From Prosthecobacter sp. (GTDB lineage: Bacteria; Verrucomicrobiota; Verrucomicrobiia; Verrucomicrobiales; Verrucomicrobiaceae): a stretch of DNA of 33,987 bases. The stretch covers positions 1-33,987 of the forward strand of contig NZ_JACSRD010000072.1 in assembly GCF_014879935.1 (NCBI RefSeq). The letters run 5' to 3'. This document shows, piece by piece, positions 1 to 33,987 of the stretch (the stretch's first letter is position 1; every line of letters begins with the position of its first letter). The position numbers were made by a program, and so were the translations under genes. The notes under the pieces are model-generated. The model had not been told where the DNA came from. It saw nothing but the letters and a program-made list of their open reading frames with translations, and ran no database searches.

Positions 1-83
1 CACTGCTCGCTTTCGCCGCTGTCATCGATTGGATGCAGCCGCTCAAGAGGTTTTAAAACACTGCCTAGGTGATGTGTTTTCAT
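1..83 (-). CDS. N-terminal fragment of an unknown protein, cut by the window edge
   Basis: An ATG on the minus strand at 83 opens a frame that runs without a stop to base 1, giving 27 residues that begin MKTHHLGSVLKPLERLHPID. The first six residues, MKTHHL, and about 17 bases of DNA with one mismatch match the start of the next gene upstream (start at 648). This suggests a related or duplicated start region. It lies 22 bases after that gene's stop and would be the next member of the same minus-strand run. No Shine-Dalgarno sequence is visible, and there is too little sequence to name a function. It could be a chance frame. Confidence 0.35.
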   Translation of the reverse strand, partial: MKTHHLGSVLKPLERLHPIDDSGESEQ

Positions 84-105
84 GGTCTTGAGTGAGAGAG
101 AGGCT

Positions 106-648
106 TCATCTTCCGGTTTGGATCGCATGAGCGAGGCCCTGGAGCCTTTTCATCTCAGCTTGGCATTGCCTGATCTGGCCTGCACATTCCCGAATGGCGG
201 CCTGGGCCTCCATGACCATCACGGGCTGCTGGACCTGCTTGGAGAACACCAACTGCCCCTGCCAAAACTGCTGGAGCTGGTTCAAGGTGGCGATGATGCC
301 CTGCCCACGTTGCATCTCCATCTGAATCGCCATCAGACGCTCCTGCGGTGTAGGTGGGCGTGACTGAGCTGATTGGGCAGCCAGGAGATCCTGGATTGAT
401 AAAGCGGGCTCAGGACGGAACGGACGTCCCTCACGGAAAGCGGCCGCTGCCATGCGCGCCGATTCGATGCCCATGCCTGCAATCACCGTGCCTCCACCTT
501 GCCCGGTGAGTCCCCGTTGGAAGGTTTCTTCTCGAGTGGCTGCGCTTCTCTCCAAAGTGTCAGCGATGCTGTTGTAGTTCACGGACTGAGCCGAAGCCCA
601 TGCCTTGAATGAGAATATGATGATGGTGATAAGGTGGTGTGTTTTCAT
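106..648 (-). CDS. Exported protein of unknown function with a glutamine-rich helical C-terminus
   Basis: The protein has 180 residues. Residues 1-21 form a Sec-type signal peptide: MKTHH, a hydrophobic stretch rich in Ile and Phe, then ASA before a likely cleavage at QS. The mature part has no motif I recognise. Residues about 85-180 are rich in Gln, Met, Ala and Glu with heptad-like spacing, so a helical or coiled-coil fold is likely. Two cysteines lie near the C-terminus in the stretch ECAGQIRQC, six residues apart. It is probably periplasmic or secreted. It lies downstream of two small cysteine-rich exported proteins on the same strand, so the group may be co-transcribed. The start at 648 directly precedes the signal peptide, but no Shine-Dalgarno sequence is seen. 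Confidence 0.7.
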   Translation of the reverse strand: MKTHHLITIIIFSFKAWASAQSVNYNSIADTLERSAATREETFQRGLTGQGGGTVIAGMGIESARMAAAAFREGRPFRPEPALSIQDLLAAQSAQSRPPTPQERLMAIQMEMQRGQGIIATLNQLQQFWQGQLVFSKQVQQPVMVMEAQAAIRECAGQIRQCQAEMKRLQGLAHAIQTGR

Positions 649-665
649 GGGTGAAGGAGTTCGCG

Positions 666-881
666 TTACCAGTGTTTGAAGATGCTATGCCCGCAGTTGT
701 GACAGGGATCACCGATCTGCCCGTGGTAGTTTTTGCATTTGCAGAAGACTGAACCCGTACATCCATTCCAGCGGCAGGGTTCAGGCAGACGAGGTCCGGC
801 ATAAACGAGTGTGCCGCCGACGATTAAGCCCGCTAGCAGAAGCGCGGCGAGAAGGGTCGATGGAGTAAGTCTGAGTTTCAT
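666..881 (-). CDS. Exported six-cysteine mini-protein with a CGHxxxxH motif (copy 1)
   Basis: The protein has 71 residues. I chose the internal Met at 881 because it directly precedes a signal peptide or membrane anchor (MKLRLTPSTLLAALLLAGLI). A longer frame to 998 would add 39 residues before the signal and overlap the upstream gene. The mature part begins LPEPC and holds six cysteines: C-x4-C-x5-C-x-C, then C-x2-C-G-H-x4-H near the end. Cys and His spacing of this kind suggests a structural zinc site, or three disulfides if it folds in an oxidising periplasm. It closely resembles the protein encoded at 937-1158, 55 bases upstream. I do not recognise a named family. Confidence 0.65.
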   Translation of the reverse strand: MKLRLTPSTLLAALLLAGLIVGGTLVYAGPRLPEPCRWNGCTGSVFCKCKNYHGQIGDPCHNCGHSIFKHW

Positions 882-936
882 CGTAAATCCGAGTGTGTGC
901 TTTTTGAATGCTGTTGGGTTAGGTCGTGGGCTTGGG

Positions 937-1158
937 TCAGTTTCCATGACTTCCGAAGCCGTGGCCGCAGTAGCAGGTCCAGTTGGTATTCGGGACAAAG
1001 CGGTAGGTGCTGCAACTGCATGAGCTGCACTTGCGGTAACCCTTGCAAGGCTCTGGCAGTTTGGTCTGTGAGTAGGCGACGCTTCCCAAGGTAACGCCGA
1101 GCAGGGTAAGCACGACGAGCAGGGCTGCGGGAGTGGAGTTGGGCTTCGTTGTTTTCAT
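937..1158 (-). CDS. Exported six-cysteine mini-protein with a CGHxxxxH motif (copy 2)
   Basis: The protein has 73 residues, with a signal peptide or N-terminal anchor at about residues 8-30 (ALLVVLTLLGVTLGSVAYS). The mature part starts with the same LPEPC sequence as its neighbour and also has six cysteines: C-x5-C-x2-C-x-C, a 12-residue spacer, then C-x-C-G-H-x4-H. The shared LPEPC start, CxC pair and CGHxxxxH end show that the two genes are tandem paralogues, although the residues between have diverged strongly. Metal binding, probably zinc, is inferred from the Cys/His pattern. The function is unknown. Confidence 0.65.
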   Translation of the reverse strand: MKTTKPNSTPAALLVVLTLLGVTLGSVAYSQTKLPEPCKGYRKCSSCSCSTYRFVPNTNWTCYCGHGFGSHGN

Positions 1159-1263
1159 AGGGTGGTTCGTATGGAGAGTTTGATTGAGGATGGCTGTTTG
1201 AGTGACGGTGTCTTCGGCTTGGTCGTCTGGTGACAGGGAGTCTTGGCGCTTCGGTGTGGGTTC

Positions 1264-2214
1264 TTATGCAAAGGCAGAAATTTTTTCGGAAAAGCACGCC
1301 TGCATCTGCTGGCTGCCGCGATCTCGCGGGGCAGAATTGGGGCTTCGTGCAGGTGGGGCCACGGCGGGCTTTTTCTTTGGAGGCTCTGTGGATGCTGGGG
1401 AGTCTGTTTCCGCCGCGCTCTTCCTCACGGCTTTGCGACGCTGAATGGCTTGTTCCACTTCCTTGGTGGCCGACTGCAGCAGAATGGAGGCGGCTTTCAC
1501 GTTTTCATGCTCCCCCTTCAAAGTCTGCAAATGCTGGCGAGACTTTGCCAAGTCGGCTTCATCACCATCCTTTTCTGCTGCTTTGATCCGCATTTGCGTG
1601 AACTGTAGAGCCATCTCCAGCTCTGCCAGGTAGCTGCAGGATTGTTTGGCGAGCGCTAAGAAAGCTGCGTGCTGACTCGTAAGCTGCGGGGGAACATAAG
1701 AACCACTCTCGTTGGCATTCTTTGGTGGTGCCTTTGAGCCATCCACCAGCGCGAAGAGAAGGTGAATACCTTCATTTTCCGCCACCTGTAAGTGAAAGTG
1801 ACCGACGCCCTCTGGATCGCCTTCAGCGACCACCCACACGCTCATGATGACACCCTCTTCATCAGGCTCAGCCATGAAGCGACGCACGCAGCTCTTGCCA
1901 TCCTCAGAGATGGTAATGTCCTGTTCTTGTGGGTCCGGCCACTCATTCGGAGCTTCCGGCAAGACCTGCTTTTCAATGACAGGGAAGGTCTCAATGTCTG
2001 TCTCGGTCTCGACCTTCATTACCCAACCAAACAATTGCCCGGGAATGAGTGGGACCTCCGTGGCCGGAGTGAAGTTGATGCCGTCCTTTTCCTCAGTGAA
2101 GAGGCCGAAGACGCAGTTGAGAACTTTCGGTGGTGTTTTGGCTTGGGTGCCAGGTGTGGCTGCCAACAGCAATGCGGTGAGCAGGATAAACGAGCGCAGG
2201 TATGTTGATTTCAT
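1264..2214 (-). CDS. Exported protein of unknown function, coiled coil plus basic Pro-rich tail
   Basis: The protein has 316 residues. I chose the Met at 2214 (MKSTYLRS) because it directly precedes a signal peptide (SFILLTALLLAATPGTQA). A nine-residue longer frame from 2241 would place extra residues before it. The N-terminal half is acidic and looks beta-rich, with stretches such as VPLIPGQLFGWVMKVETE and MSVWVVAEGD. Residues about 185-255 are a Lys/Glu/Ala/Leu-rich helical region typical of a coiled coil. The last 50 residues are rich in Lys, Pro and Ser. It is divergent from the ECF sigma factor gene at 2362 and first in the minus-strand run. No family was recognised. The divergent arrangement makes it a plausible target of that sigma factor, but this is inference. 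Confidence 0.65.
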   Translation of the reverse strand: MKSTYLRSFILLTALLLAATPGTQAKTPPKVLNCVFGLFTEEKDGINFTPATEVPLIPGQLFGWVMKVETETDIETFPVIEKQVLPEAPNEWPDPQEQDITISEDGKSCVRRFMAEPDEEGVIMSVWVVAEGDPEGVGHFHLQVAENEGIHLLFALVDGSKAPPKNANESGSYVPPQLTSQHAAFLALAKQSCSYLAELEMALQFTQMRIKAAEKDGDEADLAKSRQHLQTLKGEHENVKAASILLQSATKEVEQAIQRRKAVRKSAAETDSPASTEPPKKKPAVAPPARSPNSAPRDRGSQQMQACFSEKISAFA

Positions 2215-2239
2215 GAGTGTGTGATGAGTATGTTCCTGC

Positions 2240-2267
2240 AAAGGCGGATGCTTCGCAGTTCGCCTTT
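2240..2267. promoter_or_regulatory. Inverted repeat between the divergent exported-protein and sigma-factor genes
   Basis: AAAGGCG at 2240-2246 pairs perfectly with CGCCTTT at 2261-2267 across a 14-base spacer. It sits in the 147-base gap between the divergent starts at 2214 (minus) and 2362 (plus), 26 bases upstream of the minus-strand start. It could be an operator or a leader hairpin. No clear -35/-10 pair was identified in the gap. Confidence 0.3.
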
Positions 2268-2361
2268 ATTGGCCCATGCCCCCTTGTTCTTATGCGACGG
2301 CCTAAAAATCAGATGCGCCAAGCTCCCATGCCTGCCAATACTTCGATCTACCTGCTCACCC

Positions 2362-2985
2362 ATGTCACAAACAACACGTCTCAGCCTGGTCGAGGGCCTC
2401 AAACTAACCGGCAACGAAGCCGCATGGGATCGGTTTTACCGAGTTTACGGCGGGGTGCTGTTGGGGTTTGCGCGACGCCAGGGATGTGATGAACACGCTT
2501 GCATGGATGTTCTGCAGGAGTCTGTCATGGTCATCATGCGAAAGCTCACCTCTTTCGATTACCATGCAGAGCGGGGACGCTTTCGGAATTGGTTGATGAC
2601 GATTGTGGCCTACAAGGTGAAAGAGGCACGTCGGCGTTGCCTTCAAGAGAGAATGGTCTCCCTGGATGATCCAGCAGGAGAAGAATCGGCAAAGCTAAGC
2701 ATGGCTGCATTCAATCACTCTGCTGTTGATGAAAACGTCGAACGGGACTGGCGGCAGAGTCTGTTGGAAGAGGCGTTACGGCAAGTGTTGGCTGATCGAA
2801 GGACTAATGCCGAGTCCGTTGCTGTTTTTCGTGCTGTAGCATTGGAGGGAGTGCCGATTGCCGAGGTTGCCAAGAAATTCGGCCTCAAGGAAAATGCCAT
2901 CTATCAGATTAAACACCGGATCATGACACGATTGCAGGGGCTTATCGTCCGACTCGAAAATGGTGATGATGATTTCGATTCATAA
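2362..2985 (+). CDS. ECF-type RNA polymerase sigma factor
   Basis: The protein has 207 residues. The frame is open from 2221, but the Met at 2362 (MSQTTRLSLVEGLK) gives the usual ECF length and start. Region sigma-2 spans about residues 20-95, with W-D-R-F-Y-R-V-Y, a DVLQES segment like the DVVQEVF core-binding helix, and FRNWLMTIVAYKV in the -10 recognition part. A variable acidic linker follows. Region sigma-4 is at about residues 140-200, with the helix-turn-helix GVPIAEVAKKFGLKENAIYQ for -35 binding. It resembles the ECF factors common in Planctomycetes and Verrucomicrobia. An FHA protein starts 18 bases downstream, so the two are probably one operon. No membrane anti-sigma gene is adjacent, so control may be through the FHA protein or by transcription. 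Confidence 0.88.
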   Translation: MSQTTRLSLVEGLKLTGNEAAWDRFYRVYGGVLLGFARRQGCDEHACMDVLQESVMVIMRKLTSFDYHAERGRFRNWLMTIVAYKVKEARRRCLQERMVSLDDPAGEESAKLSMAAFNHSAVDENVERDWRQSLLEEALRQVLADRRTNAESVAVFRAVALEGVPIAEVAKKFGLKENAIYQIKHRIMTRLQGLIVRLENGDDDFDS

Positions 2986-3003
2986 AACAAAAGGAATACC
3001 CCC

Positions 3004-3462
3004 ATGAATCTAATTTCCAATACCGACTCACTGCCAGATGACAAGGATGTGGCTGCGGTAGCCTCCACAGTGTTTCAACCCTCGCCAGACCTGAGCCGGT
3101 TGCGTGCCCGGATGGCTGTTGCCGCGTCCATGCTCCGGCGCTTGCCTGTTACACCACATGAGCCCGCTCTGCTGTTTGCCATGGGAGAATCCGAACCATT
3201 GTATTCAGTTTCACTAGAAGAGGCGATCACTGTGGGACGTGGCGAAGATTGTCAGGTGGTCATTTCGTCGGGCAGCTCTCTGAGCCGCCGGCATTTCAGA
3301 ATCGACAAAGTGAACGATGATTTTGAGCTTACGGACTTAGGATCAACAAATGGCACGAGAGTGAACGAAGATGAATCTCTGATTGATAGCCATCTGCTTC
3401 GTGATGGTGACTTGATCCACGCTGGAGACATCACATTTCTTTTTTTCAAGGGTGGTGAGTGA
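3004..3462 (+). CDS. FHA-domain protein
   Basis: The protein has 152 residues, with an AGGA Shine-Dalgarno sequence before the ATG. Residues 1-60 are unassigned and include a short basic segment. Residues about 66-150 are a forkhead-associated domain, a phosphothreonine-peptide binding fold. Its conserved positions are present: G78-R79 in VGRGEDC, S94 and H97 in SLSRRHF, and N116-G117 in LGSTNGT, followed by L-x-D-G-D. There is no signal peptide, so it is cytoplasmic. It lies 18 bases after the ECF sigma gene and is probably co-translated. A phospho-dependent role in controlling that sigma factor is inferred from linkage alone. No Ser/Thr kinase with intact motifs is encoded in the window. 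Confidence 0.85.
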   Translation: MNLISNTDSLPDDKDVAAVASTVFQPSPDLSRLRARMAVAASMLRRLPVTPHEPALLFAMGESEPLYSVSLEEAITVGRGEDCQVVISSGSSLSRRHFRIDKVNDDFELTDLGSTNGTRVNEDESLIDSHLLRDGDLIHAGDITFLFFKGGE

Positions 3463-3538
3463 TTGATCGAGTGGCAAGTGTCTATCACCTCTTCAATCTT
3501 AATGAATACAGGGTGTTTCCGCGTGACGAACTCTCGTC

Positions 3539-4765
3539 TCACTTCCCCTTCTCCAGCCGCTTTCTCCATCGCGGGAGCTCCTTGCCGAGGAGTTCGGCGG
3601 GGCTGGTGCTGAAGAAGTCGTAGGCGACTTTGTTTTTGGCGGCCATTTCTTGGAAGGTGTGATACACGATGCCGTCGTCGGCACCGGCGAAGATGGGTTT
3701 GGCTGTTTGGAGGTCGTAGAAGCGGGCCCAGAGCACGTCGGTGGAGGCGGGGTCGGCGATGTAGTCGGTCTTGCCCTTGTCGTTCTTCGTTTTGCGCAGG
3801 CCGGTGAGGCGGTGGGCATCGAACCACTTCAGCGCGGACTCGATCATGGCGACGACCTCGGGCGTGAGGGGGCCGCTGCGCATGAGGAACTTCACGAGGT
3901 TCGCGGATTCGCCGCCGCTGAGGGACGGCGGCTCTTTGGCGCGGGCTTTGACGGGCTCGAGCGTGAGCGGATGATGCTGCGCACACCAGACGGTGGGCTG
4001 GCCGTCGATGCGGACCTGCATGGCGGCGAAGTTGGCGATGCCTTTGTCGAAGGCTGCACGCGCACGCTGCTCCAGTGCGTCATCAGCGAAGGCGAAGTGG
4101 TTGTCGCCCTCGGCGAGGTCGTGCAGCACCTCGAGGATGTGCACCATGGCGTCGTCATTGAGCGTGATGGCCTCGTGGTAGCCGCGCTCGACGGGGTAGT
4201 TTTGCGGCCAGCCGCCATTTGGATACTGCGCGGCGAAAACGTAGTCGAGGCCCTTCATCAGCGCGGCCTTCACATCGTCGCGCTTCGTGGCGGTGAAGAC
4301 ACCGGCGAGGAATTTGATCTGCTCGGTCGTGGTGCGGTTGTCAAAGGTGCCGCAGTAGTGCCAGGCGTCGCCTGTTTGTGCGGTCCAGTGTGTGCCGGGC
4401 TGGCGCGGGCCTTTCGTGTAATCGACCGCCTTTGACCATCCACCGGTGGGTGTCTGGTAGCTGATGACGATCTCGGCGAGCTTCTGATTCTCCGCGCTGG
4501 CGAACCACTCGGCAGGCGTGTCGCTAGCGTGCTCAAACTCGGCGCGATTGTGCGGCGCGGGCTTCGCCTCGGCCTTGGTGCGTTCTTCATCGAGGATGCG
4601 GTGCTCGGTTTCGGCAAAGGCACGCGATTTGGCGATGTAGGCGGTCCATTCAGCTCGCTGGGCTTCGGGGAGCTTCGCGAGGAGCTCGTCGGTGAGCATC
4701 GTGAAGGGCTTTTCGGCGGCCTGAGCGAAGAGCAGAGGGCAAAGGGAGAAGAGGAGGAGTCGCAT
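3539..4765 (-). CDS. Secreted pectate lyase, polysaccharide lyase family 10
   Basis: The protein has 408 residues from the Met at 4765, which directly begins the signal peptide (MRLLLFSLCPLLFAQAAE). A frame to 4822 would put 19 residues before it. Family-10 pectate lyases cleave de-esterified homogalacturonan by beta-elimination with calcium. Family-type motifs seen are GGWSKAVDY, TFDNRTTTEQIKFL, QYPNGGWPQNYP, EAITLNDDAMVHIL and, late in the protein, CAQHHPLTLEPVKARAKEPP followed by a SLSGGES segment. These fit the alpha/alpha-barrel fold of the family. It is probably periplasmic or secreted and would let the cell use plant or algal pectin. It stands alone and is divergent from the transporter gene at 4937, without other pectin genes nearby. 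GC is distinctly higher than in the preceding 3.4 kb. Confidence 0.85.
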   Translation of the reverse strand: MRLLLFSLCPLLFAQAAEKPFTMLTDELLAKLPEAQRAEWTAYIAKSRAFAETEHRILDEERTKAEAKPAPHNRAEFEHASDTPAEWFASAENQKLAEIVISYQTPTGGWSKAVDYTKGPRQPGTHWTAQTGDAWHYCGTFDNRTTTEQIKFLAGVFTATKRDDVKAALMKGLDYVFAAQYPNGGWPQNYPVERGYHEAITLNDDAMVHILEVLHDLAEGDNHFAFADDALEQRARAAFDKGIANFAAMQVRIDGQPTVWCAQHHPLTLEPVKARAKEPPSLSGGESANLVKFLMRSGPLTPEVVAMIESALKWFDAHRLTGLRKTKNDKGKTDYIADPASTDVLWARFYDLQTAKPIFAGADDGIVYHTFQEMAAKNKVAYDFFSTSPAELLGKELPRWRKRLEKGK

Positions 4766-4936
4766 GGTGGGCAATAGGCGGATTGAACTGCCTGAGGCTT
4801 CCAAACACAAGCCGGTTGCCACAGAGGATTAACGGGTGGAAGCCGAGGAGGGGCCCGAGAACAGTTCGCTTTTATCGAAGTGAGCCTTTGAAAGAGCGGA
4901 ATCGTCAAACCGGTGGGCCGGCACGAGGCTTTAGTT

Positions 4937-7213
4937 ATGAGCAATAACCAGCAGACCCTTTCAGTCACCTTGCCAAAGGACATCACCGCCAGCATCGCGG
5001 TGTTCCTGGTGGCGTTACCGCTGTGCCTCGGAATCGCGCTGGCATCGAATGCGCCACTGTTCTCTGGACTGATCTCTGGGATCGTTGGTGGGATTGTGGT
5101 GGGCATCCTGAGCGGCTCGCACAAAAGCGTGAGCGGCCCTGCAGCCGGTCTCACGGCGATCGTGGCGGCGCAAATCGCCGTGCTGGGCAGCTTCGAGGCA
5201 TTTCTGGCGGCGGTGGTGATGGCAGGTGTGATTCAAATCCTGATGGGCACTTTCAGGCTGGGATTCATCGCCGCATTCTTTCCGATGAGTGTCATCAAGG
5301 GGCTGCTGGCAGCGATCGGGCTCATTTTGATCCTGAAGCAGATTCCGCATGTGTTCGGCCATGACGCGGACGCCGAAGGCGAGATGAGCTTTGAGCAGCC
5401 GGACCATGAAAACACCTTCACCGAACTGCTGGCGACGCTTTCGGATGTGCTGCCTGGCGCGGCGTTGATCGGGATCGCCTCAGTCCTGCTGCTGCTGGTT
5501 TGGGACAAGATGAAGGTTCTGAAAAAGCTGCCCGTGCCATCCGCTCTGGTCGTGGTGCTGTTCGGCGTGGCCATCAATCTGTTGCTGCGAAAGATGGGGC
5601 ATGCCTGGGAGGTGAAGGCATCGCACCTCGTGCAGGTGCCGGTGGCGGGTGACTTCAAGGCATTCCTGGGCTTTTTGCAGTTCCCGGGGGTGGAGCACTT
5701 CGGCAATCCGCTCGTCTTCAAAGCCGCGATCACGGTGGCACTCGTGGCCACGCTGGAGACGCTGCTCAATCTCGAGGCTGTGGACAAGATCGATCCCGAT
5801 CAGCGCCAGTCACCACCGAACCGTGAACTGGTGGCGCAAGGCACGGGCAACCTGATCGCGGGCCTGATCGGCGGCCTGCCGATGACGAGCGTCATCATTC
5901 GCTCGTCTGTGAACATCAACGCGGGCGGCAAATCGAAGCTCAGCGCCATCCTGCACGGCGTCCTGCTCATCGTGTGCGTCATGACGGTGCCACACTGGCT
6001 GAATGAGATTCCGCTCTCCGCCCTGGCAGCCATTTTGATCGTCACCGGCTTCAAGCTGGCCAGCCCGAAACTCTTCAAGGAGATGTGGAGCGAGGGCAGG
6101 CACCAGTTCCTGCCGTTTGTCATCACCATCGCGGCGATCGTGCTGACCGATCTGCTCACGGGTGTGCTCATCGGCCTGGGGATGAGCATCCTGTTCATTC
6201 TGCACAGCAATCTGCGCCGACCGCTGCGTCGCGTGATGGAAAAGCACACCTCCGGTGACGTGCTGCGAATCGAGCTGGCGAACCAGGTGAGCTTCCTGAA
6301 CCGTGCGGTGCTCGAAAAGACGCTCTATGACGTGCCTCGGGGCGGCCGGGTGATCATCGACGCGCGCAACACGGACTACATCGATCCTGACATCCGTGAT
6401 TTGCTCTCGGATTTCCGGGACACCACGGCAGCGGCCCGTGGCGTGGAACTTGGATTCCTGGGGCTGAAGGATCACAACATCAGCGAGGATCACGTGCAGT
6501 TCGTCGATTACACGAGCCGCGAGGTACAGAGCGGGCTCAGCCCCCAGGGCGTGCTCGAAATCCTCCAGGCGGGCAATCAGCGCTTCCTCGCCGGCGAGCG
6601 CATCCAGCGCGACTTCAGCCGCCAGATCAGCGCCACATGCAACGGACAGTTCCCCATGGCGGCTGTGCTCGGCTGCATCGACTCACGCGCACCCGCGGAA
6701 GTGGTCTTTGACCTTGGCCTCGGCGACATTTTCAGCGCCCGTGTGGCCGGGAACATCGCCACCACGGAGCTTCTGGGCAGTTTGGAATACGCCTGCGCCG
6801 TGGTGGGCGCGAAGCTCGTCGTCGTGCTCGGCCACACGAGCTGCGGTGCCGTGAATGCGGCTGTAGATTTGCTCGCCGCGGCGAAGAAGGCCAGCGAAGC
6901 GACGCCTTGTGGCAATCTCGATGGTTTGGTCACAGAAATCCAGCAGGCCATCAATCCCGCCACGCTGAAAAAAACCGAAGCGTGGGCTCCTGGCGAAAAA
7001 GACGCCTACACCAACGAAATCTCCCGCCTCAATGTCATCCGCACGATCAAGACCATCCGCCAGCGCAGCGCAGCGCTGAACAAGCTGGCCGAGGAAGGCA
7101 AGATCGCCATCGTCGGCGCTCTCTACGATGTCACCAGCGGCGCTGTAAGCTTCTTCCAGACGGCGGAGTCCAGTGTGGACAAGCTGGGTGTGCCGATGGT
7201 GGCCGTGGCGTGA
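4937..7213 (+). CDS. SulP anion transporter fused to beta-carbonic anhydrase
   Basis: The protein has 758 residues from the ATG at 4937; a GTG at 4913 would add eight. Residues about 10-420 are a SulP membrane domain with roughly ten or more hydrophobic helices and the family signature around SGPAAGLTAIVAAQ. Residues about 440-510 look like a reduced STAS domain. Residues about 535-758 are a beta-carbonic anhydrase with the zinc ligands C580 (in GCIDSRAP), H633 and C636 (in GHTSCGAV), and the D582/R584 dyad. SulP proteins carry sulfate, bicarbonate or other anions. The fused enzyme suggests bicarbonate uptake with interconversion to CO2 on the cytoplasmic side. Such fusions are known; the transported ion is inferred. 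It is convergent with the sigma gene ending at 7220. Confidence 0.9.
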   Translation: MSNNQQTLSVTLPKDITASIAVFLVALPLCLGIALASNAPLFSGLISGIVGGIVVGILSGSHKSVSGPAAGLTAIVAAQIAVLGSFEAFLAAVVMAGVIQILMGTFRLGFIAAFFPMSVIKGLLAAIGLILILKQIPHVFGHDADAEGEMSFEQPDHENTFTELLATLSDVLPGAALIGIASVLLLLVWDKMKVLKKLPVPSALVVVLFGVAINLLLRKMGHAWEVKASHLVQVPVAGDFKAFLGFLQFPGVEHFGNPLVFKAAITVALVATLETLLNLEAVDKIDPDQRQSPPNRELVAQGTGNLIAGLIGGLPMTSVIIRSSVNINAGGKSKLSAILHGVLLIVCVMTVPHWLNEIPLSALAAILIVTGFKLASPKLFKEMWSEGRHQFLPFVITIAAIVLTDLLTGVLIGLGMSILFILHSNLRRPLRRVMEKHTSGDVLRIELANQVSFLNRAVLEKTLYDVPRGGRVIIDARNTDYIDPDIRDLLSDFRDTTAAARGVELGFLGLKDHNISEDHVQFVDYTSREVQSGLSPQGVLEILQAGNQRFLAGERIQRDFSRQISATCNGQFPMAAVLGCIDSRAPAEVVFDLGLGDIFSARVAGNIATTELLGSLEYACAVVGAKLVVVLGHTSCGAVNAAVDLLAAAKKASEATPCGNLDGLVTEIQQAINPATLKKTEAWAPGEKDAYTNEISRLNVIRTIKTIRQRSAALNKLAEEGKIAIVGALYDVTSGAVSFFQTAESSVDKLGVPMVAVA

Positions 7214-7219
7214 GGCAGC

Positions 7220-7831
7220 TCACTTGTTCTCATCCCACCAGGCCATCAGCATCTGTCTGGCGCGATAAACGCGGCCTTCAACGCCGCGAACTGAACAGTT
7301 CAGCACCAGCGCGCATTCCTCCTGGCTCAGACCTTCCATGGTGGTGAGGATCAAGGCGGCGCGCAGCTTCTCCGGCAGAAGTGAGAGGCCGAGCTCCAGC
7401 TTCTTCAACTCGCTCTGCAGTTCGGCATTTTCCACCGGTGTGTTCTGCGGGCAAAGCGGCGTCTTTTCGATTTCTTCCAAGGCGATGGTGTGTTCCTGCT
7501 GGCGTGAGGAGCGGGTTTTGGCGCGGTCACGACAGAGGTTGAGGGCGATCTGGTAGAGCCACGTCGAAAATTTGGCGCGGTTTTCAAACTCTGGCAGCGC
7601 CTGCCACGCGCGGACAAAGGCATCCTGACAGACTTCCCGTGCGTCTTCGACGCAGCGCAGCCATCGGCAGCAGAAGCCGAACAAACGCTCCTCATGCTGG
7701 CGCACCAGCCATTCAAAGGCGGCCATGTCGCCGCCCTGGGCGGCACGGATCTTCTGCCGTTCCGCGTTATCGTGCGGCACGGTCTCGGTGTCCGTCAGCG
7801 GCAGGTCAAGGTTCGCGGGCAATGCTGTCAT
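7220..7831 (-). CDS. ECF-type sigma factor of a CnrYXH-like metal-sensing operon (CnrH position)
   Basis: The protein has 203 residues. Sigma-2 spans about residues 35-105, with FEWLVRQHEERLFGFCCRWL, EVCQDAFVRAWQALPEF and FSTWLYQIALNLCRD. Sigma-4 spans about residues 135-195, with the segment LSLLPEKLRAALILTTMEGL followed by the helix-turn-helix SQEECALVLNCSVRGVEGRVYRARQ. The start at 7831 overlaps the end of the sensor gene by 26 bases, implying translational coupling. It is the third gene of a three-gene minus-strand operon ordered anti-sigma, sensor, sigma, the order of cnrYXH. By analogy it would be held at the membrane by the anti-sigma factor and released when the periplasmic sensor binds metal. 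Its target promoters are unknown, and no efflux genes lie nearby. Confidence 0.9.
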   Translation of the reverse strand: MTALPANLDLPLTDTETVPHDNAERQKIRAAQGGDMAAFEWLVRQHEERLFGFCCRWLRCVEDAREVCQDAFVRAWQALPEFENRAKFSTWLYQIALNLCRDRAKTRSSRQQEHTIALEEIEKTPLCPQNTPVENAELQSELKKLELGLSLLPEKLRAALILTTMEGLSQEECALVLNCSVRGVEGRVYRARQMLMAWWDENK

Positions 7832-8267
7832 GGGTCCATTCCACCAGTTTGCTGGCCTGCGCGGGACGCAGGTAGCGTTTCATGGCAAAGAAGTGATCCA
7901 GCGTCAGGCGTTGAAGTTCACCCTGGGCCTTGTTGAGTCGCTCCAGGGCAGACTTCAGGCGGGCGTCGTCCACCTGGTCCTCGCTGATGGTGGCGGCCAC
8001 TTCGAGGCCTGCGTCGCGGATCGTGGTCTTCAAACGGACACGTTGCGCCTCAAACTCCGCCTCGATCGGCTCCAGCTTCTCATGCTGCTCCGGGGTGATG
8101 TCGAGGTGCTCGTGCATCCAGCCGTGAAAATCCGCGTCGCCGTGCTCATGCGCATGGCCCTCACCATGGCGATGCAGCGTCCAGTCCGTCACCAGCCAGG
8201 CCGTCGTGCCCGCCAGCAGCACGGAAAACACCATCGCCGTCACCAGCAGCCTGCCGCGCAGAGTCAT
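7806..8267 (-). CDS. Periplasmic heavy-metal sensor, CnrX-like
   Basis: The protein has 153 residues, with an N-terminal membrane anchor (about residues 7-28) and the rest periplasmic. A His-rich stretch at 32-54 includes HRHGEGHAHEH. The fold is expected to be a four-helix hairpin like CnrX, CpxP or Spy; LDITPEQHEKL is the usual LTxEQ-type motif. From memory, CnrX binds nickel or cobalt through H42, H46, E63, H119 and M123. Here H48, H52, E69, H125 and M129 occur with exactly the same spacing (4, 17, 56, 4). The start ATG overlaps the anti-sigma stop (ATGA at 8267-8264). Copper, zinc or another ion cannot be excluded. Confidence 0.85.
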   Translation of the reverse strand: MTLRGRLLVTAMVFSVLLAGTTAWLVTDWTLHRHGEGHAHEHGDADFHGWMHEHLDITPEQHEKLEPIEAEFEAQRVRLKTTIRDAGLEVAATISEDQVDDARLKSALERLNKAQGELQRLTLDHFFAMKRYLRPAQASKLVEWTHDSIAREP

Positions 8268-8539
8268 CGTGCCTCCCCCTCGCGGAAAAGGTTCATCGCG
8301 GGTGGTGTGGTGTGGGTCGTGTCCTGTCTCGCCAATGACCAGCCGACCGCGCTGGCGGTGAGCACCGCGGAAATGGCCGCGGTGACAAGCAGCCAGCGCA
8401 ACAACCAGCGCCAGCGCCGGGCGCGGCCATCATCCACGCGCACCCGCGCCATCACTTCGCTCTCGAAGGATGGCGGACACGCGAAGGCGTCCGCACCAGG
8501 GATACGCTTGAGCATGCGATCGAGATCAGTGTCATTCAT
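8264..8539 (-). CDS. Short membrane anti-sigma factor (CnrY position)
   Basis: The protein has 91 residues. Residues 1-40 are cytoplasmic and acidic then basic (MNDTDLDRMLKRIPG, VMARVRVDDGRARRW). One transmembrane helix lies at about 44-68 (WLLRWLLVTAAISAVLTASA), with a short periplasmic tail. The size and layout match CnrY-type anti-sigma factors, which use a short N-terminal cytoplasmic segment to hold the sigma factor. The sequence itself is too short to assign on its own, so the call rests on size, topology and position as first gene of the operon. It overlaps the sensor gene by four bases (ATGA). Confidence 0.75.
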   Translation of the reverse strand: MNDTDLDRMLKRIPGADAFACPPSFESEVMARVRVDDGRARRWRWLLRWLLVTAAISAVLTASAVGWSLARQDTTHTTPPAMNLFREGEAR

Positions 8540-8541
8540 CG

Positions 8542-8565
8542 GTCAGATTGTAAGCACATTCTGAC
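8542..8565. promoter_or_regulatory. Inverted repeat upstream of the metal-sensing operon
   Basis: GTCAGA at 8542-8547 and TCTGAC at 8560-8565 form a perfect 6-base inverted repeat with a 12-base spacer, directly upstream of the anti-sigma start at 8539. On the minus strand the distal arm reads TGTCAGA, which could also be part of an ECF -35 element for autoregulation. The gap also faces the plus-strand lipase gene at 8625; a TTGAAA at 8573-8578 and a weak TATA-like stretch near 8599 may serve that side. Confidence 0.3.
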
Positions 8566-8624
8566 ACCTTTTTTGAAACTATTTTTGTCTCACAGGTCTA
8601 TATCATTGCAGAACCCACACGGCC

Positions 8625-9659
8625 ATGAACGCCAGCCTCCATCCACCCAGTCAGGGATGGAACCGCGCCGAGGAAAGCGCCCGGCACGGCTCAGGGGGAG
8701 GACGTGTCCCGCGCATCGGCTTGGTGCTTTCCAGCGGTGGCGCGCGTGGCCTGGCGCATGCCGGTGTGATTCAAGTGCTGGAGGAGGAGGGCATCCCGAT
8801 CACCGCCATCGCCGGCTGCAGCATGGGCGCCTACGTCGGCGCCTTGTGGGCCGCCGGATTGAGTGCCTCCGCTTTGGAGGAACGTGCGCGTGAGATCAAG
8901 GACCGCGCCACCTTGAAAGCGCTGCTCGACTTCAACATCCCGCCCTCCGCAGGCCTCATCCGTGGCGACAGGCTGCGCCAGCACCTCGAACGCGATGTCG
9001 GCGGCAAGACCTTTGCTGATCTCGACAAGACGCTCATCATCATCGCCACCGATCTCGATAATCTTCTGCCGCACGTCTTTGATTCCGGGCCCGTATCGCA
9101 TGCGGTGCATGCCAGCTCGGCGATTCCGGCCATCTGCGCCCCGGTTCATCTCAATGGCAGGCGCTACACCGATGGTGGTGCCTCGGAGCCGCTGCCGGTC
9201 ACGCTGCTGAAGAAGCGCCTGCATCTGGACGCCATCATCGCGGTCAATGTCATGCCGGCCTCGGAGGATTTTGAAGCCAACCACGACAGCACCTTCGACA
9301 CCGGAGACCAGGACACACGGAATGCGCTGGCACGATTGTTCCGCTCATTCTGGCGGAAAGTGAACCTCCTGGCTCGTGGCAATGTGCTGGACACCTTCCG
9401 CCGTGCCTTGATGGCCGCGCAGCTCCGCCTCATCAACAAGGAGGAAGCTGTGGCAGATGTCGTGATCCACCCGCGCTTTGCGCGCTCGACGTGGCACGAC
9501 TACGAGAATTTCGAGCAGTATCTGCAGGCGGGCCGTGATGCCGCGCGTGCGGCCCTTCCGGCCATTCGAGAACTGCTGCATCCCCAACCACCCATGAAGG
9601 AGTCAATCAGCCATGAAATTGCTCCATCCCACTCCGAACTGGAACTCCGCGCCGCATGA
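8625..9659 (+). CDS. Patatin-like phospholipase / lipid acyl hydrolase
   Basis: The protein has 344 residues. The patatin domain spans about residues 27-200. It has the oxyanion-hole glycine loop SSGGARGLAHAGV, the nucleophile S66 in GCSMGA (G-x-S-x-G) and the dyad aspartate D183 in TDGGASEPLP. There is no signal peptide, so it is probably cytoplasmic or membrane-associated like the NTE/RssA group. It would release fatty acids from phospholipids or other esters. It is the first gene of a run that continues with an acyl-CoA ligase and the beta-oxidation enzymes, so the freed fatty acids are likely activated and oxidised by its neighbours. The next gene starts inside it, overlapping by 47 bases. 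Confidence 0.88.
   Translation: MNASLHPPSQGWNRAEESARHGSGGGRVPRIGLVLSSGGARGLAHAGVIQVLEEEGIPITAIAGCSMGAYVGALWAAGLSASALEERAREIKDRATLKALLDFNIPPSAGLIRGDRLRQHLERDVGGKTFADLDKTLIIIATDLDNLLPHVFDSGPVSHAVHASSAIPAICAPVHLNGRRYTDGGASEPLPVTLLKKRLHLDAIIAVNVMPASEDFEANHDSTFDTGDQDTRNALARLFRSFWRKVNLLARGNVLDTFRRALMAAQLRLINKEEAVADVVIHPRFARSTWHDYENFEQYLQAGRDAARAALPAIRELLHPQPPMKESISHEIAPSHSELELRAA
9597..9602 (+). promoter_or_regulatory. Shine-Dalgarno sequence deciding the ligase start
   Basis: AAGGAG lies 10 bases before the ATG at 9613, inside the 3' end of the lipase gene. It supports the start that overlaps the lipase gene by 47 bases. Strong sites like this are rare elsewhere in the window. Confidence 0.6.
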
Positions 9660-11115
9660 GACCTGGCGGCGCTGGCAGGCCGCGCGCCTGCGCGACTACC
9701 TGAGTTCACGCGTGCTGCCCTTCAGCGCGCATTACCGCCGCGTGTTCGCCGAACACGACATCGAACCGGGCGACATCCGGACCCTGGATGACTGGAGCCG
9801 CGTTCCGTTCACCTCGAAAAGCGATCTCGCCGTTCCTCGTGAACAGCAGCGCGAGTTTGTGCTCATTCCCGATGAAGCGGCCCTGCGGCGTGATCCTGGA
9901 ATGATCTTCACCGCACTGCTTCACGGGCGATCTGCCGCCAAAGCGGCTGCCGAGGCGGAGTTTCGTCCCGTTCTGCTCACCAGCACCACCGGACGCAGTG
10001 CAGAGCCGGTGCCGTTCCTCTACACGAAGCATGATCTGAAGAATCTGGATCTTACCGGCGAGCGCATCATGCTTGGCGGGCGGTCGCAGCATGATTTCCG
10101 TCATGTGAACCTCTTCCCGTATGCTCCACATCTGGCCTTCTGGCAGACGCATCATGCGGGACTCGGCTTCGGCACCTTCATGGTCAGCAGCGGCGGTGGG
10201 AAGACGATGGGAACCGAGGGAAACATCAAGCTGATCGACAAGATCCAGCCCGACATCATCATCGGCATGCCCACGTTCATGTACCACCTCATGCTGGAGG
10301 CGGTGGAGCAGAAGAAATGCTGGCCGAACCTGAAACGCATCGTCATCGGTGGTGAAAAAGCCGCGGAAGGCCTGCGCGCAAGGCTGCGTGACCTTGCGGC
10401 TCAACTTGGCAGCCCTGGCGTCCATGTGATGGCCGTTTATGGCTTCACCGAAGCGAAGATGGCGTTTCCAGAATGCGTCGGTGATTCATCGGAGGCTGCG
10501 AGCACTGGTTATCACCTCAGTCCGGACCTCGGCATCGTCGAACTCATCGATCCGAAGACCGGAAAGGTGGTGCCCGATGGCGAACCGGGTGAAGTCGTCT
10601 TCACCCCACTTGATTCGCGCGGCACCGTGGTCATGCGCTATCGCACCGGCGACATCGCGGAAGGCGGACTCAGTTGGGAGAAATGCCCGAACTGCGGCCG
10701 CACATGCCAGCGTCTGCTCGGACCGATCTCACGGGTCAGTGAGGTGCGCGAGCTGTACATGGACAAGCTCAAGGGCACGCTGGTTAACTTCAATCTCCTC
10801 GAACACCTGCTGGATGACCAGAAAGGCATCGTCGCCTGGCAGATCGAGCTGCGGAAGCGCCATGACGATCCGCTGGACACGGACGAAGTGCATCTTCATC
10901 TGACCGCTGAGCCAGGCGTGCGTGAGAGCGACCTGAAACTCGCTGTCACTCGTCGCTTCCATGAAGCTACTGAGATCACGCCGAACGCGCTCCACTTCCA
11001 CCCGCTGGCCGAGATGCGTGAGCAGCTCGGCGTCGGCCTCCTGCTGAAGGAGGAAAAACTCGTCGATCATCGTCCGAAAACCGCCGCCGCATCGTCTGTG
11101 GCGCTCAGCTCCTGA
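9613..11115 (+). CDS. PaaK-like AMP-forming acyl-CoA ligase
   Basis: The protein has 500 residues, somewhat longer than the roughly 430-440 of phenylacetate-CoA ligases. The ANL-superfamily motifs are present in PaaK-like form: a phosphate loop TSTTGRSAEPV near residue 123, YGFTEAKMA near 276 and YRTGDIAE near 344. A CPNCGRTCQRL segment follows, like the CxCGRT of PaaK proteins. The enzyme would join a carboxylic acid to CoA using ATP. Its place between a lipase and beta-oxidation enzymes suggests a fatty acid, but the family also acts on aryl acids, so the substrate is open. The last 20 residues are an Ala/Ser-rich tail. Confidence 0.8.
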   Translation: MKLLHPTPNWNSAPHETWRRWQAARLRDYLSSRVLPFSAHYRRVFAEHDIEPGDIRTLDDWSRVPFTSKSDLAVPREQQREFVLIPDEAALRRDPGMIFTALLHGRSAAKAAAEAEFRPVLLTSTTGRSAEPVPFLYTKHDLKNLDLTGERIMLGGRSQHDFRHVNLFPYAPHLAFWQTHHAGLGFGTFMVSSGGGKTMGTEGNIKLIDKIQPDIIIGMPTFMYHLMLEAVEQKKCWPNLKRIVIGGEKAAEGLRARLRDLAAQLGSPGVHVMAVYGFTEAKMAFPECVGDSSEAASTGYHLSPDLGIVELIDPKTGKVVPDGEPGEVVFTPLDSRGTVVMRYRTGDIAEGGLSWEKCPNCGRTCQRLLGPISRVSEVRELYMDKLKGTLVNFNLLEHLLDDQKGIVAWQIELRKRHDDPLDTDEVHLHLTAEPGVRESDLKLAVTRRFHEATEITPNALHFHPLAEMREQLGVGLLLKEEKLVDHRPKTAAASSVALSS

Positions 11116-11121
11116 ACTGCC

Positions 11122-12393
11122 ATGAAAACGCCCTCGCTTGTCATTGTTTCCGCTGTGCGCACTCCATTTGCGCGCGCCGGCAGCGACCTCGCTCATCTCG
11201 ACGCGGTCGATCTCGGCCGCCATGCCGTGTCTTCGCTGCTCACACGCACGGGAATCGATCCCATGTTGGTGGATGAGACGATCTTTGGCTGTGTCGGCCA
11301 GCCGCCGGAGGCGATGAACATCACCCGTGTCATCGCGTTGCGTGCTGGGCTGCCGGAATCGAAACCCGCGATGACCGTTCATCGGAATTGCGCCTCCGGG
11401 CTGGAGGCGATCACGCTCGCACATGCCAAGATGTGCGCGGGGCAGGGGGAGGTATTCATCGTGGGTGGCACGGAAAGCATGAGCAACATGCCGCTCTACT
11501 TCTCCAAGCCTGCGGTGGAAAAATTCACCGCGATGAGCCGCGCACGCGACATCAAAGGCCGTGCGATGGCCGCGTTGCACTTCCGGCCGGCTGATTTCGC
11601 GCCTGTCATCGGCTTGAAGCTGGGGCTGACCGATCCGGTTTCGAGTCTGAACATGGGCCAGACGGCGGAACTGCTCGCACGCGAGTTCGGCATCAGCCGC
11701 GAGGCTCAGGACGCCTTTGCCATGCGTTCGCATCTTCGTGCCACGCAGTCGAACCACCTCCTGGGTCAGGAAATCGCGCCCGTGCTCGGGAAAAAGGTCG
11801 TTTCCAGCGACAACGGCATCCGTCCTGACTCCAGCCTGGAAAAGCTGGCGAAACTGAAGCCCATCTTCGATCCACTCACGGGCAGTGTGACAGCGGGCAA
11901 TTCCTCCCAGATCACCGATGGTGCGGTCGCGCTGCTGGTGGCGACGGAAGAGGCGGCCGCGGCGCACAACTGGAAGCCGCTCGGTCGCCTCGTCAGCTAT
12001 GCGGCCACCGGCTGTGATCCGATGCGCATGGGCCTGGGCCCGGTGCGGGCGATGGATGCAGCGTTGCATCGCGGCGGATGGAAGCTGGAAGACGCCGACG
12101 TGGTCGAGATCAACGAAGCCTTCGCCGCCCAGGTGCTCGCCGTGATGAAATGTGTCAGCGACGCGGCCTGTGCCCGCCGTTCGGGGCTGGAAGCGCCGCT
12201 GGGCGAGCTCGATCCTGCCAAAGTGAACGTTTGCGGCGGTGCCATCGCCCTGGGCCACCCGGTCGGTGCGAGTGGTGCCCGTCTCGTGCAGACCGCGCTC
12301 AACCAGCTTCACGCCACAGATGCAAGACGTGCCGTGGTCAGCCTCTGCGTCGGCGGCGGCCAGGGAATGGCCGCCTGCATCGAAGCGCTCTGA
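11122..12393 (+). CDS. Acetyl-CoA acyltransferase (thiolase, FadA-like)
   Basis: The protein has 423 residues. It has the thiolase catalytic set: acyl-accepting C90 in HRNCASGLEAI, H379 in ALGHPVGASGAR, C409 in LCVGGGQGMA, and the EINEAFAAQVLAV segment. It catalyses thiolytic cleavage of 3-ketoacyl-CoA to acetyl-CoA and a shortened acyl-CoA, the last step of beta-oxidation. A biosynthetic role cannot be excluded from sequence alone. It starts 6 bases after the ligase and 26 bases before the FadB-type gene, so it is almost certainly in the same operon and the partner of the bifunctional enzyme encoded next. Confidence 0.92.
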   Translation: MKTPSLVIVSAVRTPFARAGSDLAHLDAVDLGRHAVSSLLTRTGIDPMLVDETIFGCVGQPPEAMNITRVIALRAGLPESKPAMTVHRNCASGLEAITLAHAKMCAGQGEVFIVGGTESMSNMPLYFSKPAVEKFTAMSRARDIKGRAMAALHFRPADFAPVIGLKLGLTDPVSSLNMGQTAELLAREFGISREAQDAFAMRSHLRATQSNHLLGQEIAPVLGKKVVSSDNGIRPDSSLEKLAKLKPIFDPLTGSVTAGNSSQITDGAVALLVATEEAAAAHNWKPLGRLVSYAATGCDPMRMGLGPVRAMDAALHRGGWKLEDADVVEINEAFAAQVLAVMKCVSDAACARRSGLEAPLGELDPAKVNVCGGAIALGHPVGASGARLVQTALNQLHATDARRAVVSLCVGGGQGMAACIEAL

Positions 12394-12419
12394 TTTAGAA
12401 CCCCCAACCATCCAACGCC

Positions 12420-14462
12420 ATGAAAACGCTGCTCACCCACCGGCCCTCGGTCATCCACGACCCGCCCCACATTCTTGAATCGATTGTTCACGGCCACCCA
12501 TTGCCGGCAAAACACTTCAGGCTTGAAGTGGACCATGATGGCATCGCGTGGCTCACGTTTGATTCGCCGAAGGCCTCCGCCAACGTCTGGAACGAGGAGA
12601 CGTTGCGCGAGTTCAATCACAACCTCGAATCGCTCGAACACGACACGCGCGTGAAGGCGCTGGTGATTCGCAGTGCGAAGGATCGCATCTTTGTCGCTGG
12701 CGCCGATCTCAAAGGCATTCGCAGCATGCCGCCTGGGCGAGTGAATGATCTCATCTGGCTCGGGCAGGCAGTTTTCGATCGTTTGTCGCGGCTTCACGTC
12801 TTGAAGATCGCCGCCATTCACGGCGCTTGCATGGGTGGCGGCTTCGAGGTGGCGCTCGCTTGTGACTGGCGCATCGCCAGCGACCACGAATCGACCAAGA
12901 TCGGCCTGCCGGAGACGCAGCTCGGCATTCTGCCAGCGTGGGGCGGCTCGACACGTCTGCCGCGATTGATTGGAGTGCGAAAGGCGCTCGAACTCATCAC
13001 CAGCGGCAAGCTTTTGAATGCAATCGCGGCGAAGAAGGCGGGACTCGTTCATCACGTCGTGCCCAAGGAGCATCTCGAAACACTCGCACGTCGCCTGGCT
13101 CGCGGAAAACGGCCGAAAGCTCGTTTCATGCCCGAAAACCTGTTTGGTTTACCGTTGCTGATCGACCGCATGGCGAAACGCAAGGTTCAGGCGCGGACGC
13201 GTGGGCTTTATCCATCCATCACGAAGGCGGTGGATGTCGTCACCCATGCCGTGAGGGGTGAAATCGAGGACGGATTGCGACTTGAACGCGAAGCCGTCGC
13301 CGAACTCATCAAGGGAGCCGAGTCTCCCCGGCTCATCGATCTTTTCTTCAAGCGCGAAGAAGCCAGCAAACGCCCGGCGGCCGCGGGAACGGCCATTCCG
13401 ATCCACGATGCGGTGGTGGTCGGCGCGGGCGTGATGGGATCTGGCATCGCGCACACACTCGCTTCGCGTGGCGTCCGTGTCTTGATGACCGACGTCACCA
13501 ACGACAGCCTCGCGCGTGGACTGGAACGTGTTCATGGCCTCGTTTCAGAAGCCACGCGCCGCAGGCTGGTGTCCAGGGTGCAGGGCAGGGACACGCTGGA
13601 CCGCATCAGCACCACGCACACGCCGGTGCCACTCACCCGCCATCATCTCGTGATCGAGGCTGCCATGGAAAGCATGGATCTGAAGAAGAAGATCTTCGCG
13701 GATCTGGCCTCACGCGTGGCGGATGACACGATTCTCGCCACGAACACGAGCGCGCTTTCCGTCGCCGAACTGGCGCGGACCGTGCCGCATCCGGAGCGCG
13801 TGATCGGGCTGCACTTTTTCAATCCGGTGCATCGCATGCCGCTGGTGGAGATCATCGTGCTGCCGGAGACGGCGCCTGACGTGCTCGCCACGGCGGTGAG
13901 CTTTGTGCAGAAGATCGGGAAGACGCCGGTCGTCGTCAAAGACAGCCCTGGCTTCCTGGTGAACCGCATCCTGGTGCCGTATCTCATGGAGGCCGTGAGG
14001 CTGCATGAAAAGGGCATCCCGGTGAAGGACATCGACGAGGCGATGCTCGAGTTCGGCATGCCGATGGGACCGATGCGGCTGCTGGATGAGATCGGACTCG
14101 ATGTGGCCGTGCATGTGGCTGACACGCTCGCCACGGCCTTCCCTGATCGTTTTCCGAGGTCCAACGCGCTCGACAAACTCGTGCAGGCGGGACATCTCGG
14201 CAAAAAGACCGGCCAGGGCTTCTATCGCTACAAAGACGGCAAGGAAGTGCTGGAGGATGGCCACTTTGACCTGCCGAATCATGAGAGCATCCGCACGAAT
14301 CTGGCCCTGCTGCTGAGCCAGGAGGCGATGCGTTGCCTCAAAGAGGGCATCGTCCGCAGCGCCGACGACATCGACCTCGCGATGGTACTCGGCACCGGTT
14401 ACCCGCCTTTTCGTGGCGGCCCGGTCACTTTCGCCCGGGACACGGGCATCATTGATTACTGA
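12420..14462 (+). CDS. fadB: Bifunctional enoyl-CoA hydratase / 3-hydroxyacyl-CoA dehydrogenase (FadB type)
   Basis: The protein has 680 residues, slightly shorter than the 714-730 of FadB/FadJ. The first 28 residues are a non-conserved extension. Residues about 30-230 are the crotonase domain, with FVAGADLKG, the oxyanion GACMGGGFEVAL and the two acid-base glutamates E143 and E165 (GLPETQLG). Residues about 327-505 are the NAD-binding dehydrogenase domain, with VVVGAGVMGSGIA and catalytic H465 in HFFNPVHRMPLVE. The C-terminal part from about 510 has KDSPGFLVNRIL and, near the end, GTGYPPFRGGP. It hydrates enoyl-CoA and oxidises the product to 3-ketoacyl-CoA, which the thiolase encoded just before it would cleave. 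Confidence 0.92.
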   Translation: MKTLLTHRPSVIHDPPHILESIVHGHPLPAKHFRLEVDHDGIAWLTFDSPKASANVWNEETLREFNHNLESLEHDTRVKALVIRSAKDRIFVAGADLKGIRSMPPGRVNDLIWLGQAVFDRLSRLHVLKIAAIHGACMGGGFEVALACDWRIASDHESTKIGLPETQLGILPAWGGSTRLPRLIGVRKALELITSGKLLNAIAAKKAGLVHHVVPKEHLETLARRLARGKRPKARFMPENLFGLPLLIDRMAKRKVQARTRGLYPSITKAVDVVTHAVRGEIEDGLRLEREAVAELIKGAESPRLIDLFFKREEASKRPAAAGTAIPIHDAVVVGAGVMGSGIAHTLASRGVRVLMTDVTNDSLARGLERVHGLVSEATRRRLVSRVQGRDTLDRISTTHTPVPLTRHHLVIEAAMESMDLKKKIFADLASRVADDTILATNTSALSVAELARTVPHPERVIGLHFFNPVHRMPLVEIIVLPETAPDVLATAVSFVQKIGKTPVVVKDSPGFLVNRILVPYLMEAVRLHEKGIPVKDIDEAMLEFGMPMGPMRLLDEIGLDVAVHVADTLATAFPDRFPRSNALDKLVQAGHLGKKTGQGFYRYKDGKEVLEDGHFDLPNHESIRTNLALLLSQEAMRCLKEGIVRSADDIDLAMVLGTGYPPFRGGPVTFARDTGIIDY

Positions 14463-14486
14463 ACCATCGAATGGAGGACCCAAGCC

Positions 14487-16331
14487 ATGAACCCAACACT
14501 CGAAGAAACCAAGACACTGATCGACACGTCCCGCATGAACGCGGGGCAACGCGCCGCCCTGGAGATGGCGGAAGCCGCTCGTGATGAGCGACGCAACACG
14601 GGCCTGGCCGCAGGCATTTTTTTCGGCGAGCCGGACTTTGGCACGCTGCTGCCGTTCACCAAGCAAAGCGTCGAGGATCGGGATCAGGGAGACGCCTTTC
14701 TGCATCGTCTCGAAGACGTGCTCGACAAGCATGCCGATCCTGATGAGATCGACGCCTCAGGCGAGGTTCCGGACGTGCTGCTTGAGGAACTGGCGAAGAT
14801 CGGTGCTTTCGGCATCAAGATCCCGGTGAAGTATGGCGGACTCGGGCTGTCGCAGACGAATTACTCACGTGCGGCGATGCTGTTGGGCAGCCGCTGCGGC
14901 AATCTGGCCGCGTTGTTGTCCGCGCATCAATCCATCGGGGCTCCGCAGCCGCTGATTCTGTTCGGCACAGAGGAGCAGAAGGCGAAATACCTGCCGCGTT
15001 GCGCCAAAGGCGAGATCAGCGCCTTCGCTTTGACTGAAACCGATGTCGGTTCCGATCCGGCGCGGATGAAAACCGAAGCAAAGCTCGAAGCCGATGGCGA
15101 GCACTTCATCCTGAACGGTGATAAGCTCTGGTGCACGAACGGCACGAAGGCCGGTCTGATCGTGGTGATGGCGAAAACGCCCACGCCTGAGAAGCCGCAT
15201 GCCACGACCGCCTTCATCGTCGAAACGAACTGGCCGGGCGTCGAGATCATGCACCGCTGCCGCTTCATGGGGCTGAAGGCACTCTATAACGGCGTCATTC
15301 GTTTCGAAAATGTGCGTGTGCCGGTGGCAAACGTGATCGGCGGTGTCGGACGCGGGCTCAAAGTGGCCCTGACCACGCTCAACACCGGTCGCATCACGCT
15401 TCCAGCCGCCTGCACCGGTTTGTCGAAGCGCTGCCTCGACATCAGCACGCGCTGGGCGCGTTCACGTGAGCAATGGGGCCAGCCGATCGGCCGTCACGCG
15501 GCGGTCGCGGACAAACTGAGCCGCATGGCCGCCGACACCTTCGCGATGGAGAGCGTGGTGCGTTATGTGTCGGCGCTGGTGGACAAGGACAAGCATGCGG
15601 ATGTGCGGCTTGAAGCGGCGATCGGCAAGCTTTGGGGCAGCGAGAAGTCCTGGCGGATCATGGATGACACGATGCAGATGCGTGGAGGCCGCGGTTTTGA
15701 GACCGTGCAGTCGCTGAAAGCTCGTGGTGAGACCCCGGAGCCTGTGGAGCGTCTGTTCCGCGACTCGCGCATCAACACGATCTTCGAAGGCAGCAGCGAG
15801 ATCATGCGGCTGTTCATAGCCCGGGAGGCGCTGGAGCCGCATTTGAAGCTGGGCGCCGAGGCAGTGAACACGACGCTGTCGTGGAAGGTGCGTGCGAGGG
15901 CCGCGATGCGTTCGGCACGGTTCTACGCGCTCTGGTATCCGAAAAAGTGGCTGCCGACCGGAGCCGGTCATGCCAAGAACTCACTGCATCCCGAATTGCA
16001 GGGCGATCTGGACGCTGTGGCGCGGCTCAGCCGCAAACTGGCGCGGGATTTGTTTCTCGCGATGGCGCTGAATGGTCCGAAATTGGAGAAGCGGCAGGTG
16101 TTGCTTGGCCATTTCGTGGACGTGGGCGCGGAGCTGTTTGTGTGGAGCTGTGCCCTGGCGCACGCGCAGAGCCGGATCGCTGACTTGACGATATCTGACG
16201 CGGAAATCGCGAAGCTCGTGCGTCTGGTGCGGTTCTTCGGCAAAGTGACGCGCGAGCGTGTCGCGTCGAGCTTTGCCCGGCTGCGTGAGGGGCTGGACGT
16301 GGAGAGCTGGAAAGTGGCGCAGGAAGTTTGA
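14487..16331 (+). CDS. Acyl-CoA dehydrogenase, long-chain/VLCAD-like
   Basis: The protein has 614 residues, the length of the VLCAD/ACAD9 type rather than the roughly 380-residue short enzymes. A GGAGGA Shine-Dalgarno sequence precedes the ATG. FAD and substrate motifs are FALTETDVGSDPA and LWCTNGTKAG. The catalytic base is E434 in IFEGSSEIMRLF. A C-terminal extension of about 170 helical residues follows, as in VLCAD-type enzymes, where it aids membrane contact. It introduces the first double bond of beta-oxidation and passes electrons to electron-transfer flavoprotein, which is not encoded in the window. It is the last gene of the operon, followed by a strong hairpin. Confidence 0.92.
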   Translation: MNPTLEETKTLIDTSRMNAGQRAALEMAEAARDERRNTGLAAGIFFGEPDFGTLLPFTKQSVEDRDQGDAFLHRLEDVLDKHADPDEIDASGEVPDVLLEELAKIGAFGIKIPVKYGGLGLSQTNYSRAAMLLGSRCGNLAALLSAHQSIGAPQPLILFGTEEQKAKYLPRCAKGEISAFALTETDVGSDPARMKTEAKLEADGEHFILNGDKLWCTNGTKAGLIVVMAKTPTPEKPHATTAFIVETNWPGVEIMHRCRFMGLKALYNGVIRFENVRVPVANVIGGVGRGLKVALTTLNTGRITLPAACTGLSKRCLDISTRWARSREQWGQPIGRHAAVADKLSRMAADTFAMESVVRYVSALVDKDKHADVRLEAAIGKLWGSEKSWRIMDDTMQMRGGRGFETVQSLKARGETPEPVERLFRDSRINTIFEGSSEIMRLFIAREALEPHLKLGAEAVNTTLSWKVRARAAMRSARFYALWYPKKWLPTGAGHAKNSLHPELQGDLDAVARLSRKLARDLFLAMALNGPKLEKRQVLLGHFVDVGAELFVWSCALAHAQSRIADLTISDAEIAKLVRLVRFFGKVTRERVASSFARLREGLDVESWKVAQEV

Positions 16332-16359
16332 ACTGGCGCGGAAGGTGCTGGCTGTTGTA

Positions 16360-16394
16360 AATGAGGGACCGGCTGAGAATGCCGGTCCCTCATT
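16360..16394. terminator. Strong hairpin after the beta-oxidation operon
   Basis: A perfect 14-base-pair stem (16360-16373 with 16381-16394) closes a 7-base loop TGAGAAT. It lies 28 bases after the dehydrogenase stop and before mscL. There is no run of T after the stem (CCTAAA follows), so it is a rho-independent terminator only in a weak sense. It could equally be an RNA-stabilising 3' end. Confidence 0.6.
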
Positions 16395-16415
16395 CCTAAA
16401 CGATCCTTCCCTGTC

Positions 16416-16904
16416 ATGACCAAAGCCATCGCCATGCTCAACGAGTTCAAGCAGTTCATCCTCAAGGGCAACGTCATCGAGTTGTCCACCGGTGTCATCA
16501 TCGGTGCCGCCTTCACCGGGATCGTGACCGCATTCACCAAAGGCATCGTGGAGCCGCTGCTGGCGCTGATTGGCAGTGGTCCGAATCCAAAGCTGGGCAT
16601 CCCTCTGCGTGAGACGGCGGTGCAGGTGGCAAAACTGGGTGCGGATGGCAAACCGGTGATGGAAAACGGCCAGCCGGTGATGGAAACGGTGAAGAAGGTG
16701 ATCGAACTTGATCTTGGTGGCATCATTGGCGCGGTGATCAGCTTTTTGATCACCGCTGCGGTCGTGTTCTTTGTGATCATCAAGCCGATGAACAAGCTGA
16801 TGTCGATGATGAAGAAGCAGGAGGCTGCGGCTCCGCCGCCTCCTCCGCCTGCGGATGTGGTTCTGCTGACGGAGATCCGCGATCTGCTCAAAAAACAGGG
16901 CTGA
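16416..16904 (+). CDS. mscL: Large-conductance mechanosensitive channel MscL
   Basis: The protein has 162 residues and opens under membrane tension to release solutes on osmotic downshock. The N-terminal helix FKQFILKGNVIELSTGV and first membrane helix IIGAAFTGIVTAFTKGIVEPL match the family. The second helix is GGIIGAVISFLITAAVVFFVI, followed by the conserved IKPMNKLM. A start at Met7 (16434, MLNEFKQF) would match the E. coli start better; the choice is open. The periplasmic loop is longer than usual and contains a small internal repeat (PVMENGQPVMET). The end is proline-rich and then helical. Its stop codon directly abuts the stop of dnaB on the other strand. Confidence 0.93.
   Translation: MTKAIAMLNEFKQFILKGNVIELSTGVIIGAAFTGIVTAFTKGIVEPLLALIGSGPNPKLGIPLRETAVQVAKLGADGKPVMENGQPVMETVKKVIELDLGGIIGAVISFLITAAVVFFVIIKPMNKLMSMMKKQEAAAPPPPPPADVVLLTEIRDLLKKQG
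16653..16689 (+). repeat. Short tandem repeat in the mscL periplasmic-loop coding region
   Basis: CCGGTGATGGAAAACGG (16653-16669) is repeated as CCGGTGATGGAAACGG (16674-16689), differing by one A. The reading frame is kept, encoding PVMENGQPVMETV. It may be a recent small duplication. Confidence 0.6.
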
Positions 16905-18416
16905 TCACGGCGACTCGGCCTCCTCGGCGCGTTCGACGAAACGCATGGCGTGGTCGATGAAGCGCAACGGCACGTCGTCGGTGGGGCCGTTGCGGTTCTT
17001 CGCCAGGATGAGCAGCGCCTCGCCGCGTTTCTTCTCTTCGGCTTCCTCGTCCTCGACTTCCATCTTCGCTCCAGCGTAGTCGGCGCGGGTGAGGAGGCCG
17101 ACCATGTCGGCGTCCTGCTCGATGGAGCCGGATTCACGCAGGTCGGAGAGCACCGGACGCTGGCCTTTGCGGGATTCGACCGCACGATTGAGCTGGGCGA
17201 GCACGATCACGGGCACGTTCAGTTCTTTGGCGATGCCTTTGATGCCGGCGGAGATTTCAGCGATCTCGATCTGGCGGTTGTCCTTCGCACGACGGCTGCC
17301 GCTGGTGACGAGCTGCAGGTAGTCGATCATGATCATCTGGATGTTGTGCTGTTTTTTCAGCCGTCGGGACTTGGCGCGCATCTCCATGATGTCGAGGCCG
17401 GGCGTCTCATCGATGAAGATCTGCGCCTTCTGAAGATCACGGGTGGCTTTGGCCAGCGCGTCCTGCTGCGCCCGTGAGAGCAGGCCGCGTGACAGATCCT
17501 GCATGCTGAGCCGGGCACGTGAGACGAGAAGACGACGGACGAGCATCGTGGCGCTCATTTCGAGGGAGAACACAACGCAGGGTGAATTGCAGTCCACGGC
17601 GATGTGTTCGACGATGTTCATCGCGAGCGAGGTCTTTCCCATCGAAGGACGGGCGGCGATGACGAACATTTCGCCGCCCTGCAGGCCGGAACTCATGCTG
17701 TCGAGCTTTGAGTAGCCGGTGGACAAACCACGAAGCTGTCCGGGATGCTCCAGCATGTATTGGATGCTGTCGATCGCATCCATGACGTGCGTGGAGAGCG
17801 ACTTGATGCCTTCCTTCGCACCCGACGACTCGCGCACGGCGAGGATGCGCTGCTCCGCGTGGTCGATGAGTGTGTCGAGGTTCTCATCCATCTGCTCCTT
17901 CCCATGCTCATAGGCATGATGGATGTTGAGCGAGCTGGCGTGGATGAGCTCGCGCAGGATGTGCTTGTCGAGAACGATCTTCTTATAGAACGGAAAATGC
18001 GCCGTGATGGGAACGAAGGCGAACAACTCGGAGATCGCCGCCGCGCCGCCCACTTTGTCGAGCAGGTTCTGGTCACGCAGCGCATGGGTGAGCGTGACTG
18101 GATCGACAGGAAGGTTCTTGTCGTAACACTCCAGCAGCTTCTCGTAGATGGTGCGGTTCGCCTCATGGTAAAAGGCGAGCGCCGGGAGGTTCACGCGGCA
18201 TTCGCTCAGACGCTCGACGGGGTCCTGGAGCAGGCAGGACAGCACGCCTTTCTCAGCCTCGTCACTGAAGGGCAGGGCGCGGTTGAAGGAGGCGAGCAGT
18301 TCCTCGGCGCTGGGGATCTCGTTGCGCTTTTTGAAATTTTCCCGGGCTTTCGCAGGCGCGGCAGCACCTTCCGGAGGGGCGGCGGCTGCGGCGCTGGGAG
18401 ATGTGATTTCTGCCAT
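16905..18416 (-). CDS. dnaB: Replicative DNA helicase DnaB
   Basis: The protein has 503 residues from the Met at 18416 (MAEITSPSAA). The frame is open to 18602, but the extra 62 residues have no family similarity and would overlap the promoter region of the divergent gene. An Ala/Pro-rich leader of about 25 residues precedes the N-terminal domain (about 45-150, LPFSDEAEKGVLSCLLQD). The RecA-like motor domain has Walker A ARPSMGKT at 255-262, a Walker B stretch IQMIMIDYLQLV and the DnaB motifs ELNVPVIVLAQLNRAVE and LSDLRESGSIEQDADM. It unwinds DNA at the replication fork. It is convergent and stop-to-stop with mscL, and divergent from the Sel1-repeat gene. dnaN lies 2.9 kb away. Confidence 0.95.
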   Translation of the reverse strand: MAEITSPSAAAAAPPEGAAAPAKARENFKKRNEIPSAEELLASFNRALPFSDEAEKGVLSCLLQDPVERLSECRVNLPALAFYHEANRTIYEKLLECYDKNLPVDPVTLTHALRDQNLLDKVGGAAAISELFAFVPITAHFPFYKKIVLDKHILRELIHASSLNIHHAYEHGKEQMDENLDTLIDHAEQRILAVRESSGAKEGIKSLSTHVMDAIDSIQYMLEHPGQLRGLSTGYSKLDSMSSGLQGGEMFVIAARPSMGKTSLAMNIVEHIAVDCNSPCVVFSLEMSATMLVRRLLVSRARLSMQDLSRGLLSRAQQDALAKATRDLQKAQIFIDETPGLDIMEMRAKSRRLKKQHNIQMIMIDYLQLVTSGSRRAKDNRQIEIAEISAGIKGIAKELNVPVIVLAQLNRAVESRKGQRPVLSDLRESGSIEQDADMVGLLTRADYAGAKMEVEDEEAEEKKRGEALLILAKNRNGPTDDVPLRFIDHAMRFVERAEEAESP

Positions 18417-18607
18417 AAAAGGGCGGCCAGAATGGCAGCCTGAAGGAATCGCGTCAACGGCGCAGCCTGGGGAGTTTGTGTGCGAGACTTCGGAGGCGTT
18501 AACAAAAAACTTTTCACCAAAAGCTTGATTTCCATGGGCTTTCTTCTGAAAAATGAACGCTCCCCGCATCGCCGGGTCCAAAACGCCCCTCGCCCCAATC
18601 AACCACT

Positions 18608-20329
18608 ATGCTACTCACAGCCATCAAACTGAAACTCGCGGCTCTCGTCGCGGTCGCCGGCATCGACACTGCCGAAATGCCCGGAGCATCGAAAGAATTT
18701 GTCGATATCCTCACGACGCTTGAAACCGAACAGAAGAAGGTTCAGGCAAGCCCCGGTGCCAACAACGCGGACATCAACAAGGCATTCAATGACGCGGTCG
18801 CGAAGGTTCGTGAACTCGCCCAGAAGAAGGACAAGGACGCGCTTTACGCGCTCGCTCACTGGGGAGTGCTGAGCGGAGCCAACATCAATGAGGTGGCTGC
18901 TCTTTACCGCGAAGCCGCCAATGCGGGCCAGACTCTTGCCAAATCGGAACTCGCTCAGGTGCTGATGCAGGCTGGCGCGCAGAATCCTGCGGCGGTCAAG
19001 GAAGCGATCGGTCTGATCAAGGAAGCCGAAGCGGCTGACAACAAGGTGGCCCGCCGCATGCTGGCCCAACTGCACCTCCAGGGCGTCACAGAAGGCGAAA
19101 AAGGCACGGTGATCGTGGAGAAGAGCGTTGAGAAGGCGAAGGCGCTGCTCGAACAGGGCAACAAGGCGGGTGACGGCGAGGCGACCCTCGGCCTGGCCCA
19201 GCTTTACTCCGCTGGAGTGGAAGGCGTCCCGCAGGATCACCAGAAGGCGCTCGATTACCTCATCGAAGCTGGCAAGCAGGGCAACGCGGTCGCTCTCAGC
19301 ACCTATGGCGCCCGCTTGCTTAATGGCGATCCTGACACCAAGGACAGCCCGAAGCTGGTCAAGAAGGACGTGGCCGCCGCGCTGAAGATGTTCGACGACG
19401 CTGCTGCCAAGGGGCTTGCCGCCGCCAACCGCATTCTCGGCCAGATTTATGAAAACGGTGTCGGCGCGAACGGTGCCGATGTGAAGCAGGACGTGACGAA
19501 GGCCTTCGAATACTACACCAAGGCCGCCAACGGCAGCGATCCGCAGGCTCTCTTCCGCCTCGGCAATGCGTTCGAAACCGGCATCATCAAGGACCCGAAG
19601 GGCAAGCGTGACGACAAGGACAACATCCTCATTCAGCCCAATCCGAAGAGCGCCCTCGATCTCTACCGTCTCGCTGCCCAGAACAATCTGGCCGAGGCCT
19701 TCTACAACGTCGGTGTCTATTATGAAACCGGCACTGTGGTGGACAAAGACCCTCAAAAGGCCTTCGCCTTCCACATGAAGGCCGCCACCGCTGGCATCGC
19801 CCAGGCCATGAACCGCCTCGCCGGTCTTTACGCAAATGGCACCGGCACCACGCAGGACCTTGTCGCTGCCGCCGGCTGGTATCAGCGTGCCGCTGACATG
19901 GGCTTCGCCCCTGCGCAGATCGCCCTCGGCATCCTGTATGAGCAGGGCGCAGGTGTCCGCCAGAGCCGCACGGTGGCCGCCGGTCACTACTCCGACGCCG
20001 CCCAGCAGGGCAATGCGCTCGCGATGCTCCGTCTGGCGAATCTGTATGCCGTGGGTGTTGTTCCAGGCACGCCGGAACTCGCTCGTGCGTGGGCCTATGC
20101 CAAGCAGGCTGACGAACTCGCTGAAAAAGGCGGCAGCCAGGCTGACAAGGACGTGACCGCGAATGTGATCAAGCAGCTCGAAGGCAAAATGAAGCCTGAG
20201 GAAGTCACGGAAGCCAAGAAGATCTTCGACAAGCTGCCGAAGCCCCAGGGTGGCGCAGCCGCTCCTGCACCGGCTCCGGCCGCGGCACCTGCCGCCGCTC
20301 CGAAAGGTGATGCGAAGAAGAGCAAATAA
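18608..20329 (+). CDS. Sel1-like (TPR-type) repeat protein
   Basis: The protein has 573 residues. From about residue 75 to 510 it is made of Sel1-like repeats, roughly 36-residue helix pairs with the A-x4-G-x2-Y-x2-G-x-G-V pattern. Examples are LAQLYSAGVEGVPQDHQKAL, LGQIYENGVGANGADVKQD, LAGLYANGTGTTQDLVAAAG and LGILYEQGAGVRQSRTVAAG. Such repeats bind partner proteins. The N-terminus (MLLTAIKLKLAALVAVAG) is hydrophobic but short and lacks a clear cleavage site, so the location is uncertain. The last 35 residues are a Pro/Ala tail ending in Lys and Ser. It is divergent from dnaB and followed by a clear terminator. No enzyme domain is seen; a scaffold role is likely. Confidence 0.85.
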   Translation: MLLTAIKLKLAALVAVAGIDTAEMPGASKEFVDILTTLETEQKKVQASPGANNADINKAFNDAVAKVRELAQKKDKDALYALAHWGVLSGANINEVAALYREAANAGQTLAKSELAQVLMQAGAQNPAAVKEAIGLIKEAEAADNKVARRMLAQLHLQGVTEGEKGTVIVEKSVEKAKALLEQGNKAGDGEATLGLAQLYSAGVEGVPQDHQKALDYLIEAGKQGNAVALSTYGARLLNGDPDTKDSPKLVKKDVAAALKMFDDAAAKGLAAANRILGQIYENGVGANGADVKQDVTKAFEYYTKAANGSDPQALFRLGNAFETGIIKDPKGKRDDKDNILIQPNPKSALDLYRLAAQNNLAEAFYNVGVYYETGTVVDKDPQKAFAFHMKAATAGIAQAMNRLAGLYANGTGTTQDLVAAAGWYQRAADMGFAPAQIALGILYEQGAGVRQSRTVAAGHYSDAAQQGNALAMLRLANLYAVGVVPGTPELARAWAYAKQADELAEKGGSQADKDVTANVIKQLEGKMKPEEVTEAKKIFDKLPKPQGGAAAPAPAPAAAPAAAPKGDAKKSK

Positions 20330-20361
20330 CTGCTTGTCAAAACAGACCTCTTTGCTAGTCT

Positions 20362-20395
20362 CCGGCTCCCCAAAACCAGGGGAGCCGGTTTTTTA
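20362..20395 (+). terminator. Rho-independent terminator after the Sel1-repeat gene
   Basis: A perfect 10-base-pair GC-rich stem (20362-20371 with 20379-20388) closes the loop AAAACCA and is followed directly by six T. It separates the Sel1-repeat gene from the tRNA gene that starts at 20400. Confidence 0.92.
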
Positions 20396-20399
20396 TTCC

Positions 20400-20475
20400 G
20401 GGGCATTAGCTCAGTTGGTAGAGCGCCTGCATGGCATGCAGGAGGTCAGCGGTTCGAACCCGCTATGCTCCACCA
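20400..20475 (+). tRNA. tRNA-Ala, anticodon GGC
   Basis: The 76 bases fold into a full cloverleaf: acceptor GGGGCAT with ATGCTCC, D arm GCTC-GAGC, anticodon stem CCTGC-GCAGG with loop ATGGCAT, T arm AGCGG-TTCGAAC-CCGCT, discriminator A and encoded CCA. The loop places GGC at the anticodon, reading GCC and GCT alanine codons. The G3:U70 wobble pair, the identity element for alanyl-tRNA synthetase, is present. It starts only five bases after the terminator of the preceding gene. Confidence 0.97.
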
Positions 20476-20499
20476 AACCCGTGTGCAGGATCGAAGCCG

Positions 20500-21189
20500 A
20501 TGAAGCCTTTGCGGATCCTTGTCCTGACGAGCATCGTCTTGCTGCCGTGTGGATCCTCCAGCCGTGAAGTTCAGAGTCACGGACTGCAATTTGAGCGATG
20601 GCTGCGGGAGACATTCTTTGGCGGATACGTTCCAGCCAGCCAGACGCAGAAATGGGACATACCGGCGTCAGCGAATCCCGATCACGGCGGAATTCCCGTG
20701 AATCCGAAGGCCGCCAAGCATGGAACGCCCGTCGGGCTCGGCGATGCCTTGCGGCAGTTCGACATCGATGAACCCTTCATGCTGATCGTCGGCTTCTGGG
20801 ATCAGGTGTCGCCGGAGGAGAAGCGCTGGACGAATGTGCAGGCGGTGAAGGTGAGGCCCCTGGTGTGGCAGCGTCTCTGGGCACCCGTCACGCGTGAAGA
20901 CCTCGAAAAGCTGGACGCTGTGATCAAGGACAAGACGCTCAGCCTGGAGGAGAGCCGCCAGCGGGCACAGGCGATCAAAACAAAGCCGCCCTTCACCGAG
21001 GCCGTGATTCAGGTGAACCCGAAGATCGATGGCAGCCAGCGGCGGCTGCAGTGCAGCCTGCGTTTCGACGACTTTTTCAAGCACCTGGCGGTCGAGGCGT
21101 CGCCGGAGCGGACGACCCGGCCACGCATTTTTGGAGTGGCGGTGCCTGTGGTGTTTGAATCCGTTCCTCGCAGGCTGGACCCGCCCTGA
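20500..21189 (+). CDS. Exported protein with restriction-endonuclease-like motifs
   Basis: The protein has 229 residues from the Met at 20500 (MKPLRILVLTSIVLLPCGSS). That segment is a signal peptide or possibly a lipoprotein signal, although LLPC is a poor lipobox. The frame upstream runs into the tRNA and is ignored. The mature part starts HGLQFERWLRETFFGGY, then KWDIPA, then GGIPVNPKAAKHGTPVGLGD, DALRQF and FMLIVGFWDQ. This order (helix with Glu, Asp, x-P-K, beta strand) resembles a PD-(D/E)XK nuclease core, with D in KWDIP and K in NPK as candidate catalytic residues. The assignment is tentative; Asn replaces the usual Asp/Glu before the Lys. It begins 25 bases after the tRNA-Ala gene. Confidence 0.55.
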   Translation: MKPLRILVLTSIVLLPCGSSSREVQSHGLQFERWLRETFFGGYVPASQTQKWDIPASANPDHGGIPVNPKAAKHGTPVGLGDALRQFDIDEPFMLIVGFWDQVSPEEKRWTNVQAVKVRPLVWQRLWAPVTREDLEKLDAVIKDKTLSLEESRQRAQAIKTKPPFTEAVIQVNPKIDGSQRRLQCSLRFDDFFKHLAVEASPERTTRPRIFGVAVPVVFESVPRRLDPP

Positions 21190-21260
21190 GGACGAAGGAA
21201 TCCACATTGCAGTTAGACACCTGGATTTTTCTCCTCAATATCCTTGCCGTTTACTCGGGG

Positions 21261-21272
21261 TTTGTTAACAAA
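21261..21272. promoter_or_regulatory. Perfect 12-base palindrome upstream of dnaN
   Basis: TTTGTTAACAAA is self-complementary over all 12 bases and lies 22 bases before the dnaN start at 21295. The core GTTAACAAA recurs near 18498 in the gap between dnaB and the Sel1-repeat gene. It may be an operator for replication genes, or chance in an AT-rich leader. Confidence 0.35.
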
Positions 21273-21294
21273 TCGCCCCAAAGCAGGCATTTTT

Positions 21295-22392
21295 ATGAAG
21301 TTCACCATCAGCAAGGAATCCTTCCTGGGCGCCATCAACCAAGTCCAGCATGTGGTCAGTTCGCGCACCACTCTAGCCATCCTTTCCAACGTCCTGCTCA
21401 AGGCCAGGGATGGTGTGCTCGAACTCACCACCACGGATCTCGACGTCGGTGTGACTTGTTCCGTGCCTGCGGAGGTCGATGAACCGGGGGCGACGACGCT
21501 TCCCGCCCGCCGTCTGGCCACGATCGTCCGCGAGCTGCCCGCCGAGGAGATCGAGGTCAAGGTGGATGAGAAAAATGTCGCCTCGATCCGCAGCGGCCCC
21601 AGCTTTTTCAAGGTCCTGGGCCTCACCAGCGAGGAATTTCCCGCGCTGCCGCGCTTTGATGACGCCCGGGAATTCAAGATCGAGCAGCAGATGCTGCGCG
21701 ACTGCCTGCGCAAGACCAGCTACGCCATCTCCACCGACGAGACACGCTACGTGCTCAACGGCATCCTGTTTTCCTTCAAGGAAAACGCCCTCACGATGGT
21801 GGCCACGGACGGCCGCCGTCTGGCGATGGTGGAGCAGGAGCTCGAATTCCCGCAGAGCCAGGAGATCGACATCATCGTGCCGACCAAGGCGGTGAACGAG
21901 CTTTCCCGCCTGCTGGGTGACTCCGGGGAGGTCTCCATCCGAGTCACCGGTTCGCAGGTGGGATTTGACCTCGGCGACAGCTTCCTTGTCAGCAAACTGA
22001 TCGACGGCAACTACCCCAACTACCGTCAGGTCATCCCTGGAGAGTCGAAGGAGCGCATCCCGCTGGATCGTGAAGGCTTCCTCCGCGCGATCTCCCGCGT
22101 CTCGCTGCTCACGACCGACAAGTCGAACTCCATCAAGTTCATCTTCACGCCGGGCAGTGTCGAGATCGTCGCCTCCTCGCCAGACGTGGGCGAGGCGCGT
22201 GAAACGCTCGCGATCAACTACAAGGGCGTGCCGATCACCATCGCCTTCAATCCCGAGTTCGCCATGGCACCGCTGCGCAATTTGAGCGCGGACGAGGTGC
22301 ATCTGCATCTGATCGATGAAATCAGCCCCGGTGTGCTGCGCAGCGGCACGAACTTCCTCTACGTGCTCATGCCGATGCGCGTGAACGCCTGA
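21295..22392 (+). CDS. dnaN: DNA polymerase III beta subunit (sliding clamp)
   Basis: The protein has 365 residues, the usual length. I chose the Met at 21295 (MKFTISKESFLGAINQVQHV) because it matches the conserved DnaN start; the frame is open back to 21244. Three clamp domains follow in order. Typical segments are LAILSNVLLKA, LELTTTDLDVGV, YAISTDETRYVLNGILFSF, MVATDGRRLAMVE and, at the end, SGTNFLYVLMPMR, close to the usual VxPMR ending. It encircles DNA and tethers the polymerase. Neither dnaA nor recF nor gyrB, its usual neighbours, is adjacent here, and no DnaA-box cluster is visible. Confidence 0.96.
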   Translation: MKFTISKESFLGAINQVQHVVSSRTTLAILSNVLLKARDGVLELTTTDLDVGVTCSVPAEVDEPGATTLPARRLATIVRELPAEEIEVKVDEKNVASIRSGPSFFKVLGLTSEEFPALPRFDDAREFKIEQQMLRDCLRKTSYAISTDETRYVLNGILFSFKENALTMVATDGRRLAMVEQELEFPQSQEIDIIVPTKAVNELSRLLGDSGEVSIRVTGSQVGFDLGDSFLVSKLIDGNYPNYRQVIPGESKERIPLDREGFLRAISRVSLLTTDKSNSIKFIFTPGSVEIVASSPDVGEARETLAINYKGVPITIAFNPEFAMAPLRNLSADEVHLHLIDEISPGVLRSGTNFLYVLMPMRVNA

Positions 22393-22421
22393 TCCACCGG
22401 CCCCTCTCATTCGAAACTGCC

Positions 22422-22925
22422 ATGAAAAGCCGCCTTCCCGCCGCCGCCTTGCTCATTCTGACCGCCGCCAGTCTGCCGGCTTGCTACGGGCCGGCTTATC
22501 CGCCGCCTCCGGGGCGTGGACGCGGCCGCTCGCTCGATGTGCCGCCACGTTATGGAGTGCCGCCGGAGCAGAGCCAGTATTTCGAAGGCGTGGACATGAC
22601 AGATCCGAATGCCTCCGCAGTGCAACCGCCTGACCCGAATGCGCCGCTGAATCCCGGTGATGCGGTCACGCCGCCCCCCGCGCCCGGCAGCAACACTGCA
22701 GTCCCTCCGCCGGTGACGGTCACGCCTCCCGGAACCACGCCTGCACCGGCTCCCACGCCGCCGCCTGCACCCACAGAGATCCCGTATGCGACTCGCATCA
22801 CCGGGAAGCCCGGCTTCGTGAAGAGTCCCTTCGATCCGAACGGCCAGGCCATCGACGTGCGCGATTTCCAGTCCGGCCAGAAGGCCCGCTGCCCCTACAC
22901 GGGCAAGATCTTCCGTGTTCCGTGA
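22422..22925 (+). CDS. Proline-rich lipoprotein of unknown function
   Basis: The protein has 167 residues. A lipoprotein signal peptide (MKSRLPAAALLILTAASLPA) ends before C21 with the lipobox LPAC, so the protein should be lipid-anchored. Residues 22-125 are low-complexity, rich in Pro, Gly, Thr and Ala, and likely unstructured or envelope-spanning. The last 45 residues form a compact conserved-looking segment: ITGKPGFVKSPFDPNGQAID, then VRDFQSGQKARCPYTGKIF and a final RVP. I have the impression that this ending recurs in verrucomicrobial lipoproteins but cannot verify it. The gene is 29 bases after dnaN and may be co-transcribed. Confidence 0.75.
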   Translation: MKSRLPAAALLILTAASLPACYGPAYPPPPGRGRGRSLDVPPRYGVPPEQSQYFEGVDMTDPNASAVQPPDPNAPLNPGDAVTPPPAPGSNTAVPPPVTVTPPGTTPAPAPTPPPAPTEIPYATRITGKPGFVKSPFDPNGQAIDVRDFQSGQKARCPYTGKIFRVP

Positions 22926-23032
22926 CGGGTCCGGGCCCCGCATTGATCCGGCTGCCCGGCATCCCGACGATGACGGCCATTTGTGATGATTGCCTCGCGT
23001 GATGCCCGCACTGGGGCTGACTTTCTCTGATT

Positions 23033-23896
23033 GTGTCCGTCGAACGTTCCATCGCCATCTTCAGCCCAGGCCTGCTGGGCGGTTCCCTGATCAAAACGAT
23101 CCTTCAAAGGCTGCCGGGGGTCGAGATTCGCGTCTGGGCACGTCGCGAGGAGGCCGCCGAGGAGGTGAGGCGGGAGATGCCGGCGGTGTTTGCGTCAACC
23201 AGCGTGCCTGAGGTGGTCCGTGGCACCTCCCTGGCCATCCTGTGCATGCCCATCCAGCACATGCCGGACATCGCACGCCAGATGGCGGCCGCGGAAATGG
23301 CGGATGACCTGCTGGTGACGGATGTCGGCAGTGTGAAAGGCAGTGTGGTGGCTGATTTGGAGCCGATTTTTGCCCCGACGAAGGCCGTCTTCATCGGCAG
23401 CCATCCGATGGCCGGCTCACAACGCACCGGACTGGCAAATGCCACGGGAGACTTGTTTCATCACGCGGCCTGTCTGCTCACCCCGACTGGCGGCAGCCGT
23501 CGCGAGGATGTGGACCGCCTGCGTGCCTTCTGGGTGAAACTGGGCTGCCGTGTGCGGGAGATGACCCCCCAGCAGCATGACCGCTGCGTGGCGCGGATCT
23601 CCCATCTGCCGCATGCCATGGCTGTGCTCACCACGCTGGCCGCCCTGCACGATGACACCAGCGTGCTGGACAGCGCCGCAGGTGGATTTCGCGACACGAC
23701 CCGTGTCGCAGGCGGCGATCCGGCCATGTGGGCGGGAATTTTCCTCAACAACCGCTCGGAGGTCATGTCCGCGCTCGAAGATGCCTCCGGTGTGCTGAGA
23801 GACCTTCTTGAAATGCTCAAAACCATGGACGAAGAAGCGCTCCGCCAGTTCCTCGTCCGGGCCAAGTCCCTGCGCGATCTCCTTCCGGCGGGTTGA
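23033..23896 (+). CDS. tyrA: Prephenate/arogenate dehydrogenase
   Basis: The protein has 287 residues with a GTG start at 23033; no ATG fits the frame. The N-terminal NAD(P)-binding fold shows IAIFSPGLLGGSLIKTIL, and residues about 100-150 have VTDVGSVKG and IGSHPMAGSQRTGLANA, which are typical of TyrA, including the substrate-binding His. The helical C-terminal domain has RISHLPHAMAVLTTLAAL and GGFRDTTRVAGGDPAMWAGI. It oxidatively decarboxylates prephenate (or arogenate) to the tyrosine precursor. No ACT domain is attached. aroA starts six bases after its stop, so both are probably expressed together. Confidence 0.92.
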   Translation: MSVERSIAIFSPGLLGGSLIKTILQRLPGVEIRVWARREEAAEEVRREMPAVFASTSVPEVVRGTSLAILCMPIQHMPDIARQMAAAEMADDLLVTDVGSVKGSVVADLEPIFAPTKAVFIGSHPMAGSQRTGLANATGDLFHHAACLLTPTGGSRREDVDRLRAFWVKLGCRVREMTPQQHDRCVARISHLPHAMAVLTTLAALHDDTSVLDSAAGGFRDTTRVAGGDPAMWAGIFLNNRSEVMSALEDASGVLRDLLEMLKTMDEEALRQFLVRAKSLRDLLPAG

Positions 23897-23902
23897 CGAA
23901 TC

Positions 23903-25285
23903 ATGGCCAGCCTCAAGTCGAAGAAACTCAAAAGCATCCCCGCCGAGATCACCGTTCCGGGTGACAAAAGCATCTCCCACCGCTCCGCGATGTTCGCCGG
24001 CCTCGCCAAAGGCACGACCGTGATCGATGGCTTCCTGCCCAGCGAGGACTGCCTGTGCACCGTGCATGCGATGGAGGCCTTGGGCGCCACTGTGGAGCCG
24101 CTCGAGACGGTCGAAGGTGTCGGCCTGGTCAAACTCGCCATCACCGGCAACGGCATGAAATTGAAAGCACCGGCCAAACCGGTCGATTGCGGCAATTCCG
24201 GCACCACCATCCGCCTGCTTTCGGGCATTCTTGCCGGCCAGGAGTTCAAAACCGAGCTCTTTGGTGACGCATCGCTCTCCCGCCGTCCGATGAAGCGCGT
24301 CGCTGATCCGCTGGGTCAGATGGGCGCGAAGATCACCGGCCAGGGCGAGAAAATCTGCGCGCCGTTGACCATCGAAGGCGGCGGATTGAAGCCCATCTAC
24401 TACAAGCTGCCCGTCGCCAGCGCCCAGGTGAAAAGCGCCGTGCTGCTCGCCGGTTTGTTCGCGCAGGGGAAGACGACCGTCGTCGAGCCGGTGCCCACCC
24501 GTAATCACACCGAGCGCCTGTTCACCCACTTTGGCATCAAATGGCTGCGTGAGGACGACTGCGTCAGCGTCTATGGCGGCCAGGAGCCGCGGGCGACGGA
24601 CATCGTGGTGCCTGGGGACATCTCCAGCGCCGCGTTCTGGATGGTCGCGGCCGCTGCGACGCCCGGATCGCAGATCACGCTGAAAAATGTCGGCCTCAAT
24701 CCCACGCGCACCGGCGTCATTAATGTCCTCCTGCGCATGGGGGCGCTCGTGACTCATTCCGAGACGCATGACGACGGCGAACCGCGTGGCAACATCATCG
24801 TCCGTGGCGGTGATCTGAACGCCACGGTCATCGGCGGGGCTGAAATCCCGAATGTCATCGACGAGCTGCCGATCCTGGCCGTCGCGGGTGCTCTCGCCCG
24901 TGGCAAGACGCTCATTCGCGACGCCGCAGAGCTTCGTGTGAAGGAAACCGACCGCATTGCCGCCGTGGCGCAGAATCTCCGCGCGATGGGCGTCACCGTC
25001 ACCGAGCATCCGGACGGCATGGAGATCGAAGGCGGGGCGAAGTTGCAGGGAGCGACGCTGCCATGCTGGCACGACCACCGCATCGCCATGGCCTTCCTGG
25101 TGGCCGGCATGTTTGCCGAAGGAACGACCACGGTCGAAGGCACCGAGTGCATCTCCACGTCCTATCCTGGCTTCGAGAAGCACCTCGATTTTTTTTTGAG
25201 CGGTGATGGTGGTGCGCGGCCGATCCCCGTCATGTCCACCGTGCCGCAGCCGCTGGTGGAAAAAATGAACCGTGCCAAGGCATGA
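23903..25285 (+). CDS. aroA: 3-phosphoshikimate 1-carboxyvinyltransferase (EPSP synthase)
   Basis: The protein has 460 residues. Family motifs are PGDKSISHRSAMFAGLA at the start, DCGNSGTTIRLLSGILAGQ, LSRRPMKRVADPLGQMGA and, in the C-terminal half, ELPILAVAGALARGKT and ELRVKETDRIAAVAQNLRAMG. It joins shikimate 3-phosphate and phosphoenolpyruvate in the shikimate pathway. The NSGTTIR loop looks more like the Gram-positive type than the enterobacterial one; this is by eye only. The roughly 30 residues after LDFFLSG are a non-conserved tail. It overlaps cmk by four bases (ATGA at 25282). Confidence 0.95.
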   Translation: MASLKSKKLKSIPAEITVPGDKSISHRSAMFAGLAKGTTVIDGFLPSEDCLCTVHAMEALGATVEPLETVEGVGLVKLAITGNGMKLKAPAKPVDCGNSGTTIRLLSGILAGQEFKTELFGDASLSRRPMKRVADPLGQMGAKITGQGEKICAPLTIEGGGLKPIYYKLPVASAQVKSAVLLAGLFAQGKTTVVEPVPTRNHTERLFTHFGIKWLREDDCVSVYGGQEPRATDIVVPGDISSAAFWMVAAAATPGSQITLKNVGLNPTRTGVINVLLRMGALVTHSETHDDGEPRGNIIVRGGDLNATVIGGAEIPNVIDELPILAVAGALARGKTLIRDAAELRVKETDRIAAVAQNLRAMGVTVTEHPDGMEIEGGAKLQGATLPCWHDHRIAMAFLVAGMFAEGTTTVEGTECISTSYPGFEKHLDFFLSGDGGARPIPVMSTVPQPLVEKMNRAKA

Positions 25286-25923
25286 GCACGTCCCATCCTG
25301 TCATCACCATCGACGGTCCTGCCGCCTCCGGGAAAAGCAGCATCGCACGCATCGTCGCCCGGCGTCTCGGCTTCACCTATGTGAACACGGGGAACATGTA
25401 TCGCGCCATGACCTGGGCAGTGCTCCAGGCCGGAGTCGATCCGCAGGATGCGGATGCTGTGCGCACTGCCGCTGCGGGCATTGTGATCGATTCACCTGTT
25501 GTGGAGGGAAAAACGCAGGTTTGCGTCGTGGGACACACGCTCAGCGATGGCGAATTGAACAGTGATCCGGTCAATCGTGCCGTTTCCTTCATCGCCCGGG
25601 TGCCGGAGGTGCGTGAGCGCCTCGTCGCCGACCAGCGTGCGTTGATCGCGATCGGGCCGCTGGTGATGGAAGGCCGTGACATCGGTTCTGTCGTGTTTCC
25701 CGACAGTCCGCACAAGATTTACGTGGATGCCAGCGAGGAGGTCCGCGCCAGCCGCCGCAGCGCCCAGGGGCATGCCGACCAGGTGGCCGAGCGTGACCGC
25801 CTCGACAAGCAGCGCAAGGCCAGCCCGCTGGTCGTTCCGGATGGTGCCATCGTGATCGACAACTCGCACATCACGCTGGAACAAGCTGTCGAGCAGGTGC
25901 TGGCGGCGTTAAAGCTCTCCTGA
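25282..25923 (+). CDS. cmk: Cytidylate kinase
   Basis: The protein has 213 residues. The P-loop GPAASGKSSIARIVARRLG is at about residues 11-29, followed by YVNTGNMYRAMTWAVLQ for nucleotide binding. Further motifs are VNRAVSFIARVPEVRERLV, VMEGRDIGSVVFPDSPHKIY and a basic lid with ASRRSAQGH. It phosphorylates CMP and dCMP. Linkage of aroA and cmk is common in bacteria. The ATG overlaps the aroA stop, indicating translational coupling. Confidence 0.94.
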   Translation: MSTSHPVITIDGPAASGKSSIARIVARRLGFTYVNTGNMYRAMTWAVLQAGVDPQDADAVRTAAAGIVIDSPVVEGKTQVCVVGHTLSDGELNSDPVNRAVSFIARVPEVRERLVADQRALIAIGPLVMEGRDIGSVVFPDSPHKIYVDASEEVRASRRSAQGHADQVAERDRLDKQRKASPLVVPDGAIVIDNSHITLEQAVEQVLAALKLS

Positions 25924-25950
25924 GCGCGAACCAGGAACCGCGACCTCACG

Positions 25951-26562
25951 ATGCACTTCACCTACTGGCTCGGACATCGCTTCTTCCGCGAACTGGCCCG
26001 CGGATTGTTCGACTTCCAGGTCATTGGTGCTGAAAAGCTGCAATTTCCCGGCGCGGCCCTCATCGCCTGCAATCACGTCAGCTTTCTCGATCCTCCGTTC
26101 GTCGGCCAGGCGCTGGATGGGCCGATCCATTACTTCGCACGCAAGACACTGTTCGATCATCCGGTGCTCGGATGGCTGCTGCGCGAATGGCAGACCGTTC
26201 CCATCGACCGTGACAAGCCTGACGCGACCTCGCTGAAGACGACGATCCGTTTCCTGCGGCAGGGCGAGAAGGTTTTGATCTTCCCCGAGGGCACGCGCAG
26301 TCCTGATGGCAGTTTGCAGCCTGCGGAGGCCGGCGTGGGGCTCTTCATCGCGAAAACGAAGGCACCGGTGCTTCCAGTGCGCATTTTCGGCAGCTACGAG
26401 GCCTATCCACGAGGTGCCAAGACCTTGCGTCCTGCACGGATCAAGCTGGTGGTGGGGGATCTCTGGCTGCCTGACCTCGGGAGCTATCACCTGGAGGGCA
26501 AGGAGCTTTACCAGGCACTTGCGAACGATGTCATGGCCCGCATTGGCGACCTTGTGTCGTGA
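25951..26562 (+). CDS. plsC: 1-acyl-sn-glycerol-3-phosphate acyltransferase
   Basis: The protein has 203 residues. It has the acyltransferase H-x4-D motif (H42 and D47 in CNHVSFLD) and the phosphate-binding FPEGTRSPDG starting at residue 111. A hydrophobic N-terminal stretch would place it at the inner membrane. It makes phosphatidic acid from lysophosphatidic acid. It follows cmk by 27 bases and closes the tyrA-aroA-cmk-plsC run. No rpsA or other cmk-linked gene follows; the next gene is the exported beta-repeat protein. Confidence 0.92.
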   Translation: MHFTYWLGHRFFRELARGLFDFQVIGAEKLQFPGAALIACNHVSFLDPPFVGQALDGPIHYFARKTLFDHPVLGWLLREWQTVPIDRDKPDATSLKTTIRFLRQGEKVLIFPEGTRSPDGSLQPAEAGVGLFIAKTKAPVLPVRIFGSYEAYPRGAKTLRPARIKLVVGDLWLPDLGSYHLEGKELYQALANDVMARIGDLVS

Positions 26563-26661
26563 TTGTCGCCACAATGCAAAAACTGCGCTGACCTCACGAC
26601 GCAACACGGTTTCAGGTTGGCTTGTCAGAGGCGGGACGTATTTTTCACGCCCCCAAAACCC

Positions 26662-29600
26662 ATGATGCACCAACCCTTCGCGGCCAGCGCCGTGCTGCGG
26701 CGCGTTTTGTCGTCCACCCGGACCTGCCGCCGCTTTTTCTGCCTGCTTTTGCTCGTTTGCACCTTGGCGAGCTCCCTCAGTCACGCTGCGGTGCAGACCT
26801 GGCTGGACGCGAATGCCAGCAACGACTGGAGCCTCACCGCGCCGAATTGGAACGGCAACGTCCCCTGGACCGATGGCAACGATGCGGTCTTTGGCGGAAC
26901 CGGGGAAACGGTGGAGATCGCCAGCGACGTGGTGGCGATGCACCTCACCTTCAACAGCAACGGCTACATCATCGCCGATGCGAACAACGACAGCCTGTTC
27001 TCGCTCTCGACGGGCAGCATCATCACCGTGACCTCGGCGGCGCATGTCGCCACGATCAGCGAGGCCATCGCGAATGGAGACCTGGCGAAGGCTGGTGCGG
27101 GGACGTTGATCCTCTCCGGCACAAACACCTTCAATGGCAGCGTGAGTGTGACGGCAGGCACGTTGAGCCTCGCCAATGACAGCGCCCTGGGCGGAGCCTC
27201 CACGGGCACAAGCGTGACCTCCAGTGGTGTGATTGAGTTGCAAAATGGCGTCAGCATCGCTGGAGAAAGCCTGAATCTCGGGTCTGCAGGCGGCGATTTC
27301 TTCGGTGGCCTGCGAGCGGCGGCCAATGCATCCGCCACTTGGGCCGGAGCGGTCATTCTGGACTCTGGCGGGCGGGTTGGCGCCCTTTCCGGCGGTCTTC
27401 TGGAACTCAGTGGTGTCATACAGAACGGCACCACGGGCAGTCTCCTCATTTCCGCGCCCGGCAGTGGCGCGAGCCTTGGCACCGTGCGCATTTCTGGCAC
27501 CGCCAACACCTACACCGGCACGACTGGTGTGATTCGCGGCCGTTTGCAGCTTGGTGCCTCGAATGCCTTGCCCACAGGCACTGTTCTCGACCTCGACACC
27601 ACCTCCGCCAGTGAGGATTCGATCTTCGACCTCAATGGATTCAGCCAAACGCTTGGCGGCCTGCAACGCAGCGGCGGCGGCAACGGTGCCGGTGGCAGCT
27701 TCGTCACCAACAATGGTGCCACAGCCGGCACGCTCACGCTCAATCAAACCACGAGCACGACCTACAGCGGCATCATCCAGGACGGGGCCGGCGTCGTGAA
27801 CCTCGTCAAGAGCGGCACAGGCACGCTCACCCTGTCCGGAGACAACACCTACGGCGGCGCCACCTCGGTGACGGGCGGCATTCTCGTCATGAGCGGAAAC
27901 AACACGCTCAGCGGCAACATCACCGTCGGCGCGGGCCTCACCCTCACGGGAGCCAACACCCTGGCGGACACCCTTGCCTTCCAGGTGAACAGCGGCGGTT
28001 TCGTGACCGTGGGCAACGATGCAGCCGTCGGCAGCAGTGGCGGCCTGACCGTGAGTTCCGGCGGCCGGGTGGTGCTGCAAAGCGGCATCCAGGTCGCTGG
28101 CAAGACCCTCACGCTTTCCGGCACTGGTGGAAACAACAGCGGCGCTTTGCAGACCGCGTCCAGCGCCACTGCCACTTGGTCCGGAAACATCGTCACAGCC
28201 GCCGGGGACACCCGCATTGGAGGCGGTGAAGGCGGCACGCTGATCGTCAATGGCGTGATCAGCGGCACCGGCGGCATGCTCTACAGCCGCGCGAACAACG
28301 CCACCACCATCCTCAACGCCGTCAGCACCTACACGGGCGACACACAGCTCTTCGCCAACGGCGGCTCCGGCGGCAGGCTGGTCATCGGCGTGGACAACGC
28401 GCTCAGCGGCACAAGCAAGCTGTCGGTGTTCCTGGCCGTCACGGCGACCGTGGCCATCACCGTGGACCTCAACGGCCACACCAGCGCCTTCACCGGCCTC
28501 GACACCGCCAACAACCACGCCACCGGCCTGGTGCTGTCCGTGCTGAACAATGGCAGCGCGGCGTCCACTCTCACGCTCTCCGGCACCAGCCTCGGCAGCA
28601 ACGAGCTCGTTTTTAACGGCAGGTTGAACGATGGCACCAGCAGCATGGCCCTGGTGAAAAACGGCTCCTTCACCCAGACCTTCGTCGCTGCGAACGGCTA
28701 CACCGGCGACACGATTCTGAACGCCGGGACGATCCAGATCGGCAAGACTTCCGTCACCGGCTTCACGGGCTCGAATGGATCGCTCGCCAGCGGCAATCTT
28801 CTCCTGAACGGCGGCACGCTGGCGCTCGACAATCTCGGCACCGGCAACAACGGCTCCAATCGTCTCGCCGACTCGGCTTCTGTTTCCTTCCGTGGCGGCA
28901 GCATGATCTATCGCGGATCCGATCTCGCCAGTTCATCGGAGACCATCGGCTCCATCATCGCTCATTCGAAGCGTTCCACCCTCACACTGACCTATGGCGG
29001 CACAAACGCCGCCACGCTCACGGCGGGCAGCTTTTCGCGCGTCGCCAGCGGCGGCCTGCTGTTTGTGAACGGCGTGAACCTGGGCCTGGACAGCACCAGC
29101 ACGGCCAGTCTCTCGCGCCTTGTCTTCACCAGCGCACCGGACCTGGCCGGCACCACGCCTGCGGCGGCCACGGGGCTGGGAACGGTGAAGAATCTGCAAA
29201 TCGTCCCCGGCATGTATGGCGAGGCAGGAGCCAGCAGCGGCGGCGTCGGCACCGCGACCGGCACGGCGAACACTTTTCTCACCTACCATGCCGCGACCGG
29301 CCTGCGGCCGCTTAACCCGGTCGATGAATTCACGCAAAACAGCTTCGCCAGCGGCGACAACGTGCGGATCACCAGTGCCACGACGCTGTCGGCCTCCACG
29401 AGTGTCAATTCGCTCATCTTTGCCGGTGCCGGCGGCACCATCGGGTCGGGCAAGACACTGACGGTGGCCAGCGGCATGATCCTCTTCGCCTCGGGAAACA
29501 GTCTGACCTTCGGCGGCGGTGGCACGCTCGCCTTCGGCAACCGGGAGGGTGTCATCATCATCAATTCGGGTGCGAACACCACGTTCTCCTCGGTCATGAC

Positions 29601-30744
29601 CGGGACCGCCGGGGTCAGCTACTACGGCACGGGCACGATGGTGACGAACCAGCAGCACCTGTACTCAGGGCCGACCGGGTTGTTCCTCGGTTCGTCGATC
29701 GTGCAGGTGAGTTCCATTGGCACGCCGGGTGCCGTCGTCAGCGGGCCTTATGGCACCGGCACTCTGATTCTCGGCGGTGCCTCCACCCGGGCCTCCACGG
29801 CCGGTCATATCACGCTGCACAACAATGTCGAGTTTCGGGCGGACACGACCATCACCTCTGGCAGCGTGGACAAAACACTCACCTTCGCCGGAGCGGTGGA
29901 TCTCAGCAGCGGCAGCCGCACGCTGACAAACAGCTCCACGGCGAACACGTATTTCACCGGCGTGATCAGCGAGACCGCCGTCGGTTCGGGCATCACGATC
30001 GCGGGCTCAGGAGCCTCCGCCGTGGTTTTCAGCGGAAACAACACTTACACCGGTGCCACGGTGCTCAGTGGCTCCACCACGCTGCTGATCAACGGCGATC
30101 AAAGCGCCGCCACCGGTGCCGTCACCGTCAGTTCCGGCACGCTGGGCGGTACGGGCACTCTTGGCGGTGCCACCACCATTCAAACAGGCGGTACCCTCAG
30201 CCCGGGTGATCCAGCGGTCGCCGCTGGCCTCGGCACGCTCACCTTTGGCAGCGGGCTTGTGTTGAAGAGCGGCTCAGGCGCCACGCTTCAGATCACCGGG
30301 GCCACGTTCACGAGCAGCGACGGCTTTGGTGGCCAGTTTCCCGGCACGCCCGGCTACGAGGCCTACGTGATCGCCAATGGAGGCGGCTCAGGAGGCACGC
30401 TGCATGACCAGTTGAGCATCACCGGGGCCTTCACCCAGGAAACGGGGGCCAAGATTACGGTGCAGCCCGTGTCGTTCACACCTGTCGCAGGCCAGATCTT
30501 CAATCTGCTGGACTGGACGGAGGTCGTCGGCGGCACCTTCTCTTCGAATCTCGGCCCCACTTTGCGGGATGGATCGTCTGACTCCACCTTCGATCTCGAT
30601 CTGCCTGACATCCTCGCGAGCGGCTACGCCTGGGACATCAGCCTCTTTGCCAGCCATGGCATCATCGTGGTCGTTCCTGAGCCAACGAGATGCCTGCTGC
30701 TGCTGCTTGGTTTTGGCGGCCTGATTTTTCGCCGTCGCCGCTGA
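26662..30744 (+). CDS. Giant exported beta-strand-repeat protein with PEP-CTERM tail
   Basis: The protein has 1360 residues from the Met at 26662 (an adjacent Met at 26665 is equivalent). A long signal peptide with a basic N-region and CLLLLVCTLASSLSHAA precedes the mature VQTWLDANASNDWS. The body is Gly/Thr/Ser-rich and made of beta-helix-type autotransporter-associated repeats, e.g. AGAGTLILSGTNTFNGSVSV near residue 143, SGTGTLTLSGDNTYGGAT near 382 and AVVFSGNNTYTGATVLSG near 1120. The C-terminus ends VVVPEPTRCLLLLLGFGGLI followed by FRRRR, a PEP-CTERM signal (VPEP, membrane helix, Arg cluster) for exosortase processing. There is no autotransporter beta-barrel. A surface or extracellular adhesive or matrix role is likely. 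Exosortase genes are not in the window. Confidence 0.92.
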   Translation: MMHQPFAASAVLRRVLSSTRTCRRFFCLLLLVCTLASSLSHAAVQTWLDANASNDWSLTAPNWNGNVPWTDGNDAVFGGTGETVEIASDVVAMHLTFNSNGYIIADANNDSLFSLSTGSIITVTSAAHVATISEAIANGDLAKAGAGTLILSGTNTFNGSVSVTAGTLSLANDSALGGASTGTSVTSSGVIELQNGVSIAGESLNLGSAGGDFFGGLRAAANASATWAGAVILDSGGRVGALSGGLLELSGVIQNGTTGSLLISAPGSGASLGTVRISGTANTYTGTTGVIRGRLQLGASNALPTGTVLDLDTTSASEDSIFDLNGFSQTLGGLQRSGGGNGAGGSFVTNNGATAGTLTLNQTTSTTYSGIIQDGAGVVNLVKSGTGTLTLSGDNTYGGATSVTGGILVMSGNNTLSGNITVGAGLTLTGANTLADTLAFQVNSGGFVTVGNDAAVGSSGGLTVSSGGRVVLQSGIQVAGKTLTLSGTGGNNSGALQTASSATATWSGNIVTAAGDTRIGGGEGGTLIVNGVISGTGGMLYSRANNATTILNAVSTYTGDTQLFANGGSGGRLVIGVDNALSGTSKLSVFLAVTATVAITVDLNGHTSAFTGLDTANNHATGLVLSVLNNGSAASTLTLSGTSLGSNELVFNGRLNDGTSSMALVKNGSFTQTFVAANGYTGDTILNAGTIQIGKTSVTGFTGSNGSLASGNLLLNGGTLALDNLGTGNNGSNRLADSASVSFRGGSMIYRGSDLASSSETIGSIIAHSKRSTLTLTYGGTNAATLTAGSFSRVASGGLLFVNGVNLGLDSTSTASLSRLVFTSAPDLAGTTPAAATGLGTVKNLQIVPGMYGEAGASSGGVGTATGTANTFLTYHAATGLRPLNPVDEFTQNSFASGDNVRITSATTLSASTSVNSLIFAGAGGTIGSGKTLTVASGMILFASGNSLTFGGGGTLAFGNREGVIIINSGANTTFSSVMTGTAGVSYYGTGTMVTNQQHLYSGPTGLFLGSSIVQVSSIGTPGAVVSGPYGTGTLILGGASTRASTAGHITLHNNVEFRADTTITSGSVDKTLTFAGAVDLSSGSRTLTNSSTANTYFTGVISETAVGSGITIAGSGASAVVFSGNNTYTGATVLSGSTTLLINGDQSAATGAVTVSSGTLGGTGTLGGATTIQTGGTLSPGDPAVAAGLGTLTFGSGLVLKSGSGATLQITGATFTSSDGFGGQFPGTPGYEAYVIANGGGSGGTLHDQLSITGAFTQETGAKITVQPVSFTPVAGQIFNLLDWTEVVGGTFSSNLGPTLRDGSSDSTFDLDLPDILASGYAWDISLFASHGIIVVVPEPTRCLLLLLGFGGLIFRRRR
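27175..28014 (+). repeat. Super-repeat unit A in the beta-repeat gene
   Basis: About 280 residues starting NDSALGG. The landmarks, in order, are VIELQNGVSIAGESLNL, NASATWAGAVILDSGGRVG, LSGVIQNG, TYTGTT, GRLQLGASNALP, IFDLNGFSQTLGGL, GTLTLNQTTSTTYSGIIQDG and LVKSGTGTLTLSGDNTYGG. The same landmarks recur in unit B. Confidence 0.6.
28015..28840 (+). repeat. Super-repeat unit B in the beta-repeat gene
   Basis: It directly follows unit A and starts NDAAVGS. The matching landmarks are RVVLQSGIQVAGKTLTL, SATATWSGNIVTAAGDTRIG, VNGVISG, TYTGDT, GRLVIGVDNALSG, TVDLNGHTSAFTGL, STLTLSGTS with LVFNGRLNDG, and LVKNGSFTQTFVAANGYTGD. Identity is moderate and indels are present, so this is an old duplication; the 3' border is approximate. 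Confidence 0.55.
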
Positions 30745-30930
30745 TGTTGCAGGCGGGCAGGGAGCGTCTGATGGCCGTGCAGGTCACGTCGATGCGGACG
30801 GAGTGCGAATTGGCCGCATGAGTTGGAATTTCAAGAGCGCGGTGACACAAAGCAGACAACTAATTTGTGCGGTTTTGCTTCATTCTTGATTAGGTTTACA
30901 TCAAAATTGCTGTACGCCTAAGCCCGTCTC

Positions 30931-33117
30931 ATGCCCGCTCAAGATGCCTTTAAACGCTCCCTGAAGACCGAAGGCCTCCCTGTCTCCAAGGGAGGCACGA
31001 ACGGGGCTGCGAGGCCGGCGGGGGACGTGCAGATGCTCTGCCAGGATGACGGCCCGTGGTTCGTGAAGCAGTCCTTCTCTCGTGCCGAGTCGCTGTGGCT
31101 GTGCCCCCTGCTGGGCACGTATTTTCCCTCGCTGCCGCGGGTGCTGGACCTCTCGAACGAAGGCACGCAGATCCATGTGATGATGGGCACCGCCCCCGGT
31201 GAGAGCGTGAAGGCCTACTGCCACCGCCTCGGAGCGCTGCCGGTGGGCATCGCCTGCGTGCTCGTCTGGCGCTTGGCGGCGGAACTGGAGGCGCTGGAGT
31301 CGTTTCTCCCGGAGGCGGCCTCGTTTGTCGATCCACTGGCCAGCCGGGTGGGGCTGTGGCAGCGGGAGTTCCTTCAACTGTTCGTGGATCGTTTTGAAAC
31401 GCGGCCGCTCCGCCGCGCAGACACGGCGGCGAACCTTCTGCGGCTCTGCCTGATGCTGATCAACGGGCATTCATCGGCCGCCATCTCTGACATCGCCGCG
31501 GCACGCATTCCATCCTCGCTCCTGGCCCACCTGCGGGAGGTCACGGAGACGGGAACCACGCGGCTGAGCGTCGTCGAAATCAAAAACGTCATGCTCATGG
31601 CCACGGCGGCGGTCACGCGCGGCCTGCGTGGCTCGAACATGATGTCCCAGCTCATGGTGAACGAGCGCTGGCACCCCGAGCTGCCGCCGCCGAAAGGGAA
31701 TGGCCGCGTGTATGGCCGTACGGAAGAAAGCCGCCTGCCAGCCACCTCCGTCCGGCTTTCACGGCTCCTCGCACACCGGAACCGCCTCACGACGATCGAG
31801 ATCACCATGCTCCAGTCCCGCCTGCGCGAGCAGGCCTCCGCCGTCCCGGTGCTGGGACTCGTGATGGACCCGGAGCGCATCCTGCTCCGCCTCCCCGGCA
31901 TTCGTGAAAACGCCACCGACACCAAGATGCTCGACATCCGACTCGACTGCATTCCGGAGTTTTCCGTGGCCCTGGAGTCTGCCAGCGGCTGTCGTGCGCT
32001 CGCCCGTTCTCCCATCGCCATCCGGGAGGCTGTGGCGCCCGGCAGGCCCTTCGCCGACCTGCGTGGTGACTTTGACGAGCAGTTCAACCGCCTCTGGCAG
32101 ACCCTGCACGACGGCACCTACAGCCTCTCCGGCTACAACATCCAGTCCTCTGACCGTCAGGATCTGCCCGGCATGTTCCATTGCTCGCTGGCCTCCCCGT
32201 TTTCAGGCTCGACGAGAACAAAATCGGAGAAGCCCCCGACTAAGGCACCTGCCCGCATGCCTCCGCCCGCCCCTGCTGCGGTCATGCCGGTCCCTGCAGC
32301 GCCGCCTGTGCCGGAGTCCGCTCCGCCTCCGGTCGAAATCGTGCCGCAATCCGGCACCGTTTTTCCTTTCAACCATCGTCTCGATGAGCTACCGCAACGT
32401 CCCATGAAAATGATCCTCATCACCGCAGGCAGCGGTGGCACCGGCAAGAGCACCATCGCACGCCTCCTGTATGAGCTGGCGGGTTTTGAATCGCGTGACG
32501 ACGTCGCCATGTTTGACTGTGATGCCCTGGGAAACCGCGACTTCCAGAAGATCGCCCCGGAAAAGATCGAATCCATGCCCATCGACAACGTGGACTCCAT
32601 GCGCCGCATGGTCGAGACCGCCATGGAGGGCAAACTAGTGCTCGCCGACTTGCCCGCAAGCTGCCAGGACATCCTCGCCCGCGACCTGAATCCAGAGATC
32701 ATCCAGAGCCTGCGTGAGGACGACGGCCTCCACTGGCTGCCCATCCATCCCGTCACCGCCAAGGCCGCCACCCTTCCCGCCATCAAACAGTGGCGCACCT
32801 CCGTTTTCGGCGACGCGCCCGCCATCATCGTCGTCAGCCTCAAGGACGGCCCCGTTCCCACCGATGTGCTCGACGAGATCGTTCGCCCTCAAGACATGGT
32901 GCTGCGCATTCCCGTCCTCGATCAGAGCCTCGCCTCCGCGCTGGACGCCTCCAACGCCACCTGGCAGGCCATCCTCGACGGCAAGGCACCCGACAGTCAC
33001 CGCATGTTCGGCAATCCGCTCGTCAAACGCCAGCTCCGCTTCAAGCGCAAGGAATGCGAGGACGCCCTCTTCCCGCTCCTCCGCCGCATCGTGAAGGACG
33101 CGGCCACCGCAGGCTGA
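30931..33117 (+). CDS. Putative pseudokinase fused to a ParA/MinD-like P-loop ATPase
   Basis: The protein has 728 residues. Residues about 30-225 resemble a protein kinase fold by eye: WFVKQS like the beta-3 lysine strand, then CPLLGTYFPSLPRVLDL, then a hinge-like IHVMMGTAPGESVKAY and a helical C-lobe. No HRD or DFG motif is present, so it would be inactive. Residues about 230-430 are unassigned. A Pro/Ala linker spans about 435-475. Residues 492-728 begin MKMILITAGSGGTGKSTIAR, a P-loop of the ParA/MinD class with K506. The signature lysine before GG (KGGxGK) is Ser here. FDCDALGN and KLVLADLPAS are the likely acidic motifs. No signal or membrane segment is seen, so it is cytoplasmic. It follows the beta-repeat gene after 186 bases. 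The role is unknown. Confidence 0.65.
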   Translation: MPAQDAFKRSLKTEGLPVSKGGTNGAARPAGDVQMLCQDDGPWFVKQSFSRAESLWLCPLLGTYFPSLPRVLDLSNEGTQIHVMMGTAPGESVKAYCHRLGALPVGIACVLVWRLAAELEALESFLPEAASFVDPLASRVGLWQREFLQLFVDRFETRPLRRADTAANLLRLCLMLINGHSSAAISDIAAARIPSSLLAHLREVTETGTTRLSVVEIKNVMLMATAAVTRGLRGSNMMSQLMVNERWHPELPPPKGNGRVYGRTEESRLPATSVRLSRLLAHRNRLTTIEITMLQSRLREQASAVPVLGLVMDPERILLRLPGIRENATDTKMLDIRLDCIPEFSVALESASGCRALARSPIAIREAVAPGRPFADLRGDFDEQFNRLWQTLHDGTYSLSGYNIQSSDRQDLPGMFHCSLASPFSGSTRTKSEKPPTKAPARMPPPAPAAVMPVPAAPPVPESAPPPVEIVPQSGTVFPFNHRLDELPQRPMKMILITAGSGGTGKSTIARLLYELAGFESRDDVAMFDCDALGNRDFQKIAPEKIESMPIDNVDSMRRMVETAMEGKLVLADLPASCQDILARDLNPEIIQSLREDDGLHWLPIHPVTAKAATLPAIKQWRTSVFGDAPAIIVVSLKDGPVPTDVLDEIVRPQDMVLRIPVLDQSLASALDASNATWQAILDGKAPDSHRMFGNPLVKRQLRFKRKECEDALFPLLRRIVKDAATAG

Positions 33118-33151
33118 TCACGGGAGCCTTCCGTGAGACACGGCCGCAGGT

Positions 33152-33559
33152 TCATTCTTCGCGGCACTGCACATCGCGCAATTGCAGATCCAGCGCCGTC
33201 CCGGACATCTGGATCTCCACCAACGACAGCGTCAGCGAGCCCAGCATCAGGACCAGGCTCAGGCCGAACGTGATCTGGCCGCCCGTCTGGCGGTCAAAAA
33301 AGATCAGCGTCATGCTCACCACGCAAAACATCAGGCTCAGCACGCCCAGCGTCTGCATGTGCTTGATGATCTGGATGCGCTTCCGCAGGTTTTGAATCTG
33401 CTTCACAAGCATCGGCTCCTGCGAGCTCTTCCAGTTCGCATGCAGCCCCCGCACCACCGCCGCCAGCCCCAGAAACCGGTTCGTGTAGGCCAGCATCAGC
33501 AGCGAGATCGCCGGAAACAGCAGGGAAGGCGTGGAAAGCGGGAGTTCGGGCAGGAGCAT
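33152..33559 (-). CDS. DUF2721-type small membrane protein
   Basis: The protein has 135 residues with about three hydrophobic segments, near residues 10-30, 72-90 and 95-115. Between the first and second is a basic cytoplasmic stretch (QIQNLRKRIQIIKHMQTLG). The pattern SLLMLAYTNRFLGLA, LRKRI and SLTLSLVEIQMSG matches what I recall of the DUF2721 family, whose function is unknown. It is convergent with the pseudokinase-ATPase gene, whose stop is 34 bases away. The start at 33559 is the first Met of the membrane segment. Confidence 0.8.
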   Translation of the reverse strand: MLLPELPLSTPSLLFPAISLLMLAYTNRFLGLAAVVRGLHANWKSSQEPMLVKQIQNLRKRIQIIKHMQTLGVLSLMFCVVSMTLIFFDRQTGGQITFGLSLVLMLGSLTLSLVEIQMSGTALDLQLRDVQCREE

Positions 33560-33720
33560 GACGATTCAGTCGTTCCAACAACCTGATCCGGCAAGCGGGC
33601 AGCATGGTCCCAATCGTCTTGATGTGGGGAATAGAAGCGCACCGTCTCGCGTGTCCGGTTCGGCGTCTCACCAGGATAGCGCCAGGGGGCTGAAATCCGC
33701 GGCGCGGCCTTCAGCAGCGC

Positions 33721-33987
33721 GTGTGCGGTCTCTTGCACGAGGATGCAAAGCGTCGCATCGGCGCAGAACGACCGGTGTCACTTCATCTCGTCGATTCCCG
33801 GGCAACAGGGGAAGCCTTGCCGACCACTGACTTTGATTTCGTCATCGACGCCGAGGAGCCGCTGCCCGGAAAGGTCATCAACCCGCTCCGCGAGGCGCTG
33901 GAGCTACGTGTGCCCGACACCATTGATTTCGTGGACTGGCATCGCTGCTCCGAGGCGTTTCGAGAAGTGGCGGGACCGCAGCGGGTG
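33721..33987 (+). CDS. MNT-type nucleotidyltransferase-like protein, cut by the window end
   Basis: A frame open from 33694 has no ATG. GTG at 33721, TTG at 33733 or GTG at 33775 could start it, and it runs to the window end without a stop. The translation contains LVDSRATGEALPTTDFDFVI, then EEPLPGKVINPLREALE and TIDFVDWHRCSEAFREV. This matches the minimal nucleotidyltransferase core: S-x10-D-x-D, then EPLP, a helix and a DxVD-like strand. The usual Gly before the Ser (GSRA) is Asp here, so activity is doubtful and the gene may be decaying. Such proteins often pair with a HEPN toxin; the partner would lie outside the window. Confidence 0.5.
   Translation, partial: MCGLLHEDAKRRIGAERPVSLHLVDSRATGEALPTTDFDFVIDAEEPLPGKVINPLREALELRVPDTIDFVDWHRCSEAFREVAGPQRV

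Follow-up and report, generated by a model that had tools for sequence, protein, structure and literature searches.

A tandem pseudokinase fused to a ParA/MinD-fold ATPase with serine at the signature-lysine position in Prosthecobacter

ATPases of the ParA/MinD type carry a deviant Walker A motif, KGGxGK[ST], with a signature lysine. Two described proteins depart from this pattern. McdA, a ParA-type ATPase that positions carboxysomes, has a serine in place of the signature lysine and has been reported to combine high ATPase activity with DNA binding; in the parts of the two papers that we draw on, no pseudokinase head is mentioned (PMC6328274, PMC9178275). In R388 StbB, Ser9 occupies the place at which Soj has its signature lysine, and this serine was modelled as able to assume the role of the lysine (PMC3098194). 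Bacterial Ser/Thr pseudokinases, among them MviN (Rv3910) and the families treated in a review, retain the kinase fold and have lost the motifs, and in CP1 pseudokinases a predicted ATPase domain, COG3899, is attached (PMC12599244). The main text of that review contains neither the word tandem nor any word in Verrucomicrobi- (PMC12599244).

Here, we describe an open reading frame of Prosthecobacter sp. that brings parts of these known kinds together in one protein. It lies at 30931–33117 on the plus strand of the window, by which we mean the whole stretch of 33,987 nucleotides analysed (contig NZ_JACSRD010000072.1), starts with ATG and encodes 728 amino acids. The COG3899 domain beside the CP1 pseudokinases is presumably an ATPase of an unrelated type. 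We found no description of a pseudokinase fused to a ParA/MinD-type ATPase in the open-access literature, in agreement with a first-pass annotation that knew of no such protein. That annotation, made from the letters alone, is partly supported as a whole: it proposed a pseudokinase, an unassigned middle, a Pro-rich linker and an ATPase lacking the signature lysine, where we find two degenerate kinase modules in tandem, a Pro-rich linker and a SIMIBI (ParA/MinD-fold) ATPase. The architecture is well supported by the evidence given below, while the function that we propose is conditional. The protein is conserved, lineage-specific and the only one of its architecture found in its own genome.

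The kinase-like head and the TPK family

Searches with the whole protein against Pfam, NCBIfam, PHROGs, PADLOC and PDB sequences gave weak P-loop matches, stray matches or none. There was no Pkinase match to the protein alone at E up to 10, no family among the PADLOC defence-protein models at E up to 0.1, and no match of a profile of residues 1-432 to PDB sequences at E up to 10. Since direct profile and PDB searches gave no kinase match, the kinase identity of the head had to be established through an intermediate, a tandem pseudokinase family of Verrucomicrobiales for which we coin the label TPK. Its copy in the same genome (L060:8613-11111) was the only other match there. All four TPK proteins compared match Pfam Pkinase (E 2.2e-6 to 2.3e-9; two above the Pfam cut-off), the first TPK kinase matches PknB of Staphylococcus aureus (E 1.6e-4), and the second matches ULK3 (E 0.0015) and StkP (E 0.0036).

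Over residues 47-361, a profile of nine homologues aligned with four TPK proteins, the two kinases in order, at a combined hhalign probability of 98.1. We then compared the modules singly, with 14 window-type sequences (of which hhalign retained 11 or 12) aligned on one side and 23 TPK sequences on the other. Module 1 aligned with TPK kinase 1 over residues 61-244 (score 76.7, probability 97.1), the maximum in 50 column shuffles being 20.7, and module 2 with TPK kinase 2 over residues 274-351 (score 62.9, probability 95.8; shuffle maximum 22.1). Judged from these profiles, homology to the kinase superfamily is found by way of TPK, and the kinase ancestry of the N-terminal half is secure at one remove. 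The earlier reading of a pseudokinase without HRD or DFG thus stands, and the middle described as unassigned turns out to be a second degenerate kinase unit.

Module 1 (residues ~40-245; 31048–31665, plus strand) extends from a remnant of beta3 and alphaC to the C-lobe. It leaves no room for beta1-beta2 and lacks the Gly-rich loop, HRD and DFG. In the alignment with TPK, placed by eye, the position of the HRD aspartate is taken by Phe132 and that of the DFG aspartate by Arg154, with Asp153 beside it. Module 2 (residues ~262-425; 31714–32205, plus strand) runs from the hinge to the activation segment of a C-lobe, its end at residue 425 having been set by eye beyond the aligned region. It has no N-lobe, the alignment showing a gap across the N-lobe of TPK kinase 2, and Val311 stands at the position of the HRD aspartate (placement by eye).

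The two modules are not supported as a recent duplication of each other. Scores of the cross-pairs were 23.4 for module 1 with TPK kinase 2, 15.8 for module 2 with TPK kinase 1, 22.9 for the two TPK kinases and 12.4 for modules 1 and 2, at or near the shuffle maxima of 23.2, 20.7, 21.7 and 28.7, respectively; two pairs exceeded theirs by about one unit or less.

Structure prediction by domain, as proposed in the first-pass annotation, was informative for the ATPase (see below) and poor for this half. The AlphaFold model of residues 1-432 reached a pLDDT of 41.7. All 50 Foldseek matches listed for it are protein-kinase entries, the best at E 0.046 and none under E 0.001. In VIA, the best matches were PknB (Z 7.4, rmsd 4.1, 119 residues) and the MviN pseudokinase Rv3910 (Z 7.1, rmsd 3.8, 122 residues); Z values up to 7.4 fall in a range that is common by the tool's own note and would not suffice alone.

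The TPK proteins themselves are degenerate in a complementary manner, each half retaining what the other has lost (placements by eye). The presumed beta3 lysine is histidine in both modules of all 23. Module 1 has a DFG-like aspartate in 23/23 and has lost HRD, and module 2 has a catalytic loop of the Asp-Leu-His-Pro-Ser-Asn type in most and no DFG. From these residues, TPK itself looks inactive; the 728-aa protein is more eroded in both modules. In 21 of the 23 TPKs, hydropathy over 19 residues is highest past the second kinase, in a stretch within residues 616-707 (mean hydropathy 1.5-2.5) that is likely a membrane segment. The hydropathy maximum of the 728-aa protein is 1.6 and lies within module 1, a contrast that is not entirely clean because three of the 23 TPKs peak no higher than 1.6. 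Hence, the two families share two degenerate kinase modules that are in the same order and homologous module by module, whereas TPK has retained an N-lobe in kinase 2 and has its likely membrane segment where our protein has an ATPase. This suggests that the 728-aa protein is a soluble relative of a family that resides in the membrane. As a separate observation, of 34 genomes with btubA, 19, including the one studied here, have a TPK gene upstream of the tubulin operon btubA-btubB.

The ATPase domain and its signature position

The ATPase domain (residues 491-728; 32401–33114, plus strand) was modelled by AF2 with a pLDDT of 82.4 and a pTM of 0.83. It has the fold of ParF (VIA Z 14.1, rmsd 3.4, 188 residues), MipZ (Z 13.7, rmsd 3.5, 204 residues) and MinD (Z 11.4-12.5), from which it differs in lacking the signature lysine and with which it shares a sequence identity of 12-17%. 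McdA was absent among the structural matches listed, which does not count against a structural likeness to it. A profile of the domain gave ten weak rows against PDB sequences, the best being a CheY entry at E 0.0039.

Its P-loop reads A-G-S-G-G-T-G-K-S-T. In the Walker A motif GSGGTGKST (32428–32454, plus strand), Ser501 stands at the position of the signature lysine and Lys506 is the Walker A lysine. An FDCD motif with Asp529 and Asp531 (32512–32523, plus strand), which we take to be of the A'/switch type, and a DLP motif with Asp573 (32647–32655, plus strand), presumably of the Walker B/switch II type, follow. Ser501, Lys506, Ser507, Asp529, Asp531 and Asp573 are invariant in the 14 aligned homologues. 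The domain thus has the fold, the Walker A lysine and serine and the motif aspartates of ParA/MinD ATPases, and not the KGGxGK[ST] signature. The earlier reading of the last ~237 residues as a ParA/MinD-like ATPase without signature lysine is supported by the motif and by the AF2, Foldseek and VIA fold matches.

It had further been argued that loss of this lysine would alter ATP-driven dimerisation. This does not follow from the exchange itself. McdA carries the same change (SGGQGKT, compared with SGGTGKS here), and StbB has serine at the equivalent place (PMC6328274, PMC9178275, PMC3098194). Given these precedents, Lys to Ser is a known variant and no sign of a dead ATPase, and by analogy the exchange alone does not imply altered or lost dimerisation.

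In 384 genomes of the class, the domain's closest sequence relatives found were L114-L119, all six of them stand-alone and ~233-241 amino acids long (E 1.1e-7 to 2.8e-5). At the position of Ser501, five of them have lysine and L118 has arginine. One, L115, matches the NCBIfam model for conjugal transfer protein TraL with an E of 9.3e-12, which falls short of the model's cut-off; the 728-aa protein itself gave no direct match to this model (NF010461) at E up to 1. Aligned with the ATPase domain, the profile of the six scored 78.2, with a maximum of 20.3 in 50 shuffles; L041, whose C-terminal end is unrelated, was excluded from this comparison. Taken singly, the six scored 44.0-62.7 against the ATPase profile, a range that overlaps the 14.3-51.2 of 11 P-loop open reading frames of the same genome (two of which overlap as reads of a single gene). 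A Mrp-like protein among the latter reached 51.2, above L118 and L119 (44.0 and 50.2), so the relation to TraL rests on the whole alignment. The domain resembles TraL (NF010461) and StbB in sequence and size. The six relatives stand alone, and at least L117 lies in a conjugation locus, whereas our protein is fused and chromosomal.

Toward its end, the domain carries a basic helix in the model (residues 696-720; 33016–33090, plus strand). The net charge of residues 692-722 is +4 to +7 in 13 of 14 homologues and is lost in L041. This helix is a candidate contact surface and may touch DNA or membrane.

Selection, distribution and genomic context

The kinase-like modules and the ATPase are joined by a linker (residues 426-490; 32206–32400, plus strand) that is Pro-rich as previously noted, with 18 prolines in 65 residues, and fast-evolving. 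Its identity to homologues is 11-39%. Identity to the seven closest homologues is 84-89% for the ATPase domain and 61-70% for the kinase-like modules, where the value of 61% comes from a copy with a cut start. Over seven pairs, dN/dS (Nei-Gojobori) was 0.023-0.170 in module 1, 0.022-0.110 in module 2, 0.015-0.091 in the ATPase and 0.474-0.784 in the linker; these values are approximate, since synonymous differences approach saturation wherever the window is one of the pair. The same architecture persists down to 37-39% identity (L031/L043). The open reading frame is a genuine gene under purifying selection, which maintains both pseudokinase modules.

Of 48 genomes searched in the genus, 14 carry a full or near-full homologue (G000, G001 with two copies, G002, G012, G017, G018, G020, G022, G029, G030, G031, G034, G236 and G435). 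The copy of G020 is split over two contigs, and G012 has its copy in two parts, residues 1-71 and residues 69-708, that complement each other and lie at contig ends, a state that may reflect an assembly split or an interruption. G011 and G032 hold short pieces of the gene with stop codons. Being present in 14 of 48 genomes only, with broken pieces in two more, the gene is dispensable. Close homologues include sequences from Prosthecobacter sp. (L040, L042), Verrucomicrobiaceae and Verrucomicrobia. Across the phylum, with up to two candidates scored per genome, full-length matches were found in at least three of 387 genomes, all within the genus. Matches outside the genus are short P-loop matches and were rejected as homologues; four of them (L048, L051, L052, L053) are by eye of the double ferredoxin-MinD type, a different architecture. 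An association of the gene with bacterial tubulin was also considered, and with btubA in 11 of 14 gene-bearing and 23 of 34 other genomes there is none worth claiming.

Upstream in the window lies a plsC-type acyltransferase gene (25951–26562, plus strand), the end of a conserved block dnaN-prephenate dehydrogenase-aroA-cmk-plsC, and downstream a convergent DUF2721 gene (33152–33559, minus strand), a recurrent neighbour. The gene adjoins plsC and/or DUF2721 in the window and in seven further genomes (L019, L021, L023, L025, L027/L028, L034, L036), and in most of these loci the block was read completely or partly. Between plsC and the gene, the window holds a giant PATR beta-strand-repeat protein with a PEP-CTERM tail (26563–30744, plus strand), the exported neighbour to which the first-pass annotation had drawn attention. 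It is present at this locus and local to this genome: in six of six readable syntenic loci it is absent, and plsC and the gene are ~130-220 bp apart. A link to this neighbour was therefore rejected, as was one to an FHA gene at 3004-3459, 27 kb away.

Copies placed elsewhere (L026, L029, L030, L063) show that the locus of the gene differs between lineages. L026, L029 and L030 have a neighbouring gene in common, an M3 peptidase in L029. Ten recurrent neighbours from two lineages were scanned with Pfam. They comprise an SDR/aldolase, a 3-keto-disaccharide hydrolase, a sigma-54 response regulator, an undecaprenyl-diphosphate synthase, an M3 peptidase, a ParE-like protein, a NamZ/beta-lactamase, a sulfatase, a glycine dehydrogenase and one protein without a match. 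Among these ten, no ParB-, McdB- or MinE-like partner was recognised, and the FHA, secretion or PEP-CTERM genes for which a neighbourhood survey had been proposed did not appear.

Proposed role and alternative readings

We propose, with a probability of about 0.5, that the 728-aa protein acts as a soluble cytosolic ATP switch with a tandem-pseudokinase docking head. The ATPase would bind ATP, dimerise as a nucleotide sandwich and hydrolyse ATP, as we infer from the invariant Walker A lysine and serine and the three motif aspartates, with Ser501 in place of the signature lysine, the arrangement seen in McdA. The two pseudokinases would be non-catalytic and serve as a docking platform for a partner, a cargo or the membrane-bound TPK. 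The ATP state may then govern the location of the docked partner or what it associates with, so that the output would be positioning or switching, and the basic C-terminal helix might provide the contact with DNA or membrane.

A possibility to be held tentatively is that the protein has no spatial role and that its ATPase is a nucleotide-dependent regulatory switch, similar to HypB or FleN, for an enzyme or regulator bound to the head. Structures of HypB and FleN come second and third by Foldseek E-value, the flanking block consists of metabolic and housekeeping genes, and the ten recurrent neighbours of the two lineages include no recognised centromere- or cargo-type partner. However, MipZ leads the Foldseek ranking and, together with ParF, gives the top Z values, the closest sequence relatives found are TraL/StbB-like, and the basic helix is kept in nearly all homologues (13/14). 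At the other end, a new class of pseudokinase-steered positioning machine of the ParA type, whose dead kinases would recognise a partner for the ATPase to place or move, possibly paired with the membrane TPK next to the tubulin operon, seems doubtful to us in this specific form.

It is unlikely that the protein is a domesticated conjugation gene whose ATPase still serves DNA transfer or the upkeep of mobile DNA, with the kinase-like head as an accessory. The TraL-like relatives point in this direction, and so does the L117 locus, where a TrwC relaxase gene is accompanied by a coupling-protein gene identified from a weak match. Against it, the gene lies in the housekeeping block ending in plsC, next to DUF2721, and adjoins one or both of these in seven genomes beyond that of the window; moreover, 72,556 plasmid and 50,697 phage records contained no match at E 1e-3.

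SelO is a pseudokinase that performs AMPylation, and the head might likewise be a cryptic enzyme, be it an AMPylase, a glutamylase or an atypical kinase, as SelO or SidJ. Other catalytic activities have been described for some bacterial pseudokinases (PMC12599244), and, placed by eye, residue 46 at the presumed beta3 position is Lys or Arg in 11 of 14 homologues and residue 53 in the presumed alphaC is Glu in 12 of 14. We consider this very unlikely in view of the missing Gly-rich loop, HRD and DFG, the second module without an N-lobe, and the invariant histidine at the beta3 position of the TPK relatives. Finally, a decaying chance fusion without function, to which the patchy distribution, the broken pieces in G011 and G032, the possibly interrupted G012 copy and the L041 copy without the conserved C-terminal end could be ascribed, is largely excluded by dN/dS values of 0.015-0.17 in all three folded modules, by the invariant active-site residues and by an architecture that persists in distant homologues.

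Overall, we know from the open-access literature of no earlier pseudokinase that is physically linked to a ParA/MinD-type ATPase, and the 728-aa protein would be the first of its kind. It would also provide, beyond McdA and StbB, a natural ATPase of this type with an invariant serine for the signature lysine. Moreover, the finding reveals widespread tandem degenerate kinases in Verrucomicrobiales, one of them encoded upstream of the bacterial tubulin operon. Were the pseudokinase-steered positioning machine to prove true, tubulin-bearing bacteria of the Prosthecobacter group would have a self-contained spatial organiser in this protein.

Homologues and neighbours of the fusion gene

In the window, an open reading frame of 1393 aa (26563-30744, with a TTG start as given in the ORF listing) sits between the acyltransferase gene plsC and the fusion gene. 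This giant frame carries PATR/autotransporter-type repeats and a PEP-CTERM signal at its C-terminus, and none of six syntenic loci in which the interval could be read has it in this position.

Two individual homologues of the fusion protein deserve mention. The homologue at L041 (1711-4062) has lost the conserved C-terminal end past about residue 689 in the numbering of the window protein, and the residues beyond this point are unrelated, as if the frame had changed. The protein at L043 (CAMAZK010000061.1), a record titled Akkermansia muciniphila, is identical in length and match to that of G031:C61. Since a genome search assigned G031 to the genus of the window, the title of the record may be wrong.

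Tandem pseudokinases beside bacterial tubulin genes

Membrane-anchored tandem pseudokinases (TPK), a family of Verrucomicrobiales related to the head of the fusion protein, are also found elsewhere in these genomes. At locus L060 of the window's own genome (G000:C272:77000-92976), the bacterial tubulin genes btubA (11399-12814) and btubB (12865-14145), followed by a Bklc-like TPR gene (14151-14972), are preceded on the same strand by a TPK gene (8613-11111), whose product has a likely membrane segment. By coordinates, a TPK gene lies upstream of btubA on the same strand in 19 of the 34 btubA-bearing genomes of the genus; the intervals themselves were read in two genomes, G000 and G028. The gap measures about 220-295 bp in 18 genomes, among which G014 was measured on a fragment. 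In G032, whose TPK match stops early, it is about 820 bp. The words 'kinase' and 'upstream' are absent from the main text of one paper on btub (PMC5372463).

Paralogues and distribution in the order

A second, longer TPK paralogue, with open frames of 914-1001 aa, was found in eight of the 48 genus genomes (G001:C18, G002:C103, G011:C76, G020:C443, G022:C3, G027:C38, G029:C68 and G030:C173). Six of them also have the window-type gene, and in a seventh, G011, it is present as a broken piece.

Across the order, the tandem-kinase profile gave matches in 99 of 288 genomes and 28 of 50 genera (E up to 1e-10), part of which cover kinase 1 only. At all eight loci that were read (L140-L147), the proteins align over both kinase modules and look degenerate. 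Tandem degenerate kinases are a widespread set in the order.
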